64,000 nucleotides of DNA, from NCBI GenBank assembly GCA_903928915.1, contig CAIYSL010000033.1, positions 1 to 64,000 on the forward strand. Reading direction: 5' to 3'. This DNA comes from an uncultured Syntrophobacterales bacterium. Its GTDB lineage: Bacteria > Desulfobacterota > Syntrophia > Syntrophales > UBA5619. A model generated the notes under the pieces. That model saw nothing but the letters and a program-made list of their open reading frames with translations. It did no database searches and had not been told where the DNA came from. Below, piece by piece: positions 1-64,000 of the stretch. Every line of letters starts with the position of its first letter. Within the stretch, counting starts at the first letter, position 1. The position numbers and the translations under genes were made by a program.

Positions 1-84
1 ATCGGCAGCAGCTACCGCGGCATCGGCATCGGCGATTGCGTGAAGAGCGGGTTCGACGCTGCCGCGGCAATCGCCGCGCTGTGA
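1..84 (+). CDS. C-terminal tail of protoporphyrinogen oxidase-like flavoprotein (5' end outside window)
   Basis: Only the last 27 residues are present, ending at TGA 82-84. They read ...SSYRGIGIGDCVKSG..., which matches the conserved C-terminal FAD-contacting segment of oxygen-dependent-type protoporphyrinogen IX oxidases (HemY/HemG flavoprotein family), where SYRG-G-DC is typical. In heme synthesis such enzymes oxidise protoporphyrinogen to protoporphyrin. The call rests on this short motif alone, so another amine-oxidase-type flavoprotein is possible. A mobile-element remnant begins 16 bases after the stop. Confidence 0.6.
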   Translation: MGSSYRGIGIGDCVKSGFDAAAAIAAL

Positions 85-99
85 TTCAAGCCTACTCGA

Positions 100-262
100 T
101 GTCGATCGGCATTGAATATTGACCCACTTTTAGGCTGAATCGGCACCCAAAATTGACCCGCCTGAATCGATTATTTCTTCACGAGTTCTAATTCCGTAAC
201 CTCCGCGAGAGTGGGTCAAAATTCGATTCTGATAGCGGGTCAATATTCAATGCCGATCCACA
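100..262. mobile_element. 163-bp mini-element bounded by IS21-type inverted ends
   Basis: Positions 100-125 and 237-262 are inverted copies of one 26-base end (25 of 26 match) that starts TGT and contains GATCGGCATTGAATATTGAC. This is the style of IS21-family termini. Two further internal copies of the GACCC/GGGTCAA-type motif lie at about 146-160 and 211-225, as in the multiple terminal repeats of IS21 elements. There is no room for istA or istB, so this is either a MITE-like derivative or two solo ends left by deletion. I see no target-site duplication: the flanks are CTCGA on the left and TTACA on the right. Confidence 0.7.
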
Positions 263-377
263 TTACAACTACGAACGACCACATCGCGGCTACCGGAATA
301 TGGGCAGACGACCCATCGAAACGATTGAGGCTGGCAAGGCTGTCAAAGAGCAGGTGATGACCAAAGAGGCGGCTTAA
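261..377 (+). pseudogene. Remnant of integrase-core transposase (C-terminal 38 residues)
   Basis: Reading from 261 in frame gives HYNYERPHRGYRNMGRRPIE and on to TAA at 375-377. The NYERPH-GY---GR-P pattern is the C-terminal end of rve/integrase-core transposases of the IS481/IS3 type. No start codon or catalytic core remains, because the fragment abuts the right end of the mini-element. It is a dead relic showing that several insertions piled up between the oxidase gene and the tRNA fragment. Confidence 0.65.
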
Positions 378-513
378 ACATGGCCACCGAAGAGAGACTG
401 ACTGTCCGGGAAGCGGTTAATTTTTACAACTTATGAGTGGATGTATGCATAATCACGCGACTATGAACAATCCTCTCATATCCCTGCAAGACCCTGTTTC
501 TCCCCCAATTTAC
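378..513. other. Intergenic debris between transposase relic and tRNA fragment
   Basis: I see no convincing gene here. An ATG at 380 opens an 18-codon frame ending at 436 with no recognisable content. Positions 492-502 (CCCTGTTTCTC) are the exact inverse of 573-583, so the tRNA-Leu fragment is flanked by an 11-base inverted repeat. This may be a trace of the rearrangement that brought the fragment here. Confidence 0.4.
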
Positions 514-573
514 GTTCAGGGTCTAGTGGGTGTACGCCTGTCCGGGTTCAAATCCCGGCTTCGGCACCATAAG
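514..573 (+). repeat. tRNA-Leu(CAG) 3'-part duplicate, candidate attachment site of the adjacent integrase
   Basis: These 60 bases are identical to the 3' part of the intact tRNA-Leu gene at 47147-47233, from just 5' of the anticodon through the encoded CCA and the next four bases. The 5' half of the tRNA is missing: upstream sequence is unrelated. Downstream, even the tRNA terminator is recognisably similar. A tRNA 3' segment beginning at the anticodon and lying next to a tyrosine integrase is the classical layout of an attachment site. The copy is on the + strand, whereas the intact tRNA is on the - strand. Confidence 0.85.
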
Positions 574-581
574 AGAAACAG

Positions 582-609
582 GGGGTTAGCTGATTCATCG
601 GCTAGCCCC
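582..609. terminator. Hairpin after the tRNA fragment, also at the 3' end of the integrase
   Basis: GGGGTTAGC at 582-590 pairs with GCTAGCCCC at 601-609 around a 10-base loop, followed on the + strand by TTGTAGCATTTT. It resembles the hairpin 3' of the intact tRNA-Leu and was probably copied with it. It overlaps the last codons of the - strand integrase. Confidence 0.6.
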
Positions 610-1474
610 TTGTAGCATTTTGGAGGGCTTGGTCAACGTTTTGGTCAACACTTTTCAGAAACCCTTCCATTTGGTCAACAGCCTTCCGGGTATCTGACCC
701 ATCAACCGAGTCGTACCTCAAGAACATCTCCCTGGTCGAGTGACCCGTGATCTTCATGATGACCGATTCGGGCACCCCCGCTTTCCGCATGTTCGTATTG
801 AAGCAGTGGCGGGTATCGTGAAAGACGAACCCGTCCTTCTCGCCTCTACCGTAGGGAATTCCCACCTTACGGCAAGCCTTCCTTAAGGCTGTCCTGATAT
901 CTCGCACGGGCTTTCCCTTGTAGAGAAACACATGGTTGTCATGGATGGCCTGGGGAACATCATTCAAGATGCTGTACAGGGCATCACATATGGGGATCGT
1001 CCTGTCTTCACGATCCTTCGTTTCCGAGGCATCCAACCGAATCGTTCTAGCCTTCATGTTGATGTGGCTCCAGGTCAGATTCAAGACCTCGCCTCTCCGC
1101 ATCCCTGCATAGTACCCCGTAGCCAGGATCGCTCTTGTATGGACCGGAAGAGCGGCCATGAGTTTGTCAAACTCCTCCTGCGACAGAACACGATCCCTTG
1201 CATTTGCGTTTCCCTTGAGCAGGTTCTCGACTCGGCGGAAGACCTTCACGATCTCACCACCGACGAGGTCATTGTCGAACGCCTTGTTGATCATCGTCCG
1301 GGCTGCTCCGATCTGTGCATCAACATAGGAATCGGACAGACCCTCGGCTTTCCGCTTTGCCTGGTAGTTCTCCAGGTCAACCGGCTTAATCGCGTTGACG
1401 ATGGTATTCCCAAAGACCGCGTTGAAACTGTTCAGGTTAATCTTCAGTATCGGGTAATATGCACGCTGCCGCAC
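602..1474 (-). CDS. Tyrosine recombinase / site-specific integrase, N-terminally short
   Basis: This 290-residue protein has the complete catalytic set of phage-type integrases: R126 (in YYAGMRRGE), a lysine near 153, HDTRH giving H219 and R222, H245 (in GHSTRE) and the nucleophile Y254 (in LRYDS). A SAM-like core-binding region covers about residues 12-85. The usual N-terminal arm-binding domain of about 80-100 residues is absent: the frame opens at GTG 1474 and an in-frame TGA lies nine codons upstream. It ends beside the tRNA-Leu 3' fragment, which fits an integrase with its own attachment site. The gene is probably a truncated island or prophage relic, although the catalytic domain looks intact. 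No other phage or island genes follow; uspA comes next. Confidence 0.85.
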   Translation of the reverse strand: MRQRAYYPILKINLNSFNAVFGNTIVNAIKPVDLENYQAKRKAEGLSDSYVDAQIGAARTMINKAFDNDLVGGEIVKVFRRVENLLKGNANARDRVLSQEEFDKLMAALPVHTRAILATGYYAGMRRGEVLNLTWSHINMKARTIRLDASETKDREDRTIPICDALYSILNDVPQAIHDNHVFLYKGKPVRDIRTALRKACRKVGIPYGRGEKDGFVFHDTRHCFNTNMRKAGVPESVIMKITGHSTREMFLRYDSVDGSDTRKAVDQMEGFLKSVDQNVDQALQNATRG

Positions 1475-1524
1475 TGCTTGAAGGCTCGGAGACGATGTCC
1501 ATCATCCAGTAGCCTTCGATGGTT

Positions 1525-1560
1525 GTGAAATGCCCCGCTGCTCGTAGCGGGGCATTTCAC
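1525..1560 (-). terminator. Perfect 15-bp hairpin downstream of the universal stress gene
   Basis: GTGAAATGCCCCGCT (1525-1539) and AGCGGGGCATTTCAC (1546-1560) pair perfectly around a 6-base loop, 25 bases past the stop of the - strand uspA-like gene. There is only a weak T-tract. It also marks the junction with the integrase relic. Confidence 0.6.
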
Positions 1561-1585
1561 TTACCTGTTGTCAAAGCTGGAATGC

Positions 1586-2062
1586 TCAACCCGGAACGTT
1601 CTTGTCCTTGCAGGGGATCACGAAGACCGGGATCGGGCTCCGCCTGATGACCCGCTCGGCCACGCTGCCGAGGAAGACGTGCTCGATCCCGGTCCTGCCG
1701 TGCGTGCCGAGCACGATGATGTCCATCTTTTCCTTCTCGGCAAATTCCAGGATCTTCTCGTCCTCGGTTCCCGTCGTGGTGACGACCTTGACCTTGGTCT
1801 TGTCCTTGATGTGGCACAGGTATTTCTCGTCGAACATGCGGGCGCGGTCTTCGTCGAGGGTAGCCTTGATCTGTTCGAGCTTCTTCTTGGTCAGATGGCG
1901 TTCGAAACGGTATTGCTGGGGAGTGACCGGTATGACGTGAAAGATGTACAGCATCCCCTCATCCCGCTTCGCGATCCCGAAGGCATAATCGAAGGCGCAA
2001 TCCGAATTCTTCGAGAAGTCGGTACAGAACAGGACCTTCTTGTACTTTGGGTAGTCGATCAT
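1586..2062 (-). CDS. Universal stress protein, UspA family, single domain
   Basis: This is a cytoplasmic nucleotide-binding stress protein of 158 residues, the usual single-domain length. An N-terminal beta strand carries an Asp near 15 (FCTDFS), and the ATP-binding signature G-x2-G-x9-G-S lies at about 119-133 (GTHGRTG...LGS), as in ATP-binding Usp proteins. The ATG at 2062 has a GGGAGG ribosome site a few bases upstream. It stands alone between the integrase relic and an amidohydrolase gene of the same strand, with its own terminator. The exact stress role cannot be read from sequence. Confidence 0.93.
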   Translation of the reverse strand: MIDYPKYKKVLFCTDFSKNSDCAFDYAFGIAKRDEGMLYIFHVIPVTPQQYRFERHLTKKKLEQIKATLDEDRARMFDEKYLCHIKDKTKVKVVTTTGTEDEKILEFAEKEKMDIIVLGTHGRTGIEHVFLGSVAERVIRRSPIPVFVIPCKDKNVPG

Positions 2063-2137
2063 TTCAGGCCTCCCTCTGTCTGCAAACTAGTGGGGATTAG
2101 ACTGCGGGACAACCGCAGCCGGGATGCTGCCTGGTCC

Positions 2138-3133
2138 TCAGAGCCCCAGGACCGCAGCCAGGTTCCCGCCCAGGATGGGCGGCCATTGCGCCTTATCCTT
2201 CACGGCGGCCTTCACGGCCCCCACCGGGTCGATGTCGGCCATGTCGTAGGGATAGTCGGTCCCCAGAAAGACATGGCCCGCGGGCATCAATTCCAGGACG
2301 AACCGGAGGGTGTCCGGCCGGAAGGTGATCGTGTCGACGTAGAAGTTCTTCAGATAGTACGAGAAGGGATGCGCGCAGAGCTCCCGGGCCTCGGGCCGCT
2401 CGGCCTGGCCGTGCTCCAGCCGGCCCACCAGGAAGGGCAGCACGCCCCCCGCGTGGGAGAGGCACACCTTGAGGCCGGGGAAGCGGTCCAGGAGGCCGCT
2501 GAACACCAGATGGGTAGCGGTGATGGTCGATTCGAGGGGAAGCCCCAGGAAATTGGCCAGGTAGTAGTTGTTGATCCGCTCGAGTCCCGCGGGGTTGTTG
2601 GGGTGGATGAAGATCGGGATCCCCAGTTCCTCCACCTTGGCGAAATAGGGGATGAAGGCCTCCTCGTCGAAGCTGCGGCCGTTGACGTTCGACCCCATGA
2701 CCACGCCGCTGAGCCCGAGCGTCTTCACCGCATACTCCAGCTCCCGGACGGCGCGCTCCGTGTCCTGGAGCGGAACGGTTGCCAGCCCGACCCATGACTC
2801 GGGGCGCTTCCGGACCTCGCCGGCGGTGAATTCGTTCACCATCCGCGTCAGCTCGGCCGCGGCTGCGGGCTCGGCCCAGTAGAAGAACATCGTCTGGGTC
2901 GGCTGCAGGACCCCCATGTCCATCCCCGCGGCCCGCAGGTCGGCGAGGTTCTCTTCCATGTCCGCCATCTTGCGGTCCCACCCCCCGCTCTTCTGGCGGT
3001 TGACCTCTTCGGAGCGCTGGTTGACCCCCGAGGGGTAGATGTTGACGGACCGTGTCTTGTCCAGCTTGCCGCCGGCCGCAACCGCCTCCGGCACGACGAT
3101 ATGTCGATGGCCATCGATCGCCTTGACTTCCAT
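2138..3133 (-). CDS. Amidohydrolase-2 family metal-dependent hydrolase/decarboxylase
   Basis: This 331-residue TIM-barrel protein is of the PF04909 (amidohydrolase_2) type that includes ACMSD and gamma-resorcylate decarboxylases. The N-terminal metal motif is DGHRH (residues 8-12), followed by FIHPNNP, a conserved SHAGG, and a late Asp in GTDYPYD, the canonical ligand and catalytic order. The start is taken at ATG 3133 because AAAGGGG lies just upstream; a longer in-frame extension to 3262 lacks a good ribosome site. Family members decarboxylate or hydrolyse small aromatic or unsaturated carboxylates. The substrate here is unknown, and the neighbours (UspA, CDF-like protein) give no pathway. 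Confidence 0.85.
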   Translation of the reverse strand: MEVKAIDGHRHIVVPEAVAAGGKLDKTRSVNIYPSGVNQRSEEVNRQKSGGWDRKMADMEENLADLRAAGMDMGVLQPTQTMFFYWAEPAAAAELTRMVNEFTAGEVRKRPESWVGLATVPLQDTERAVRELEYAVKTLGLSGVVMGSNVNGRSFDEEAFIPYFAKVEELGIPIFIHPNNPAGLERINNYYLANFLGLPLESTITATHLVFSGLLDRFPGLKVCLSHAGGVLPFLVGRLEHGQAERPEARELCAHPFSYYLKNFYVDTITFRPDTLRFVLELMPAGHVFLGTDYPYDMADIDPVGAVKAAVKDKAQWPPILGGNLAAVLGL

Positions 3134-3286
3134 GGTGTCCCCTTTCTGTTCGCCTGATCGTAGTAGTCGCGGACGGCCGCGGCGCCGTCCCGCATCGTTA
3201 GGAGGATAGGGAAACCCCCTTTCGGTGTCAAGGGGGATTTTCCCCATGGGATTTTTCCCCATACACTTTGCTCGATCACGATTTAA

Positions 3287-3315
3287 TTGACACCCTCGGG
3301 AACATTCCCTATACT
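3287..3315 (+). promoter_or_regulatory. Consensus sigma70-type promoter
   Basis: TTGACA (3287-3292), a 17-base spacer, then TATACT (3310-3315). The start of transcription is predicted near 3322. It serves the + strand CDF-like gene and lies in the divergent gap with the amidohydrolase. Confidence 0.8.
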
Positions 3316-3389
3316 CGCGTCACGAGAGCGGGGTGGATTCTCCTAGCGTATGCGGCGATCTCCGTGCCCTCTTCCTCTGGTACCCAGCG

Positions 3390-4316
3390 ATGAAGGATAC
3401 TGACCAAAAGGAAAGTCACGCCCGTCGGACGGAGGACACGTCGACCGCACCCGGGGGAAGGTCATCAGTCGCCGCACTCGGGCTCTTCTCCGGCGGTGCG
3501 GCGGTCGGCCTCGCTCTGTTCATCGCCATTACGGCCAACTCCCTTGCCCTCTGGGCCGACTGGGTCGCGACGCTGATCGACTTCCTGGCGGTGTTCGTCG
3601 CCTGGTGGGGGCTGAAGAAAGCCGACGCCGGAAAGACCGAGTCCTTCAACTACGGTTTCGGACGGTTCGAAAGCCTGACCAGTATGGCCATCGCCGCCCT
3701 GCAGGTCCTTTCCTTCCTGTTCATCACCGCGGCGGCGGTTGTCCGCATGCAGAATCCCGTTCCCATCGAAGGCATGGGAGTGCTGATCGGCATCGGGCTG
3801 CATCTGATCTTCGGATTCATCAATGTGCGCCTGATGCTGAAGAGTCTGTGGCTCGAACGGAGCGAAAAGACAGCGCTGGTCGCAGCCCAGCGGCGGGTGT
3901 TCACGATCAAGGCCAGCGCGAACATCCTGATGTTCACCACGCTCGGCATATCATTTTTCCTGCGGGAGCATCGCTGGGCCTTGTACGCAGACCCCCTCGC
4001 CGCGATCTTCATCGCCTGCCTGCTTCTGGCGAGCGCCGGCAAGACATTCAAATTCTCCGTACGGGACCTGCTCGACCGCGCCGTGGAGGAGCGGTCGCAG
4101 CTGTTGATCATGCGGGCGCTGGTCCTCCATTTCGACGAGTACGAACAGATCCGCGACATCCGGACGCGCTGCGCAGGCGGCAAGGTGTACATAGAAATTT
4201 TTCTGGAATTCGCTCCCGATCGTCCGCACGGCGCGGTGATGGACTCGATCCGGTCGCTTCAGCGGGAAATCAGGCAACTGATCAGCTGCGACGAGGTGCT
4301 GGTCGTCCCCGTGTAA
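3390..4316 (+). CDS. Cation diffusion facilitator (CDF) homologue with altered metal sites
   Basis: This is a cytoplasmic-membrane protein of 308 residues with about five or six hydrophobic segments and a short cytosolic C-terminal domain, the layout of cation-efflux (PF01545) transporters that exchange Zn or Fe for protons. Canonical CDFs carry Asp-x3-Asp in helix 2 and His-x3-Asp in helix 5. Here helix 2 reads ADWVATLIDF, so the second Asp is displaced, and helix 5 reads IKASANIL, giving Lys and Asn where His and Asp are expected. Classical transport is therefore doubtful. ATG 3390 is preferred, but a GTG at 3333, eleven bases after the predicted transcript start, is possible. Neither has a clear ribosome site. 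Confidence 0.8.
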   Translation: MKDTDQKESHARRTEDTSTAPGGRSSVAALGLFSGGAAVGLALFIAITANSLALWADWVATLIDFLAVFVAWWGLKKADAGKTESFNYGFGRFESLTSMAIAALQVLSFLFITAAAVVRMQNPVPIEGMGVLIGIGLHLIFGFINVRLMLKSLWLERSEKTALVAAQRRVFTIKASANILMFTTLGISFFLREHRWALYADPLAAIFIACLLLASAGKTFKFSVRDLLDRAVEERSQLLIMRALVLHFDEYEQIRDIRTRCAGGKVYIEIFLEFAPDRPHGAVMDSIRSLQREIRQLISCDEVLVVPV

Positions 4317-4367
4317 GCGCGGTTTTCTCTCGGAAAGCGGAAGGGGGCGCCAATTCGGATGGGGCTA

Positions 4368-4392
4368 CCGCCTCCGAAAGTGGCGGAGGCGG
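4368..4392 (+). terminator. Possible terminator hairpin after the CDF-like gene
   Basis: CCGCCTCCG (4368-4376) pairs perfectly with CGGAGGCGG (4384-4392) around a 7-base loop. No T-tract follows, so it may only be a pause or mRNA-end structure. The remaining 158 bases before the next gene show nothing recognisable. Confidence 0.4.
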
Positions 4393-4550
4393 CTGTGGGG
4401 AGAAGATGAGCCCGGGCAAGGCCCCCGCCATACAGCACATTCTCACGTGGCGCGCAGATTGCTGTTTCGATCTGGCGGACTGATGTATTGCATGGTATGC
4501 AAGACATGCCCGCACGCGGAGATCCAAAATTCTTGAAGGGGGTGGGCAGC

Positions 4551-5759
4551 GTGAAACGGAACATGGTTCTTCTCTTGATCGTCGGGATATCTCTGTGCAT
4601 GGGGTGCGGCGGCTCATCGGGTCCGGCCCAAACTCCGCTGCAGACCGTGCAGATCGCAGCCCTCCTGCCGGTCACCGGCGGAGGCCCCATCAACGGCAAG
4701 GCCGAGAGGGCCGCCGTCGAACTGGCGGTGGAGGACGTCAACGCCCATCTGGCGGGCATCGGGTCGTCCACCCGCGTGGAGGCCGTCATCTACGATACGC
4801 AGAGCAGCCTGGACGAGGAGTTCAGGTTGATCACCGAGGTGGGAAACAAGAAATATCCCTTCGCCGTCTTCAGCGCGACGAGCAACACCCTGAGCCTCCT
4901 GAAGAGTCAGGTCGACGCCACCGGGGCGATTGTCTTGAACGAGGCCAGCACCACGCCTTCCCTGGCCATCGATGACAATCTCTTCCGGCTGGTTCCCGAA
5001 GATCGCTACTCGGCAAGGGTCATAAGCGATCTGCTGCGGGAAAACGGCATCGAAAAGGTCGTCTTCTACTACCGCGACGACACGTGGGGCCTAACGCTCC
5101 AGCAGGAGCTCGCGTCCGCCTTCACAGCCGCCGGCGGCGCCGTGGCAGATTCCATCGTGTACGGCTTCAGGACCTATCCGGTGGACATGGACGAAAAGGT
5201 GGCGCAGCTCGACGCGAGCATAACCCTGGCGCTGGGGGGCACCCCGGCCGCGAAAGTAGCCGTCGTCCTGCTCGCCTTTGACGAAGGGGTCGAAATCCTG
5301 CAGAAGGCGGCGGCGTATCCGACGCTCGCCACGGTGAAATGGTACACCGGCGACGGGCTCGGCCAGAATAGCGCGCTCCTGCAGGACGCCGCCGCGGCGG
5401 CCTTTGCCAGCCAGGTGGGCCTGTACGCGCCGCTGATCGCCGAGGCTAATTCCGCGACCTATGCGGCGTTGAAGGCGCGGATCCAGGCCAAGTCGGGATC
5501 GGCCTATTCCTTTGCCCCGGTCATGTACGACGCCCTGTGGCTCGCGGCCCTGACGCTCGCGGAGGCGGGCGGCGGCGCAGGTCCCGCGGTCCTGAAGACG
5601 ACGCTCATTGCCAAGGCCGCAGGGTATAGTGCGGTGACCGGTCCGCTCGTCTTCAACAATGCGGGCGACCGCTCCGCCTGCGCCTACGATTTCTGGGCAG
5701 TGGGCTATTGGGGCGGCGCCTACCACTGGGTGAAGGCATATTCAGGCCGGACCCGCTAG
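4551..5759 (+). CDS. Periplasmic solute-binding lipoprotein of branched-chain amino acid (LivJ-like) type
   Basis: This 402-residue exported protein starts with a signal segment (KRNMVLLLIVGISLCMGC) whose cysteine followed by GGSSG suggests a lipoprotein. The lipobox is imperfect, with Cys at -3. The mature part opens IAALLPVTGGG and continues AVELAVEDVN, the hallmark of Peripla_BP_6 receptors that feed Liv-type ABC importers. The GTG at 4551 is chosen because AAGGGGGTGG precedes it; in-frame ATG 4488 would place the hydrophobic segment too deep. No permease or ATPase genes are nearby, so it is an orphan that either works with a transporter elsewhere or acts as a sensor. The ligand is unknown. 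Confidence 0.85.
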   Translation: MKRNMVLLLIVGISLCMGCGGSSGPAQTPLQTVQIAALLPVTGGGPINGKAERAAVELAVEDVNAHLAGIGSSTRVEAVIYDTQSSLDEEFRLITEVGNKKYPFAVFSATSNTLSLLKSQVDATGAIVLNEASTTPSLAIDDNLFRLVPEDRYSARVISDLLRENGIEKVVFYYRDDTWGLTLQQELASAFTAAGGAVADSIVYGFRTYPVDMDEKVAQLDASITLALGGTPAAKVAVVLLAFDEGVEILQKAAAYPTLATVKWYTGDGLGQNSALLQDAAAAAFASQVGLYAPLIAEANSATYAALKARIQAKSGSAYSFAPVMYDALWLAALTLAEAGGGAGPAVLKTTLIAKAAGYSAVTGPLVFNNAGDRSACAYDFWAVGYWGGAYHWVKAYSGRTR

Positions 5760-5833
5760 GGACGGTTCGGCCGGGGAAGAGCAATGGGCATCGGATTTTA
5801 TCACACTCGGGTTCGCACTCAGGGAGGTAGGAG

Positions 5834-6436
5834 ATGAAGAGATTATTGAGGGGTGTTCCACGATCGCTTGGATGCGGCGCGCTCGGAGCGCTCGTTCTGG
5901 CAGTGCTCCTGGGCGGCACCGCCGGGGCGCAGGAGTATCCAAAGACTGTCTGTGACGGCGACAACTGCTCTTTCTGGGCCAATTCCTCTGGGGGCGGATC
6001 GGGCAAGCCGACCTCCACCTTCAACAAGCGGGGGAAGTTCAGCGCGGTGATTGGACCGAACAACCAGACTAAGGCGGTCGATCAGACGTTCGACATCATC
6101 CTGGCCAACGGCTATGGGGACGTCTACTATCTCACGCTGCTGCGCGACCGGGAGAACTATCAGGCCTACCGCGGCTACTGCACGTACCGGGGCTTTTCCC
6201 TGAGCGGCTGCTCGACGACCGGCGAGGTCGTACTCCTCCGGATGAAGGCGACACCCTCGTTCGGGGAACACTGCAGCCTGGTGTCCACCTCGTGGCGCTG
6301 GGGCACAACCCTGTACATTCTGAACGACGTGTTCCGGCCTTTAGCCTCCTGGGTTTCGGCCGGGTACGAGAACTGGTTCCCCTTTGACATGAGCTGCTCG
6401 GTGGCCATGTACACCGCATTCGGCGGATGGAAATGA
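5834..6436 (+). CDS. Exported Cys-containing protein of unknown function
   Basis: I do not recognise this 200-residue protein. It has a basic start (MKRLLRG), a hydrophobic core and a likely signal-peptidase site after GGTAGA, so it should be periplasmic or secreted. The mature part holds eight cysteines (for example VCDGDNC, GYCTYRG, SGCSTTG, EHCSL, DMSC), enough for disulfides, and is rich in Tyr, Trp and Gly. The ATG is preceded by AGGGAGGTAGGAG. The next two genes on the strand are also exported, with short gaps of 22 and 54 bases, suggesting one transcript that follows the solute-binding lipoprotein. Confidence 0.75.
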   Translation: MKRLLRGVPRSLGCGALGALVLAVLLGGTAGAQEYPKTVCDGDNCSFWANSSGGGSGKPTSTFNKRGKFSAVIGPNNQTKAVDQTFDIILANGYGDVYYLTLLRDRENYQAYRGYCTYRGFSLSGCSTTGEVVLLRMKATPSFGEHCSLVSTSWRWGTTLYILNDVFRPLASWVSAGYENWFPFDMSCSVAMYTAFGGWK

Positions 6437-6458
6437 TCGGCACCGCGGGAGAAGCATC

Positions 6459-7346
6459 GTGATCGCGAACCCGAGGGCGCGCACGTTTTTTCGGATCGCG
6501 ATGATCGTTGCCTGCTTTGTGCCGTGCCTGGGTGCGGCCCAGGAGCATCCGCCTGAAGTCCTACCCCTCGCCATGAACGGCATGAACGAGGTGATCGTCA
6601 TCGACCGGCTGATCGCCGACCGGGCGTACGCGAACATCAAGGCAGGCAGGCCCGCGGACCAGGGCATCGATTTTACGCTCCTGGACCGGACGATGGAACG
6701 GTACCGGCCGGAGCTGGAGAGATTCGATCCCGTCTATTACGCGGCGCTCCGGCGAACCTACGAACGGATGAAGGAGTACGTGACGAATCCGCAAAGCGAT
6801 TTCATCCGGGCAATCAAAGAGCCCGGGAGCGTCGAGTTTCCCGGCCGGAGCCCGTTACCGGCAGCGGCCTTCTCCGATCCCACTTTCCAGGCGACGGCCG
6901 CAGCGCAGTCGGCACAGATGAAGAGTGGTGCTCGACCCCGGCCCAGCCGGACTGCGGTCGTGGCACGACGCGGGCCGGGGCGCGGAATCGGGGAACTCGA
7001 GCCGTACCTCTCCGGCAGGGCGAAAGAGGCACTGGCGAAGCTCAGGGGGATGCCGGAGGAGACCTACGACGAACGCACGGCCAAGCGAGAAGCGGCGGAA
7101 AGGGCGATCGCCGCGTGGGAACGGGACGGCAACCGCCTCGAGGCCGAGGTGATGCTCGAGTTGCTCCGGGCCATGCAGGCCGACCTCCGGCCCCTGGGCG
7201 CCCTTTTGGGGATCGACGCCGATGTGCTTCCCGAGGGCATGACCCGGGAAATGTTCGACAGGACATACCGCCCTCCGCGACCCGGGCTCCGGGAACCGGC
7301 GGCAGGGGAACAGCGGGTGACGGGCGGAGATCGGCCGTCGCAGTGA
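6459..7346 (+). CDS. Exported hypothetical protein, Arg/Ala-rich
   Basis: No family is recognised. The protein has 295 residues starting at GTG 6459, with GGGAGA about eight bases upstream. The N-terminus contains a hydrophobic stretch ending in CLGAAQE, a plausible signal peptide. The mature part is mainly helical and charged: residues 25-120 have a repeated Asp/Arg/Tyr pattern (RLIADRAY, LLDRTMERYRPELERFDPVYY), the middle is basic and Pro-rich, and residues 180-260 are predicted helices. It sits between the Cys-rich exported protein and a GspC-like protein, 22 bases after the former. A shared envelope role is likely but unproven. Confidence 0.7.
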   Translation: MIANPRARTFFRIAMIVACFVPCLGAAQEHPPEVLPLAMNGMNEVIVIDRLIADRAYANIKAGRPADQGIDFTLLDRTMERYRPELERFDPVYYAALRRTYERMKEYVTNPQSDFIRAIKEPGSVEFPGRSPLPAAAFSDPTFQATAAAQSAQMKSGARPRPSRTAVVARRGPGRGIGELEPYLSGRAKEALAKLRGMPEETYDERTAKREAAERAIAAWERDGNRLEAEVMLELLRAMQADLRPLGALLGIDADVLPEGMTREMFDRTYRPPRPGLREPAAGEQRVTGGDRPSQ

Positions 7347-7400
7347 TTGCGATAGAAAGCGGGCGGCTGGGGCCCGCCCCGGAGGCGGCGAGAAACGTCT

Positions 7401-7898
7401 ATGGACCAAACCGGAAATCGCCGGGAGGAATCATCCAAACACATCCCGCTCCTGGCAGCGGCATGTATCCTGCTCTGTGCTTGGCTGCCGGGGCTCTCCC
7501 CCGGCGAGACGCAGGCCCCATCCGCATTCAACCCCGCGGCCTACAAACTCTGCGGTGTCACCCTGATCGAGCCGCCCGGCAGTCAGGCCCGGAGCTTCGC
7601 GGTCATCGAGTCCCTGCAGACAGGGCAACAGGGCGTGTACCGGATCGGGGATACGCTGTCCGGCGCGCGCATCACCCAGATGAGCAGGAATTCGATCACT
7701 CTGGTCCTTGAACGCCGGAAACACCTCTTGTACCTGGAAACTGCCGCGCCGGCCGCGGGCGCGAAGGCCGGAACGGCCGCTGGTGCCCCGCAGCTGCTTC
7801 GCAAGAGTTACGCCCCCCCGGGTCCCCTGGCGCCGGAACCCACCCCTGAACAGGTCCTGAAGAACATCGAGGAGGAGCAGCGCACCCAGCCGCGCTGA
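7401..7898 (+). CDS. Small exported protein with GspC/PulC-type HR domain
   Basis: In this 165-residue protein, one N-terminal hydrophobic segment (about 14-34) precedes a periplasmic region of roughly 55-110 that reads LIEPPGSQARSFAVIES, QGVYRIGD, GARITQMSRNSITLVLERR, LLYL. This is the pattern of the homology region of type II secretion GspC/PulC (and the related PilP fold), which contacts the secretin. The C-terminal 45 residues are Ala/Pro-rich and probably unstructured. No PDZ domain follows and no other secretion genes are nearby, so it is a stand-alone HR-domain protein rather than a proven secretion component. Confidence 0.6.
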   Translation: MDQTGNRREESSKHIPLLAAACILLCAWLPGLSPGETQAPSAFNPAAYKLCGVTLIEPPGSQARSFAVIESLQTGQQGVYRIGDTLSGARITQMSRNSITLVLERRKHLLYLETAAPAAGAKAGTAAGAPQLLRKSYAPPGPLAPEPTPEQVLKNIEEEQRTQPR

Positions 7899-7979
7899 CG
7901 CCGGGGACAGCTTCCCTTCCGCCGCCGGTATCGATTTCCCCTGATGGCTCCGCCTCGGCCGCGCCGACAGCGAAGGGGA

Positions 7980-8441
7980 TCAGGAGGCCCCCTTTCGCAG
8001 TTGGACCCGCGCCAGCCACCCCTGGTTCACCCGGACAAGCATTTCCAGGGCGATCACGGAAAGGTGGCGGGGCGTGAGCACGCCGGTGCCCGCGACGGTG
8101 TCGAGCCGCAAGGTGAAATCCTCCTTGCCGTCGGCCGTAACGTCGATGCCCTCCTCTATGACCGGCGGGAAGGCTGTGACAGGCTGCCATTCTACCTGGA
8201 TGAACCCCTCCTGCCGTTCGCCGAGCAGCCCGTCGAAGACGGGACGGTGGATCACGGTCTTGTAGGCCCCGTGATCGACGCTGCGGACGATCTCCCCGCC
8301 CGAGAAGCGGGGAGAAACCGTGATCCCTGTCGTCGAGGCAAAGGTCCTGCCGAAAAAGTCGTTCCCGATGAACATGGCCAGGACCACGGCCAGGCAGGCG
8401 CCGGCCCAGGTGTACCCCGCGATCTTCAGAACCTGTTTCAT
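7980..8441 (-). CDS. Membrane-anchored hypothetical protein downstream of a ferredoxin
   Basis: This 153-residue protein is not recognised. It has one N-terminal transmembrane helix (about 8-28), then a beta-rich extracytoplasmic region. The ATG has an excellent GGGAGGAA site 10 bases upstream and lies 16 bases after the ferredoxin-like gene, so the two are cotranscribed. Small single-helix proteins of this type sometimes accompany NapH-like polyferredoxins in redox modules, but no such function can be assigned here. Confidence 0.65.
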   Translation of the reverse strand: MKQVLKIAGYTWAGACLAVVLAMFIGNDFFGRTFASTTGITVSPRFSGGEIVRSVDHGAYKTVIHRPVFDGLLGERQEGFIQVEWQPVTAFPPVIEEGIDVTADGKEDFTLRLDTVAGTGVLTPRHLSVIALEMLVRVNQGWLARVQLRKGAS

Positions 8442-8457
8442 CGTTCGTTCCTCCCGA

Positions 8458-8811
8458 TCAAATCATGCTGCCCGTCGTCAGCAGACGGATGATCCGCAGC
8501 AAACCCTGCTGGATCTCGCCCGCGGCGAATGTCGCCAGAAAGAGGAAGGCGACGTACAGAAACAGCAGCCGTTTCCCGCTTTGGACCCCCTCGCGGGGCG
8601 TCCCGCGGACGTGGAAGGCCGCCGCACCCGTGGGGCAGACATCCACGCAGGTACCGCATTTCATGCAGGAGAGAAGCGGTCCCCCGGCCTTGATGCTCTC
8701 CTCGGTCATGGAGAGGGTGGGGCAGGCCTTCAGGCACCGCTTGCACTTCAGGCACTTCTCCGGGGCGACCCGGATGTCGAAGGGGTTGATCTTGTTCGTG
8801 AGCGACTGCAT
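8458..8811 (-). pseudogene. Decapitated NapH-type polyferredoxin (two 4Fe-4S clusters plus C-terminal helix)
   Basis: From ATG 8811 the 117-residue frame carries two ferredoxin motifs, CLKCKRCLKACP and CMKCGTCVDVCP, then a hydrophobic helix (LLFLYVAFLFLATFAA). Upstream in the same frame the sequence still reads CSLFCPFGA, the cytoplasmic motif that precedes the clusters in NapH/YccM-type membrane ferredoxins, but it is immediately preceded by TAG (8839-8841). Further upstream there is only sfsA promoter DNA. The N-terminal membrane helices are thus gone and ATG 8811 has no ribosome site. It is most likely a 5'-truncated relic, though a short ferredoxin could still be made. Confidence 0.7.
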
Positions 8812-8935
8812 CGCCCCGAAGGGGCAGAAGAGGCTGCACTACGTCCGTATCCGCAGCCGGTGGAGAAGAACCGCACAGGCGGCCCGGCCGAAAAAGGGAG
8901 AGGCCGCCCCTGGTCGCGGACATACCACAATGGGG

Positions 8936-8963
8936 TTGATTTCCTCCTCATCTGGTCTATGAT
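8936..8963 (+). promoter_or_regulatory. Promoter of sfsA
   Basis: TTGATT (8936-8941), a 16-base spacer, TATGAT (8958-8963). The transcript should start near 8970, only about 4 bases before an in-frame ATG (8974) and 13 before ATG 8983. The mRNA leader would be almost absent. Confidence 0.65.
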
Positions 8964-8982
8964 GCCTGTCTGTATGAATGTC

Positions 8983-10170
8983 ATGCCCGAGACGACTCTC
9001 TCGCCGACCGCTCTGTTCGCGGAGCCTTTGTTTCCCGATCTCGTCAAGGCCGCCTTCATCCGGCGGCCCAACCGGTTCGTGATCCACTGCCGCCTGCGAG
9101 GCCGGACCGTGGACGCCTATATGCCGAACCCGGGCCGGCTCTGGGAGCTGCTCCTGCCCGGCTGCACCGTTTACCTGGTCCCGAGACCGGCGGGCAGTTC
9201 GGGAGTCCTGACCCACACGGCTGTGGCGGTGGAGCGGGAAGGGACGCCCCTTCTCCTGCACACCCACATCAACAACGCCGTGGCCGCCGCATTGATCACG
9301 GCGGGAAAGATCCCGGGCCTGGAGGACGCAACGGTCACCCGGCCGGAGGTGCGGGTCGGACACAGCCGGTTCGATTTTCTCCTGGCCAGAGGCGGCCGGC
9401 CCTTCTATCTGGAGGTCAAATCCTGCACGCTCGTGGGGAACCGGATCGCCATGTTCCCCGATGCCGTGACGCTGCGGGGGAAGAGGCACCTGGAAGAGCT
9501 GGCGGAACTCAGCCGCGGCGGAATCGCCTGCGGCGTCCTGTTTCTGGTCCATTGGCCCCATGCCCGCTTTTTTCTCCCCGACTTTCACACCGACCTGGCC
9601 TTCAGCCGGACCTTCCTGGCGGTGAAGGAAGCCCTCCTGATCAAGGCCGTTTCCCTGGCCTGGCGGCCGGACCTCAGCCTCTCTCCGGAGGTCCGGGAGG
9701 TGGCGATCCCGTGGGAAACGATCAGCCGGGAAGCGAAGGACTCGGGGAGCTACCTCCTGCTGCTGCACCTCCCCCGGGCGGCGGCGATCCCCGTGGGGAG
9801 CCTGGGGACGATCGCCTTTGCAGCCGGATATTACCTGTACGTGGGCTCGGCAAAGGTCGGCCTGACCAAGCGGCTGGAGCGCCATCTCCGGAAGCGGACA
9901 ACCCTGCACTGGCACATCGATTACCTGAAAGGCTTTGCCGATCGCTGCACGGCCATCCCGGTTCGGGCCTCGGAGCCGCTGGAGCACGGACTGGCGGAAG
10001 CGGTGGGCGGGATCGCCGACGATTGCATCGCCTCCTTCGGCTCTTCGGACTGCCACTGCCCGGGCCATCTCTTTAGGTTCAGCGACAATCCCCTCCGGCA
10101 GCGGCCCTTCATCGAGCTGCTCCAGCGGTTCCGCATCGACCGGCTGGAGGGAATGCTTCCGGGGAACTGA
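8983..10170 (+). CDS. sfsA: SfsA domain fused to DUF123 (GIY-YIG-like) domain
   Basis: The 395 residues contain two domains. Residues about 10-235 are SfsA (sugar fermentation stimulation protein, proposed DNA-binding/nuclease-like): RRPNRFVIHC, MPNPGRLWELL, HTHINN, and the FDFLL...FYLEVKSCTLV stretch with the Asp/Glu/Lys of a nuclease-like core. Residues about 250-395 are DUF123: GYYLYVGSA, RLERHLR, HWHIDYL, DCHCPGHLFRF. The fusion occurs in several anaerobe lineages. ATG 8983 is chosen to match the family start; ATG 8974 or 8961 would add 3 or 7 residues, and none has a ribosome site. The biochemical role of SfsA remains unclear. Confidence 0.9.
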   Translation: MPETTLSPTALFAEPLFPDLVKAAFIRRPNRFVIHCRLRGRTVDAYMPNPGRLWELLLPGCTVYLVPRPAGSSGVLTHTAVAVEREGTPLLLHTHINNAVAAALITAGKIPGLEDATVTRPEVRVGHSRFDFLLARGGRPFYLEVKSCTLVGNRIAMFPDAVTLRGKRHLEELAELSRGGIACGVLFLVHWPHARFFLPDFHTDLAFSRTFLAVKEALLIKAVSLAWRPDLSLSPEVREVAIPWETISREAKDSGSYLLLLHLPRAAAIPVGSLGTIAFAAGYYLYVGSAKVGLTKRLERHLRKRTTLHWHIDYLKGFADRCTAIPVRASEPLEHGLAEAVGGIADDCIASFGSSDCHCPGHLFRFSDNPLRQRPFIELLQRFRIDRLEGMLPGN

Positions 10171-10234
10171 AGCGGGGTCGCGGGCCTCTCCGGCATGCCC
10201 CGGCGGCGGAATCTGCCGCGCCTGCGGGTGCCGA

Positions 10235-10263
10235 TTGATTATTGCCTCGAAAAAAGGTAGAGT
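10235..10263 (+). promoter_or_regulatory. Promoter of the dctP-type TRAP operon
   Basis: TTGATT (10235-10240), a 17-base spacer, TAGAGT (10258-10263), followed by GCCGCC. This block is about 31/37 identical to the mrfA promoter at 14165-14201, with the same spacer length. The predicted start near 10270 gives an 82-base leader before dctP. Confidence 0.65.
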
Positions 10264-10351
10264 GCCGCCGTTAAATGACGCCGGTTGTCAGAGGAGACCT
10301 GTCGAGCATGGCTTCTACTGCCGGTGAACTAACCCGAACGGAGGCGTCAAC

Positions 10352-11338
10352 ATGAAGAAAACCATCGCGTTTTGTTTCGCAGTCCTGGCAACAATTCTCT
10401 GGACAGGATCGGCGACAGCCGAGCACAAGGCCACCCTGAAGCTGGCGAGCGCCCTGGCTATGGACCACCCCTACATGGTGGGGGCGCAGCGGTTTGCCGA
10501 CCTGATCAAAGAGCGCACCAAGGGGAACATCACCGTGAAGCTCTATCCGAGCGGCCAGCTCGGCAAGGGGGAACGGGAGATGACCGAGGGGATCCAGCAG
10601 GGTGCTATCGACCTGCTGGTCTCGTCCACCGGCCCCCTCGGCGGGTTCAGCCCGTCGATCAACATCCTCGACTTTCCCTTTCTCTTCCGTGATTTCAGGC
10701 ATGTGGACCTGGTCCTGGACGGGGCGATCGGCCAGAGACTGCTGGGCGATTTCGAAAAGGCCAACATCAAGGGGCTCGCCTTCTGGGAAAACGGGTTCCG
10801 CCACCTGACCAACTCCCGGCGGCCGGTCAAGAGCGTCGAGGACGGCAAGGGGCTGAAGATCCGGACGATGGAGAACAAGGTCCACCTGGCGGCGTGGAAG
10901 GCGGCGGGATTCAACCCCACGCCCATGGCCTGGGGCGAGGTGTTCACGGCGCTGCAGCAGCGGGTCATCGACGGCCAGGAAAACCCGATCGCCGTCCTGT
11001 ACAGCAACAAGCTCTGGGATGCCGGCCAGCTCCATTTCTCGTTTACGGCGCACGTCTACTCCCCGGCGCCGCTGCTGATGAGCAAGAAGACCTTCGACAC
11101 CCTGCCCGCCCCGGAGCGGCAGCTGTTCCTCAAGACCGGCTCCGAAGTGGCAAAGTTCCAGCGCAAGATCAACCGCGACGAAGAAGAGGCGAAACTGGCA
11201 GAGGCGGCCAAGCGCGGGGTGAAGGTGACGCGCGATGTGGACCGCGACGGTTTCCGCAGGGCGATGGCCGCGGTGTACGGTGAATTCGGCGGCCAGTTCA
11301 GCAGGGCCGAGATCGACGCCATCATCAACGCGAAGTAA
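10352..11338 (+). CDS. dctP: TRAP transporter solute-binding protein, DctP family
   Basis: This is the periplasmic receptor of a tripartite ATP-independent transporter. It has 328 residues and a signal peptide of about 23 residues ending GSATAE. The family pattern is clear: LKLASAL..DHPYMVGAQRFADLIKERT near the start, KLYPSGQLG, NILDFPFLF, and the ligand-carboxylate Arg in GLKIRTMEN. Residues after WGEVFTALQQRVIDGQENP fit the second lobe. ATG 10352 follows ACGGAGGCG. It is the first gene of a dctP-dctQ-dctM set, followed by a radical SAM gene. The ligand is probably an organic acid, but its identity is not readable. Confidence 0.93.
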   Translation: MKKTIAFCFAVLATILWTGSATAEHKATLKLASALAMDHPYMVGAQRFADLIKERTKGNITVKLYPSGQLGKGEREMTEGIQQGAIDLLVSSTGPLGGFSPSINILDFPFLFRDFRHVDLVLDGAIGQRLLGDFEKANIKGLAFWENGFRHLTNSRRPVKSVEDGKGLKIRTMENKVHLAAWKAAGFNPTPMAWGEVFTALQQRVIDGQENPIAVLYSNKLWDAGQLHFSFTAHVYSPAPLLMSKKTFDTLPAPERQLFLKTGSEVAKFQRKINRDEEEAKLAEAAKRGVKVTRDVDRDGFRRAMAAVYGEFGGQFSRAEIDAIINAK

Positions 11339-11378
11339 CCGGACGGTTGATCGTTCCGTTCTCGCCGGGGGCTGCTCC

Positions 11379-11870
11379 ATGGCTGCACTGCACCGGTTCA
11401 ACGAATTCCTGGTGAAGGCCGGAAGCTGGGGGACGATGCTGTTCCTCCTGATCATCGCCGTGGTCGTTCCCTTCGAGGTGGTCGGCCGCTATGTGTTTGA
11501 GCGGATGACCGTCTGGTCCGGCGAGGTTTCCACCTACTCGCTCGTCTGGGCCTCGATGCTGGGCGGGGCGGTGGGGCTCAGAAAGGGCTATGCGATCAGC
11601 ATAACCACGCTCGTCGAGGTCCTCCCCCCGGCCCCGGCAAGGCTGCTGAAATCGGCCGCCTATCTCTCGGCGCTATTCTTCTTCGGCACCCTCTTCGGCT
11701 ACGGGCTCTTCCAGGCCGCCTACAACGCACACCAGACCTCGCCGGCCATCGGCATGATGATGACCATCCCCTATGCCGCGCTGCCGGCGGGATTCTTCAT
11801 CATGTTCTTCCTGACGCTAGAGGAGTTCCTGGGCAGCCTCGGCCGCGGCCCGAAAGGGATGGGCCGATGA
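11379..11870 (+). CDS. dctQ: TRAP transporter small membrane subunit, DctQ family
   Basis: This 163-residue membrane protein has four hydrophobic helices (about 18-38, 50-70, 88-108, 128-150). The DctQ signature VVVPFEVVGRYVFERMTVWS is followed by GEVSTYSLVWASMLGGAVGLRK. It pairs with DctM and receives substrate from DctP. ATG 11379 is placed so that the N-terminus is short and cytosolic, as in the family; upstream in-frame sequence runs into dctP. Its stop overlaps the dctM start by four bases (ATGA), which implies translational coupling. Confidence 0.9.
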   Translation: MAALHRFNEFLVKAGSWGTMLFLLIIAVVVPFEVVGRYVFERMTVWSGEVSTYSLVWASMLGGAVGLRKGYAISITTLVEVLPPAPARLLKSAAYLSALFFFGTLFGYGLFQAAYNAHQTSPAIGMMMTIPYAALPAGFFIMFFLTLEEFLGSLGRGPKGMGR

Positions 11871-13144
11871 TCCTGTTTGCGGCCGCCTTCGTCGGACTGC
11901 TGGCCCTTTCGGCCCCGATCGTCGTGGCACTGGGAGGCTGCTCCCTCGTCTACGCCCTGTTCAGGGACACGATGCCGCCGACCACGCTGATCCAGACGAT
12001 CTTCGGTGGGCTGGCCAGTTTCCCGCTGCTGGCAATCCCGCTGTTCATGCTGGCCGGAAACCTGATGAGCGCAGGGGGCATCACCCCGGATTTGGTGCGC
12101 TTCGCGCGCCTGCTCCTGGGTCACATCCGCGGCGGTCTGGGCCATGCCACGATCCTCACCTGCGCCGTCTTCGCCGCCATATCCGGGGCCGCGGTGGCCA
12201 CGGCCGTTGCCGTCGGCGTGGTGATGATCCCGGCGATGCGGAAGGCCGGATACGACGAGGACGTGGCGGCCGCGCTGACCTGCACCGCCGCCTGCATGGG
12301 GCCGATCATCCCGCCGAGCATCCCCTTCATCATCTACGGGGTCGCGGCCAACGTCTCGGTCGGGGCGCTGTTTCTGGGGGGCGTGCTGCCGGGCCTTCTG
12401 CTCGGCGCCGCGTTGATGGTCTACATGGCCGTGGTGGCTGCGCATCGCGATTATCCCCGCGACGCGAAGAAATCGATCCGGGAGATCGTCGGGGCCGCCG
12501 GCTCGGCGTTGCCGGCCCTGTCCATGCCGGTGCTGATCATCGGCGGAATCCTGAGCGGCATCTTCACACCCACCGAAGCGGCGGGCGTGGCGGTGGTGTA
12601 TGCGGCCTTCGTGGGGGCCTTCGTCTACCGGAAACTGAATTTCGGGAACCTTCCCGGGATCCTGCTGAAGTCCGGCCTGGAATCGGGGATGGTCATGCTG
12701 CTGATCGCCATGTCGGAGCCCTTTGCCTGGATCATCGCCGTCGAACAGATCCCCCAGCTCCTGATCGAACAGCTCTCCACCCTGACCGTTTCCCCCTGGC
12801 TGGTCCTGCTCGTCATCAACGTCTTCCTGCTGCTCCTGGGGATCCCGCTGGAGACTGCCCCCGCCCTGGTCATCGTCACGCCGGTGCTGGTGCCGATCGC
12901 CGCCGCCGCGGGGATCGATCCGGTGCACCTGGGGATTGTCGTCTGCCTGAACCTCGTGCTGGGGTTGATCACGCCACCGGTGGGGGCGGTGCTCTTCGCG
13001 GTCTGCGGCATCGCGAATCTTTCTTTGGCCCGGCTCAGCAGGGCGCTCTGGCTTCCCTTCCTGGTCGCGCTGGCCGTGCTGGCCGTCGTGACCTACGTTC
13101 CCTGGCTGAGCACCTTCTTGCCCGGGCTGTTGCTGGGTCGCTGA
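11867..13144 (+). CDS. dctM: TRAP transporter large membrane subunit, DctM family
   Basis: This 425-residue protein has around twelve membrane segments and the DctM hallmarks PLLAIPLFMLAGNLM, SGAAVATAVAVGVVMIPAM and IIPPSIPFIIYG. It is the Na+-coupled transport channel of the system. It overlaps dctQ by four bases and ends immediately before the radical SAM gene, so all four genes form one transcript. Its length is normal for the family. Confidence 0.95.
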   Translation: MILFAAAFVGLLALSAPIVVALGGCSLVYALFRDTMPPTTLIQTIFGGLASFPLLAIPLFMLAGNLMSAGGITPDLVRFARLLLGHIRGGLGHATILTCAVFAAISGAAVATAVAVGVVMIPAMRKAGYDEDVAAALTCTAACMGPIIPPSIPFIIYGVAANVSVGALFLGGVLPGLLLGAALMVYMAVVAAHRDYPRDAKKSIREIVGAAGSALPALSMPVLIIGGILSGIFTPTEAAGVAVVYAAFVGAFVYRKLNFGNLPGILLKSGLESGMVMLLIAMSEPFAWIIAVEQIPQLLIEQLSTLTVSPWLVLLVINVFLLLLGIPLETAPALVIVTPVLVPIAAAAGIDPVHLGIVVCLNLVLGLITPPVGAVLFAVCGIANLSLARLSRALWLPFLVALAVLAVVTYVPWLSTFLPGLLLGR

Positions 13145-13147
13145 GTG

Positions 13148-14080
13148 ATGGACGGAACCCTCCGCCGCCTCCATTGGGCGCCGAATCTGTTGGCCTTCTA
13201 TCTGCGCAGGGCGGTTCTCCGGCAGAAGATCCCGCTCATCGCCAGCTTCAAGCTCACCTACCGCTGCAACCTCGCCTGCCTGGCCTGTCCCTTCCACCGG
13301 CGCGCCGGGGAGAGGCACGCGAGCATTACCTGGGAGAGGGCAGTGGCCGCACTGGACGAGCTCCAGCGGCGCGGTACGCGGATCGTTGTCTTCGAAGGCG
13401 GCGAGCCCTTCCTCTGGCGGGACGGCAGCCGCGGCCTTCACGAGCTGGTGGCCTACGCGAGGGAGCGCTTCCTCCGGGTCGCCGTGACCACCAACGGCAC
13501 CTTCCCCCTCGACGTAGCGGCGGACCTGATCTGGGTGAGCCTGGACGGGGCAGGCGCTCTGCACGACGACCTGCGGGGCGATTCCTTCGCCACGGCCTGG
13601 TCGAACCTGGTGACGGCCGGCCACGGGGGGAACAAGGCGCGGGTCCTGGTCCATTTCACCCTCAACCGGATGAACTGGCGCGAGATCGAACCGCTGGCGA
13701 GAAAGCTCGCCGGACTCCCGGCGGTGAAGGGGATGACCCTGCAGCTCTTCTACCCCTACGGCCAGGGGGAGTCTCCGCTGGCCCTCTCCGGCGAAGAGCG
13801 AAGAGAGGCCCTGGAACAGGCGATCTGCCTCAAGCGGTCGTACCCCATCATCAACTCGGAGCGGTGCCTGCGGGGGATGATCGAAAACGATTGGACCTGC
13901 CGCGATGACCTGCTGATCAACGTGGACCCCGACGGCCTGATCACCCAGGGCTGCTACGTCAACGGGAGGGGAGCGGTCGACTGCCGCAGCTGCGGCTTCA
14001 CCCCCGTTGCCGAGGCCTCGGGGGCCCTGGCCCTCCGCCCCGGATCGATCCTCGCCGGCTGGCGGGCGTATCTGGCCTGA
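13148..14080 (+). CDS. Radical SAM protein with Cys-rich C-terminus
   Basis: The 310 residues include the radical SAM cluster motif CNLACLAC (CxxxCxxC, about residues 40-47) within a normal TIM-barrel start (IASFKLTYRCN), a GGEP motif (FEGGEPFLWR), and a late QGCYVNGRGAVDCRSCGF segment that could bind an auxiliary cluster. The enzyme generates a 5'-deoxyadenosyl radical; the substrate is unknown. The start is ATG 13148 (GTG 13145 is the adjacent alternative), directly after the dctM stop. Placement in the TRAP operon hints that it modifies or degrades the imported compound, but this is inference. Confidence 0.85.
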   Translation: MDGTLRRLHWAPNLLAFYLRRAVLRQKIPLIASFKLTYRCNLACLACPFHRRAGERHASITWERAVAALDELQRRGTRIVVFEGGEPFLWRDGSRGLHELVAYARERFLRVAVTTNGTFPLDVAADLIWVSLDGAGALHDDLRGDSFATAWSNLVTAGHGGNKARVLVHFTLNRMNWREIEPLARKLAGLPAVKGMTLQLFYPYGQGESPLALSGEERREALEQAICLKRSYPIINSERCLRGMIENDWTCRDDLLINVDPDGLITQGCYVNGRGAVDCRSCGFTPVAEASGALALRPGSILAGWRAYLA

Positions 14081-14166
14081 GCTGAACCATCTATCAGCAG
14101 CGACGGAATCATGCCGACCCTTCTGCCCGGCTGAAGGAGTGTGCGAAACGTCCCTGGGGACGGTGA

Positions 14167-14195
14167 TTGATTCCTGCCCTGAAAAAGGGTACAGT
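14167..14195 (+). promoter_or_regulatory. Promoter of mrfA with leaderless geometry
   Basis: TTGATT (14167-14172), a 17-base spacer, TACAGT (14190-14195), then six bases and the ATG at 14202. The usual start point, seven bases past the -10 box, is the A of the ATG, and no ribosome site exists upstream. Confidence 0.7.
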
Positions 14196-14201
14196 GCCGC
14201 C

Positions 14202-16565
14202 ATGGCGAAGCTGACCCTGGAGGAGTGGCTCGGAAGGGCCGAGGCGGACCGGAGGTTCATGGAGAACGTCCGGGCGATCCGGAAGATCCCTGCCCGGCCC
14301 GGCCAGTTCGCCGAGTTTCCCGCCTGGATCCACCCCTCCCTCAAGAGGGTCCTGGCAGACCGCGGGATCGATCGGCTCTACAGCCACCAGGCAAGGGCCG
14401 TGGATCTGGTTCGCAAGGGACAGAGCGTGGTGCTCGTCACCCCCACGGCGAGCGGCAAGACCCTCTGCTACAATCTGCCGGTCCTCCAGCGGATTCTCGA
14501 GGAGCCCGAGACCCGGGCACTGTACCTGTTCCCCACCAAGGCCCTGGCCCAGGACCAGATGCACGAGATCCACGGCCTGATCGGCGAGATGAAGGCCGAC
14601 ATCAAGACGTACACCTACGACGGGGACACCCCCGACGACGCCCGCCAGGCGATCCGCCGGCAGGGGCACGTGGTGGTCACCAACCCCGACATGCTCCACG
14701 CCGGGATCCTGCCGCACCACACCAAGTGGCAGAAGCTCTTCGCGAACCTCAAGTACATCGTCATCGACGAGCTCCACGTCTACCGCGGGGTCTTCGGCTC
14801 GCACCTGACGAACGTACTCAGGCGCCTGGTCCGGATCTGCCGCTTCTACGGCCAGGACCCGGTGTTCATCTGCTGCTCGGCCACGGTCGCCAACCCCCGG
14901 GAGCACGCGGAACGGCTCCTGGAGCGTTCCGTCTCCCTCATCGCCGAGAGCGGGGCCCCGGCGGCGGCCAAGACCTTTATCCTGTACAACCCGCCGATCG
15001 TGAATAGGGAACTGGGGATCCGGCAGTCGGCGCTCACGCCGGTGCGGAAGATTGCCGCGGAGTTCATCGAAAACGGGATCCAGACGATCGTGTTCGCCAC
15101 GAGCCGCCTGAACGTGGAGGTCCTGACCAAATACCTGAAGGACCAGTTCGCCAAGGGAAAGCCCGTGGACACCCAGTTCGTCACGGGCTACCGCGGCGGG
15201 TACCTGCCGAACCTCCGCCGCCAGATCGAGGCGGGCCTCAGGAGCCGCGAAGTGATGGGGGTCGTGGCGACCAACGCCCTGGAGCTGGGGATCGACATCG
15301 GCGACCTGGAGGCGGCGATCCTCTGCGGCTACCCGGGATCGATCGCCAGCACCTGGCAGCAGGCGGGCCGGGCGGGCAGGCGGACGGGGCAGAGCCTGGC
15401 GCTCCTGGTCGCCCGGAGTTCGCCGCTCGACCAATTCATCGTGGAGAACCCCGATTACTTTTTCTCCCGGTCGCCCGAGTACTGCCGGGTCAACCCGGAC
15501 AACCTCTTGATCCTGCTCCACCACATCAAGAGCGCCGCCTTCGAGCTCCCCTTCGAGAAGGGGGAAACGTTCGGCGGCGAGAACCTCGAGGAGCTCCTGG
15601 ACTACCTGGAGCGCAAGGGGGTGCTCCACCGCGTCGATGCCCGCTGGCACTGGTCGGCGGAGAGCTATCCCGCCGACGAGGTGAGCCTCCGCAGCATCAA
15701 CCCCGAAAACATCGTGGTCGTGGACGCCACCGAGGCGGGAAACCACCGGGTGATCGCCGAGGTGGACTGGGACAGCGCCTTCACCGCCGTGCACACCGAC
15801 GCGATCTACATGGTGGAGTCCCAGCAGTACTACGTGGACAAGCTCGACCTGGAGCGGAAGACCGCCTACGTCCACAAAGTCGAGGCGGAGTACTACACCG
15901 ATGCCATGACCTACACCAACGTCCGGGTGATCGACGCCTTTGCGAAGAAGCCGGGCAGGGAGATCCTCGTGGAGCACGGGGAGGTCCAGGTGGTGAGCAA
16001 GGTGGTGGGCTACAAGAAGATCAAGTTCTACACCTCCGAGAACCTGGGCTACGGCGACGTGAACCTCCCCGAGAAGGACATGCATACCACCAGCTATTGG
16101 TTCACGATCCCCCGCGACCGGCTGGCCGCTCTTTCCTGCAACCAGGAGGAGATCATCGACGGCCTGGCGGGCCTCGCCTATGCCCTGCACCACTTGGCCG
16201 CGATGATGCTGATGGCGGACCTCCACGACATCGACCGGGCGATCGGTGACAAGAGCGGCGAGTGGTTCGTCCGGAAGGACCGCAATTGGCGGACGATCAC
16301 GACCTCGCCCGGCGCCGAGGAAGGAGCTGCCCCGACGACGGACGCCTTCGATCCGACGATCTTCATCTTCGACGCCTATCCCGGCGGAATCGGGTTTTCG
16401 GAACTCCTGTTCGATCGCCACGATGCCCTGTTGAACGCGGCCCGGCAGTTGATCAAGACCTGCCCCTGCACCTGCGGCTGCCCCTCCTGCGTCGGTCCGG
16501 TGCTCGAAGTCGGCCCCCGGGCGAAGGATACGGCCCTGGCGATCCTCGGCCTCCTTTCGGGGTGA
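14202..16565 (+). CDS. mrfA: MrfA/YprA-type DEAD-like helicase with DUF1998 zinc domain
   Basis: The 787-residue protein has two RecA-like helicase domains: Walker A TPTASGKT (about 83-90), DELH Walker B in VIDELHVYRG, CSATVANP, and the second-domain motifs ATNALELGIDIG and QQAGRAGRRTG. The C-terminal part ends in a cysteine cluster CPCTCGCPSC within the DUF1998/MrfA zinc domain. In Bacillus subtilis MrfA works with exonuclease MrfB in nucleotide-excision-independent repair of mitomycin C damage. A MrfB-like gene lies 1.2 kb downstream on the same strand, past an M48 protease gene on the opposite strand. An Hrq1-like role in crosslink repair is the alternative description. Confidence 0.92.
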   Translation: MAKLTLEEWLGRAEADRRFMENVRAIRKIPARPGQFAEFPAWIHPSLKRVLADRGIDRLYSHQARAVDLVRKGQSVVLVTPTASGKTLCYNLPVLQRILEEPETRALYLFPTKALAQDQMHEIHGLIGEMKADIKTYTYDGDTPDDARQAIRRQGHVVVTNPDMLHAGILPHHTKWQKLFANLKYIVIDELHVYRGVFGSHLTNVLRRLVRICRFYGQDPVFICCSATVANPREHAERLLERSVSLIAESGAPAAAKTFILYNPPIVNRELGIRQSALTPVRKIAAEFIENGIQTIVFATSRLNVEVLTKYLKDQFAKGKPVDTQFVTGYRGGYLPNLRRQIEAGLRSREVMGVVATNALELGIDIGDLEAAILCGYPGSIASTWQQAGRAGRRTGQSLALLVARSSPLDQFIVENPDYFFSRSPEYCRVNPDNLLILLHHIKSAAFELPFEKGETFGGENLEELLDYLERKGVLHRVDARWHWSAESYPADEVSLRSINPENIVVVDATEAGNHRVIAEVDWDSAFTAVHTDAIYMVESQQYYVDKLDLERKTAYVHKVEAEYYTDAMTYTNVRVIDAFAKKPGREILVEHGEVQVVSKVVGYKKIKFYTSENLGYGDVNLPEKDMHTTSYWFTIPRDRLAALSCNQEEIIDGLAGLAYALHHLAAMMLMADLHDIDRAIGDKSGEWFVRKDRNWRTITTSPGAEEGAAPTTDAFDPTIFIFDAYPGGIGFSELLFDRHDALLNAARQLIKTCPCTCGCPSCVGPVLEVGPRAKDTALAILGLLSG

Positions 16566-16573
16566 CGGCCGCG

Positions 16574-16605
16574 AAAAAAGAGGGCGTCATTCCTGGCCGC
16601 CCTCT
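16574..16605 (-). terminator. Terminator of the M48 protease gene, shared by the convergent mrfA
   Basis: AGAGGGCG (16579-16586) pairs with CGCCCTCT (16598-16605). Read on the - strand, the stem is followed by a run of six T (16574-16579), as in an intrinsic terminator. It lies between the two convergent stop codons. Confidence 0.75.
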
Positions 16606-16632
16606 CTGCTGATCTGCCTGTTGCTGCCGCTG

Positions 16633-17577
16633 CTACTTTTTCTTCTTCAACCCCGCGGCCACCTGTTTCATCCTGCCGTAATCCGCCGAGGAGACGAGCG
16701 GATTCCTGACGGCCGGCGCGCTGGCGGCCATCTCGTTCATCTGCTTCACCCGCTCCTCGCTGGGCGGATGCGTGCTCAGGGCGTCGGCGAGACTCTTCAT
16801 CATCGTGCCCCCGCCCTGCTGGGCATTCTTTTCCATCTGGAGGAGCCGTTCATAGAATTTCCCGACCTTGTCCTTGTCGTATCCGGCGCCCACGGCCAGC
16901 TTGAACCCGATGCGGTCGGCCTCCATCTCGTCCTCCCGGGAATTGGCCATGAACTTGAACTTCTGCACGAGAAGCCCCCCTCCGGCGCCCGCGGCGGCGC
17001 CGATCAGGGCCGCCTTGGCGAGGCAGGCGCTGTCGCCGTCGGCGCAGAGCAGCTTCCCGAGCCCGAACCCGGCGGCCGCGCCCACAAGCCCCCCACCGGC
17101 GGCCAGGAGCCATGTCTTATTCTGTTCCTGCTCCATCACATACATCCGCTCGGCAGCGTGCCGGGCCACCACGTGGCCGACTTCATGCCCGATCACCCCG
17201 GCAAGCTCCGCTTCGTTCTCTGTCATGGCGATCAGCGGCGCGGTCACGAACACGGTGCCGGCCGGGAGGGCAAAGGCGTTGACATTTTCCACGTCGACCA
17301 CGGTGAAACGATACTGGTAGGGGTTGCCCTCCAGCTTGTTGGCCCGGACGATCTTCATGCCCAGCTCGGAAATGTATTTCTGCAGCTCCGGGCTCTTGGC
17401 CGGGGGATACTCCTGTTTCATCTTCGGGAGCGCTTCTTCGGTCAAGCGCCGCTCGTCCTGTACCGTCAGGCCGACCTGCTGGCCCACGTTGCTGCCCTCC
17501 CGGTAGCGTGTTTGCTGTGTGGGTGCGCACGACAGGACGAGGAACAGCAGAACCAGGGATAGGGATATTTTTCTCAT
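16633..17577 (-). CDS. M48-family metalloprotease lipoprotein
   Basis: This 314-residue protein has a signal peptide with lipobox VLSC (Cys17), so it is anchored in the envelope. The zinc motif HEVGH sits at about 131-135 (GVIGHEVGHVVARH), and the third ligand is in EDEMEADRIG. Between them lie two glycine-rich hydrophobic stretches (about 155-200, AAGGGLVGAAAGFG and IGAAAGAGGG) that may insert in the membrane. It resembles BepA/LoiP-type periplasmic proteases that check outer-membrane protein assembly, but lacks visible TPR repeats. The start at 17577 follows AAGGAGGAG; an in-frame extension to 17736 would bury the signal peptide. It has its own perfect promoter. Confidence 0.92.
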   Translation of the reverse strand: MRKISLSLVLLFLVLSCAPTQQTRYREGSNVGQQVGLTVQDERRLTEEALPKMKQEYPPAKSPELQKYISELGMKIVRANKLEGNPYQYRFTVVDVENVNAFALPAGTVFVTAPLIAMTENEAELAGVIGHEVGHVVARHAAERMYVMEQEQNKTWLLAAGGGLVGAAAGFGLGKLLCADGDSACLAKAALIGAAAGAGGGLLVQKFKFMANSREDEMEADRIGFKLAVGAGYDKDKVGKFYERLLQMEKNAQQGGGTMMKSLADALSTHPPSEERVKQMNEMAASAPAVRNPLVSSADYGRMKQVAAGLKKKK

Positions 17578-17658
17578 CGCATGCTCCTCCTTGCAGAATG
17601 GATTGCACAAGCGGGTGCCGCACTTAATTGACTGATACAACACTGCTTTTGCTGTTAA

Positions 17659-17687
17659 AGTATAGGGGGAACGGCCGGGGGTGTCAA
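17659..17687 (-). promoter_or_regulatory. Consensus promoter of the M48 protease gene
   Basis: On the - strand TTGACA (17687-17682), a 17-base spacer, TATACT (17664-17659). The transcript start is predicted near 17652, giving a leader of about 75 bases. It is back-to-back with the mrfB promoter. Confidence 0.85.
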
Positions 17688-17708
17688 CCGGATTTCTCAT
17701 CATAGCGG

Positions 17709-17736
17709 TTGAACTTGGCCGGGAGGATGGTATCAT
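17709..17736 (+). promoter_or_regulatory. Promoter of mrfB with leaderless geometry
   Basis: TTGAAC (17709-17714), a 16-base spacer, TATCAT (17731-17736), then six bases to ATG 17743. The predicted start is the A of the ATG. The GGGAGGA at 17721-17727 lies inside the promoter spacer and too far upstream to act as a ribosome site. Confidence 0.65.
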
Positions 17737-17742
17737 TGCCCC

Positions 17743-19095
17743 ATGAGCTTGAGAGACCGTTTAGGACGGCTGACCGGAGAGGACAAGTCGCGCGATCGCG
17801 GCGATTCCGCTGTCTCCCGGATCGACGGGGGGGCGGGCGGCGATCGGACCCGCGCACTCCGGGAGCGGATCGACGCGATCCTCTCCCGGCGACCGGAGGG
17901 ACCCGCGGCAGGAGCGCAGAGCCCCCTGCGGGGGGGGCGGGGCGTGCCGCTGGAAGAGCTGGTCTCCGGTTCCGAACAGGAGAACGAGGCGGGACGGTTC
18001 TTCTGCGCCCACCGGACAGCGGGCGGTTCCGCGCGCCACGGCCGGTTCTGCGTCCGGGACCTCGCCCCGCTCGACATGGAGCGTCTGGCCGTCCTGGCGA
18101 ACGATCCGCTCCTGAAGGCGCTGGACTATCGCCAGGCCCTCTTCTTCGATACGGAGACCACGGGGCTCGCCGGCGGGACCGGGACCGTGGCCTTCCTGAT
18201 CGGCCTGGGCTGGTTCGCGGAGGAGGGGTTCGTCACCCGGCAACTGTTCGCCCGGGATTACGCCGAGGAGCGGGCCACGCTCCTGGACCTGACCGCGACC
18301 CTGGGCGACCGGCGGTTCCTGGTCAGCTTCAACGGCAAGGCCTTCGACGCGAACCTCCTCGCCTCCCGGTTCATCATGAACCGCTTGCCGAACCCCCTGG
18401 CAGCGCTCCCCCACGTGGACCTGCTGCACCCCAGCCGGAGGCTCTTCAGCCATCGTCTTGCCGACCGCCGGCTCGGCAGCCTGGAGGCGGCGCTCCTGGG
18501 GTTCGAACGGGAGGGGGATGTCCCCGGAAGCGAGATCCCCCAGCGCTACTTCGACTGGCTCCGGCGCCGCGACGGCCGGCTGATGGCCGACGTGTTCGAG
18601 CACAACCGCCTGGACATCCTGTCGCTCGCGGCCCTGGCCGCCCATCTGGCGGAATTGATCGATCCCGCCGGGACAGCCGCCCACGCCCACCCCGGCGATC
18701 GCGTGGCCGCGGCGCGGCTGTTTCTCAGCCGGGAGCTGCCCGCCGAGGCGGTCCGTCTTCTCGCCCCGCTCTGCGGCTCCGCGAACCCCGACGCGGCGCG
18801 GGATGCCGGCCGGGAGCTCTCCCTCCATCACAAGCGCGAGGGCCGCTGGCTCGACGCGGCAACGATCTGGCAAGAGATGGTAAGGCGGGACGGGGATGAT
18901 CGGTTCGCGCTGATCGAGCTCGCCAAGTGGCATGAGCACAAACGGCGCGACTTCCGCCAGGCCCTGGAGTTGACCGAACGGGCCTGCGCCGTCGCGGACG
19001 ACCTCCCGGGCGAGGAGCGCGCCGACCTCGCCCGCCGCCGGGAGCGGCTGGAGCGGAAGCTCGCCGGCCGGGGCTCCTCTTCTTCCGGCGCCTAG
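17743..19095 (+). CDS. mrfB: MrfB/YprB-type DEDDh exonuclease
   Basis: The 450 residues are divided as follows. About 1-80 is a charged, probably disordered leader. About 125-310 is an RNase H-like DnaQ-type exonuclease fold: FFDTETTGLAGGTG gives the first Asp and Glu, VSFNGKAFDANLL gives the next Asp, and EHNRLDILS gives the His and last Asp, i.e. DEDDh. The C-terminal 120 residues are helical repeats (LSRELPAEAVRLL, ELSLHHKREGRWLDAATIW), as in YprB. In B. subtilis this nuclease acts after MrfA in mitomycin repair. The mrfA and mrfB genes here share promoter geometry but are split by the M48 gene. Confidence 0.88.
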   Translation: MSLRDRLGRLTGEDKSRDRGDSAVSRIDGGAGGDRTRALRERIDAILSRRPEGPAAGAQSPLRGGRGVPLEELVSGSEQENEAGRFFCAHRTAGGSARHGRFCVRDLAPLDMERLAVLANDPLLKALDYRQALFFDTETTGLAGGTGTVAFLIGLGWFAEEGFVTRQLFARDYAEERATLLDLTATLGDRRFLVSFNGKAFDANLLASRFIMNRLPNPLAALPHVDLLHPSRRLFSHRLADRRLGSLEAALLGFEREGDVPGSEIPQRYFDWLRRRDGRLMADVFEHNRLDILSLAALAAHLAELIDPAGTAAHAHPGDRVAAARLFLSRELPAEAVRLLAPLCGSANPDAARDAGRELSLHHKREGRWLDAATIWQEMVRRDGDDRFALIELAKWHEHKRRDFRQALELTERACAVADDLPGEERADLARRRERLERKLAGRGSSSSGA

Positions 19096-19195
19096 GCGCC
19101 TTCGCTGTGCCGCCTCGCCGCTCCTGCGCCGCAGAGACGCGGCCCGCAGCGCAGCCTTCCCCGGAATCACGGACAGCAAGTGGGAAGCGGCAACG

Positions 19196-20659
19196 TCAGC
19201 CCCGGACGCTGCGGAGCGCCTCGCCGACTGCCGACCAGTAGGGAAGCGCGACGAACAGAACCACGAGCCCCGCGGCGAGGGTCATCCACAACCCGAGGCG
19301 GAAGATCTCGCCGGTGGTGAGGTGGCCGCGCTCGGCGATCACCAACGACGAGGCGCTCTGTGCGGGGTAGTACAGGACGGCGTCGCCGGCGATCATCACC
19401 GCCAGCCCACAGACGGCGGGGTTGACGCCCGTGGCAGTGCCGATCGACATGGCGATCGGGATGGTTGTGGCGAGAAACCCGGCGATGTTGGGGATCAAGA
19501 GCCGGATCAGTGCGGCGATCACCAGCAGCATCACCACCACCAGGAAGGGCTCCCGGGAGAAGAAGGGCAGGGAGCGGACCGTGGCCTCGGCGATCCAGAC
19601 GCTGGCGCCGCTGCTCATCAGCGCCCGGGCCAGCGACAGCGACGAGGCCATCACGAAGAAGTTGGACCAACCGAACCCCTTCTCGAAATCCTTCCAGGTG
19701 AGCACCCCGATTCCGGGCAAAAGCAGGAGGGTCCAGGCGAGGACCGCCGGCAGGGCCGGGTTCCAGTGGTGCCAGGCGTCGGTCAGCCAGAGGAGCGATG
19801 CCCCGAGGGTGATGGCGAGGGTCCGGATCTCCTTTCCCGAGAAGGGCCGCGTTTCGGCGGCCGGCAGACAGGTCAACGCCGTGCGGAACCCCGTGCGGTA
19901 CACCCCGGCGATCAGCAAGGCACCGACTGCCAGGAGCGCACCGTACGGGACGATCATCAGTGCCAGCCACCGGCTCCAGGAGATGCCGCCGATCAGCGAT
20001 GCCGCCAGGACCGGGGTGATCCCGCCTGTCAGCAGGATCGTGGAGGCGAGCCGGTTGATCGAGCTGAGCGCCAGCATGACGGCCTTGACGAGCGGACCGC
20101 CGGGCGGCGCGCCGCCCATTTCGAGCGCCTGCTCGTAGACATGCACGAGGATGCCGGTACGGGTCGTGGCAGAGGGAAGCAGAAGCGTCAGGAGCGGGAA
20201 GGAGAGCAGCAGGTGCAGGTACAGGGCGCGCGAGCTCCCCTGACACTTGCGGAGGAAGAACAGCGCCACCCGTTCGGCGAGACCGCTGTGCGAGACCGCC
20301 AGGCCGAGCGTCAGGACGCCGATCAGGAAATAGGCGACCGGCTCGGCGAAGCCCACCAGCGCCTCCCCCAGCCCCGTGACGCCGCCCGAGAGGGTCAGCG
20401 CTATGACTACCAGGAGCCCCGTGACCGCGGCCGGGATCACATCGGTGCACCACAGGCCGATCGCCAGGACCGCCACGGCCAGGACCCGCTGCCCCTCCGG
20501 AGAGAGGCCGGCCGGAAGCGGCGCGATCATCAACGCCATGGACAATCCCCCCAGCACGACCGTGATCAGGAGCGCCTGCCACTCCTGCTGCGGGGTGATC
20601 GATCCGTAGTCCCGGGTCGTATGTTCTTCGCCCTTTTGCGTCTGTTCCCTTTCTCTCAT
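19196..20659 (-). CDS. DASS/SLC13-type sodium:dicarboxylate or sulfate symporter
   Basis: This 487-residue inner-membrane protein has about eleven to twelve hydrophobic segments. SLC13 signatures are present: SSINRLASTILLTGG (the SNT-like sodium/substrate loop) and a second loop near NIAGFLATTIPIAMSIGTATGVNP, which carries the conserved small residues. The start is placed at ATG 20659 because it overlaps the stop of the acyl-CoA dehydrogenase (ATGA), a coupled arrangement; ATG 20668 is three codons longer. It is the last gene of the phosphoesterase / dehydrogenase / transporter operon, so it may import the acid that the dehydrogenase pathway uses. The substrate is unproven. Confidence 0.88.
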   Translation of the reverse strand: MREREQTQKGEEHTTRDYGSITPQQEWQALLITVVLGGLSMALMIAPLPAGLSPEGQRVLAVAVLAIGLWCTDVIPAAVTGLLVVIALTLSGGVTGLGEALVGFAEPVAYFLIGVLTLGLAVSHSGLAERVALFFLRKCQGSSRALYLHLLLSFPLLTLLLPSATTRTGILVHVYEQALEMGGAPPGGPLVKAVMLALSSINRLASTILLTGGITPVLAASLIGGISWSRWLALMIVPYGALLAVGALLIAGVYRTGFRTALTCLPAAETRPFSGKEIRTLAITLGASLLWLTDAWHHWNPALPAVLAWTLLLLPGIGVLTWKDFEKGFGWSNFFVMASSLSLARALMSSGASVWIAEATVRSLPFFSREPFLVVVMLLVIAALIRLLIPNIAGFLATTIPIAMSIGTATGVNPAVCGLAVMIAGDAVLYYPAQSASSLVIAERGHLTTGEIFRLGLWMTLAAGLVVLFVALPYWSAVGEALRSVRG

Positions 20660-22461
20660 TCGAACCATTCCGGCTGCATCGCCACCGTGATCCCGTCGCC
20701 GCTCTCCTTGAGACGCTCGGCCAGCCCCCGGATCTTCGGGAGTTCATAGGCGAAGAAGTAGCGGCAGGTATGGATCTTGCCCCGGTAGAAGGGGATGTCC
20801 GGGGCCGCGGGCGTCCCGGCCAGGGCATTCGCAGCAGCCACGGCCTGGAGGAGCCACTGCCAGGCGATCGCCACGGTCCCGAACAGCTCCAGGTAGAGCG
20901 TGGCGTCGGCCAGGAAGAGCTCGACCTCCCCCTTGAGTGCCAGGCCCGTGAGCGAACCGGTCACCTCCTTGAGCGTCTCGGCGGCGGCGGCGAGGGCCTC
21001 CGCGGCCGGGGCGCACTCGGGGATCGCCCGTCCGGCGGCGACGGCCTTCTCCATCTCGGTGAGGTACAGGAAGAAGGCCTTGCCGTCCTTCATCACCGCC
21101 TTCCGGCCGAGGAGGTCCATCCCCTGGATCCCCGTGGTCCCCTCGTGGATCGGGTGGATCCGGACGTCGCGATAGTACTGCTCCAGGGGGAACTCGTCGC
21201 AGTACCCGTAGCCGCCCAGGCACTGGAGCCCCTGGCTCACCGAGAGGATCCCCATCTCGGAGGGGTAGCTCTTGGCGACCGGGGTGAGCAGGTCGAGCAG
21301 CAGCTCAAAGCGCTCCTTCTCCTCTCCCTCGGTGACCCGGGAAAGGTCCACGTAGGATGCGCACTGGAAGATCAGCGCCAGCGACCCCTCGACGACCGCC
21401 CGCTGGAACAGGAGCATCCGCTTGATGTCGGCGTGCCCGATGATGGGCACCTGTGGTGCCAGGGGGTCCTTCCCGGCGACGGGCCTCCCCTGGAGCCGCT
21501 GCCGGCAGTACTCCAGCGCTGCGTAGTAGGCGGCAGAGGCGATCGCCGCGGCCCCCATCCCCACGTCGATCCGCGCCTCGTTCATCATCTGGAACATGCA
21601 GCGCAGCCCCTTGTGGGGCTCGCCCACGAGCCAGCCCCGGCAGTCGTCGCTGTCCCCGAGGGCGAGCTGGGTGATCGGGGCGCCGCGGTAGCCGAGCTTA
21701 TGGTAGATCCCGATGCAGGTCACGTCGTTCGCCGCAAGGCCGCCCGCACCGTCCGGACGCCGCTTCGGGACGACGAACAGCGAGATTCCCCGTATGCCCG
21801 GGGGCGCCCCGTCGATCCGGGCCAACAGCAGGTTGACGACGTTCTCGGTCGATTCGTAGTCGGCGCAGGAGATGAAGATCTTCTGCCCCTTGATCCGGTA
21901 CGAGCCGTCGGCCTGCGGGAAGGCGGTCGTGGTGATGTCGGTAAGCGACGAGCCCGCCTGGGGCTCCGTCAGGGCCATCGTCCCCTGCCAGACGCCGGCG
22001 AACATCTTCGGGACGTAGGTCTCGACGAGCTCGGGCGAGCCGAAGGAGATGAGCAGGTGCGCCGCGCCGGTGGTGAGGAAGGGGTAGACCGAGGCAGAGT
22101 AGTTCGCCGCCGAGAAGATCCCCCGGAAGGCAGTCATGACCGTGTTCGGAATCTGCTGGCCGCCGAGCTCGTAGGGGGCCTGGGCGCCGATCCAACCGCC
22201 GTCGCCGCAGGCCTTCATGACGAGAGCCGCCACGGGATGGACGAACACCTTGCCGTCGCGAAACTCGGGGGGTTTCTTGTCCATCTCGGCCAGGGCGGGG
22301 AACAGGATCCCCTTTCCCATCCGCATCCCCGTCTCGATGGCCATGTCGAAGGTCTCCCGGCTGTGGTCCGCGAAGTAGGGATACCCCGTCAGAGCGACCG
22401 TGTCGAGATGCTCGTACAAGAGAAACCGCAGGTTCCTCGGACTGATGAATTTTTCCGCCAT
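20656..22461 (-). CDS. Acyl-CoA dehydrogenase, DmdC-like long form
   Basis: This 601-residue flavoenzyme is about 200 residues longer than classical acyl-CoA dehydrogenases, with an extra C-terminal domain as in the DmdC / 3-methylmercaptopropionyl-CoA dehydrogenase type. Key motifs are ALTEPQAGSSLTD (FAD/substrate loop), GQKIFISCADY, GGYGYCDEFPLEQYYRD, and the catalytic-base region IHEGTTGIQ. It oxidises an acyl-CoA at the alpha-beta bond, passing electrons to ETF. ATG 22461 has GAGGAGGG upstream and follows the phosphoesterase stop by 10 bases. Chain length and substrate cannot be told from sequence. Confidence 0.93.
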   Translation of the reverse strand: MAEKFISPRNLRFLLYEHLDTVALTGYPYFADHSRETFDMAIETGMRMGKGILFPALAEMDKKPPEFRDGKVFVHPVAALVMKACGDGGWIGAQAPYELGGQQIPNTVMTAFRGIFSAANYSASVYPFLTTGAAHLLISFGSPELVETYVPKMFAGVWQGTMALTEPQAGSSLTDITTTAFPQADGSYRIKGQKIFISCADYESTENVVNLLLARIDGAPPGIRGISLFVVPKRRPDGAGGLAANDVTCIGIYHKLGYRGAPITQLALGDSDDCRGWLVGEPHKGLRCMFQMMNEARIDVGMGAAAIASAAYYAALEYCRQRLQGRPVAGKDPLAPQVPIIGHADIKRMLLFQRAVVEGSLALIFQCASYVDLSRVTEGEEKERFELLLDLLTPVAKSYPSEMGILSVSQGLQCLGGYGYCDEFPLEQYYRDVRIHPIHEGTTGIQGMDLLGRKAVMKDGKAFFLYLTEMEKAVAAGRAIPECAPAAEALAAAAETLKEVTGSLTGLALKGEVELFLADATLYLELFGTVAIAWQWLLQAVAAANALAGTPAAPDIPFYRGKIHTCRYFFAYELPKIRGLAERLKESGDGITVAMQPEWFE

Positions 22462-22471
22462 CGTTCCCTCC

Positions 22472-23119
22472 TCAGTGCGATGCTGAAATCCTGATCCGTT
22501 CGTACGTCCGCATCCCGGGGTCGTACAGGGCGCACTCCCCGTCGTCTGCGGCACCGACGATCACGATGAAGCGGTCGTCGGAATCCCGATGCCGTTTTTC
22601 ACCGGGGGGCACCTGCTCGCGGGTCACCTGCCCCCCCGCCATCCGAAACAGGACGGGGATGTGGGAATGGCCGCAGAACAGGAGCTGAAAATCGGTTTCG
22701 TTGAACAGCCGCTCCGCCCGCTGGGTGGTGCCCGTGTCGATCGGTTCGTAGAAGGAGCGCAGCGAGTCGTAGGGGAACGAATGGGCGAACAGCAGCCCGT
22801 TGCAGGCGAAGGTGAACGGCACGCTCTTCAGGTAGGCGATCGCCCGTTCGCCTGCCGGGTCGCGGCGGCGCCGCTCATCGGCAAGGGTCCGTTCCACGGA
22901 GAAGTCGTTGTTCCCCTTGACGGCCCGGACGTCGTATTCCTGCAGGAGGCTGATCATGGCCGCCGCAGTATCCTGGCGGGCCGAATCGCAGAAATCACCC
23001 AGATGGACCAGCGTCCGGGCACCTCGCTGGCGGAGCACCCGGATCGCCGCCGCGGTGGCAGCGAGGTTGCCGTGGCTGTCGGCGATCAGTCCGATGGGTG
23101 TGCCGTTCATATCCGTCAT
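22472..23119 (-). CDS. Metallophosphoesterase, YfcE/MJ0936-like
   Basis: This 215-residue calcineurin-like phosphoesterase has the dimetal motifs in order: DSHGN (about 13-17), GDFCD, GNND (about 70), LFAHS, and GHSH (about 150). Length and motifs fit small YfcE-type phosphodiesterases acting on phosphodiesters or nucleotides. The start ATG 23119 has GGGAGGAA nine bases upstream. It is the first gene of the operon with the acyl-CoA dehydrogenase and the DASS transporter; a functional link with acyl-CoA metabolism is not obvious. Confidence 0.88.
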   Translation of the reverse strand: MTDMNGTPIGLIADSHGNLAATAAAIRVLRQRGARTLVHLGDFCDSARQDTAAAMISLLQEYDVRAVKGNNDFSVERTLADERRRRDPAGERAIAYLKSVPFTFACNGLLFAHSFPYDSLRSFYEPIDTGTTQRAERLFNETDFQLLFCGHSHIPVLFRMAGGQVTREQVPPGEKRHRDSDDRFIVIVGAADDGECALYDPGMRTYERIRISASH

Positions 23120-23389
23120 CCGCCGATTCCTCCCGGTCACCTGACGTGGGTGCGCGCCGGCCGTCGCGAATACGCCGCCGCGTTCTATGCGGCGATACTC
23201 CACTCTCCGGAAGGGCAAGGGGATGGGGAAACGACTGCCGGCGGCTGCGCCCGTATCGGGACAGCCGTTGTTGTTCATACCAGCATCCGCAAGCGGCGGC
23301 AAGGTCTTTCTTCGCCGCGGCCCCCTGCGTCGCGTCCCCGGGCGACACGCCAAGACCAGGCGCTATTCCCGAAGCACGGATAAATGGTC

Positions 23390-23418
23390 TTGACACCCCA
23401 CTGCCCTGTTCATATACT
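23390..23418 (+). promoter_or_regulatory. Consensus promoter of the left catabolic array
   Basis: TTGACA (23390-23395), a 17-base spacer, TATACT (23413-23418). The transcript start is predicted at about 23425, giving a leader of about 70 bases before the cupin gene. Confidence 0.85.
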
Positions 23419-23424
23419 CCGGAT

Positions 23425-23443
23425 GCCGAGCGAGGGGCTCGGC
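23425..23443 (+). promoter_or_regulatory. Hairpin at the very 5' end of the array mRNA
   Basis: GCCGAGC (23425-23431) pairs perfectly with GCTCGGC (23437-23443), beginning at the predicted transcript start. A 5'-terminal hairpin of this kind usually protects an mRNA from decay. It could instead be an operator, since no regulator site is known. Confidence 0.5.
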
Positions 23444-23495
23444 ATGTCAGACCGTGTTCCTCATCGAACTGTGCGACAACATTCAGGGAGGTACA

Positions 23496-23864
23496 ATGAA
23501 GATCATCAACGTGGAGGACCTCTGTAAGATCGTAAACCCGACCCCCGATCAGCCCCACCGGCCGGAGATAAAGCTCGACGGGGACGGCTTCAAGAACCTG
23601 GGCGGGATGTTCGGTCTGCTCGTCCCGAAAAGCCAGGTGCCGTACCATTTCCACAACAACCGTGAGTCGATCCTGATTCCGCTGAGCGGCGAGGCCGTGG
23701 AGATCGTCGAGGGGAAGGAAACCGTGGTGCGGCCCGGCGACATCCTGCTGATCCCCGCCGGGGAGAAGCACACCACGGTCAACCGTTCCGCCGACCGCGA
23801 ATTCCGTTTCGTGGAGTTTTTCACCTGTCCGCCGCTTTCATCCGATTTCGTCAAGGCCGATTGA
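23496..23864 (+). CDS. Small cupin-domain protein
   Basis: In this 122-residue single-domain cupin, the metal-binding motif 1 reads VPYHFHNNRESILIPLSG (two His and a Glu) and motif 2 reads RPGDILLIPAGEKHTTVN (His), a complete 3-His/1-Glu set. ATG 23496 has GGGAGG at the right distance; a longer frame from 23454 lacks it. First gene of the + array (oxidoreductase, CoA ligase, hydroxyacid dehydrogenase, TRAP). Such cupins can be isomerases, decarboxylases or ligand sensors. A different cupin occupies the equivalent place in the facing - array. Confidence 0.85.
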   Translation: MKIINVEDLCKIVNPTPDQPHRPEIKLDGDGFKNLGGMFGLLVPKSQVPYHFHNNRESILIPLSGEAVEIVEGKETVVRPGDILLIPAGEKHTTVNRSADREFRFVEFFTCPPLSSDFVKAD

Positions 23865-23952
23865 AGGCCCGGGAACGCGGCGACGGTGCGGGGCACAGCC
23901 GAAAGCCCCGCTGACTCTTCGGAGCACACGGCAGAGAGGAGCAGACGACATC

Positions 23953-25011
23953 ATGGGCACGCAAGGTAAGGTCAGGGTAGCGCTGATCGGGATCGGGAGC
24001 TGGGCGGGTGTGATCGCCAACGCCGTCAGCCGGAGCGCCAAACTGGAAATGGCGACCTGCTATTCGCGGAATCCGGAGCGGCGGGCGGCCTTCAGCGCAA
24101 AGTACGGGTGCGATCAGGAGAAGAGTTTCGAGGATGTCCTGAGGCGCAGCGATGTGGACGGGGTCCTGCTGACCACGCCCAACAACATCCATGCCGAGCA
24201 CTGTATCCTGGCAGCCAAGGCCGGCAAGCACGTCTACGTGGAAAAGCCGATCGCCAACACGATGGCCGACGGGAGAAGGATGATCGCCGCCTGCCGGGAT
24301 GCGGGGGTGACGCTCCTGGTCGGCCAGGACATGCGCCGGCTTGCAGGATTCCGCAAGATGAAGGAGATGATCGATCAGGGGGTGATCGGGAAGCCCGTGA
24401 TGGTGGAGGCCAACTTTTCCGCGCGGCTGGGGTTCGAGCTGACCTCCGACAAGTGGCGGTACTACGGCGACGACTCCGGCTGTCCCGGGGGGGCGCTGAT
24501 GACGATGGGGATCCACCATGCCGATACGCTGGCCTACTATTTCGGCCCTGTCGACAAGGTCTTCTCCTTCTTCAGCAAGCTGCACATCACCGCGGACGTG
24601 GAGGACGTGGAGATGACGTCGTGCCGGTTCGCCTCGGGCGTGCTGGGTCACCTCGGCTCCACCTACGCCTCGCCGCGGGCAAACTGGATCCGCGCCTACG
24701 GGACCGACGGCCACCTCATCTGCACCCTGGGACTCCCCAACCTCCCCTTCGACGAATACCTGAAGGTCTGGTCGGTGGTCGACAAATACACCCTGCTGCA
24801 GCTCTTCGGCAAGGGCAGGGACGACCTGGAGACGATCCCGCTGGCGGTCGGCGACCCTATCCTCGAAGAGGTGGACGAATTCGCCGACTGCATCCGCACG
24901 GGGAAGAGACCCGAGACCGACGGTGAAGCAGGGCTCGCGGCCCTTGCCTTTATCCGGGCGGCAATCGAGTCCGCCCGGACGGGATCGGCGGTCGATCTGA
25001 AATCGCTGTAA
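23953..25011 (+). CDS. Gfo/Idh/MocA-family NAD(P)-dependent oxidoreductase
   Basis: The 352-residue protein has an N-terminal Rossmann fold with ALIGIGSWAG (GxGxxA-like), the family EKP motif in VYVEKPIANT, and a C-terminal alpha/beta domain with GALMTMGIHHADTLAYYFG, where the His/Asp pair is the usual catalytic region. Members oxidise or reduce sugars, inositols or cyclic hydroxy-acids. It follows the cupin gene by 88 bases and precedes a strong hairpin and the CoA ligase gene, so it likely belongs to the same pathway; the substrate is unknown. Confidence 0.9.
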   Translation: MGTQGKVRVALIGIGSWAGVIANAVSRSAKLEMATCYSRNPERRAAFSAKYGCDQEKSFEDVLRRSDVDGVLLTTPNNIHAEHCILAAKAGKHVYVEKPIANTMADGRRMIAACRDAGVTLLVGQDMRRLAGFRKMKEMIDQGVIGKPVMVEANFSARLGFELTSDKWRYYGDDSGCPGGALMTMGIHHADTLAYYFGPVDKVFSFFSKLHITADVEDVEMTSCRFASGVLGHLGSTYASPRANWIRAYGTDGHLICTLGLPNLPFDEYLKVWSVVDKYTLLQLFGKGRDDLETIPLAVGDPILEEVDEFADCIRTGKRPETDGEAGLAALAFIRAAIESARTGSAVDLKSL

Positions 25012-25035
25012 GAGGCTAAATACACAGGGAAACAG

Positions 25036-25079
25036 CCCTGCCTGGGGAAGCCGCGGAGTAGCGGCTTCCCCAGGCAGGG
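25036..25079 (+). terminator. Perfect 19-bp hairpin between oxidoreductase and CoA ligase genes
   Basis: The arms at 25036-25054 (CCCTGCCTGGGGAAGCCGC) and 25061-25079 pair at every position around a 6-base loop. No T-tract follows, so it may lower rather than stop read-through and so set the ratio of the genes upstream and downstream. The ligase ATG comes 86 bases later. Confidence 0.6.
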
Positions 25080-25165
25080 TGAGGCGCAGCATACTTCGGC
25101 GCACATACACTCCCCGCTCCTCACTCTCGCCGCTCTTCCGATTGCACACAACCCAGGGAGGCACA

Positions 25166-26662
25166 ATGTCGATCACGCTTACCGAACGGGCTGCCCAGCA
25201 GGGGGAGCGGACTGCGATCATCGCTCCGGAGGGTACCTTTTCCTATCGGCAACTGCTCGACGCCTCGGGCCGGGTTGCCTCTTTTCTCCTGAACGGATTT
25301 CGGGACTTGGATCAGCGGCCGGTCGTCTTTCTGGCGCCTCCGGGGTTCCCGTACGTGGCGCTGCAGTGGGGCATATGGCGTGCGGGTGGGATTGCGGTAC
25401 CGCTTTCGCTTTTTCATCCACGCCCGGAATTGGAATACGTGGTCGATGACACCACTCCCGCGGCTGTGGTCGCGCATCCGGATCTTGCCGATCGGCTCAG
25501 ACCGATCGCGGCGGATCGCGGTCTCAGGTTCGCTGAAAGCACCGATGCACTGGCCCACCCTCCGACCGGCTTGCCCGCGGTGGCAACCTCGCGGCGGGCC
25601 ATGATCCTCTACACCAGCGGCACCACGGGCAAGCCAAAGGGGGTGGTCACGACTCATGACAACATCACGGCCCAGATCACCAGTCTGATCGAAGCATGGG
25701 AATGGACGCAAGACGATCGGATCCTGGAGTTTCTGCCGCTCCATCACATCCACGGGATCGTGAACGTCATCTCCTGTGCGCTCTGGGCGGGAGCGGTGTG
25801 CGAAATCGTCCCCGAATTCGACGCCCGGAAGGTCTGGGATCGCGTCCTTCAGGGCGGTCTGACCTTGTTCATGGCGGTGCCGACGATCTACATGAAGCTC
25901 ATCGATGCCTGGCAGAAGTCGTCTCCTGAGGACCAGAAGCGGATGACCGAAGCCTGCCGCAGGATGCGGGTCATGATATCGGGATCTGCGGCCCTGCCGG
26001 TGAGCACGCTGGAGAAGTGGCGGGAAGTCTCCGGGCACGTCCTCCTCGAGCGGTTCGGGATGACGGAAATCGGCATGGGCATATCGAACCCGCTGCACGG
26101 AAAGCGGTCCCCCGGCTGTGTCGGGACGCCGCTGCCGGGCGTGGAGGCGAGGCTCGTCGACGATACCGGTACGCCGGTCGCCCCCGGGACCCCGGGCGAG
26201 ATCGAGATACGCGGCGGAGTGGTCTTTTCCGAGTACTGGGGCAGGCCGGAGGATACGAAAAAGGCCTTCAGGAACGGCTGGTTCATGACCGGGGACGTTG
26301 CCGTGGTCGAGAATGGGATCTACCGCATCCTCGGGCGCAGCAGCGTGGATATCATCAAGACCGGAGGCGAGAAGGTCTCGGCGCTGGAAATCGAGGAGAC
26401 TCTGCTGACCCACCCCGACGTCGTGGAATGTGCCGTAGTTGGGGTAGCCGACCCGGTCTGGGGAGAGAAGGTGAGCGTAGCAGTGGTGCTCGAACCCGGC
26501 AAGACACTGGACATCGAAACGCTGCGCGCCTGGGGCAAGGAGCGCCTTGCCCCGTACAAGGTGCCCAAGGATCTCGTGGTAGTTGAAAAGCTCCCCCGGA
26601 ACGCCATGGGCAAGATCATCAAACCCGCCGTCAAAAAGATCTTTCCGGGTTCGGAGGCCTGA
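25166..26662 (+). CDS. Malonyl/methylmalonyl-CoA synthetase-like acyl-CoA ligase (MatB/ACSF3 type)
   Basis: This 498-residue AMP-forming enzyme activates a carboxylic acid to its CoA thioester. The P-loop is YTSGTTGKPKGVV, and the A5 region is RFGMTEIGMGISNPL followed by VGTPLPGVEARLV. GRSSVDIIKTGGEKVSALEIE is close to the ACSF3/MatB signature. The catalytic Lys is in NAMGKIIKP. These details fit dicarboxylate-specific (malonate or methylmalonate) synthetases better than acetate or fatty-acid ligases. ATG 25166 has GGGAGG upstream. Together with the 2-hydroxyacid dehydrogenase and TRAP genes downstream, it suggests uptake and CoA activation of a short dicarboxylate. That substrate is inferred. 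Confidence 0.85.
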   Translation: MSITLTERAAQQGERTAIIAPEGTFSYRQLLDASGRVASFLLNGFRDLDQRPVVFLAPPGFPYVALQWGIWRAGGIAVPLSLFHPRPELEYVVDDTTPAAVVAHPDLADRLRPIAADRGLRFAESTDALAHPPTGLPAVATSRRAMILYTSGTTGKPKGVVTTHDNITAQITSLIEAWEWTQDDRILEFLPLHHIHGIVNVISCALWAGAVCEIVPEFDARKVWDRVLQGGLTLFMAVPTIYMKLIDAWQKSSPEDQKRMTEACRRMRVMISGSAALPVSTLEKWREVSGHVLLERFGMTEIGMGISNPLHGKRSPGCVGTPLPGVEARLVDDTGTPVAPGTPGEIEIRGGVVFSEYWGRPEDTKKAFRNGWFMTGDVAVVENGIYRILGRSSVDIIKTGGEKVSALEIEETLLTHPDVVECAVVGVADPVWGEKVSVAVVLEPGKTLDIETLRAWGKERLAPYKVPKDLVVVEKLPRNAMGKIIKPAVKKIFPGSEA

Positions 26663-26826
26663 TCAGCCCCCCCGAGCTTGTTTCCGTTTCCCGAAGAGCA
26701 TTGTGCCGCGCTTCACATCAGCGCTTTACAAAAGAGCCGTTTTCCGATAAGCGGAGTACCCGTTGGGTATCCCCTGTGGTGCGGAATAACTGAGCGTTGC
26801 TGAACCCTTTTGGTGAGGAGGTCCCC

Positions 26827-27855
26827 ATGCGTCCGAAGGTCTTCATACCCCAGCCAATTCCGGAAGTCGCCCTGAATCGCCTGCAGACGATGGCCGAAGT
26901 CGAGGTATTTCCCCACCTCGACCGGATGATCGGCTCCGAAGAACTGCTGGCGGCGGTCAAAGGGAAGGAGTATCTGTTCGCCATCGGCGAAATTCCCTAC
27001 ACGCAGGACGTCATCGAGGCGGCGCTGCCCGACCTGAAGGGGATCGCCGCCATGTACATCTTCCCCAAGTTCGTGGACATCAAGGCCGCCACGGCCCGCG
27101 GGGTCATGGTGACGGGCGTTCCCAACATGCTGGTCGAGACCACGGCGGAATTCACCTTCATGCTGCTGATCGCCACGGCCTGGCGGCTGCCGGAACAGGA
27201 GCGGATGCTTCGGGAGAACCGGTGGAAGCAGTACCAGTCCATGGCCCTGCTCGGGACCCGGCTCTTCGACAAGACCCTGGGGATCGTCGGGCTGGGGAAG
27301 ATCGGGGCAGCGCTGGCCAAGAAAGCGCAAGGGTGCGGGATGCGGGTGATCTACACCAAGCGGACCCGGCTTTCCACCGCGGAAGAGGCAGCAGTCAACG
27401 TCGAATACCGCCCGCTGGACGATCTGTTCCGGGAGGCGGATTTCGTGGCCCTGACACCCACCCTGACCCCCGACAGCAAAGGGCTCGTAGGGGAACGGCT
27501 GCTGGCCCTGATGAAGCCGACGGCCATCCTGGTCAACACCTCGCGCGGCGCCGTCGTCGACGAACGGGCGCTGGCCGCCGCCCTCCGGGAAGGCAGGATC
27601 CGCGGAGCCGGGCTGGACGTGTTCGCACGGGAGCTGCCCAACCCCGACCCTGGCCCGCTGCCGGAGCTGCTGACCCTCCCGAACGTGGTGGTGACGCCGC
27701 ATGTGGGGAGCGCAGCTGTCGAGACGCGGGAGGAGATGGCCCTGCGGACGGTCGACAACATCGCGGCGATGATCCGGGGCGAGCGGCCGCCCGACCTGCT
27801 CAATCCCGAGGTTGTGGGCGAAAAGCCGCGCGATACGGGAGACCGGATCGGGTAG
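26827..27855 (+). CDS. D-2-hydroxyacid dehydrogenase, NAD-dependent
   Basis: The 342 residues have the classic two-domain fold. The NAD-binding motif is GIVGLGKIGAALAKK (about 157-171), the catalytic Arg is in NTSRGAVVDE, and the active-site His is in VVTPHVGSA. ATG 26827 has GAGGAGG upstream. The enzyme interconverts a 2-oxoacid and a D-2-hydroxyacid. It lies between the CoA ligase and TRAP genes of the + array, and two further paralogues occur at 37.8 and 62.2 kb. The substrate may be glyoxylate, hydroxypyruvate or a related oxoacid; this cannot be settled from sequence. Confidence 0.9.
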   Translation: MRPKVFIPQPIPEVALNRLQTMAEVEVFPHLDRMIGSEELLAAVKGKEYLFAIGEIPYTQDVIEAALPDLKGIAAMYIFPKFVDIKAATARGVMVTGVPNMLVETTAEFTFMLLIATAWRLPEQERMLRENRWKQYQSMALLGTRLFDKTLGIVGLGKIGAALAKKAQGCGMRVIYTKRTRLSTAEEAAVNVEYRPLDDLFREADFVALTPTLTPDSKGLVGERLLALMKPTAILVNTSRGAVVDERALAAALREGRIRGAGLDVFARELPNPDPGPLPELLTLPNVVVTPHVGSAAVETREEMALRTVDNIAAMIRGERPPDLLNPEVVGEKPRDTGDRIG

Positions 27856-28042
27856 TCGCTGTTATGTACCGCGGGAACCCGACCCGTGTCACCCGGGCGC
27901 GTTCGATCGGATGCGGTAGTCCACCGCCCGGCGATCCCCTTGCATGTTTTCCTCATCCATGGTAGCAACTCGGTGCCTTCGATGTACGTTCTGTTGTCGG
28001 AAATGCGCTTTCCCATCAACTGACACATAGAGGAGGTAAGCC

Positions 28043-29041
28043 ATGAAGAAGTCGCTCGCGTGTTCCCTCGTCCTGTTCCTGTTTTTCGTCACCGGCGTCT
28101 TTGCCGCTGAACCCATCAAGATGAAAATCGGCCTGAGCAACGAACCGGGTTCCCCCCGCGTCAAGGGCGGAGAGCTGTTCGGAAAGCTGATCAAGGAACG
28201 GACCAGCGGCCAGGTCGAGGTCAAGGTGTACCCCTCCTCCCAGCTCGGGTCCACGCGGTCGATGTTCGAGCAGATCCAGATGGGCTCGCTGGAGTGCACG
28301 ATCACGCCGACCTCCTACTTCGGCGGGTTCAACAAACTGCTTACCATCGTGGACCTGCCCTTCCTCTTTCCCGACATCAACACGTACTATAAGGTGATGA
28401 CCGGTCCGGTCGGTGATGAATTGGGACGTGAGGCGCAGAAGGCAAAGATGGAGACGCTGGCCTTCTGGACCGCGGGCTGGAAGCAGTTCACCTCGAATTT
28501 TCCCATCCGCATGCCCGCCGACTTCAAGGGGCGCAAGGCCCGCGTCATGCCCTCGCCGGTGCTGATCGAGCAGTACAAGTCCTACGGCGCCAACCCCATC
28601 CCGATCGACCTGAAGGAGCTGTACAACGCGCTGCAGCTTGGCACCGTCGATTCCCAGGAGAACATGCTCTACCGGATCGAGGAGATGAAATACTACGAAG
28701 TGCAGAAGCACATCACCATCAGCAACCATGCCCTGATGCCGGAGATCGTCGTGGTCAGCAAGCTCTGGTGGGACAAGGTCCCGGCGGACATCCAGAAGAA
28801 GATGATCGCCGCCTTCCGGGAGATCGCCCACCAGGAGGCGAAGTGGATCGACGAGGACGATGCCAAAGCGCTCAAGGTGTTCGAGAAATACGGCAACACC
28901 ATCTATCGCCTGACGCCCGCCGAGTGGAAGGAGTTTCAGAAGCTCGCTCCGCCGGTCTGGAAGAAGTTCGTCGATGCCAATGGGGAGAAGGCAGGGTACT
29001 ACATGGAGAAACTGAAGGCGGCAATCGTGGCTGCGCAGTAG
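28043..29041 (+). CDS. dctP: TRAP transporter solute-binding protein, DctP family
   Basis: This 332-residue periplasmic receptor has a signal peptide of about 21 residues ending VFAAEP. Family features are MKIGLSNEPGSPRVKGGELFGKLI, VYPSSQLGS, TIVDLPFLFP, and the ligand Arg in GRKARVMPSP. It differs clearly from the DctP at 10.4 kb, so it should bind another acid. The start has GAGGAGGTAAGCC upstream. The 187-base gap before it contains no promoter I trust, and read-through from the array promoter at 23.4 kb is likely. Confidence 0.93.
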   Translation: MKKSLACSLVLFLFFVTGVFAAEPIKMKIGLSNEPGSPRVKGGELFGKLIKERTSGQVEVKVYPSSQLGSTRSMFEQIQMGSLECTITPTSYFGGFNKLLTIVDLPFLFPDINTYYKVMTGPVGDELGREAQKAKMETLAFWTAGWKQFTSNFPIRMPADFKGRKARVMPSPVLIEQYKSYGANPIPIDLKELYNALQLGTVDSQENMLYRIEEMKYYEVQKHITISNHALMPEIVVVSKLWWDKVPADIQKKMIAAFREIAHQEAKWIDEDDAKALKVFEKYGNTIYRLTPAEWKEFQKLAPPVWKKFVDANGEKAGYYMEKLKAAIVAAQ

Positions 29042-29112
29042 AAGGCGGTACCGTGGTCTGTTTTGCCCCGGCTGTCAGGGCGTGGCCCTGATTCTGCAAT
29101 CGAGGAGGGTAC

Positions 29113-29634
29113 GTGGAAACGTTCTTCCGGTTCAACCGCTGCGTGATGTTCTGCGGAAAAATCCTGGTGGGCGCCATCATGACCGGCGCCACATTCCTGC
29201 TGTTTTTCAACGTGGTCCTCAGGTACGTGTTCGCCTCGGGCATCGTCTGGGCCGAGGAGATGACGCGCTACACCATGCTCTGGACCGTCTTTGTCGGCGC
29301 CGGCGTTGTCAGCCGCGAGGGGACGCACGTGAGCATGGAGGCCTTCTTCAACCTCTGGCCCGGCCGGCTCCAGCGGGTCGGGTTTCTGGCGATCAACCTC
29401 TTCTGCATCGCCACAATCGCGGTGATCGTCTACTTCGGCATCGACATGGTCCGGTTGGTGGTGGAAACCGGGCAGATCAGCGAAGCCGCCTTCCTGCCGA
29501 TGTGGATCATCTACGGGGCCGTCCCGGTGGGGGGCATCCTGATGATCCTCGGCTACGGCGAAACCGCCCTACGGCAGTGGCACAACGTCCCGCTTACGGA
29601 GTCGGACATCGCATTCGCCCATGGGAGGCATTAG
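29113..29634 (+). CDS. dctQ: TRAP transporter small membrane subunit, DctQ family
   Basis: The 173 residues carry four hydrophobic helices and the DctQ motif FLLFFNVVLRYVFASGIVWAEE followed by RYTMLWTVFVGAGVVSREG. GTG 29113 is the start, with GAGGAGGGTAC upstream. It links DctP capture to the DctM channel; dctM starts three bases after its stop. Confidence 0.9.
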   Translation: METFFRFNRCVMFCGKILVGAIMTGATFLLFFNVVLRYVFASGIVWAEEMTRYTMLWTVFVGAGVVSREGTHVSMEAFFNLWPGRLQRVGFLAINLFCIATIAVIVYFGIDMVRLVVETGQISEAAFLPMWIIYGAVPVGGILMILGYGETALRQWHNVPLTESDIAFAHGRH

Positions 29635-29637
29635 CGC

Positions 29638-30933
29638 ATGTTGACCACACTCTGCCTTCTCGGAACGGTACTGCTGCTCTGCAACATCCCGATGTTCATC
29701 CTGATGGTGGCGACGGCGGTCATCGTCATCCTGGCCCATACGGACACCCCGGTCATGCTGATCGCCAGCCAGATGTTCGGGAGCATCGACAAGTTCGCCC
29801 TGATGGCCATCCCCTTTTTCATCTTCGGCGCCGCGGTCATGGGCGAGGGCGGATTGTCCCAGCGGCTCGTCGACTGGGTGTTGTCGATGGTCGGCTGGGC
29901 CCGCGGCGGGCTGGCGATGACCACGATCGTCTCCTGCGAGGTATTCGGGACGGTCTCCGGGTCGTCCGCGGCCACCACGGCGGCCATCGGCACGCTCCTC
30001 TACCCACCGCTGATCAGGAACAAATACGGCGAGACCTTTTCGCTGGGGCTGGTCACCTGCACCGGGGCGATCGCGAGCGTCATCCCCCCCAGCATCGGGA
30101 TGATCGTCTATTCGGCGATCACCGGGGCGTCCACCGGGGCGGTGTTCATCGGCGGGATCCTTCCGGGGATCCTCCTGGGGACTCTCTTCGGGTGCTGGGT
30201 CCTCGTCTACGTCTACCGGCAGAACATCCCGCAGACCGGGGCGTTCGCTCTCCGTGTCGTGCTCACGCGGACCAGGTCCGCGGGGTGGGCCCTCGGGATG
30301 CCCGTGCTCATCCTGGGGGGGATCTACTCGGGGATCTTCACCCCCACCGAGGCATCCGCCGTCTCGGCGGTCTACGCGGTGTTCGTAGCCCTGTTCATCT
30401 ACCGGGAAATGGACCTGAAGAAGCTGTTTCAGGTGGCCATCGAATCGGCGCTGATCACGGCCAAGATCATGATCATCATCGCGGCCTCGGGGGTATTCGT
30501 CTGGCTGCTCACGGTGGGCGGAGTCCCCGACACCGTCAACGCCTGGGTGAAGGGCGCCGGCGCCTCGCAGTTCATGGTCCTGCTCTTGATCAACATCGTG
30601 TTTCTGATCGCGGGGATGTTCCTGGAGCCAAACTCGACCCTGGTCGTCCTGACCCCGCTGTTCTATCCGATCGCGGTAGGCCTGGGCGTCGATCCGATCC
30701 ACCTGGGAATCATCCTGGTACTGAACATCTCGATCGGGATGTACACCCCGCCCTTCGGGTTCAACATCTTCGTCAGCATGGGGATCTTCAACGCGTCGAT
30801 GCGGAAGATCGTGGCGGGTTTGATGCCCTTCATCTGGGTGAGCCTGCTGGCCCTGCTTTTGACCACGTACATCCCACAGCTCAGCCTCTGGCTGCCGCGG
30901 CTTCTCTATTCCCGGGGCTTTTCCGGGGGGTGA
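29638..30933 (+). CDS. dctM: TRAP transporter large membrane subunit, DctM family
   Basis: This 431-residue protein has about twelve membrane segments and DctM signatures such as FALMAIPFFIFGAAVM, GSSAATTAAIGTLLYP and VIPPSIGMIVYSAITGAS. It ends the + array. Its 3' end overlaps the convergent GntR gene by 28 bases, so the two transcripts are antisense over that stretch. Confidence 0.95.
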   Translation: MLTTLCLLGTVLLLCNIPMFILMVATAVIVILAHTDTPVMLIASQMFGSIDKFALMAIPFFIFGAAVMGEGGLSQRLVDWVLSMVGWARGGLAMTTIVSCEVFGTVSGSSAATTAAIGTLLYPPLIRNKYGETFSLGLVTCTGAIASVIPPSIGMIVYSAITGASTGAVFIGGILPGILLGTLFGCWVLVYVYRQNIPQTGAFALRVVLTRTRSAGWALGMPVLILGGIYSGIFTPTEASAVSAVYAVFVALFIYREMDLKKLFQVAIESALITAKIMIIIAASGVFVWLLTVGGVPDTVNAWVKGAGASQFMVLLLINIVFLIAGMFLEPNSTLVVLTPLFYPIAVGLGVDPIHLGIILVLNISIGMYTPPFGFNIFVSMGIFNASMRKIVAGLMPFIWVSLLALLLTTYIPQLSLWLPRLLYSRGFSGG

Positions 30934-31670
30934 GGTTCAGGGGGCGTTCCCGCGGCGGGGACGCCCCTGCAGGGAAGGGTCTCGGCGATTGAGCGGGAAA
31001 TCGTGGCCCAGGAGTCCTTCTTCTGCTGTTTGACGATGCGGCTCGCCAGCTCGCCGTCGTTCACCCGCAATGCCCGGACGATCTCCCGGTGCTCCTCGAT
31101 GGAATTCTTCGCGCGGGCGGCGGAGATGACGAGCGAACTGGAGGCGAAGCGCGATTTGTTGAGGAGCTCGACGATCATCTTGTACAGCGACTGGTTGGGA
31201 CACGAGCGGTAGATGGTGAAGTGGAAACGCTCGTTGAGTTCCGTGAGCTCCTTGTAGTCGGCGGCGGCGAATGCCGTCTCGCTCTCCGCGAGGATCTGCT
31301 CCAGACGCGTAAAATCCTCCTCCCGCAGGCACCGGCAGGCAAGCGCTGTGGCCAGCCCCTCCAATTCCGTGCGGATGACATGGATCTCCTCGAGCTTTGT
31401 CTTGTCGATGCTGATGACGCGCGCGCCGATGTGCGGGGTGATGGTGACGAGCCCTTCCGCTTCGAGCCTGGTCAGCGCCTCCCGGATCGGGATCCCGCTG
31501 ATACCCAGCATCTTGGCCACATCGCTGACGGCGACCCGCTCCCCGGGTTTGAGCCTGCCGTTCAGGATGTGTAATTTCAGAAAATCGTAAACGATTTCAC
31601 TCTTTGATTTGAATTGCCCCACGCCGGACAGCGGTTTCGCATTTCCTTCTCTGCCGAGTAGCGGTTTCAT
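30906..31670 (-). CDS. GntR-family regulator, FadR-like (FCD) subfamily
   Basis: In this 254-residue DNA-binding regulator, residues about 20-90 form the winged helix-turn-helix (YDFLKLHILNGRLKPGERV, VAKMLGISGIPIREALTRLEAEGLV). Residues about 100-225 form the helical FCD effector domain with the metal-binding Asp/His pattern (LNERFHFTIYRSC, EEHREIVRAL). The tail from 230 is Pro-rich. FCD regulators usually sense an organic acid of the pathway they control. It is the last gene of the - array, 38 bases after the Fe-S subunit gene, and faces the TRAP operon, so it is the natural candidate to control both arrays. No operator was identified. Confidence 0.9.
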   Translation of the reverse strand: MKPLLGREGNAKPLSGVGQFKSKSEIVYDFLKLHILNGRLKPGERVAVSDVAKMLGISGIPIREALTRLEAEGLVTITPHIGARVISIDKTKLEEIHVIRTELEGLATALACRCLREEDFTRLEQILAESETAFAAADYKELTELNERFHFTIYRSCPNQSLYKMIVELLNKSRFASSSLVISAARAKNSIEEHREIVRALRVNDGELASRIVKQQKKDSWATISRSIAETLPCRGVPAAGTPPEPHPPEKPRE

Positions 31671-31708
31671 GCAATGCCCCTCAACGCATTTAGAATCGAA
31701 CGCCCGCG

Positions 31709-32263
31709 CTATGCCGGCCCCGGCAGCCCCGCCCCGAGCCCCGAGTATTTATCCGACAGATAGACGACCCTCCCGGTCCTCCAGTGGCCGCGGCCGCCAA
31801 GTGCCGCCTCCAGCGCTTCCTCGTCGATCAGCGTGATCGCCCTGCCGATGCAGTGCTGGGCGCAGCTGGGCAGGCCGCCTCCCCTTCGCCGTTCGCGGCA
31901 GAGGGTGCATTTGACGGCCAGGCCCGGATCGGGGCCGACCTCCACCACCCCGAAGGGGCAGGCTGCGGCGCAGGCGCCGCAGCCGGTGCAGGCCTCGGCC
32001 CGGAGTTGAACCGTACCGTCCTCCTCCCGGAAGATCGCCTCCGCCGGGCACGCCGCCAGACATGCCGGCCGGTCGCAGTGCTGACAGAGGGTCGGGACAA
32101 AATCACGGTGCAGCGCCCCTGCCAGGACCCGCGCCCCGGTCTCCTCCACCCGCATCGGCCGGGGCCCCACGCCCAGCCCCAGCTCCTGTTTGCAGGCAAC
32201 CTCACAGGCCCGACACCCCCAGCACCGGTCCAGGTCGATCACCAGGAAGACGCGGCCGCTCAT
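31709..32263 (-). CDS. Four-cluster ferredoxin subunit, DmsB/NrfC-like
   Basis: The 184 residues have four cysteine motifs typical of electron-transfer subunits of molybdopterin enzymes: CWGCRACEVACKQ, CQHCDRPACLAACP, CTGCGACAAACP, and CTLCRERR...CAQHC, i.e. four 4Fe-4S clusters. It passes electrons to or from the large subunit encoded immediately upstream, whose stop overlaps its start by four bases. No membrane-anchor subunit is encoded nearby and no Tat signal is seen, so the pair is probably cytoplasmic. Confidence 0.92.
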   Translation of the reverse strand: MSGRVFLVIDLDRCWGCRACEVACKQELGLGVGPRPMRVEETGARVLAGALHRDFVPTLCQHCDRPACLAACPAEAIFREEDGTVQLRAEACTGCGACAAACPFGVVEVGPDPGLAVKCTLCRERRRGGGLPSCAQHCIGRAITLIDEEALEAALGGRGHWRTGRVVYLSDKYSGLGAGLPGPA

Positions 32264-34524
32264 CCCGTCACCTCGTCAGCCCGGCTACCACGGGGTTCCG
32301 AACCTTTTCTGACCCGGCAGAGAAGCCCCCGCATGGGTACGGAACCGATCCCCTCGCTGAAGTGCTTCCAGGAGGTGACCCGGTTGATGTTGGCCCGACC
32401 CCACCAGCCCGGCATGGCCTGGACCACGTCGGGGTGGATTCCCAGCGTGAAGGCGGCATACAACTCGGCGCTTCCCGTCTGCGTCTCTACGACGACCGGG
32501 TCCCCTGCGGCGATCCCCAGCCGGCCCGCCGTATCGGGATGGATCAGCAGGCCCGGCCGGGGGGCTATTTCCCGAAGCAGCGGATTCTCCCGGTTTTCCG
32601 TATGGCGATACACCGACTGCCGCCAGCCCGTGGTCAGGATCAGGGGGTACTCCGGCGTCGGTTTCGCGGCGGCCGCGGGGCCCGCGTCCGGCTCGGTGTA
32701 CGCGGGCAGGGGGGCGCACCGGTTCTGTTCCAGGAGCGAGGAGTAGAGCTCCACCTTGCCCGACGGGGTGTTGAACCCCTTCTTTTCATACAGGCGGTAG
32801 ACGAAAGGGGCGTGGATCCGTTTTCTTGCCTTGAACTCCGCGAAGGTCATTCCTGCGGGTTTGATCAGCTCATCGTACAGTTCTGCCGCATCGTTCCAGA
32901 AATGTTCCCCCACCCCGAGTTTCCGGGCGAGCTGACAGCAGATGTCCACGTCGGAGCGCGCCTCGCCTACTTCCGCGGCCTTCTGCTGGGCGATCGTGGT
33001 GGTCGGGCAGACCTGGAAGGAGGAGATCAGGTTGTCCCGCTCCAGCCAGGACGAGGCGGGCAGCACGATGTCGGCGAGCTCCGCCGTCGGGGTCATGAAG
33101 AGGTCGCAGACCGCGAGGAATTCGAGCCGGGCCATCGCCTCCTCGACCCGGGGGGTGTTGGAATAGCTGACCACGGCGTTGCTCCCGAAGATCAGCGCCG
33201 CTTTGACCGGGTAGGGGTCGTCCGTGGCGATCGTCTCCCAGAGCGTCGGCATGTGCGCCGTCGGAACGGGACAGAGCTTGTCGCAGAGGAGCGGGAACCG
33301 GTCGAATCCCCTGCGCAGGGGGATCTTGTCCGCGGGCAGCAGGTCGTACCCGATGAAGGCGTGGCTGTTCTGGCTGGTCTCCCCGCGCTGCGAGACCGTG
33401 ACGTTTCCCCCGGGGATGCCGATGTTTCCCGTTACCGCGGCCAGGAGCGAAACCGCCCGGCAGGCCTGGAGGGAATCGTGGACCATGTCCAGCGATACGC
33501 AGCGGTAGATCGCCGCGGGTTTGGTATCGGCGTACAGCCGTGCCGCTTTTCCGATGAGTGCGGCGGGTACCCGCGTGACAGCCTCCCCCCACTCGGAGGT
33601 GTACGTCCCCACGTGCTCCCGCAGCCGGTCGAACCCGGTGGTCCACTTCCCGACGAAATCCCCGTCGTACAGCCCTTCGCGGATGATGACGTGGAGCATG
33701 GCCAGCGCCAGGGCGGTATCGGTCCCCGGCCGCAGCTGGAGCCAGAGGTCCGCCTTGGCGGCGGTCTCCGAGAGAAAGGGGTCGACGACGATCAGCCCCG
33801 CCCCCCGCTGCCGGGCGTCCATGATCTGGCTGGCGAAGGTGGGCCAGGTGGCGGCGGGGTTGGTCCCCCAGACCAGCGTGCAGCGCGTGTTCTCGAAGTC
33901 CGGGACCTCGGTGTAGGTGGCCCCGAAGGTCACCGTATTGTCCACCAGACGCGGCCAGAGGCACTGGGCCCAGCCGGCGGCGCCGTGGTTGACCGCCCCG
34001 AAGGCGTTGGCCAGGCGGCTGTAGACCCGGGACCACCCCCGGATCGTGCCCTGGAGGAAGGCGACCCCCTGGGGGCCGTACGCCTCCCGGTGCCGGAGCA
34101 GCTGCTGGGCGATGGTGTCCAGCGCCTCGTCCCAGGAAATCCGCTCCCACTTCCCTTCCCCCCGCTTCCCCGCCCGTTTCAGCGGATGGCGGAGGCGGCC
34201 GGAGTTGTCGACCAGGTCCCGGGAGGCGAGCCCCTTGGTGCACAACAGCCCCCGGGTGACCGGGGAGTCCGGGTCTCCCTCCACCCGAAGGACCCTCCCG
34301 GTCGCCGTATCGACGAAGACCAGTACCTCGCAGCACATGTTGCAGGAGTAGCAGGCGGACCGAACGATCCGTTCGCCCGGCCTGCTCGTTGAGCGCCCCC
34401 GCGGTGTCGCAGCGGGCGGCGGCCCGCCTTCCGGATCGCCGCCGGACACGGCGGCGTGGCGATGGGCGGGGTTGAGCTGCTCACCGAGCAGTCTCAGGGC
34501 AAATTGGCGTCTCTGTTCACTCAT
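32260..34524 (-). CDS. Molybdopterin (DMSO reductase family) oxidoreductase, catalytic subunit
   Basis: The 754-residue protein has an N-terminal 4Fe-4S motif CYSCNMCC with a further Cys in LLCTKG, then the bis-MGD domains (FGAVNHGAAGWAQCLWP, WGTNPAATWP, the ITG-like VTGNIGIPGGNV) and a molydopterin-binding C-terminal beta barrel (ILTTGWRQSVYRH, GLLIHPDTAGRLGI). The Cys in GWAQCLWP is a candidate Mo/W ligand. The start ATG 34524 is the only good one near the family N-terminus but has a weak ribosome site; TTG 34575 is less likely. No Tat signal. The family includes reductases, dehydrogenases and acetylene-hydratase-like enzymes. The substrate is unknown, but its operon partners point to a carboxylate pathway. 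Confidence 0.88.
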   Translation of the reverse strand: MSEQRRQFALRLLGEQLNPAHRHAAVSGGDPEGGPPPAATPRGRSTSRPGERIVRSACYSCNMCCEVLVFVDTATGRVLRVEGDPDSPVTRGLLCTKGLASRDLVDNSGRLRHPLKRAGKRGEGKWERISWDEALDTIAQQLLRHREAYGPQGVAFLQGTIRGWSRVYSRLANAFGAVNHGAAGWAQCLWPRLVDNTVTFGATYTEVPDFENTRCTLVWGTNPAATWPTFASQIMDARQRGAGLIVVDPFLSETAAKADLWLQLRPGTDTALALAMLHVIIREGLYDGDFVGKWTTGFDRLREHVGTYTSEWGEAVTRVPAALIGKAARLYADTKPAAIYRCVSLDMVHDSLQACRAVSLLAAVTGNIGIPGGNVTVSQRGETSQNSHAFIGYDLLPADKIPLRRGFDRFPLLCDKLCPVPTAHMPTLWETIATDDPYPVKAALIFGSNAVVSYSNTPRVEEAMARLEFLAVCDLFMTPTAELADIVLPASSWLERDNLISSFQVCPTTTIAQQKAAEVGEARSDVDICCQLARKLGVGEHFWNDAAELYDELIKPAGMTFAEFKARKRIHAPFVYRLYEKKGFNTPSGKVELYSSLLEQNRCAPLPAYTEPDAGPAAAAKPTPEYPLILTTGWRQSVYRHTENRENPLLREIAPRPGLLIHPDTAGRLGIAAGDPVVVETQTGSAELYAAFTLGIHPDVVQAMPGWWGRANINRVTSWKHFSEGIGSVPMRGLLCRVRKGSEPRGSRADEVTG

Positions 34525-34592
34525 CCTATCGTTCCAATTGCGTCGGTCCGGGGAGAGGGCGTTTCCCTTTCGCAAGGCGGAGTCCCGGGCGG

Positions 34593-36146
34593 CTACGGTT
34601 TATCCTGGGATGCCTCCATTTCCCGCTTCAGCGTCTCCAGCCCCCGGCTCAGCCTCCCCTTCCTGAGTTCGGAATAGACGGCCGTCCCCAGCACGACCGC
34701 GGACAACCCGAGCAGAACCGCGGCAATGGTGCTCCCGATGAAGATGCCGAACGACCCTTCCGACATGATCAGCGACTGCCGGGCCGATGTCTCCAGGATC
34801 GGCCCCAGGATGAACCCCAGGATCAGCGGGGCCAGGTCGAAGTTCAACCGCCTGAGGAGGTACCCCATGAACCCGAAGACGAACAGCGCCCCCACGTCGA
34901 ACACGCTGTTGCTGACGCTGTACGTGCCGATGATGCAGAAGAAGATGATCAGCGGGTACAGGATCGACTTGGGGATCTTCAGGAGCCGGACCCAGATCCC
35001 GATCAGCGGAAGATTCAGCGCCAAAAGCAGGATGTTTCCCACGTACATCGAGGCCACAACCCCCCAGAAGACCCCGGGGTGTTCTTTGATCAGGAAGGGG
35101 CCCGGAACGATGCCGTGGATCTTGAGGGCCCCGAGCGTCAGGGCCATGACGGCGTTGCCGGGGATCCCCAGGGTCAGAAGCGGGATGAAGGCGCCCTGCG
35201 CCGCGCCGTTGTTGGCCGCCTCCGGCCCGGCCACCCCTTCGATCGCCCCCTGCCCGAATTGCTCCGGATGCCGGGATATCCGCTTCTCGATGGCGTAGGA
35301 CCCGAAGGAGGCGATGATCCCGGTCCCGCCCGGAAGCAGGCCGATCAGAAACCCCAGCAGGGACCCTCTGCCGATCGGACCCGCGCTCCGCTTCCAGTCC
35401 CGGCGGTCGGGCAGGAGATCCCAGAACCGGGGCGTCGGCCGCACCGTAAGAGCCCCCTCCCCGTGTCTCATGTTCTCCAGGGAAAGCAGGACTTCGCTGA
35501 TCCCGAACAACCCCATGATCAACGGGACCAGGTCCAGCCCCGATTGGAGATCCACGCTGCCGAAGGTGAACCGGGGAATCGCGGTGATCGCCTCCTGTCC
35601 CACGGTGGCCAACAGCAGACCCAGGACCACCATCATCAGGGAACGGGTCATGGAGCCGCTGGAGAGGAAGGCGACGAGGGTGAAGGCGAGAAAGACGAGG
35701 GCAAAGATCTCGGGAGGGCCGAATCTCAGCGCGAACTCGGCCAGCGGCGGCGCGAGCAGCATCAACCCGACGATCCCGACGGTGCCGGCGATGAACGAGG
35801 CGAAGGCGGAGATGCCGAGCGCGGCCCCGGCCCGGCCCTGCTGCGTCATCTGGTACCCGTCCAGGCAGGTGATGACCGAGGCGGCCTCCCCGGGGATGTT
35901 GACGAGGATGGAGGTGGTGGACCCCCCGTACTGGGTGCCGTAATAGATCCCCGCGATCATGATCACGGCCGATGCGGCGTCCATGTGGAAGGTAAGCGGG
36001 ATCAGCAGGGCAACGGCCCCGGCGGGGCCGATCCCCGGCAGCACCCCCATGGCCGTCCCCACGAGGACGCCGAAAAAACAGGCCAGGAGCTTGGTGGGCT
36101 CCAGGCAGACCGCAAACCCCGTGATCATTCCCTGCAGGATGTCCAT
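34593..36146 (-). CDS. tctA: Tripartite tricarboxylate transporter large subunit, TctA family
   Basis: This 517-residue inner-membrane protein has about twelve helices. TctA motifs include AMGVLPGIGPAGAVALLIPLTF, GIYYGTQYGGSTTSILVN, PGEAASVITCLDGYQM, and the second repeat GLLPGGTGIIASFGSYAIEKR. Start ATG 36146 has GGGGGAGGG about ten bases upstream. It forms the channel with TctB, fed by TctC. The substrate class for these systems is usually a di- or tricarboxylate; aromatic and sulfonated acids are also known. Confidence 0.94.
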   Translation of the reverse strand: MDILQGMITGFAVCLEPTKLLACFFGVLVGTAMGVLPGIGPAGAVALLIPLTFHMDAASAVIMIAGIYYGTQYGGSTTSILVNIPGEAASVITCLDGYQMTQQGRAGAALGISAFASFIAGTVGIVGLMLLAPPLAEFALRFGPPEIFALVFLAFTLVAFLSSGSMTRSLMMVVLGLLLATVGQEAITAIPRFTFGSVDLQSGLDLVPLIMGLFGISEVLLSLENMRHGEGALTVRPTPRFWDLLPDRRDWKRSAGPIGRGSLLGFLIGLLPGGTGIIASFGSYAIEKRISRHPEQFGQGAIEGVAGPEAANNGAAQGAFIPLLTLGIPGNAVMALTLGALKIHGIVPGPFLIKEHPGVFWGVVASMYVGNILLLALNLPLIGIWVRLLKIPKSILYPLIIFFCIIGTYSVSNSVFDVGALFVFGFMGYLLRRLNFDLAPLILGFILGPILETSARQSLIMSEGSFGIFIGSTIAAVLLGLSAVVLGTAVYSELRKGRLSRGLETLKREMEASQDKP

Positions 36147-36171
36147 GCGGTGCAACCCTCCCCCGAAGCCT

Positions 36172-36672
36172 TCAGATTCCCAGAAACCCTGCCGGGAACG
36201 GGATGAACAGAAGCCTGTGAAACAGAAGATAGGTGACCCCTACGGTGATCAGCGCCACGAGCAGGGGCCGTTTGAACCCCTTCTCTCCGGACATCTTCAG
36301 GAGGAAGGCCATCAACAGAAACGTGTCGATGTAGAATCCGAGGACCCTGACGAGGGCGAGGTAAACGATCAGCCCGGCGAAGATGGCGATGATCCCCCGC
36401 CCCTTCTGCCAGTCGTCCCAGAAGGCCGCCGCCTTCTTCTGCGCGTCGGGGACGAGGAAGGCGATGACCGACAGGACGGCGAGTGTCAGTCCGAGGACAA
36501 AGGGGAGGAACCCCGGCCCCGGCTCGCGAACATCGTCGAGCTTGAGCCGCACCGATTCGATCATGACCAGGCATGAGAAAACCAGAAAGACCGTGCTTAC
36601 GATGCGATCATTACGCTGTTTGATGGCCTCCTCCTCATCTTCCCGGCGAAATCCGGCGCTGCGGCCGCTCAC
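36172..36672 (-). CDS. tctB: Tripartite tricarboxylate transporter small subunit, TctB family
   Basis: This small membrane protein has four hydrophobic segments (RIVSTVFLVFSCLVMIES, PGFLPFVLGLTLAVLSVIA, GIIAIFAGLIVYLALV, LLVALITVGVTYLLF). The start is unclear. GTG 36672 gives 166 residues but has no ribosome site. An ATC codon at 36624 gives 150 residues, matches the family N-terminus (KQRNDRIV...) and has an ideal GAGGAGGAGG just upstream. TctC ends 43 bases before the GTG, and the tctA start comes 25 bases after this gene. Confidence 0.85.
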   Translation of the reverse strand: MSGRSAGFRREDEEEAIKQRNDRIVSTVFLVFSCLVMIESVRLKLDDVREPGPGFLPFVLGLTLAVLSVIAFLVPDAQKKAAAFWDDWQKGRGIIAIFAGLIVYLALVRVLGFYIDTFLLMAFLLKMSGEKGFKRPLLVALITVGVTYLLFHRLLFIPFPAGFLGI

Positions 36673-36715
36673 GCGGGGCGCCCGCAGCGCCGAAGATTCC
36701 TTTCGCTGACCCGGG

Positions 36716-37702
36716 TCACTTCTTCGGGGCAGCCAACAGCCCCATGGCTTCCACCAGGGCGCGGGTTTCGGCGGCATGGGGGACCAGCCATTTGGCAAAA
36801 TCCTTGTGGTTCAGGTAGGTCGTGACGTTTCCCATTTCTTTCCAGGCGCTGACCACCTCGGGACTCTTCAGGGCCTTTTCGATCGCCCGGTCCAGCTTGG
36901 CGACGATCGCTTCCGGGACCCCCTTGGGGGCGATGAACCCGACCCAGTTTCCCGTGTCCAGGTTCACGCCCAATTCCTTCATGGTCGGCACGTTGGGGTA
37001 CAGATAGTGCCGCTCCTGCATGGCCACGGCGAGGATCCTCATTTTGCCTGCCTTGACCATGGGGTGCACGTCCCCGACGGGGATGCAGGTCGCCTCGATA
37101 TGCCCCCCCGCCACGGCGGTGATCGCCGGCGCGTACCCGTTGAAGGGGACGTGGGTCTGCTTGATGCCGGTCATCCGGTCGAAGGCCTCGCCGAAGATGT
37201 GGGCGGACGCCCCCTTCCCGGAATTTGAGCTGCGGACCTTCCCGGGGTTGGCCTTGGCGTAGCTGATGAATTCGGCCAGGGTCTTGGCCGGAAAGCTGGC
37301 GTTCACGGTCAGCGTGGCCGGGGAGTACATCACCTTCGCCACGGGCACGACGTTGGCCAGGCTGGGGGGGTTGGGAGCGGTGAAGTTGGTCAAGGTCTGG
37401 GAGTAGGAATAGGTGCCGATCGTGTAGCCGTCCGGTGCGGCGCGCTCCATCTCCAGGGTTCCGACCACGCCGGCGGCGCCGGGGCGGTTGACGATGACGA
37501 CGGGCTGCTTGAGTTCTTCGGACATGGTCTTCAGGAGGGACCGCGGCGTCACGTCGCTCGCGCCGCCGGGGGGCCAGGGGACGATCAGGGTGATCGGCTT
37601 CTCCGGGTATTCGGCCCGGACGACGCCACCGGTCAATACCGAGGACACGACTGCAAAGACGATGAGACCAACGACAAGCTGATGGCTTTTTCTGAGATAC
37701 AT
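36716..37702 (-). CDS. tctC: Tripartite tricarboxylate transporter solute-binding protein, TctC/Bug family
   Basis: This 328-residue periplasmic receptor has a signal peptide (about 1-29, ending GVVRAEYP). The Bug-family pattern is YPEKPITLIVPWPPGGASDVTPR, VVNRPGAAG, APDGYTIGTYS, and ITAVAGGHIEA. The ATG follows AAGGAGGAGGAA. It captures a carboxylate in the periplasm for TctAB. It is the first transporter gene in the - array, following the hydroxyacid dehydrogenase gene by 139 bases. Confidence 0.94.
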   Translation of the reverse strand: MYLRKSHQLVVGLIVFAVVSSVLTGGVVRAEYPEKPITLIVPWPPGGASDVTPRSLLKTMSEELKQPVVIVNRPGAAGVVGTLEMERAAPDGYTIGTYSYSQTLTNFTAPNPPSLANVVPVAKVMYSPATLTVNASFPAKTLAEFISYAKANPGKVRSSNSGKGASAHIFGEAFDRMTGIKQTHVPFNGYAPAITAVAGGHIEATCIPVGDVHPMVKAGKMRILAVAMQERHYLYPNVPTMKELGVNLDTGNWVGFIAPKGVPEAIVAKLDRAIEKALKSPEVVSAWKEMGNVTTYLNHKDFAKWLVPHAAETRALVEAMGLLAAPKK

Positions 37703-37841
37703 TTCCTCCTCCTTTCGGATAAACGCAACGCATCCGGGATTACCGCCCGACGCCGTCACCCTGCACTCCCGCCTTCGCGCAGCGGTTGCGCCCGGGCTCC
37801 CCTCCCCGGCACACCGGCCGCCCGAGGATACCCCCCTCCTC

Positions 37842-38819
37842 TTACCCGCGTTTCCTGTCCAGCACCTCGCGGTTCACCAGGTTCTTCGGCACTTCCCCCT
37901 TCAGGACGCGGATCGCATCCTGGGCGATGGTGATGGCGGTCCGGACGCGGGACTCCCGGGTTCCGCCCGCCAGGTGGGGGGAGAGGACCACATTCCCGAA
38001 GGTGAGCAGCTCGCTTCCGGCATCCGGGGGTTCGCTGTCGTAAACATCCGTGGCGTAGCCGCCGATCAGCCCTTCGCGCAGCGCCTCGATCAGCGCCTGC
38101 TCGTTGACGACCTTGCCGCGGGACTGGTTGACCAGCATAACCGTCCGCTTCATCGCCTCGAACTGCGGCCGGGCCAGCAGATCGCGCGTCTCCTCCGTCA
38201 ACGGGGTGTGGAGGCTGATGCTGTCGGCCTCGTGCAACAGCACGTCGAAAGGGACGTACTCGACCCCCAGGGACTCTTCCACCTCCCGGTCGCGGGTGCG
38301 CTTATGGTAGATGACCCGCATGCCGAAGGCCTTCAGACGTGCGGCCACCCGGCTGCCGATCCGCCCCATCCCGACCAGGCCGTGGGTCTTGCCGAACAGT
38401 TCCGTGTTGATGCGGATCAGGTCGAGCCGGTCATGCCAGCGCTGCTCCCGGACCGCCCGGTCGCAGCGGGGGATGTTCCGGGCCAGGGACAGCAGGAGTG
38501 TGACCGTAAACTCCGCGACCGTGTCCGAGGTTACGTCCGGGACGTTGGCCACCATGACCCCGTGTTCCGTCGCCGCCTGGCGGTCGACGCTGTCGACCCC
38601 CACCCCCATCCGTCCGATGTGCTTCAGCCGCGGCGCCGCCTCGATGACCCGCCGGGGCACGGGCGGGTTGATCCCGACAATCAGAGAGTCGGCGTCACGG
38701 ACCGCCGCCAGCAGCGTCTCCTCCGAGCCGTCCCCGGGAATGACCACCTCGGCAAACTCGCGGAGCAGCGAGATCCCTTCCTCAACCATTTCCACCTTAT
38801 GCGCGATAACGACCTTCAT
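37842..38819 (-). CDS. D-2-hydroxyacid dehydrogenase, phosphoglycerate-dehydrogenase-like
   Basis: The 325 residues have an NAD motif HGLVGMGRIGSRVAARLK, catalytic Arg in VNQSRGKVVNE, and active-site His in VVLSPHLAGGT. ATG 38819 is preceded by GGAGGGGGA. It is the counterpart of the dehydrogenase at 26.8 kb in the facing array and should interconvert a 2-oxo and 2-hydroxy acid. It sits between the cupin and tctC genes. Confidence 0.9.
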   Translation of the reverse strand: MKVVIAHKVEMVEEGISLLREFAEVVIPGDGSEETLLAAVRDADSLIVGINPPVPRRVIEAAPRLKHIGRMGVGVDSVDRQAATEHGVMVANVPDVTSDTVAEFTVTLLLSLARNIPRCDRAVREQRWHDRLDLIRINTELFGKTHGLVGMGRIGSRVAARLKAFGMRVIYHKRTRDREVEESLGVEYVPFDVLLHEADSISLHTPLTEETRDLLARPQFEAMKRTVMLVNQSRGKVVNEQALIEALREGLIGGYATDVYDSEPPDAGSELLTFGNVVLSPHLAGGTRESRVRTAITIAQDAIRVLKGEVPKNLVNREVLDRKRG

Positions 38820-38915
38820 CGAATCTCCCCCTCCGCAAGGCTCAGCCTCCGGCATTCACTGCATTTCCTGCACCCGGCAGATCTTGTTTCTCGGTATGGG
38901 CCTGTCCCGGCGGTC

Positions 38916-39362
38916 TTACCAGCCCGTTGCCGCGCCGCCCTCCGTGGCGATCAGGATAAAGGCGATTACGCACGGTTCGGTGCCCCGGTTGACCCAGTTA
39001 TGCATGGTACCCCGCTGGACGACCACGTCGCCGGCCTTGAGATGGACCTCCCCCTCGTCGAGCTGCATATCGATCTCGCCGGAAAGGACGATCCCGTAAT
39101 CCAGGGAGTCGGTTCGGTGCCAGCGCTGTGCGACCCCGGGGTCGTACCGGCAGAAGCGGAAGACGGAACCGTTGGCCAGGGTGGTGCCGAATTCCCACGT
39201 GGCCGGATCGTCTTCCGTCAGACGAACCGGCAGGCTGTCCGTGGCCCACAGGTCCACCTTCTCGAACCGGTCCCGGCCGGGCTTGCCGGCGATTGCGGTA
39301 TCCCATTTGACGACGCTCTTGCCGTCCTTGTCATGGCCCGTCACCACTCTCCTTGCGTTCAT
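38916..39362 (-). CDS. Cupin-domain protein with C-terminal barrel
   Basis: The 148 residues have a unique N-terminal half (VKWDTAIAGKPGRDRFEKVDLW..., about 1-70) and a single cupin barrel (about 75-140) with RWHRTDSLDYGIVLSGE and KAGDVVVQRGTMHNWVNRG. Two His and a Glu-like residue are visible, but motif 1 is less complete than in the 23.5 kb cupin. ATG 39362 has GAGGAG ten bases upstream; ATG 39392 is also possible. It lies 88 bases downstream of the HMGL-like gene in the - array. Confidence 0.82.
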   Translation of the reverse strand: MNARRVVTGHDKDGKSVVKWDTAIAGKPGRDRFEKVDLWATDSLPVRLTEDDPATWEFGTTLANGSVFRFCRYDPGVAQRWHRTDSLDYGIVLSGEIDMQLDEGEVHLKAGDVVVQRGTMHNWVNRGTEPCVIAFILIATEGGAATGW

Positions 39363-39450
39363 CGTCTTCAGGCTCCTCTGTTGCTCTGCCATCCTGCGAG
39401 CGCATCGACCGTTCGGCAAGGTCTGGCAGCCGGTCGGATTATTCCGAAAC

Positions 39451-40650
39451 CTAGGGTTTGATGATCTCCCGAACCTCCGCGGGGCTCAGCAGCCCCTTCT
39501 TCTCGGTGCCCTTCTCCTTTACCATCTTCAAGAGTTCCGTGACGCGCTCGTCGCCGACGTCCTTGATGCCCATCTTCTCGAGCATGTAGGTGATGGAGGC
39601 CTTGCCGCTCTTCTTGCCGAGGACGATCTCGGCCTCCCGTCCGGTGAACCGGGGGGCAGTGGCGAACATGGCCAGCGGCTTGGTCATCACCAGGTCGATG
39701 CCGATTCCCGATTCACGGATGTAATTGCCTCTGCCGACGACGGGCTTGTTGTTGGCCAGGTTCATCCCGGAGAGGCCGGAGACCAGCTCGGACAGCTCGA
39801 TCAGTTTGTCGAACCGGTAGGGCTTGTTCATCCCCAACAGGATGTGGAGCCCGACCATCAGCTCCTCGAGGGCGGCGTTTCCGGTCCGCTCGCCCAGGCC
39901 GTTCACGCAGGAGTGGACCACCTCCGCGCCGGCCGCGACCGCGGCCAGTTCCGTGGCCACCCCCATACCGAAATCGTTGTGCGTATGGATCTCGATGGGA
40001 AGTCCGGTGAGTTTCTTCACCTTCCGTACCAGATACTTGACCGCTTCCGGCAGGGCGCACCCCATCGTATCGATGACCCCGATCGAATCCGGCGGGGCAT
40101 CGTTCATCAGCCCGGTCAGGAGGTTCGTCAAGTCCTCCTCTCGGGCGCGGGTCGTGTCGTAGGGGAAATAGACGGTATGGAGATTCCGCTTCTTTGCGTG
40201 GTTGATGCAATCGACGCTCTTGCGCAGCACATCTTCCCAGGTCCACTTGAACTGATAGGCCAGCTTCGGATAGCCGATCGGGATTTCGATGACCACCCCG
40301 TGGCAGCCGCATTCGACGGCCTTGTCGATGTCGACCGCCATGGCCCGCGCAAAGGCGTAGATCTTGGCGTTGAGGCCGAGCCGGGTGATCTCCTTGATCG
40401 CCGCAAAATCCTCGTCCGAGACTGCCGGCATCCCCGCCTCGATCCGTTCGATCCCTACCTCGTCCAGCTTCTGCGCAATCCTGACCTTATCGTCCTTCCG
40501 GAAGACCACCCCGGGGGTCTGCTCACCATCCCTGAGCGTGGCATCATGAATTTCCACCTTTTTCGGCAGGTCCAATCCGGTGCGAACCTCGTCGACGAAA
40601 TTATACGGGCTCACCCACCACATCTCTTCCTGAATATGCCGATTTTCCAT
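39451..40650 (-). CDS. HMGL/LeuA-superfamily (DRE-TIM) lyase or Claisen synthase, paralogue 1
   Basis: The 399-residue TIM-barrel metalloenzyme carries the superfamily signature HDATLRDGEQTPGV (catalytic Arg, metal Asp) and the metal motif HTHNDFGMGVA, with NGLGERTGNAALEE as the third hallmark. It resembles isopropylmalate/homocitrate synthases but lacks the C-terminal regulatory domain of LeuA. An N-terminal WWVSPYNFVDEV segment is shared with the paralogue at 60.8 kb. It condenses or cleaves a 2-oxoacid with an acyl-CoA. It is the first gene of the - array, 140 bases after its promoter. ATG 40650 is preferred over GTG 40656. Confidence 0.88.
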   Translation of the reverse strand: MENRHIQEEMWWVSPYNFVDEVRTGLDLPKKVEIHDATLRDGEQTPGVVFRKDDKVRIAQKLDEVGIERIEAGMPAVSDEDFAAIKEITRLGLNAKIYAFARAMAVDIDKAVECGCHGVVIEIPIGYPKLAYQFKWTWEDVLRKSVDCINHAKKRNLHTVYFPYDTTRAREEDLTNLLTGLMNDAPPDSIGVIDTMGCALPEAVKYLVRKVKKLTGLPIEIHTHNDFGMGVATELAAVAAGAEVVHSCVNGLGERTGNAALEELMVGLHILLGMNKPYRFDKLIELSELVSGLSGMNLANNKPVVGRGNYIRESGIGIDLVMTKPLAMFATAPRFTGREAEIVLGKKSGKASITYMLEKMGIKDVGDERVTELLKMVKEKGTEKKGLLSPAEVREIIKP

Positions 40651-40799
40651 AGCCACCCCTTTCCTATTTTGGTCAAGTCCCGGCCGCTACGCGCCGGTTG
40701 TTGTGTACGGCTCTTTCCCTGCGGAGAACCACCCCGTCCCCGTGAACGAGCTATTTCATTAAAAGGATTATGCTATCCGATTGTTCTGTATTTGTTCCT

Positions 40800-40828
40800 T
40801 TTATATCATATAGAATATATTACTGCAA
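40800..40828 (-). promoter_or_regulatory. Promoter and AT-rich control region of the - array
   Basis: On the - strand TTGCAG (40828-40823), a 17-base spacer, TATAAA (40805-40800). The region 40757-40833 is unusually AT-rich for this window. It contains the direct repeat GAACA-N6-GAACA just past the predicted start (around 40780-40796) and a near-palindrome of TATAT arms in the spacer, either of which could be an operator for the GntR regulator. Confidence 0.65.
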
Positions 40829-40898
40829 GAATTTTCCTGCCCCCCTACGTTCACGGCCCGAACTCCGGGAGAACAAGACCGGTGCCCCCTAATGCGCC

Positions 40899-42560
40899 CT
40901 AGCTCCGCTGCCTTGCCTTGACCTCGCGCCGGAGGGTCTTGCCCAGGGTGCTCTTCGGCAGGGCGTCGATGAACTCGATGCTCTGGGGGACCTTGTCGGC
41001 GGGGAGCCGCTCGCGGCAGTGGGCGAACATCTCCCCCACCTTCGCCGTCTGGCCCGGCTTGAGGACGACGTAGCTCTTTGCGGTCATGCCGCCGTGGCCG
41101 TCGGAGACGCCGATCGTGCAGACGTCGAGGACCTCCGGATGGGTGAGCAGGACTGCGTCGATCTCGCCGGGGTAGATCCTGCGGCCGGCGGTGACGATCA
41201 GGTCCTCCTTCCTGTCCAGGACCGTAAGATACCCTTCGGGGTCGATCGACCCGACGTCGCCGGTGCTGAACCAGCCGTCATTCGCTGCCGCGGCGGCCGT
41301 GACGGGTCCGCTGGCGTAGCCCTGCATCACCTGCGGCCCCTTGAGGCAGATCTCGCCCACCTCATCCGCCGGCAGTTCCCGGTCTCCCCTGTCCGCGTCG
41401 ACGATCTTGAGGTCCGTTCCGGGAAGCGGCAGCCCCACGGTCCCCGGTTTTTCCGGCCCGCCCCAGGGTGTGGCCGCACCAATGGCGCAAGTCTCGGTCA
41501 GGCCGTAGAGGTTGATCACGGGGACATTCCTGAGCGACCTGAGCTCCCCGGCGAGCCCCGGAGACACCGGCGCCGCCCCGGTGATGAACCCCTTGACCGC
41601 GGAGAGGCCCGCCTTCCGAAACCGGTCCTGGAGCAGGAGCAGGCGGTAGATGCCGGGAGGCCCCGCCAGGAGCGCCGGCTTGTGCTTCTGCATGATCTCG
41701 ATGATGGCGGGCAGATCGGGGTGCGGAACGAGGATGTCGGTCCAGCCGGCACGAATCGCCAGGTTCTGCACCGCTGTCCAGCCGGCGGGGTGAAAAAACG
41801 GAAAGATGGCCAGGATGCTCTCGGCCCCATCCTGCAGGTCGGCAAGCCAGATCCGCAGCTGCTGGCTGCCGGCAGCCATGTTCGCGTGGGTCAGGAGGAC
41901 CCCTTTGCCGGCGCCCGTCGTACCCTCCGTATGGATGAGCGTCGCGACCTGATCCCACTGGGCGCGGCTTTCCACGGGCGTATCGGCGTGGGGCAGGAGG
42001 AACGGGAGGAATTCGTGTATCCCCGGCTCCGGCGCGATCTTCCGGTACAGCATCTTCTGGAAAAAGGGAAGGAGCTTGTTGCCCGGGAAGGGGAGGTAGT
42101 CGGTGATGTGGCAGACGACGATCGAACGAACCCCCGTCTTCTCCTTCAGGGCGAGGGCCCGGGGATAGAGGAGGTCCAGGGTGACGAGTACCGCGGACGC
42201 GGAGTCGGTGAGCTGCCCGGCGAGCTCCTCCTCCGTGGCGAGGGGGTCGCACGGCACCGCCACGGCGCCGATCCGGAGGGCCGCGTAGGCAGCGATGACG
42301 AATTGGGGCATGTTGGGCAGCAGCAGGGCTACCCGGTCTCCCTGCTGCACCCCGATTGCCGCCAGGGCGCGGGCGCATCGGTTCACCAGCGACTCCAATT
42401 CCCGGTACAGGATCTTCTTCCCCATGAAGATCAGCGCGGTGCGGTCAGGGAACCGCCCGGCCGTCCGGGTCAGGACCTCGGGCAGGGTGATCCTTTCAAA
42501 ATCGGGATCAGGGGGTACGCCGGGGCCGTACTGCCCATGCCAGCTTCGGGAACCGTTCAT
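40899..42560 (-). CDS. AMP-dependent long-chain-type acyl-CoA ligase with altered P-loop
   Basis: The 553-residue adenylate-forming enzyme has A5 LYGLTETCAIG, the Asp hinge in GWFSTGDVGS and DRKEDLIVTAG, and the catalytic Lys in STLGKTLRREV. The P-loop reads HTEGTTGAGKGVLLTH: the usual Ser becomes Glu and Pro becomes Gly, a change that might alter ATP handling. The ATG 42560 follows GGAGGAGGAG. It is separated from the - array by 248 bases and that array's own promoter, so it may be a separate unit; its own promoter lies at 42620-42647. Substrate unknown, medium- or long-chain acid by family. Confidence 0.88.
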   Translation of the reverse strand: MNGSRSWHGQYGPGVPPDPDFERITLPEVLTRTAGRFPDRTALIFMGKKILYRELESLVNRCARALAAIGVQQGDRVALLLPNMPQFVIAAYAALRIGAVAVPCDPLATEEELAGQLTDSASAVLVTLDLLYPRALALKEKTGVRSIVVCHITDYLPFPGNKLLPFFQKMLYRKIAPEPGIHEFLPFLLPHADTPVESRAQWDQVATLIHTEGTTGAGKGVLLTHANMAAGSQQLRIWLADLQDGAESILAIFPFFHPAGWTAVQNLAIRAGWTDILVPHPDLPAIIEIMQKHKPALLAGPPGIYRLLLLQDRFRKAGLSAVKGFITGAAPVSPGLAGELRSLRNVPVINLYGLTETCAIGAATPWGGPEKPGTVGLPLPGTDLKIVDADRGDRELPADEVGEICLKGPQVMQGYASGPVTAAAAANDGWFSTGDVGSIDPEGYLTVLDRKEDLIVTAGRRIYPGEIDAVLLTHPEVLDVCTIGVSDGHGGMTAKSYVVLKPGQTAKVGEMFAHCRERLPADKVPQSIEFIDALPKSTLGKTLRREVKARQRS

Positions 42561-42619
42561 CGCTCTTCTCCTCCTCCTTGCCCCGACCAGAAGTGAATAC
42601 GCGCCGGGGCGGAGAGCCT

Positions 42620-42647
42620 CTTTTAGCAAATCCGGAAGCTTTTTCAA
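42620..42647 (-). promoter_or_regulatory. Candidate promoter of the acyl-CoA ligase gene
   Basis: On the - strand TTGAAA (42647-42642), a 16-base spacer, TAAAAG (42625-42620). The -10 box is only moderate, so the assignment is tentative. The leader would be about 50 bases. Confidence 0.5.
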
Positions 42648-42751
42648 ATTATTTCCTCGCCAATCGGGGTGCGGCAAGGATCGGCAGAACAGCCATCGGC
42701 GAATCGCGCCCGCGACACCTCCCCCGGCGGCAATCCGAATCACAGATTCAA

Positions 42752-42780
42752 TTGCATATTGTTCCGTTGCCGCTTATAAT
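42752..42780 (+). promoter_or_regulatory. Promoter of the 42.9 kb lipoprotein gene
   Basis: TTGCAT (42752-42757), a 17-base spacer, TATAAT (42775-42780), a perfect -10 box. The transcript would start near 42787 with a leader of about 140 bases. Confidence 0.75.
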
Positions 42781-42928
42781 GCGTCCTCGTCTGTGAGGTA
42801 GCGGGTCGTTTGCTCGCTGCGCCGTTGCCTGATCCTGACGGCTCCGGTATGAACGGGGGACGCGGACGGCACGTCGGCCGATCGATGCAGACCGCTGCCG
42901 AAGGCGCAGTGCAAGGGGGCAGGAGGAG

Positions 42929-43540
42929 ATGGACACCAGGATTTGGAGAACCGCGGCGGTGGTGTTTTGTTTGGCGGCGGGCGTGGGCTGTGCGGTACCA
43001 CGGCCGCAGGCGCCGATCCTCACCCCCCGCCTGATCGACGAGAAGACGGCCCGGGAGCAACTGCTCCCCCGGTACAGCAGTGTCGTGGCTCAGGCGGACA
43101 GGATGGGTTTTGAAGTCGCCACCGCGCTGTTACGCCGGGTGCACCGCGGGGAAGCGACGCTGGCGCGCGTTACCTCATCCCCCAACGGCCGCTATTGGCT
43201 GTATCTGTTCCAGGAGAAGGACGCCGCGGGCGCACCGAAGCCCGGTTACGCGGCCATGGCCTTTTATTTCAACCCCGGGTCGGAGCTGGTCCGGTCGTGC
43301 AATCAGGCCGGCCGGTGCGATGTCCACGTGCGAAACGGCATGGTCCGTTTCGGGCACACGGATATCCGCGTCCATGGCGAACCCGCGGTGGCCGACACGG
43401 GAATAACGCTGACACTCAGCGAAGTCCCGCGAGCGTACGCCTTTGATCTGCTGTTTTCCTACGGAGAGAAGGATACGCGCGACGGCGATGAGCTGATCGC
43501 CCTGTTTTTGAGCGCCTTCCCGTTCCTCGACTATCAATGA
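42929..43540 (+). CDS. Small lipoprotein of unknown function
   Basis: In this 203-residue protein, a signal segment with lipobox GVGC (Cys21) marks it as a lipoprotein. The mature part has a helical stretch (about 40-70, AREQLLPRYSSVVAQADRMG), then a beta-rich region with a conserved-looking RYWLYLFQEKD and MAFYFNPGSELVRSC. I do not recognise the family. The ATG has GGAGGAG directly upstream. A small soluble gene follows 103 bases later. Confidence 0.75.
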   Translation: MDTRIWRTAAVVFCLAAGVGCAVPRPQAPILTPRLIDEKTAREQLLPRYSSVVAQADRMGFEVATALLRRVHRGEATLARVTSSPNGRYWLYLFQEKDAAGAPKPGYAAMAFYFNPGSELVRSCNQAGRCDVHVRNGMVRFGHTDIRVHGEPAVADTGITLTLSEVPRAYAFDLLFSYGEKDTRDGDELIALFLSAFPFLDYQ

Positions 43541-43643
43541 GGAAAGGAATCGGGGAGAATCCTTGGCTCCCGGACAGCGAGCGCAACGGGACAAACCAAC
43601 GGTACCGGACCGTACCGATTACACGGGGAAAGAAGGGACATAT

Positions 43644-43919
43644 ATGCCTGACTACTGGGTAAAGATTACCGAAACCGAGAATGAGGAACTACGGCACCAC
43701 CACTATCTGATCACCGCCAAGGATGAACGCGAGGCGAAGAAGCTCGCTATGAAGTTTATCGAACATTTCATCGACGACGATGAAAATCCGGACAAGATCA
43801 CCGACGGGTACAGCTTTTACAACCACGAAATCTCCGTCCAGCTCTCCGGTATCAAGGAAACGACGAAGGAGCAGTTCAAGGAATTTCTGCTGAAGACTCA
43901 TACCATCAACCTGGCCTGA
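43644..43919 (+). CDS. Small acidic conserved-looking protein of unknown function
   Basis: This 91-residue soluble protein is rich in charged residues (HFIDDDENPDKITDG), with no signal peptide. The AT-content of the gene is higher than its neighbours. Secondary structure looks like alternating helix and strand (ISVQLSGIKETTKEQFKEFLL). ATG 43644 is chosen because AGAAGGGA lies upstream and the N-terminus PDYWVKITET looks native; a longer frame exists but has no ribosome site. No family recognised. Confidence 0.7.
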   Translation: MPDYWVKITETENEELRHHHYLITAKDEREAKKLAMKFIEHFIDDDENPDKITDGYSFYNHEISVQLSGIKETTKEQFKEFLLKTHTINLA

Positions 43920-43989
43920 GTCCCCGCGCAGACGGGTCCGTTGTCTCCCGCACGGTCATTCGGCGGGGCCTGCCGACCGGTGGTGCCGT

Positions 43990-44175
43990 CTATTTTTCAT
44001 AGTGGATGGCATCCACCGGGCACGCCTCCGCCGCGGCGATGACCTCTTCGTCGCGGGAGAGGTCGGCGCCGTTCTTGATCGAGGCGATGTCTCCCGCGAG
44101 TTCGAACACCTCGGGACAGAGCTCCACGCAGGTTCCGCAGGCGATGCACGTATCGTCGATCGATACCGTTTTCAG
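43990..44175 (-). CDS. Single-cluster 4Fe-4S ferredoxin, probable CTG start
   Basis: The 61-residue ferredoxin has cysteines in DDTCIACGTCVELCPEVF (C-x2-C-x2-C-x3-C) and EACPVDAIHYE. The frame runs up to GTG 44202, but the family N-terminus KTVSIDDTC begins at a CTG codon (44175) with a perfect AGGAG eight bases upstream; GTG 44202 has no such site. I therefore place the start at CTG, an unusual initiation codon. It is an electron carrier for anaerobic redox enzymes. It follows the aldolase gene by 106 bases on the same strand. Confidence 0.8.
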   Translation of the reverse strand: MKTVSIDDTCIACGTCVELCPEVFELAGDIASIKNGADLSRDEEVIAAAEACPVDAIHYEK

Positions 44176-44281
44176 CGGATCATCTCCTTTCTCACCCCGC
44201 ACGGGGACCGAAGCGTCGCTCCTGCCGATCGGCGCAGCGCAATGAATTCCCGGCCCGGACCTAAGCCAAGCGGAAGACCCG

Positions 44282-45064
44282 TCAGCTCTCCCGTGCCGTC
44301 CTTATCGCATCGGTCAAATACCTCCGCACCAGGGTGATGTCGTGTCCCAGCGTGATCACCTGCGCCTTCTTCTTCCACGCAGCCACCTCTTCGGCAAATG
44401 TCGTCGCCGTCGGGTCGAGGTTTACGGAGACATATTTCCCGCGGCTGCGGGCGGCGGCGAAGATCTTCTCCTCCAGGGCAAGGACCGCAGGGTGGTTCTT
44501 CTGCCCGGTGAGACCCAGGGCGTTCGACAGATCACCCCGTCCGCTGCCGATCAGGTCGATTCCGTCCACTCCCAGCGTCTGTTCCAGGTTATCGGCCGCC
44601 TCCCTGCTTTCGATCTGGATGCCGAGCAGCAATTCCTCGTTCGACCAGGCGCAGTACTCCCCGCCGCTGATCGTTCCGTACCGGGCGACCCGGGAGGCGC
44701 TGTAGGTGCCGCGGTCCCCGCGGGGGGCGAAGTGGACGGCCTTCACCACCGCACGGGCCTTTTCCGGGGTGGCCACATCGGGAATGAACAGTCCCATGGC
44801 GCCCGCCTCCAGGACGTTCGTGATCAGGCGCGGGTCGTCGTCGACACGCACCATCGGCGTGATCCCCGAAGCTTCCGCGGCCCGAATCATATTGACGATA
44901 GTCGGCAGGTCATACCCGTTGTGACTGACGTCGATGCGGACGAAATCGAACCCGGCGTACCCGGCCATCTCCACCATCGTCGGCGAGGGCACGCCGATGT
45001 AGATGCCGAACACGGTCTGTCCGTTCTCGAGCGCCTGTTTTACTGGGTTTTTCCGCAGCGGCAT
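44282..45064 (-). CDS. HpcH/HpaI-family class II aldolase
   Basis: In this 260-residue TIM barrel, motifs include GIYIGVPSPTMVEMAGYAGFDFVRID, the metal/substrate region LLGIQIESREAADNL, and VDGIDLIGSGRGDLSNALG. Family members cleave 4-hydroxy-2-oxoacids or 2-keto-3-deoxy sugars acids to pyruvate plus an aldehyde. It is preceded 13 bases upstream by the FKBP gene and followed by the ferredoxin gene, so they may share a transcript. The exact substrate is unknown, though it could join the acid-degradation theme of this window. Confidence 0.88.
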   Translation of the reverse strand: MPLRKNPVKQALENGQTVFGIYIGVPSPTMVEMAGYAGFDFVRIDVSHNGYDLPTIVNMIRAAEASGITPMVRVDDDPRLITNVLEAGAMGLFIPDVATPEKARAVVKAVHFAPRGDRGTYSASRVARYGTISGGEYCAWSNEELLLGIQIESREAADNLEQTLGVDGIDLIGSGRGDLSNALGLTGQKNHPAVLALEEKIFAAARSRGKYVSVNLDPTATTFAEEVAAWKKKAQVITLGHDITLVRRYLTDAIRTARES

Positions 45065-45077
45065 GGCACCGTCTCCT

Positions 45078-45791
45078 TTACTTCTTGGCCCCGGGCTTCG
45101 CTTCAGGCTTCGCCTCGGGTTTCGCTTCGGACTTCACCTCGAGCAGCTCCACGTCGAACACCAGGGTGGCCTGCGGGGGGATCAGGTTGCCGGCGCCGCG
45201 CTCACCGTAGGCGATCTCGGGCGGACAGATCAGGCGGGCCTTGCCGCCCTGCTTCATCATCTGCATCCCCTCGGTCCAGCACTTGATGACGCCGTTGAGC
45301 GGAAACTCGGCCGGCTGGCCCCGCTTGTACGAGCTGTCGAAAACCACCCCGTTTACCAAGGCGCCACTGTAGTGCACCTTCACGTTATCGGTTGCGGCGG
45401 GGCGGGCGCCGCTCCCCTCCTTCTGCGACTTGTAGATCAACCCGGAGGCGGTCTTCACGGCACCCTTTTCCTTGGCCGCCTTTTCGACAAACCCCTTTGC
45501 CTCGGCGGCCATCTTTTCACCCTGAGCCTTGCGGCGGGCGTTGACGAGCGCCTGGACCTTCTGCTGATAGGCGTCTGCCTCGACGACCGGCTTCTTGCCC
45601 GTCGCGGCATCGGTGATCCCCTGTTTGACCATCTCCAGCTCCGCGGGGGTCAGGCTGAAGGGGGTGAGCTGCTGGGCGACGATGACGCCGATGGCGTAGA
45701 GGGTCTTCTCTTCGTCGGTCTTGGGGACATCCGCGGCGAATGCCGGCAGGGCCAGCAGGATGACAAGGACGGCAATGGCGATTCTCTTCAT
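45078..45791 (-). CDS. FKBP-type peptidyl-prolyl isomerase, exported, FkpA/Mip-like
   Basis: The 237 residues have a signal peptide (about 1-19, LALPAFA), an N-terminal helical dimerisation domain (about 22-105) and an FKBP domain (about 110-222) with VHYSGALVNGVVFDSSYKRG, IKCWTEGMQMMKQGGKARL, IPPEIAYGERGAG-like and TLVFDVELLEV. The C-terminus has a short lysine-rich repeat EAKPEAKPEAKPGAKK, which could bind the cell surface or peptidoglycan. It folds periplasmic proteins. Its promoter lies at 45934-45962. Confidence 0.93.
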   Translation of the reverse strand: MKRIAIAVLVILLALPAFAADVPKTDEEKTLYAIGVIVAQQLTPFSLTPAELEMVKQGITDAATGKKPVVEADAYQQKVQALVNARRKAQGEKMAAEAKGFVEKAAKEKGAVKTASGLIYKSQKEGSGARPAATDNVKVHYSGALVNGVVFDSSYKRGQPAEFPLNGVIKCWTEGMQMMKQGGKARLICPPEIAYGERGAGNLIPPQATLVFDVELLEVKSEAKPEAKPEAKPGAKK

Positions 45792-45933
45792 GGGTTACCT
45801 CTCTTCTCACGTATGTTCGGGATTGGGTTTTGCAGCAACGCGTTCGGCTGTGGCAAGGACCCGGATGTGCAGCTTCCACCCGCAGACAGGGGCGCTTCAC
45901 CCTGCGGGTGCGAGCTGCCTATGCTCTTGGGGT

Positions 45934-45962
45934 AAGATAGGGGAAAGAGAGGTCAGAGTCAA
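45934..45962 (-). promoter_or_regulatory. Promoter of the FKBP gene
   Basis: On the - strand TTGACT (45962-45957), a 17-base spacer, TATCTT (45939-45934). The start near 45927 gives a leader of about 136 bases. Nothing else is recognised in the 286-base gap up to the alpha/beta hydrolase stop. Confidence 0.6.
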
Positions 45963-46077
45963 GGGGATTGTCGCTGTTTTTCGGACGCCCCCCGGCCTGC
46001 ACGGATCAGCGAAGCCGCGGGGAGATCCGGGTAATCGTCGCTCACCGGCGGGAGGGACACCGCGGGGATGACGCGGG

Positions 46078-46872
46078 CTATTGCGAACTGACAAAATCCA
46101 TCACCTCCTGCCAGTTGGCCGCATCCATCCGCAGCGCCCAATCGTTATGGCCCGCCCCGGCGATGATCCACATCCGTTTGTTCTCGGGCAGGAGCGCGTA
46201 CAATTCTCTGGCATGCGTGAGCGGGATGATCTCATCCCGCTCCGCCCCCACCACCGCGATTCTCCCCTGAAATGACCGCAGGTTGTCCGCGTTGTCGTAC
46301 CGGTCTTTCATGAACCAGCCGACGGGCAGGTAGGGGTAGTAGTCTTTGGCGACCGCCAACAGCGTCTTCCAGGGGGTAACGAGCACGACGCCGGCGATAC
46401 GCGGGGAGGCATCCGTCGCCGCTGCGGCGGCCACGCCGCAGCCCAAGGATTCACCCAGCAGGTAGATCGGCCCTTCGTACTTTTCCGCCGCAAGGCGTAC
46501 CGATTCCCGGGCATCGCCGACCAACGACTGCTCGCCCAAGCGCCCCTTCCGGCCGCCATAGGCGGGATATTCGGCCAGGATGACGCGATACCCCAGCGCC
46601 CCCAGCGGCGACACATAGTACTCCCGATCCGCTGCGGTGCCGGCATTGCCGTGAAAGACCATGACGGTGCCCTTCGTGCCCCCGCTTCTCCCGCCGGCGA
46701 CATACCCCCGATAGCCCGCCGGCCCGGTGGGCCAGAATGCAAGCCCCTTTGTTGCGAGCTCCGCTTCCGCTGGCATGCGCGAATCGGGATAGTACAGCAT
46801 ATCGTATTGCATATCGCACCCCGTACAGAATATGCACGCCATGATGAGGATGAGTATCTGCAAGTGCCTCAC
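46078..46872 (-). CDS. Alpha/beta hydrolase lipoprotein
   Basis: In the 264 residues, a signal segment with CTGC (Cys19) indicates a lipoprotein or at least an exported enzyme. The hydrolase core is classical: oxyanion HGNAG in VMVFHGNAGTA, nucleophile elbow LLGESLGCG, acid in AVVGAERDEIIPL, and His in IAGAGHND. It resembles serine esterases of the Hydrolase_4 / BAAT-like group (BEM46-like) that act on small esters. The start at GTG 46872 has only a weak ribosome site. It is alone between the FKBP gene and the tRNA. Confidence 0.85.
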   Translation of the reverse strand: MRHLQILILIMACIFCTGCDMQYDMLYYPDSRMPAEAELATKGLAFWPTGPAGYRGYVAGGRSGGTKGTVMVFHGNAGTAADREYYVSPLGALGYRVILAEYPAYGGRKGRLGEQSLVGDARESVRLAAEKYEGPIYLLGESLGCGVAAAAATDASPRIAGVVLVTPWKTLLAVAKDYYPYLPVGWFMKDRYDNADNLRSFQGRIAVVGAERDEIIPLTHARELYALLPENKRMWIIAGAGHNDWALRMDAANWQEVMDFVSSQ

Positions 46873-47094
46873 CCGTCGCTATCCCCGGAGGGCTGGTGGC
46901 TGATCCACTTGGCTGCGGCCGGCCTCGTCCATTATCCCGGCAACCGACTCTAAAGCAGGAACGGGCCGTGGATCAATGCACGGTATCCACCCGAAGCCGG
47001 TGGATACCGCCCGGGGCGGTCGTGCTGTTTTCTTGTGGCTCGGCCACGGGATTCGCTGCGCACGGGCGCCGGCCAAACCACTGCCCGGGGCCCC

Positions 47095-47135
47095 AAAAAG
47101 CAACAGGGGATTAGCCGCTGAATCGGCCAACCCCC
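47095..47135 (-). terminator. Terminator of tRNA-Leu
   Basis: On the - strand a 12-bp stem (47135-47124 with 47117-47106, including three G-T pairs) follows the CCA end by about 12 bases and leads into five T (47099-47095). A diverged copy of this hairpin accompanies the tRNA fragment at 0.58 kb. Confidence 0.75.
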
Positions 47136-47146
47136 CTTATTGCTTA

Positions 47147-47233
47147 TGGTGCCGAAGCCGGGATTTGAACCCGGACAGGCGTACACCCACTAGACCCTGA
47201 ACCTAGCGCGTCTACCAATTCCGCCACTTCGGC
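47147..47233 (-). tRNA. tRNA-Leu, anticodon CAG
   Basis: This 87-base type II tRNA has an encoded CCA. Acceptor arms GCCGAAG and CTTCGGC pair fully. The anticodon stem CTAGG/TCTAG encloses the loop TTCAGGG with anticodon CAG (47199-47197). The long variable arm GTGGGTGTACGCC and T-arm GGTTCAAATCC are present. Its 3' 60 bases are duplicated at 514-573 beside the integrase. Confidence 0.97.
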
Positions 47234-47378
47234 ACTGTCCCGTTCGTTCCGGAACGAGGGCATATCTACACTGAGGATCCGGATGTTGTCAAGCGAAATG
47301 ACGGCGCGGCCCCATTACGGGGCGTGACGCAGTCTTGCCGTGAAGATGCTTCATCCCAGGCGCCCCGCACAATTGACC

Positions 47379-47406
47379 TTGAAATTGCCGGCAGTGATGC
47401 TATGGT
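47379..47406 (+). promoter_or_regulatory. Candidate ribF promoter
   Basis: TTGAAA (47379-47384), a 16-base spacer, TATGGT (47401-47406), 34 bases before the ribF ATG. The -10 box is weak. No FMN riboswitch is recognisable in the short leader. Confidence 0.5.
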
Positions 47407-47440
47407 ATCAGCCACATATTGGGGAGTTGCAGGCATTCTT

Positions 47441-48385
47441 ATGGACGTCATCCGGGGGAGCGAAAACATCCCGAACCATCTGCGGTGCGCCGTCGTCACC
47501 CTCGGCAACTTCGACGGCATCCACCTCGGGCATCAGCTGATCATCCGCAGGCTCGTCGCCGAGGCGCGCCGGGAGAACTGTCCGGCCGTCGTCATCAGTT
47601 TCGATCCCCACCCCAAGATGGTCATCCACCCGGAACGGAGGCCCTTCTACCTGATCACCTCGCTTGCGGAGAAGACCCGCCTGCTGGAGTCCCTCGGCGT
47701 GGATGCCTTTCTGCTGATCCCCTTTTCGCTCGAATACGCCCGGACCACGGCGGAAGAGTTCGTCCGCGGCCTCCTGGCGGAGCGGCTGCACATCCGGAAG
47801 ATCATCATCGGCCACGATACCGCCTTCGGCCGGGCAATGGAGGGGAACGAAGCCTTCCTGCGCGACTTCGGCAAGCGGCTCGGGTTCTCGGTCGAGGTGA
47901 TCGACGCCGTCCGGGTCGGGGACACGACGGTCAGCAGTACGCGGATCCGGGAGGCCCTCCTGGCGGGCGACGTCCGCCTGGCCGCTTCGCTCCTGGGCAG
48001 GCCGTACACCCTGGGCGGCAGGGTGATCCCCGGGTACCGGCGCGGCACCCGTCTCGGATTCCCCACGGCGAACATCAGCCCCGAGAAGGAGCTGGTCCCG
48101 GGCCGCGGCGTCTACGCCGTCCGGGTCCTGCTCGAGGGAGCCATGCACCGGGGAGCCCTCAGCATCGGCGTCAACCCCACGTTCACCGACCAGAAGCGCT
48201 CCGTCGAGGTGTACATCCTGGATTTTGCCGAGGAGATCTACGGCAGGACCCTGGAGCTGCTGTTCATCGACCGGCTCCGCGATGAGATCCGATTCGCCAC
48301 CCCCGAGGCGCTGATCGCTCAGATCGAGAGGGACATCGCCCGTGTCCGAGAGCTCCTCACTGCCCCTTCCGGTACCGGGCCATGA
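47441..48385 (+). CDS. ribF: Bifunctional riboflavin kinase / FAD synthetase
   Basis: This 314-residue cytoplasmic enzyme makes FMN then FAD. The N-terminal adenylyltransferase domain (about 15-185) has GNFDGIHLGHQ and VISFDPHP, followed by VSSTRIREALLAGDV. The C-terminal kinase domain (about 188-310) has VIPGYRRGTRLGFPTANI and GVYAVRV. ATG 47441 begins MDVIRG as in the family. Its end overlaps the convergent pyrE gene by 29 bases. Confidence 0.96.
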   Translation: MDVIRGSENIPNHLRCAVVTLGNFDGIHLGHQLIIRRLVAEARRENCPAVVISFDPHPKMVIHPERRPFYLITSLAEKTRLLESLGVDAFLLIPFSLEYARTTAEEFVRGLLAERLHIRKIIIGHDTAFGRAMEGNEAFLRDFGKRLGFSVEVIDAVRVGDTTVSSTRIREALLAGDVRLAASLLGRPYTLGGRVIPGYRRGTRLGFPTANISPEKELVPGRGVYAVRVLLEGAMHRGALSIGVNPTFTDQKRSVEVYILDFAEEIYGRTLELLFIDRLRDEIRFATPEALIAQIERDIARVRELLTAPSGTGP

Positions 48386-48932
48386 TCTCCGTCCGCGTGA
48401 GCACGGCCTCAACCCGGCTGACGCGGGCGGCGATGTTCTCCCGTCCCCCCTCCTCACGGTCGATCAGGGCGATGACCCGCTCGATCCGCAGCCCCGCTGT
48501 CTCGGCCCGCTCGATGGCCGCGATGGTGGAGCCGCCGGTGGTGATCACGTCGTCGAGGATCACCACCGTCTCGCCGGGCCGGATGTTGCCCTCGATCCCG
48601 TACATCATCCCGTGATCCTTCGCCTCCTTGCGGACGATGAAGGACTTGATCGGCCGCCCCTTCTGGAAGGAGATGACCGCCAGGGCGTTGGCGATCGGGT
48701 CCGCCCCGAGGGTCAGGCCGCCGGCCGCCGTGGCCGCGGAGTCGGCCAGCATGGCGAACAGGAGCTCCCCGATGAGGTTCATCCCCTCGGGGTCGAGCGT
48801 CGTGGGCTTGCAGTTGAAGTAGTAGTTGCTCGTCCGGCCGGAAACGAGCTTGAATGGCGGGTTGTCGCTGTACTTGAAGGAGCGCTCGAGGATGATCGCA
48901 ATGAGCCGCTCTTTCCTCTCCTGAATATCCAT
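48357..48932 (-). CDS. pyrE: Orotate phosphoribosyltransferase
   Basis: The 191-residue enzyme makes orotidine 5'-monophosphate from orotate and PRPP in UMP synthesis. The PRPP loop is VVILDDVITTGGS (about 120-132), and the lysine-rich flexible loop is VRKEAKDHG. Start ATG 48932 has AGGAGG upstream; GTG 48935 is one codon earlier. It follows the homocysteine methyltransferase gene by 13 bases, so the two are probably cotranscribed. It converges with ribF. Confidence 0.95.
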   Translation of the reverse strand: MDIQERKERLIAIILERSFKYSDNPPFKLVSGRTSNYYFNCKPTTLDPEGMNLIGELLFAMLADSAATAAGGLTLGADPIANALAVISFQKGRPIKSFIVRKEAKDHGMMYGIEGNIRPGETVVILDDVITTGGSTIAAIERAETAGLRIERVIALIDREEGGRENIAARVSRVEAVLTRTEIMARYRKGQ

Positions 48933-48945
48933 CACTTACCTCCTC

Positions 48946-50643
48946 TTACGTGAACCGGCTGCGCCAGGCCGCGGCATCGGGATCGCGCCCCGCCAGGAGG
49001 TCGCCCGCCGCCCGGAGGTTCGTCAGCTCCCGGAAGGCCGGATCGACCACGGCCAGGGTGAGGCCCGCTGCCTGTGCCGCGGCCAGGAGGGCCGCCTGGA
49101 GCCACTGCCGCTCCGGGAGACCCCGGCCGACGGCGGTCAGGTCGAGGAGCGTCCGGCAGCCCGCGGTGCCGCTGCACCAGTCGATGAGCTCGAGCAGGGT
49201 CCGGGCCGTTTTCGTCTCCGGCACCGCCCCCGCAGCGGTAAGGTCGATGACGATCCCTTCCCGGGTGAACCCCGAACGCCTCGCCGCGGCGATGAGCGCG
49301 CGGATCGTCGCCCGGCCGATCGTCGGCCCCTGCTCGGGCGCACACCGCAGGACCGGCACGGCCCCGTACCGGCGCGCCAGGGAACAGGCATCCCCCCCGG
49401 CAGCCAGGAGCGGACACCCGGGATAGCGGCGCAGCACCGTTTCCGCCGTTTCGAGACCTTCGCACTCGATCAGCAGGGGGATGCGGGTCGTGGGGGCGAG
49501 CTCTTCGAGGAGTCTTCCCAGGATCGCCGGCTCGTCCAAGCCGGCAGCCCCGACCTTCAGACGGAGGATTGCCGCCCCCTCTTTCTCCTGTTCGCGAAAG
49601 GCCTGCCGGACTGGCCCCGCCTCCCCGGCGGAGAGGGCCTGCCTGAGCGCTCCGTCCTGGGCCGGGTTCAACCTCCCGCCGACGGTCAGGGTCTCACCCT
49701 GCTTCAGCATCCGCGCGCTGCGCGCCGAACACACCGCGGCGCCGATACCGGAGAGGGATGCGATCGGCCGCTCGGCGGCCAGAGCGTCCCTCAGCGCTGC
49801 GATGTGGTCCGGCGTCGTACCGCAGCAGCCCCCCATGAAATTTACACCGGCGGCGGCAAAGCGGCTACCGAAGCCGGCGAACGCCGCGGCATCGGCAGCG
49901 AAGATCGTCTCCTCGCCCACCAGCCGCGGCAGACCGGCGTTCGGTTTCGCCACGAGGGGAACCCGGGCGTAGGGCTTCAGCGCGGCGATCATCCCGAGCA
50001 TCGCCTCCGGCCCCAGCGAGCAGTTGCAGCCCACGGCGTCGGCCCCGAGCCCCTGGAGGGTAACGAGCGCCGTGACCGGGTCGGTGCCGTTGAGCGTCCG
50101 GCCGTGCCCCTCGTAGGTCATGGTGACGATGGTAAACCGGTCGGTGAGCTCGCGGACGGCGATCAGGGCGGCCCGCGCCTCCTGGATGTCCATCATCGTC
50201 TCGATGACGAAACAGTCGGCGCCCCCTTCGAGGAGCCCCTCCGCCTGCTCCCGGAACAGCGCCACCGCCTCGTCGAAGGGGAGGTCGCCGAAGGGGGCGA
50301 CGAACCGGCCGGTGGGTCCGATGTCCCCGGCGACGAGCCCCTGCGGCCCCACGGCCCGCTTTGCGATCGCTGCTAGCTCCCGGTTCGTCTCGCGGATGTT
50401 CGACAGGCCGTACATCCCCATCTTGACGCGGTTCGCCCCGAAGGTGGCGCTGTAGACAATGTCCGCGCCGGCCTCCCGGTAGCGCGCGTGGATCTCAGCA
50501 ACCGCCGCCGGATTCGCCCGACACCAAGCCTCCGGACAGACCCCTGCCGGCATGCCGCGCTTCTGGAGCTCGGTCCCCATCGCACCGTCCAGGATCAGGA
50601 CCTTCTCGCGCAAGAGCTCGGCAATTCGTCTATTCGACTTCAT
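48946..50643 (-). CDS. Homocysteine S-methyltransferase domain fused to degenerate pterin-binding-like domain (MetH N-terminal half homologue)
   Basis: The first part of the 565 residues (about 1-300) is a homocysteine-binding methyltransferase barrel with the zinc cysteines in GCNCSLGPE and GGCCGTTPDH. From about 325 to 565 the sequence aligns in layout with the MetH methyltetrahydrofolate domain (LTVGGRLNPAQDGALRQAL), but key features are eroded: GGR replaces GER, and ILRLKVG replaces the DVNVG-like strand. The cobalamin and reactivation domains of MetH are absent. It may use another methyl donor, or a separate B12 protein. ATG 50643 follows AGAGGAACAG. It is upstream of pyrE. Confidence 0.85.
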   Translation of the reverse strand: MKSNRRIAELLREKVLILDGAMGTELQKRGMPAGVCPEAWCRANPAAVAEIHARYREAGADIVYSATFGANRVKMGMYGLSNIRETNRELAAIAKRAVGPQGLVAGDIGPTGRFVAPFGDLPFDEAVALFREQAEGLLEGGADCFVIETMMDIQEARAALIAVRELTDRFTIVTMTYEGHGRTLNGTDPVTALVTLQGLGADAVGCNCSLGPEAMLGMIAALKPYARVPLVAKPNAGLPRLVGEETIFAADAAAFAGFGSRFAAAGVNFMGGCCGTTPDHIAALRDALAAERPIASLSGIGAAVCSARSARMLKQGETLTVGGRLNPAQDGALRQALSAGEAGPVRQAFREQEKEGAAILRLKVGAAGLDEPAILGRLLEELAPTTRIPLLIECEGLETAETVLRRYPGCPLLAAGGDACSLARRYGAVPVLRCAPEQGPTIGRATIRALIAAARRSGFTREGIVIDLTAAGAVPETKTARTLLELIDWCSGTAGCRTLLDLTAVGRGLPERQWLQAALLAAAQAAGLTLAVVDPAFRELTNLRAAGDLLAGRDPDAAAWRSRFT

Positions 50644-50777
50644 GGCTGTTCCTCTCTTCGTTCCGGCAGCCGGGCGGAATTCCTCCCTCGCGTCCGCATG
50701 CCGATCGCCGGTGTTCATACCACAGTTCACGGCATTTGCATAGACGGAGGGCGCGGTGTTCCTGGTTGGGATTCTTC

Positions 50778-50806
50778 TTGTCCCGCTCTCCGCTTCCTGG
50801 TACAGT
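50778..50806 (+). promoter_or_regulatory. Candidate promoter of the 50.9 kb cupin gene
   Basis: TTGTCC (50778-50783), a 17-base spacer, TACAGT (50801-50806). The same -10 box occurs at mrfA. The leader would be about 75 bases. Confidence 0.5.
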
Positions 50807-50887
50807 GGGCCTCCCCGCTCCGGACCGCCGCAAGCCATACGGGCCGCGGCAGTGCGGAGCGGGAAAAAACGCACCTGGAGGTCCGTG

Positions 50888-51232
50888 ATGGAAGAAAGGC
50901 TGTTCGATCTGAAGAAGCTGGCCCGGTTCGGTTCCGAGCCGCAGAGAATCCTCCTGTACACCACCGAAAAGACCCTGAACGCCATGTGGTGCCTGGAGCC
51001 GGGACAGGAGGTGTTCCTCCACCGCCACCCGAACGCGGAGGACGTCTGGATCTGTCTCGAAGGGGACGAGGGGACCTATTTCGCCGGGGAGGGAAAAGAG
51101 TTCAAGATCCGGGAGGGGATGGCCATACTCGCCCGGCCGGGCGATACGCACGGCATGCGGAATACGGGGAAGAAGCGCTTCGTCTTCTGCGGCGTCGTCG
51201 CCCCGGTTCCGCCGGAGACGGAGAAGCTCTGA
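50888..51232 (+). CDS. Small cupin-domain protein
   Basis: This 114-residue single cupin barrel is complete: motif 1 is VFLHRHPNAEDVWICLEGD (two His and a Glu), motif 2 is RPGDTHGMRN with the last His. It should bind a divalent metal. ATG 50888 has GGAGG upstream. Function unknown; a third cupin of the window, unlike the two in the catabolic arrays. A bidirectional hairpin follows. Confidence 0.85.
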   Translation: MEERLFDLKKLARFGSEPQRILLYTTEKTLNAMWCLEPGQEVFLHRHPNAEDVWICLEGDEGTYFAGEGKEFKIREGMAILARPGDTHGMRNTGKKRFVFCGVVAPVPPETEKL

Positions 51233-51311
51233 GGGCCGGCGGCGTCCCGCAGCCCGCTGCGGGGTCTGCACCCTCCCCTTTGTGCAGCAGCAGGCTGCTT
51301 CGTTTCTGCCA

Positions 51312-51350
51312 CGCATGCCCCACGGAAAACCGCGGGGCATGCGCCGCTTT
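51312..51350. terminator. Terminator between cupin and leuB
   Basis: CGCATGCCCC (51312-51321) pairs with GGGGCATGCG (51334-51343), and the + strand continues GCCGCTTTT. It can end the cupin transcript, and leuB ends 14 bases beyond in the other direction. Confidence 0.75.
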
Positions 51351-51356
51351 TCCGGC

Positions 51357-52442
51357 TTATGCCTTGAATGCCCGTACCCTTTCGGCTACCAGGTCCCCCA
51401 TCTGAATCGTTCCGACGATCCGCGCCCCCTCCTGACGGATATCCTCGGTCCGGGCGCCGTCCGCCAGCACGGCCCGGACAGCCTTCTCGACCGCCGCCGC
51501 CTCGTCCGCCATCCCGAAGGAGTGGCGGAGCATCATCGCCGCCGACAGAATCGTGGCCAGCGGGTTGGCGATGCCCTTGCCGGCGATATCGGGGGCGGAG
51601 CCATGGCTCGGCTCGTACATCGCGACCTTCTCTCCCAGACTGGCCGAGGGGAGCATCCCGAGCGAACCGGTGAGCATCGACGCCTCGTCGCTCAGGATGT
51701 CGCCGAACATGTTGGTGGTGACGATCACGTCGAACTGCCCGGGATTCCTAATCAGCTGCATCGCGCAGTTGTCCACGTACATGTGCTGGAGGTCCACGTC
51801 CGGATAGTCGCGGCCCACCTCGGTGACCACGTCCCGCCAGAGTTCCGTCGTCTCCAGGACGTTGGCCTTGTCCACGGACAGCAGCTTCCGGCACCGGGTA
51901 CGGGCGATGTCGAAGGCCACCTTCGCGATCCTGCGGATCTCCGCTTCGGTGTAGACGATGGTGTTGATCCCCACCCGCTGACCCTTCTCCCCCCGGACTC
52001 CCCGCGGTTTTCCGAAGTAGGCGTCGCCCAACAGCTCACGGATGATCAGCAGATCGATCCCGCGGACGACCGAAGGTTTGAGGGGCGAGGCGGCGATCAG
52101 GTCGTCGAACACGACAACCGGTCGGAGGTTGGCGAACAGCCCCAGTCCCGACCGCAGACCGAGGAGACCGCGCTCCGGCCGCAGGCTGTAGTCGAGGGGC
52201 TCCCATTTCGGCCCGCCGACCGCGCCCAGGAGTACGGCGTCGCTCGCCGCGGCCATCTTCATCACCTCGTCGGGCAGCGGGGTGCCGTAGGCGTCGTAAC
52301 CCGCTCCCCCGACGAGCCCCTCTTCCAGCACGAACCGGACACCGCTGCGCTCGGCGACCACGGCGAGGACCTTCTTCGCCTCCTGCATGATCTCCGGCCC
52401 GATCCCGTCACCGGGGAGCACGGCTATGCGGTAGGTCTTCAT
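51357..52442 (-). CDS. leuB: 3-isopropylmalate dehydrogenase
   Basis: The 361-residue NAD-dependent oxidative decarboxylase is the third step of leucine synthesis. Motifs: [10 protein letters not shown] at the start, [10 protein letters not shown], the substrate Arg pair in [22 protein letters not shown], and the metal/NAD region [16 protein letters not shown] followed by [14 protein letters not shown]. It is coupled to leuD by an ATGA overlap and is the last leu gene. Confidence 0.97.
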
Positions 52443-52936
52443 TTCTTCCTCCCCTTGGTGATGTGATTCATCAGCCCGCCGTCGGCGATCAGCTCCTGCA
52501 TGAAGGGCGGCACCGGCTGGATGGAAAGCCGCGCTGCGGCGGAACCGATGAGCCGGATCTGCCCGGCGTCGGCGTCGACCTCGATTTCATCGCCCTCCTT
52601 CACCTTTCCCCAAAGGTCGGGGGACTCGAAGATGGGAAGTCCCATGTTGAAGGAGTTCCGGTAGAAGATCCGGGCGAAGCTCTTGGCCACGACACAGGCG
52701 ATCCCCGCCGCCTTGATGGCAATCGGGGCGTGCTCCCGCGACGAGCCGCAGCCGAAGTTCTCCCCGCCGACGATGATGTCCCCGGGCTTCATCTTCTTGA
52801 CGAAATCGGGATCGGCATCCTCCATGCAGTGGGCGGCCAGCCCCTGCGGGTCCCAGATGTTCAGATACCGGGCCGGGATGATGGCGTCGGTATCGATGTT
52901 GTCTCCGAATTTCCAGACTTTCCCTCGAAATTTCAT
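52439..52936 (-). CDS. leuD: 3-isopropylmalate dehydratase small subunit
   Basis: The 165-residue swivelling-domain subunit has [15 protein letters not shown], the conserved [15 protein letters not shown] loop and [18 protein letters not shown]. It completes the aconitase-fold isomerase with LeuC. ATG 52936 follows GAAAGGACGTGAGGAT. A 267-base gap containing a long inverted repeat separates it from leuC, unusual for this pair. Confidence 0.96.
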
Positions 52937-53010
52937 ATCCTCACGTCCTTTCTGGCGTTTCCTCAGTATGGCTCGCTGTGCCTCTTTTCTTCCCACCGTC
53001 CCCTCGCGGG

Positions 53011-53191
53011 AACGGCGCCGGGGTTTCACCGGGGGTGATTCGGAGATCTTTCCGGACACCATGACACCGCAGCAGAGCGGCCGCCGGGAAACATGTTTGA
53101 GCGCGAAGCGCGAGTTGGTTTCCCGGCAGCGAAGCGAGGATGATCATGGTCGGAAAAAGATCCTGAGCACCGGTGAAACCCCGGTGCCGTT
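53011..53191. repeat. Nested inverted repeats in the leuC-leuD gap
   Basis: The outer arms at 53011-53032 and 53170-53191 match as a 22-base inverted repeat with one mismatch. Inside them GCCGGGAAAC (53083-53092) and GTTTCCCGGC (53118-53127) are perfect inverses around GCGCGAAGCGCG-like sequence. The DNA or RNA could fold into a long cruciform or three-stem structure. No coding or T-tract is present. It may be a repeat-family element that inserted between leuC and leuD. Confidence 0.75.
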
Positions 53192-53203
53192 CCGCCCCCT
53201 CCC

Positions 53204-54463
53204 CTACAACTGCTCCGGCCCCGCCAGACGGCCGGCGACGGCCGTCGCCGCGGCCACCGCGGGACCGGCGAGGTACACCTCGCTGCCGGGATGTCCCATC
53301 CGGCCCACGAAGTTGCGGTTCGTCGTGGAGACCGACCGCTCCCCCTTCGCCAGGATCCCCATGTAGCCGCCCAGGCAGGGCCCACAGGTGGGCAGGCTGA
53401 CCACCCCTCCCGCGTCGAGGAAGATGTCGAACAGCCCCTCGCGCATGGCCTGGCGGTACACCGCCGGCGTCGCGGGAATGACGATCAGCCGGTAGTGAGG
53501 GGCGATGTGCCTCCCCTTGAGGACCTCCGCCGCGATGCGCAGGTCCTCGATCCGGCCGTTCGTGCAGGAACCGATGATCGACTGGTCGATCCGGACGTCG
53601 CCCACCTCGCTGATCCCCTTCGCGTTCGAGGGGAGATGGGGGAAGGAGACCTGGGGTTCGATCTTCTCCACGTCGATTGCGATAACCGAGTGGTATTTGG
53701 CGTCGGGGTCGGAGGTGTCAAAGGTGTACTTTCGTTCGGCCCGGTTGCGGCAGTAGTCCTCCGTAACCGCATCGGGGATGAAGATCCCGTTCTTCCCCCC
53801 CGCCTCGATGGCCATGTTGGCCATGGTCAGGCGATCGGCCATGGAGAGCCCCGCTACGGCATCGCCCGTAAACTCCATCGCCCGGTACAGGGCGCCGTCC
53901 ACGCCGATCCGGCCGATCGTGTACAGGATCAGGTCCTTTCCGGAAACCCAGGGGCGGCGTCTGCCCTGGTAGACGAACTTCATCGTCTCGGGGACCTTGA
54001 ACCAGAGCTCGCCCGTCATCATCGCTGCGGCCAGGTCGGTGCTCCCGACGCCCGTGGCAAAGGCCCCCACCGCCCCGTAGGTACAGGTGTGGCTGTCGGC
54101 GCCGGCCACGAGGTCGCCGGGGACGACGATCCCCTTCTCGGGCAAGAGGGCGTGCTCGACCCCTGCCTCGCCCACGTCGTAGTAGTGGGTAAGCTTCTGT
54201 TCGAGGGCGAAGTCGCGCATCAGCTTGCACTGCTCGGCCGAATCGATGTCCTTGTTCGGGGCGAAATGGTCCGCCACCAGGACGACCTTTTCCCGGTCGA
54301 ACACCTTCCCGCCGCCCGCCTTCCGGAAGGCGTCGATGGCGATCGGGGCCGTGATGTCGTTGCCCAGGGCGATATCCACCTTGGCGTTGATCAGCATCCC
54401 GGGGCGCACCTCGGCAAGCCCCGCATGCCGGCTGAGTATCTTTTCCGTTATGGTCATTCCCAT
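53204..54463 (-). CDS. leuC: 3-isopropylmalate dehydratase large subunit
   Basis: The 419 residues are of the LeuC/HACN type found in many anaerobes and archaea. The iron-sulfur cysteines are in GSCTNG and [23 protein letters not shown] and [13 protein letters not shown] carry active-site residues. With LeuD it isomerises 2- to 3-isopropylmalate. ATG 54463 follows GGAGAGAAAAG. It is downstream of leuA by 75 bases. Confidence 0.96.
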
Positions 54464-54538
54464 GCTCTTTTCTCTCCTTCGTTGATGCGCAATCTTCCGT
54501 AACCGGATGTCGCTCTTTCCTTACCGGAACTTGCCCTT

Positions 54539-56083
54539 TTATGCAACCTTGACCTTCTTGATGTCCGTGCTCAGCCATACCAGGCGGTTCAGGGCGTTGA
54601 TGTACGCCTTTGCCGAAGCCACCAGGATGTCCGGGTGTGCGCCGCGGCCGACGGCCGAACGGCCGTCGAACTTGAGCTGGACCGTCACCTCTCCCTGGGC
54701 ATCGGTCCCACCGGTGATGGCGTTGACGGCGAATTTCAAGAGCGGATAGTTGGTGTTCGTGATCTTCCGGATCGCCGCGAACGTCGCGTCCACCGGCCCC
54801 ACGCCGAACCCCGCCTCCTGGACCATCTGCCCGTCCACCTCCATCTGCATCGTCGCCGTCGGCACCGCCACGTTGCCGCTGACCACGTTCAGGTACAGGA
54901 GGCGGTACTTCTCCTCGTGGCGCGAGGTCTCCTCATACACGATCGCCTCGAGGTCCTCGTCGAAGATCTCCTTCTTCACATCGGCCAGCTCCATCAGGCG
55001 GACGTAGACCTGTTTGAGAACCTCGTCGGTCAGATCGTAGCCCATCTCCTTCAGGCGGTGGGAGACGGCATGGCGTCCCGAGTGCTTGCCCAGGACGATG
55101 TGGGTGTCCGAGATCCCCACCGACTGGGGGGTCATGATCTCGTAGGTGATCTTCTCCTTGATCAGGCCGTCCTGGTGGATCCCCGATTCATGGGCAAAGG
55201 CGTTGGCCCCGACGATCGCCTTGTTCGGCTGGACGGGAATGCCCGTGATCTGCGTCAGCAGCCGCGAGGACTGGTGGATGTACTCGCTCTTGATCCCCGC
55301 GGTCAGGCCGAACAGGTCCTTGCGCGTCTTGAGGGCCATCACGATCTCCTCCATCGCGCTGTTCCCGGCCCGCTCGCCGATCCCGTTGATCGTGCACTCC
55401 ACCTGGCGCGCTCCGTTCTTCACGGCGGCCAGGGCGTTGGCCGTGGCGAGCCCCAGGTCGTTGTGGCAGTGGACCGAGATGATCGCCTTGCCGATGTTCG
55501 GCACGCGGCTGATGAGCAGCGCGATCAGGCCGCCGAACTCCTCCGGGATCGCGTAGCCCACCGTGTCGGGGATGTTGACCGTCGTCGCCCCCGCGGCGAT
55601 GACCGCTTCGACCATCTGGCAGAGGTACCCACGGTCGCTGCGCGTGGCATCCATCGGGGAGAACTCCACGTTCTCCGTGTACCGGCGGGCGTGGGCAACG
55701 GCGGCAACAGCCTCTTGCAGGACCTGTTCGCGGGACTTGCGGAGCTGGTACTGCAGATGGATGTCCGACGAGGAGATGAAGGTGTGGATGCGGGGGTTGG
55801 CCGCCCCGGCCACCGCCTCCCAGGCGCGGTCGATGTCGGCGGCGTTCGCCCGGGCGAGCGCCGCGATCTGGCAGCCCCGGACCTCGAGGGCGATCTGCCG
55901 GACTGAGGCGAAATCCCCGTCCGAGGCCACCGGGAACCCGGCCTCGATGACGTCCACCCCCATCCGTTCGAGCTGCCGGGCGACCCGCAGCTTTTCGTCC
56001 GGGTTCATGCTCGCCCCCGGCGACTGCTCGCCGTCCCGGAGCGTCGTGTCGAAGATGAAAACCCGCTCTTTCTGTGCCTCCAT
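54539..56083 (-). CDS. leuA: 2-isopropylmalate synthase
   Basis: The 514 residues have an N-terminal catalytic barrel with [15 protein letters not shown], the metal motif [12 protein letters not shown] and [14 protein letters not shown], plus a C-terminal regulatory domain (about 390-510) for leucine feedback. It condenses acetyl-CoA with 2-oxoisovalerate. ATG 56083 follows AAAGGAGTCGGCA and sits just behind the attenuator hairpin. It is the full-length LeuA, unlike the two truncated HMGL-like paralogues in the window. Confidence 0.96.
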
Positions 56084-56100
56084 TGCCGACTCCTTTCTCG

Positions 56101-56140
56101 CAAAAATAAAAAGGCCATGGGTTTGTCGCCCATGGCCTTT
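56101..56140 (-). terminator. Attenuator hairpin of the leu operon
   Basis: On the - strand AAAGGCCATGGG (56140-56129) pairs perfectly with CCCATGGCCTTT (56121-56110) around a 7-base loop and runs into TTATTTTTG. It lies 23 bases after the leader-peptide stop and 18 bases before the leuA start, inside the leader, so it must be conditional. Confidence 0.85.
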
Positions 56141-56163
56141 AGGTTCTTTCTGTTGTTCGGGGG

Positions 56164-56280
56164 TTACGGAAGTCCTAAAAACGACGGGCGGCGGCTCCTG
56201 TCTGTAAGGCAAAGAAGGGCGAGGCCCAGAAGGATGGGCAGAATGGAACCGAGATTCACTCGCCGCGCAGCCTGTGTCAT
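56164..56280 (-). CDS. leuL: Leucine-rich leader peptide of the leu operon
   Basis: A 38-codon frame from ATG 56280 to TAA 56164 encodes 10 leucines, eight of them in [17 protein letters not shown] and the last two at SFLGLP. An AGAGG lies about ten bases upstream. It sits between the leu promoter and a strong terminator hairpin, the layout of amino-acid attenuation: ribosome stalling on Leu codons when leucine is short would let RNA polymerase pass the hairpin. The exact competing pairing was not resolved by eye. Confidence 0.75.
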
Positions 56281-56365
56281 GTGTGAACGCCTCTGCAACC
56301 CGTCTCCGGTCTCAGTGCGCGTCGGGGCGCGCGACCGGACACCGCCGAAACGCGGCGGGTAGGTT

Positions 56366-56394
56366 TCTGTAGATCAATTCCCGCTCTCTGTCAA
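56366..56394 (-). promoter_or_regulatory. leu operon promoter
   Basis: On the - strand TTGACA (56394-56389), a 17-base spacer, TACAGA (56371-56366). The transcript start near 56359 gives about 80 bases before the leader peptide. Confidence 0.75.
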
Positions 56395-56410
56395 GTTTTT
56401 TCTCGAAAAA

Positions 56411-56938
56411 CTACCGGACCGTTCCCGCGGCGGTGCCGGCGAAGGAATTGCCCCCGGGATGGCTGGCGCTGCTGCTCCCCGGGCTGAGATTGCCCGCCGC
56501 GCCGCCGCGGAGTTCCGTAATCGGGATCGTCGCCGCGGCCCCGGCCGGGAGATACCCCGTGCCCGCCCGCGCCGCATCGATGCCGCTGCGCGTCAGCGTT
56601 CCGCCCGTATCGCCGTTACCCCGGTAGAGGAAGGCGCCCCAATTGTTGTCGCCGCCTGCGTTCCACTGCCGAACCTCGAAGGTGTGGGTGAGCCCGGCGA
56701 GCGCACCGGAGCTGGTCAGCCGGACCCTCGTCCCGAGGGTAGGATCGGTGGCGTACGTTCCCGTGACATTGTTCGTTGCCCAGATGCGGGGATCCGCCTC
56801 GGTTTGGAAACGGAGGAACGTGATCCCGTCCATGTTGACGACGAGGTTGCCATCGCTCCCCCTGAGGTTGGCCACCCCCACGTCGAAGGAGGGAATCTTC
56901 AGCGCCTTCTCGAAACCCGCCTTGGTCGTGTCGTCCAT
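56411..56938 (-). pseudogene. C-terminal module of the FecR-domain protein in a shifted frame
   Basis: The 175 residues from ATG 56938 (MDDTTKAGFEKALKIP...) look like the natural continuation of the giant FecR protein: a beta-rich segment NMDGITFLRFQTEADPRIW and a Gly/Ala-rich end GGAAGNLSPGSS...GTAAGTVR. Upstream, the same frame still reads SAFLKRQSV, homology-like continuation before the ATG. The big gene's stop and this ATG overlap as TGATG, so either a one-base frameshift (about 56945-56970) split one gene, or this part is made by reinitiation. Confidence 0.7.
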
Positions 56939-59900
56939 CACAGACTGTCGCTTGAGGAAGGCACTGTCTCCATGGCCCCGCCTTGGGCGATGCTCATCCA
57001 GGTCTGGGGGGTGGTTGCCGGATCGAAGAGTCCCTTCACTGCTCCGCCGAGGACTACCGTGTACGACTCTTTGGCCCCGGTTTGTTGATCCGGTTCGTCG
57101 AAAAAGACCCGTGCCGAAGCGGTGGTCCCCGAGGAGATTCCGTTCAGCGGCGCGTCCATGCGCACATTCGCGTAGGTGCTTCTGATGCCGCCGTTCACAC
57201 TCCGCTCGTTTTCGTGCCGCTCGGTCCATTGGCCCGGGATGGTCCCGGCGGAGGTCCCGACCGAAACGCTGTTCCAGATCGACCAGGGTTGGCCGGCGAT
57301 GGCCAGCGTGGTAAATTCCTCCCTGCGCTTGTCATACCCGCCGCTGCCGGAGACCACGTCCACCCGGACCTCTCCGCTGGCATACTCGTTCTTCCCCTCG
57401 CTCCGGCGAACCGATTGGGCAAAGAGCTTCGGGTCACCGGAGAGGGGTCCCGGGGTCAGCGGATAGACCGCAATCGTCCCACTTGCATCCCATCCACCCA
57501 CCCGGGGATAGGCCGAGCCGGTGAGGTCGTTGCTGTACAGGACACCGGCTCCGCCCGCATCCTGGTAGAGGGCCAGCAGCGAGCCCGTGAGTTTGTGGAC
57601 GGAATCGACTGCGAAGCCGAGCGTTCCCCGGAACGCCCCGCCGATCTTCAGCGCGGAGTTGGCAAAGGCGTCGTCGGTGGCCAGCGGGTTGACGCTGACG
57701 ATCTCGCCGAAGGAAAGTGCCGGTGCGCCCGTATCGCCGCCGGCAATGTCCATCTGCCCCTGAAACAGGAGGGGGCTCTTCTTGTCCGTCCAGATATTGG
57801 CGTTGAGGCCGCCCATGATGCCCTCCAGCGTGCCGTACCGCAATGCATACCGGTCTCCCGCAGAGTCGGGCGTCCAGGCGCCGGGAGGCGGCGTGGAAAG
57901 TCCGGCGATCGCGGCGCGATAGGCGGCCTCGTCCGGATACCGGGTGGCCGTATAGCTCCAGGTGGCGCCGTTGTCGGTCGTCGTCCAGGTCTCCTTCACG
58001 TACCCCTGTTGCGGATTCTTGCCGGTGAAGTCGAAATTCTGGATGGTGGTCGTATTGGTCACCGCGTCATAATGGGTGGAATGTCCCCCCCACCCGGGCG
58101 AACCGCCTTGGGGGTCGGCGATCGTGTAGTGGTAGAGGGAATTGCCGCGCGAAAAGGATTCCTGCCATTGACGGTGCGGACGAAACGTCGGTCCGCGGAT
58201 CTCGCTGGCAAAGGCGAGCTCACCGCTTTTTTGCCAATAGCCCTGGGAATCGGCGCTCCAGAGGCCGCCGTCGCCATAGGTGCCCAGCGTTCTGCCGTTC
58301 ATCGTCCCGTACTTCAGGAGCGTCAAAAACCGCCCGTGGAAACCCGCCGATAGCCCCTCCGCGGCCCAGGCGGTGTCGTCGAGCGCGGCGTGCCAGAATC
58401 CGTAGTCCCGGTACTCCTGAGAAGGATCGTCCGTCCTCCGGTACCGGCCGAACTCACCCCAGCCGCGTGATTCCCAGGTCGTTTGCGGCACGGTGCTTTC
58501 CACGATGTTCGGCAAATTGTGGCCGAAGGAGAAAATGCCGAACGAATCGATCCCCCGGAGCGAGGTGATGAAGCCATAACCGGCGCCCTTCGCCGGTTTG
58601 GCTGGCCCCGTGGGATCGGCCAATCCCGCCGTTGCCTCGACCGCCGCCCGCCCCTCGACGATGTTTTCCGCGAGATTGGCCGCCGTGATGCCCGTGGCAT
58701 TGTCGATTTCCAGCTCGGGGAGGCGGTTCATCGTCCCCGCGGCCAGCCAGGTCCCGGGGTCAGAATCGACCGTCGTCCCGGCGCCCTGGAGCAGGCTGCC
58801 CGTCATGATCCCCACCCGGTTGCGCGTGACCTCGGGATTGTAGATGTACAGGGCATACAGATTTGCCTCCAGCGGCCGTGTCCCGCCCGGAGCGGGCAGA
58901 TGGCCCGCTACCCTGCCGAAGCAGGATGCGCCGTAGCCGCGGGCGGTCTCCGCGTATCTCTGGAACAGGGAACTGAACCCGACGTTTCCCCGGAATGCGG
59001 AGCCTTCGCCCCCGGCTTCAGGCGTCGGGGCGCCCTGGAGGGCTATACCCACGGGCGCCGAAGGCGACGAGGCCGACCAGAGAGTCAGGGGGTCGGAGCC
59101 CAGGAAGGCCAGCGAGCCGGCGAAGGTTCCGATCTGGGTCTGGCTCGTAACATTTTCAACGGTGTAGTCGAGGGTCTTGATGAAGGTGCCCGTGCCCGGA
59201 AAGCCGGGGGAGTAATCTGCCGGGAAATTCGCCGCGTTCCCCAACGTCCCGGTGAACAGCGGATGCGTCCCGGTGGCCCCCCCGCCGTCGGTCGGCGCGG
59301 CGGAAAGGTTGAGATTCGGGAACTCCTCGGAGGTTCTGCCCCACCCCCGCACACCTTCGCTGTCCCCGGTACGGCCGAGCGAAAGGAAGTACCGGTCTGG
59401 TGAGTACCAGGCCGCCATTTCCTGGGTATGGACCGACGGGCTTCCGGGCGGCACATACCGTACCCGCTCAAAGCCAAAACCCCGGTTGCCGCCACTGCCG
59501 TCGTCGAAGTATCCGGATTCGTACCGCACGCGCAGGAAGTCATTCCCGGCCACGCGGTAAAATTCCGCGTCCGTGGCCGCCCCGGCCGGTATCCGGTAAA
59601 GGCTCGAATAGAGAGAACCCTTGATCGAACCGGTGACGATCTTGGTCAGCCTGCCTTCGGTGAGGGGCGCCGAAAAGGTCGGCAGAGCCGTGGTCGCCAC
59701 AGTCGTGGTGTTTATCGTCGTTACGTTCGGCGCCGGAATGATCGCCGGAACCGTCGGCGGCGGGGAAGGCGTTGCCGACTGCGCGCCGGGGGGGTCATCC
59801 TCTTTCTCCTTTCCCTCCCGTTTTTCTCCGGGCGTGGTGTCCTTCAGGTGCCGATTCACGTCAGCTGCGGTTGCCGGTTGGATCACCGCCGGTCTGTCAA

Positions 59901-60438
59901 CCGCGAATACCATGATCGCCTGTCCCGGGGTGACGACCCGCACCTCCTGCGGGATCGCCCGGTTGTAACCGTAGATCGTCCCCTCCCGCGGGAGGAACCC
60001 GCTCACCCCGTTCTGGAAGAAGGCGATGAAGTTGGTCCCTCGGACTCCGACGACGGCGTTGGGCGTCCGGACCTCGTACCGGGCGTCTCTCGCCAATCCG
60101 GAAACGATGTTCTGCGTCTTTCCCCGGAAGAGCTCCAGGGTGGTGGTGCTTCCCTCGCGGGCCTGATACTCGGTGATCCGGACCCGGGTGCTTTCCGCCA
60201 AGCGGAGGATGTTTCCGTCCTGGAAGGTTACCTCGGCGCGTGACTTGCTCTTGGCGCGGAGGATGTCGCCGACACTCACGCTGTCGCCGAGCTTCGCGTT
60301 CCGAGCGGCCTTTTCGCCACTGGCGATGTCCACGTTCCCCTCGAGGGCGGTCACCGTCCCCACCGGAGCGGCAGCGGACAAAAGGGGCAGCACCAGGAGA
60401 ACCGACAGAACGTACATAAACGCCGAAAATCTTTTCAT
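56938..60438 (-). CDS. Giant exported FecR-domain protein
   Basis: In the 1166 residues, the signal peptide is about 1-24 (LLVLPLLSAAAP), then a FecR domain (about 25-165) with VTALEGNVDI, VSVGDILRAKSKSRAEVTFQDGN, VVGVRGTNFIAFFQNG and VTPGQAIMVF, then a Pro/Thr-rich linker (about 170-250) and a very long beta-rich, Gly/Ser/Thr-rich region resembling a surface or outer-membrane passenger. No anti-sigma helix or sigma factor gene is nearby, so a FecR-like sensing role is unlikely; peptidoglycan/LPS contact is plausible. ATG 60438 follows AAAAAAGGATGGG. The end is in another frame (56411-56938). Confidence 0.85.
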   Translation of the reverse strand: MKRFSAFMYVLSVLLVLPLLSAAAPVGTVTALEGNVDIASGEKAARNAKLGDSVSVGDILRAKSKSRAEVTFQDGNILRLAESTRVRITEYQAREGSTTTLELFRGKTQNIVSGLARDARYEVRTPNAVVGVRGTNFIAFFQNGVSGFLPREGTIYGYNRAIPQEVRVVTPGQAIMVFAVDRPAVIQPATAADVNRHLKDTTPGEKREGKEKEDDPPGAQSATPSPPPTVPAIIPAPNVTTINTTTVATTALPTFSAPLTEGRLTKIVTGSIKGSLYSSLYRIPAGAATDAEFYRVAGNDFLRVRYESGYFDDGSGGNRGFGFERVRYVPPGSPSVHTQEMAAWYSPDRYFLSLGRTGDSEGVRGWGRTSEEFPNLNLSAAPTDGGGATGTHPLFTGTLGNAANFPADYSPGFPGTGTFIKTLDYTVENVTSQTQIGTFAGSLAFLGSDPLTLWSASSPSAPVGIALQGAPTPEAGGEGSAFRGNVGFSSLFQRYAETARGYGASCFGRVAGHLPAPGGTRPLEANLYALYIYNPEVTRNRVGIMTGSLLQGAGTTVDSDPGTWLAAGTMNRLPELEIDNATGITAANLAENIVEGRAAVEATAGLADPTGPAKPAKGAGYGFITSLRGIDSFGIFSFGHNLPNIVESTVPQTTWESRGWGEFGRYRRTDDPSQEYRDYGFWHAALDDTAWAAEGLSAGFHGRFLTLLKYGTMNGRTLGTYGDGGLWSADSQGYWQKSGELAFASEIRGPTFRPHRQWQESFSRGNSLYHYTIADPQGGSPGWGGHSTHYDAVTNTTTIQNFDFTGKNPQQGYVKETWTTTDNGATWSYTATRYPDEAAYRAAIAGLSTPPPGAWTPDSAGDRYALRYGTLEGIMGGLNANIWTDKKSPLLFQGQMDIAGGDTGAPALSFGEIVSVNPLATDDAFANSALKIGGAFRGTLGFAVDSVHKLTGSLLALYQDAGGAGVLYSNDLTGSAYPRVGGWDASGTIAVYPLTPGPLSGDPKLFAQSVRRSEGKNEYASGEVRVDVVSGSGGYDKRREEFTTLAIAGQPWSIWNSVSVGTSAGTIPGQWTERHENERSVNGGIRSTYANVRMDAPLNGISSGTTASARVFFDEPDQQTGAKESYTVVLGGAVKGLFDPATTPQTWMSIAQGGAMETVPSSSDSL

Positions 60439-60756
60439 ATCCCATCCTTTTTTAACCGGGAGCGCGGGGTGATTGGGGGCATCATGATGCATGCCGCATA
60501 CCCCTTCCTCATCATCCTCTGGAGCACCGTGGAGAACAAACACTGATCTCTCTAGGGAAATCGGTATTTCTTGCGCACAACTTAAACCGACGATCGGCGG
60601 CATGGATACAAGATTCCGATGGGAGCGAACTCTGGGGATTAGAAGGCATCCGTAAAACGGGAATTGCAGCGGTGGCGGGGGAAAACACGACAGGGTTATC
60701 CGGCGAAGACAGCCGTCTTCGCCGGATAACCCTTGAAAACTGATTTCAGAAGAAGG
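60439..60756. other. Intergenic region between FecR-domain gene and HMGL-like gene
   Basis: The 318 bases hold no gene. The left 200 bases must contain the - strand FecR gene promoter, but I cannot pick a convincing one. The terminator of the HMGL-like gene lies at the right (separate entry). Confidence 0.5.
60692..60733 (-). terminator. Terminator after the 60.8 kb HMGL-like gene
   Basis: The arms 60692-60710 and 60715-60733 pair at all 19 positions around a 4-base loop (AGCC), 24 bases past the stop. On the - strand CGTGTTTTCCCC follows, a modest T-tract. Confidence 0.8.
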
Positions 60757-61992
60757 CTATTTCCGGCCCTGCACCTTCTGCACGATCTCCGCGAACTCCT
60801 TCTCCGTGAGTGTGCGCTTCAGGTCATGGGAGGTCCGCTTGATCTGGGTGAGGATTTCCATCTTCTTCTCCTCGTTGACTTCCAGGCCAAGCCGATCCGC
60901 CCAGACCATGATGTTGTCCAGACCGCTCTTCTTCCCCATGACGATCTGGGGCACCGCATGGCCCACGAACTCGGGGCGCACCGGGAACACGGTCGTCGGG
61001 TAATCCTTGTAGGCATTCCGGTACCAGCCCGTCACGATCCCGGATTCGACGGTAAAGGCCTTCTCGCCCACGAAGGGACGCTGGGGGGGCACTTCCAGAC
61101 CGGAAAGCTCCATGACGAGCTGGGAGAGCTCGTTGAGTTTGTCGTACTTGAGGCCGCAATCGATGTCGTACATCGTGAGCAGCGCCATCACCGTCTCCTC
61201 CATCGGGGCGTTTCCGCACCGCTCGCCGATGCCGCCCACCGTGGAATGGATCACTTCGGCGCCGGACAGGACCGCCATGATCGTGTTGGCGATTCCCAGA
61301 CCGAAGTCCGAATGGAAGTGGACCTCGACCGGCGTCTTCACCCGCTCCTTCACCTTCTTCGTGAAGTAGCTCGCGGCCTGGGGATGGAGGACGCCGAAGG
61401 TATCGACGAGGGTAAAGGCATCCATGTGCCCTTCCGTGGCGACGCGATCCACCAGGGTGAGCAGGAAGTCCATTTCGGCCCGGGTCCCGTCGATAGTGAA
61501 AAACACGGTGTACAACCCGCACTCCTTGGCCGCGGCCGTCGCCTTGATCGACAGCTCGACCGCCTTGTCGAGGGTCCACTTGTAGGCCTGCTTCACCATG
61601 TGGCCGCTCACGGGGATCTCGATGACGACCCCCTTAACCCCGCAGTCCGCAGCCCGCTTCACATCGTCCACGATGCAGCGGCTGAAGCAGAAAATCTCAG
61701 GGCCGAGGTTGCGCTTCACGATCTCCCGGATCGCCGCCTCATCCATCGGGGACACGGCCGGCATGCCGGTCTCGATGCGGTGCACGCCCGCCTCTGCCAG
61801 TTTCTCCGCAATCCGGATCTTGTCGTCCTTGGTATAGATGATCCCCGCCTGCTGTTCCCCGTCGCGCAGGGTGACGTCGTGAATCCTCACCTTCTTCGGA
61901 GGATTGAATCCCTGCGTCACCTCGGGGAGATAGTTCCATGAACTCACGTGCCAGTTCTCTGTCTGCCAGGGCGTAGCCGTTTTCTTAGTCAT
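60757..61992 (-). CDS. HMGL/LeuA-superfamily (DRE-TIM) lyase or Claisen synthase, paralogue 2
   Basis: This 411-residue paralogue of the 39.5 kb gene shares the N-terminal WHVSSWNYLPEV-like segment, IHDVTLRDGEQQAGI, the metal motif HFHSDFGLGIAN, and GIGERCGNAPMEE. It lacks the LeuA regulatory domain. It condenses or cleaves an acyl-CoA and 2-oxoacid type substrate; which one is unknown. ATG 61992 follows AAAGGAGAAACAA. Together with the 2-hydroxyacid dehydrogenase and M24-fold genes upstream it forms a small module resembling part of the - array at 32-41 kb. Confidence 0.87.
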   Translation of the reverse strand: MTKKTATPWQTENWHVSSWNYLPEVTQGFNPPKKVRIHDVTLRDGEQQAGIIYTKDDKIRIAEKLAEAGVHRIETGMPAVSPMDEAAIREIVKRNLGPEIFCFSRCIVDDVKRAADCGVKGVVIEIPVSGHMVKQAYKWTLDKAVELSIKATAAAKECGLYTVFFTIDGTRAEMDFLLTLVDRVATEGHMDAFTLVDTFGVLHPQAASYFTKKVKERVKTPVEVHFHSDFGLGIANTIMAVLSGAEVIHSTVGGIGERCGNAPMEETVMALLTMYDIDCGLKYDKLNELSQLVMELSGLEVPPQRPFVGEKAFTVESGIVTGWYRNAYKDYPTTVFPVRPEFVGHAVPQIVMGKKSGLDNIMVWADRLGLEVNEEKKMEILTQIKRTSHDLKRTLTEKEFAEIVQKVQGRK

Positions 61993-62105
61993 TTGTTTCT
62001 CCTTTCACCCCATCGAATAATGATACGGATTTCTCGCTGAATCCCCTCAGTTGTTCGCGTGCCGCATGCCGCGTTGCAGCCGATACGCCACGCCATCCGG
62101 AGCTG

Positions 62106-62142
62106 CCGGAGCGATCCCCGTGTTTCCGAGGGAGCGCTCCGG
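62106..62142. terminator. Hairpin between 2-hydroxyacid dehydrogenase and HMGL-like genes
   Basis: CCGGAGCG (62106-62113) pairs with CGCTCCGG (62135-62142), extended by TCCC/GGGA with one mismatch inside. On the + strand a T-rich CGGTTTCTTTT follows, but no + strand gene ends here. It may be an intercistronic processing or pause structure for the - strand genes. Confidence 0.4.
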
Positions 62143-62161
62143 CGGTTTCTTTTCCCGGGCG

Positions 62162-63145
62162 TTACGGTTTTTTTGCCTGGAGCGCCTTCAGGTTGACCGG
62201 ATACCGGGGCTCTTTCCCGCTGAGGACCAGGGCAACCTGCTGGGCGGCCTTCGTCTGAAGTTCGACCAGCGACTCTTCGGAATAAAAACTCGTGTGCGGC
62301 GTCAGGATCACGTCGTCGCGCCCGAACAGGCGGGAATTCGCCGGCGGCGGCTCCTGCGGCAGCACGTCGAGGGCCGCACCCGCGATCAGCTTTTGGTCGA
62401 GTGCATCGACGAGCGCCTCCACGTCCACCAGCTGTCCCCGCGCCGTGTTCACCAGCAGGGCGCTCGGCTTCATCTGGCGGAAGGCGTCCGCGTTGAACAT
62501 GCGGTCGGTCTCCGGCGTCAGCGGGGCATGGACCGAGATGTAGTCGGATGTGCCGAGCAGCTCGGGCAGGCTGACCAGTTTGACGCCCAGCTTTGCCGCC
62601 GCCGCCGGGGAGACGTAGGGATCGTAGGCTTGCACCTGCAACCCGAACGCCTGCGCCTTGGCCGCCACCAGGCGCGGAATTTTGCCAAGCCCGGCCAGCC
62701 CCAGGACGCTCCCGCGCAACCGATGGATCGGGACGACGGCGGGCATCGACCATACGGCGGCGTGCGTCTTTTTGTTCGCAAAGGGGATCTTGCGGATCAG
62801 GGAAAGCAGCAACGCCATGGCATGATCGGAAACCTCGTCCTCGCAGTACTCGGGCACGTTGGTGACGATGATGCCGGCCCGCGTTGCCGCGTCGATGTCC
62901 ACACTGTCCACGCCGATGCCGAAACGCGCGATGATCTTGCAGCGCGTGAGTTGCTCGATGAGCGGAGCGGATACTTTTGCGTACGTGACGAGCAGCCCGT
63001 CCGCCTCACGGGCGATCGCCAGGATATCCTCCGGCGTGGTCCCTTTCGCCAGCTTGAGCTCCGCGTTTACCTCGGACAGTACCTGCGTGGCAGGATCGAG
63101 ATTCGGGAACGGTGAATCGGTAACAGCAACCAGTCTCTTCGTCAT
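62162..63145 (-). CDS. D-2-hydroxyacid dehydrogenase, third paralogue
   Basis: The 327 residues have a dehydrogenase fold with catalytic Arg in VNTARGQLVDV and His in VILTPHTSFY. The NAD motif reads LGLAGLGKIPRLVAAKA, so the third Gly of GxGxxG is Pro; cofactor binding may be altered. It converts a 2-oxoacid and D-2-hydroxyacid. It lies upstream of HMGL paralogue 2 and downstream of the M24-fold gene, a combination that repeats the HMGL + 2-hydroxyacid dehydrogenase pairing of the array at 38-41 kb. Confidence 0.87.
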   Translation of the reverse strand: MTKRLVAVTDSPFPNLDPATQVLSEVNAELKLAKGTTPEDILAIAREADGLLVTYAKVSAPLIEQLTRCKIIARFGIGVDSVDIDAATRAGIIVTNVPEYCEDEVSDHAMALLLSLIRKIPFANKKTHAAVWSMPAVVPIHRLRGSVLGLAGLGKIPRLVAAKAQAFGLQVQAYDPYVSPAAAAKLGVKLVSLPELLGTSDYISVHAPLTPETDRMFNADAFRQMKPSALLVNTARGQLVDVEALVDALDQKLIAGAALDVLPQEPPPANSRLFGRDDVILTPHTSFYSEESLVELQTKAAQQVALVLSGKEPRYPVNLKALQAKKP

Positions 63146-63174
63146 AGCTTCACCACTTCTGTAGTCAGTTTGGG

Positions 63175-63209
63175 GAAACCCTCGCCCCCGGCTCGGGGGC
63201 GAGGGTTTC
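63175..63209 (-). terminator. Perfect 16-bp hairpin after the M24-fold gene
   Basis: GAAACCCTCGCCCCCG (63175-63190) pairs with its exact complement at 63194-63209 around a 3-base loop, six bases past the M24 gene stop. The T-tract is short. It may partly stop transcription before the dehydrogenase gene. Confidence 0.7.
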
Positions 63210-63214
63210 TTCCG

Positions 63215-64000
63215 CTAGGTTGTCGGATAGTACTCGCCGGGCAAACCGCAGACGATGATGTCCTTCGCGGGCATCCGATAGAAGGACTCCCAGACGCCGT
63301 TTGCGTTTATGAAACCGCAGTTCTCGATTTTCACGCCGTCCTTCGCCCACTTCGTCCCGTCCCAGGTCGCGCAACAGACCTCGACGGCGAAGGTATGGTT
63401 CTTCTTGATCTGGCCGCCGGGGAAGTTGCCGAAGATCTCGCCGGCGCCGAGGAGCGTGTAGCCGGGGTCGCCGGAACGCGTGCCGATGGGATGGCCACCG
63501 GAGCCGAAGTAGTAGCGGCCGGGCGCGGGGAATTTCTGCTCGCGGCCCCAGCCGCCCGGGAAATCGCCCAGCTTCAGCCATTCCGTCTGGACGTCCTTCG
63601 TGGTGATGCCTTCCTTGACGACGCTCTGCATGGCCATCAGGCCGTCATAGGCGGCTTTGTAGACTTCTTTCTGGAACTGGGTGGGCTTGTCTCCGCAGAG
63701 ATAGGTCCGGTAGTAGCAGGTGCGGTAGCCGTTGAAGCTCACGCCGTTGATATCGATGACGACAAAGTCCCCGGGGCGTACCCTGCGGTCGGTGGGCATG
63801 GCGGGCACGCCGTACCCGGACCGCTCGCCCGAGCACACGACGAAGCTCGGCCCTTCCAGCTCCTCGGCGCCGTGCTTGAAGCAGCTCTGGGCGGCGACGC
63901 CGGCGATCTCCAGCTCCGTCATGCCGGGGCGCAACGCACGGCAGACGTCCCAGTGGGCCGCCTCGGTGATGACGCCGGCCATCTGGAGGCAGAAGAGCTC
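63215..64000 (-). CDS. M24-fold (creatinase/aminopeptidase P-like) hydrolase, non-canonical metal site (5' end outside window)
   Basis: The visible 261 residues are the pita-bread domain: CRALRPGMTELEIA, GDFVVIDINGVSFNGYRTCYYRTY, SGGHPIGT and FAVEVCC. In metallo-M24 enzymes the second Asp ligand sits in GY--D--RT; here it is Cys (YRTCYYRT). The late HE-x-P box is also degenerate (RSGDPG), though one His and one Glu remain. It may be a creatinase-like, metal-free hydrolase of a small amide or C-N compound rather than a peptidase. It heads the module with the 2-hydroxyacid dehydrogenase and HMGL-like genes. The N-terminal domain is beyond the window. Confidence 0.8.
   Translation of the reverse strand, partial: ELFCLQMAGVITEAAHWDVCRALRPGMTELEIAGVAAQSCFKHGAEELEGPSFVVCSGERSGYGVPAMPTDRRVRPGDFVVIDINGVSFNGYRTCYYRTYLCGDKPTQFQKEVYKAAYDGLMAMQSVVKEGITTKDVQTEWLKLGDFPGGWGREQKFPAPGRYYFGSGGHPIGTRSGDPGYTLLGAGEIFGNFPGGQIKKNHTFAVEVCCATWDGTKWAKDGVKIENCGFINANGVWESFYRMPAKDIIVCGLPGEYYPTT

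Follow-up and report, generated by a model that had tools for sequence, protein, structure and literature searches.

Why does a tyrosine integrase gene lie next to the 3' half of a tRNA-Leu, when the intact tRNA that matches it is found 46.6 kb away on the opposite strand? We analysed this arrangement in a window of 64,000 nucleotides, which is the whole stretch of DNA studied here and whose first base is base 1 of a contig of 179,672 bases, with 513 bases of that contig to the left of the attachment core. The assembly is of the metagenome type, consists of 141 contigs and branches at the hemG and IS ends. The features of the locus, together with comparable tRNA pairs from other genomes, are collected in Table 1.

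Table 1. Features of the window and direct tRNA-Leu pairs in genomes with related integrases.
Feature	Position	Strand	Basis or separation
hemG (protoporphyrinogen oxidase) 3' end; contig begins inside the gene	1..84	+	identity to contig C83, TIGR00562
Short IS-like element, 30-base inverted-repeat ends (93%)	100..263		contig C83 terminates in a further copy of its end
IS 3' remnant: transposase C-terminus (261-377) and IS end, abuts P arm	261..434	+	similarity to L169, L167
P arm (putative), element end normally adjoining the displaced tRNA half (attR)	435..513	+	in-register homology to two attR sites
Attachment core, tRNA-Leu(CAG) 3' half, anticodon loop to CCATAAG	514..573	+	60/60 vs tRNA 47147-47233 (-)
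Terminator-like hairpin of P' arm	574..601	+	same hairpin beside intact tRNA-Leu at integrase-bearing L047, L048, L050, L066, L067
Tyrosine integrase gene truncated at its 5' end, 290 codons, catalytic domain retained	602..1474	-	PF00589
Three TTTGGTCAACA-like repeats inside integrase 3' end, candidate arm-type Int binding sites	628..680	+	similar repeats in relatives' P' arms
Universal stress protein gene, host, right neighbour of the relic	1586..2062	-	PF00582
tRNA 3' terminator, resembles P'-type terminators of the integrase family	47095..47146	-	z-score comparison
Intact tRNA-Leu(CAG), presumed attB / regenerated target	47147..47233	-	ARAGORN; only CAG Leu copy found in genome
Direct tRNA-Leu / 3'-half pair	G042:C117		36.6 kb
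Direct tRNA-Leu / 3'-half pair	G045:C72		21 kb
Direct tRNA-Leu / 3'-half pair	G043:C67		20 kb
Direct tRNA-Leu / 3'-half pair	G055:C57		21 kb
Direct tRNA-Leu / 3'-half pair	G049:C105		9.5 kb
Direct tRNA-Leu / 3'-half pair	G042:C101		8.2 kb

The tRNA-Leu fragment, its partner and the integrase gene

Window 514-573 on the forward strand is identical at 60 of 60 positions to part of the tRNA-Leu(CAG) at 47147-47233 on the reverse strand, an agreement that far exceeds chance. As the original prediction held, the identity runs from the anticodon to just past CCA: it starts at the last base of the 5' anticodon stem, passes through the anticodon loop and ends at CCATAAG, and a weaker similarity (88% over 113 bases) continues beyond it through the terminator hairpin. 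The start of the match at the anticodon loop and the adjacent integrase stop codon bear out the proposal that the fragment is the core of an attachment site. Core and intact tRNA are indeed inverted, not direct, and for sites on opposite strands the predicted outcome of recombination between them, inversion of about 46.6 kb instead of excision, is geometrically sound. That a second tRNA-Leu elsewhere might be the true partner had also been considered; this candidate was ruled out, since no other tRNA-Leu(CAG) was found in the genome assembly, which gives 46 tRNA hits and is rated 100% complete.

The terminator of the intact tRNA shows z-scores of 9.5-12 to L048, L067, window 570-621, L050, L066 and L068. 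Its likeness to the P' terminators of the integrase family may be a scar, which would mean that the site had been used before by an earlier insertion; the same terminator also reaches z=10 to G001, whose tRNA has no strong integrase match beside it. A perfect 11-base inverted repeat (CCCTGTTTCTC/GAGAAACAGGG) is present at 492-502 and 573-583, on either side of the core.

The reverse-strand open reading frame at 602-1474 encodes the catalytic domain of a tyrosine integrase (PF00589, E=3.6e-25), whose motifs are present. Its stop codon is 29 bases away from where the 60-base match ends, next to the fragment as had been claimed. Over most of the frame the protein is 53-82% identical to 19 relatives, which are about 400 residues long when complete. 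The window integrase is without the first ~107 N-terminal residues, in agreement with the original prediction of an incomplete N-terminus; it is cut at about codon 108, and a nine-residue lead unrelated to the relatives stands in their place. No close relative was found elsewhere in its own genome, where the only other match is partial and 43% identical. This second remnant (L159, G000:C51:1-342) is convergent with a tRNA-Lys and located at a contig end. Searches of phages and plasmids with the integrase returned distant matches only (26-29% among the best matches listed).

Islands of related integrases and the flanks of the core

We compared the locus with 23 related integrase loci from bacterial genomes, 19 of which carry most of the integrase. 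The gene is convergent with an adjacent intact tRNA-Leu (CAG or GAG) in 14 of the 23 and lies beside tRNA-His, SeC, Phe or Lys in five. Four loci are without an intact tRNA, owing to a contig end (L046) or a masked stretch (L065), or because a 3'-half core in the same orientation as the integrase gene is found instead (L061, L064). In the latter two the integrase gene is upstream of the tRNA-Leu 3' half; L064 (in G055:C57) marks the distal end of a tRNA-Leu island, whereas the usual place of the gene is beside the intact tRNA. When the genomes behind these loci were searched with the core, six pairs of an intact tRNA-Leu and a 3' half were recovered on the same contig, all of them direct and 8-37 kb apart (Table 1), and the displaced half starts at the anticodon loop each time. 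The related islands have the ordinary architecture of tRNA islands that use the anticodon subsite (PMC4383910). The one in G045 (L174, G045:C72:28100-48000) encodes an AAA regulator along with a family A DNA polymerase and a DNA methylase; two further products are a protein of 1015 aa that has no Pfam match and a patatin-like one similar to defence effectors of the CBASS type. The G049 island codes for a primase-like protein.

At the window site, the core is followed on its right by the P' terminator, the three TTTGGTCAACA-like repeats and the integrase gene, which is the arrangement seen beside intact tRNAs in other loci. On its left, the 77 bases at 435-511 align in register with the element ends at two attR sites. 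The identities amount to 56/79 for G045:C72 (z=8.0) and to 53/78 for G043:C67 (z=7.0), in each case with none of 1000 dinucleotide-preserving shuffles scoring as high, although the two partners are related to each other and the comparisons are thus not fully independent. The P arms of several other family islands, including one in G041, the genome with the integrase closest to that of the window, are not clearly similar to 435-513, and a search for the P arm in 155 genomes of the order yielded no matches other than IS copies that correspond to the IS remnant.

P arm, core and P' arm are contiguous. With a left flank that matches an element P arm and a right flank that carries a P' arm, the site reads as P-core-P', that is, as an attP. 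An attL that is missing its tRNA 5' half would have host DNA on the left; since an element end is seen there instead, the site at 514 appears to be the point where a circle is closed or where tandem elements meet, rather than such an attL. The earlier description of the fragment as lacking its 5' half is accurate in that it begins at the anticodon loop, but no half was lost, as the left flank is the other end of the element. Removal of the 5' half by an IS deletion was considered as well and ruled out, because the break falls exactly at the crossover point and is preceded by the P arm. The suggestion that the fragment forms an attL/attR pair with the tRNA at 47 kb does not hold either, since 435-513 matches attR-side element ends. 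The integrase gene beside this attP is not complete, and the absence of the ~107 N-terminal residues marks the site as decayed instead of working. To judge from sequence comparison, window 435-1474, comprising P arm, core, P' arm and truncated integrase gene, is thus probably a decayed attP.

Proposed origin and comparison with known elements

In a normal element, attP would recombine with the anticodon loop of tRNA-Leu, and integration would regenerate an intact tRNA next to the integrase gene and displace the 3' half to the far end in direct orientation. Here the two element ends would still be joined, as they are when the element is circular or where tandem copies adjoin, at a distance of 46.6 kb from the only matching tRNA and pointing the opposite way. 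The relic is flanked by IS debris and hemG on its left and by the universal stress protein gene on its right. Its P side seems to have been cut off by the IS remnant that leads to hemG, and its integrase side at about codon 108, after which the host gene follows. We infer that the element's own Int made the join at the core, and that an excised circle or a tandem copy was captured by an IS-mediated or other rearrangement and then deleted. The junction would thereby have been fixed between hemG and the universal stress protein gene, and the relic would now be inactive. It looks like a genomic fossil of ~1 kb, a case of ordinary genome decay rather than a working 46-kb DNA switch.

Genomic islands that target tRNA genes by means of tyrosine integrases have been described as the Islander class, with an anticodon-centred attP (PMC4383910). 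The window site has the same kind of integrase, a 3' tRNA fragment from the anticodon loop and an integrase gene next to the core, and relatives of its integrase form such islands. It differs in that fragment and tRNA are inverted and enclose no island, that the two ends of the element come together at the fragment, and that the integrase is truncated. An intact tRNA and a displaced fragment are present on the same replicon, as in Islander's definition, but they do not have the same orientation (fragment +, tRNA -) and do not enclose element DNA, and Islander's orientation filter would reject the pair. In tandem arrays of SGI1, attP junctions are documented between element copies (PMC2297512). 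There, as here, a chromosomal attP is found where one copy ends and the next begins; the relic, in contrast, retains no more than ~80 bases on one side and 0.9 kb on the other, and neither flanking att sites nor element bodies were found around it.

A tRNA fragment in the wrong orientation next to an integrase gene need not signal an inversion switch or a scrambled island, and it is the P arm that distinguishes attP from attL. The analysis also documents this family of tRNA-Leu integrases, which occurs in genomes of Syntrophaceae and other deltaproteobacteria and has a hotspot 3' of tRNA-Leu(CAG). Stranded attP sites, if common, would be fixed targets away from the tRNA for incoming relatives of the element.

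Alternative readings and the surrounding chromosome

The GC content of the 1.5-47 kb block is uniform, and in relatives its genes are scattered over other contigs, with DNA identities of up to 87%; the block is therefore ordinary chromosome and not an island. Around tRNA-Leu(CAG), 13 of 14 relatives (L109-L122) have the genes on the 5' side in the same order as window 47.3-56 kb. The 3' side is different in almost all relatives, the exceptions being G004 and G006, and by this comparison appears to be an insertion hotspot. A clear integrase remnant is found 3' of the tRNA in G015, and the 3' flanks in G002, G003 and G014 resemble integrase ends.

The geometry of the pair invites the reading of an invertible segment, in which Int would recombine attP at 0.5 kb with the tRNA at 47 kb and flip 46.6 kb, converting attP and tRNA into attL and attR and back, or in which the present state would be the frozen product of a single inversion. 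The inverted sites share the 60-base identity, and attP plus an intact tRNA is the expected product of recombination between inverted attL and attR. Moreover, the Int of Thermococcus pTN3 mediates chromosomal inversion between inverted tRNA-Leu copies (PMC5495485), a case that shares with ours the two inverted copies of tRNA-Leu sequence and an integrase of the tyrosine family. Unlike in Thermococcus, the window integrase is truncated and the inverted state was not seen. An integrase-driven inversion would show both orientations in the population or among relatives, but flipped junctions of the 46.6-kb segment are on none of the genome's own contigs. The comparison with relatives that the original prediction had proposed gave no sign of flipping, since the block is beside tRNA-Leu in none of the 14 relatives, in either orientation. 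A flip of the 0.5-47 kb block seen in relatives was ruled out, as the block is not kept there in any of them. Considering also that the Int is without its N-terminal ~107 residues and has no close relative elsewhere in the genome, we regard an invertible segment as unlikely. Inversion between the present pair is possible in principle but unlikely now, because the integrase is truncated. Also unlikely is the specific history in which Int recombined inverted attL and attR in the chromosome, flipped ~46.6 kb, restored the tRNA and left a chromosomal attP; if true, it would provide a bacterial parallel to the inversions known for tRNA-Leu integrases in archaea.

Quite improbable, in our view, is integration at a weak, non-tRNA secondary site next to hemG, which would make the left flank host DNA and the site an attL. 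Secondary attachment sites are known, for example for SGI1 (PMC2297512), and a core starting at the crossover point is what an attL at a foreign site would show. A host B arm, however, would not match element P arms in register as 435-513 does, which weighs strongly against this reading, and a matching attR was not found elsewhere in the genome. Least credible of all is that the site is half of an ordinary island at a tRNA-Leu missing from the assembly, or a misjoin between strains: the contig does begin 513 bases away at a graph branch in an assembly of 141 contigs, but the 46 tRNA hits of a genome rated 100% complete include tRNA-Leu(CAG) only at 47 kb, and the contig itself spans the junction of P arm, core and integrase gene, which is clear of the branch point (bases 99-183).

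To the left of base 434, an assembly misjoin is possible. The 174 bases of the IS remnant are 83% identical to L169 and L167, and its 38-aa C-terminus is 84-87% identical to theirs. Window 1-99 is identical to G000:C83:18436-18534, inside and just past the TIGR00562 hit, and C83 thereby adds to the left context; its final 84 bases are the same as window 100-183, so both paths run from hemG to the IS end. Window 1-183 and G000:C83:18436-20872 have these 99 bases in common at the hemG 3' end and 84 at the IS end, which in the simplest reading suggests that C83 and the window's contig (C33) represent strain variants that differ in the presence or absence of 2.3 kb between hemG and the IS.
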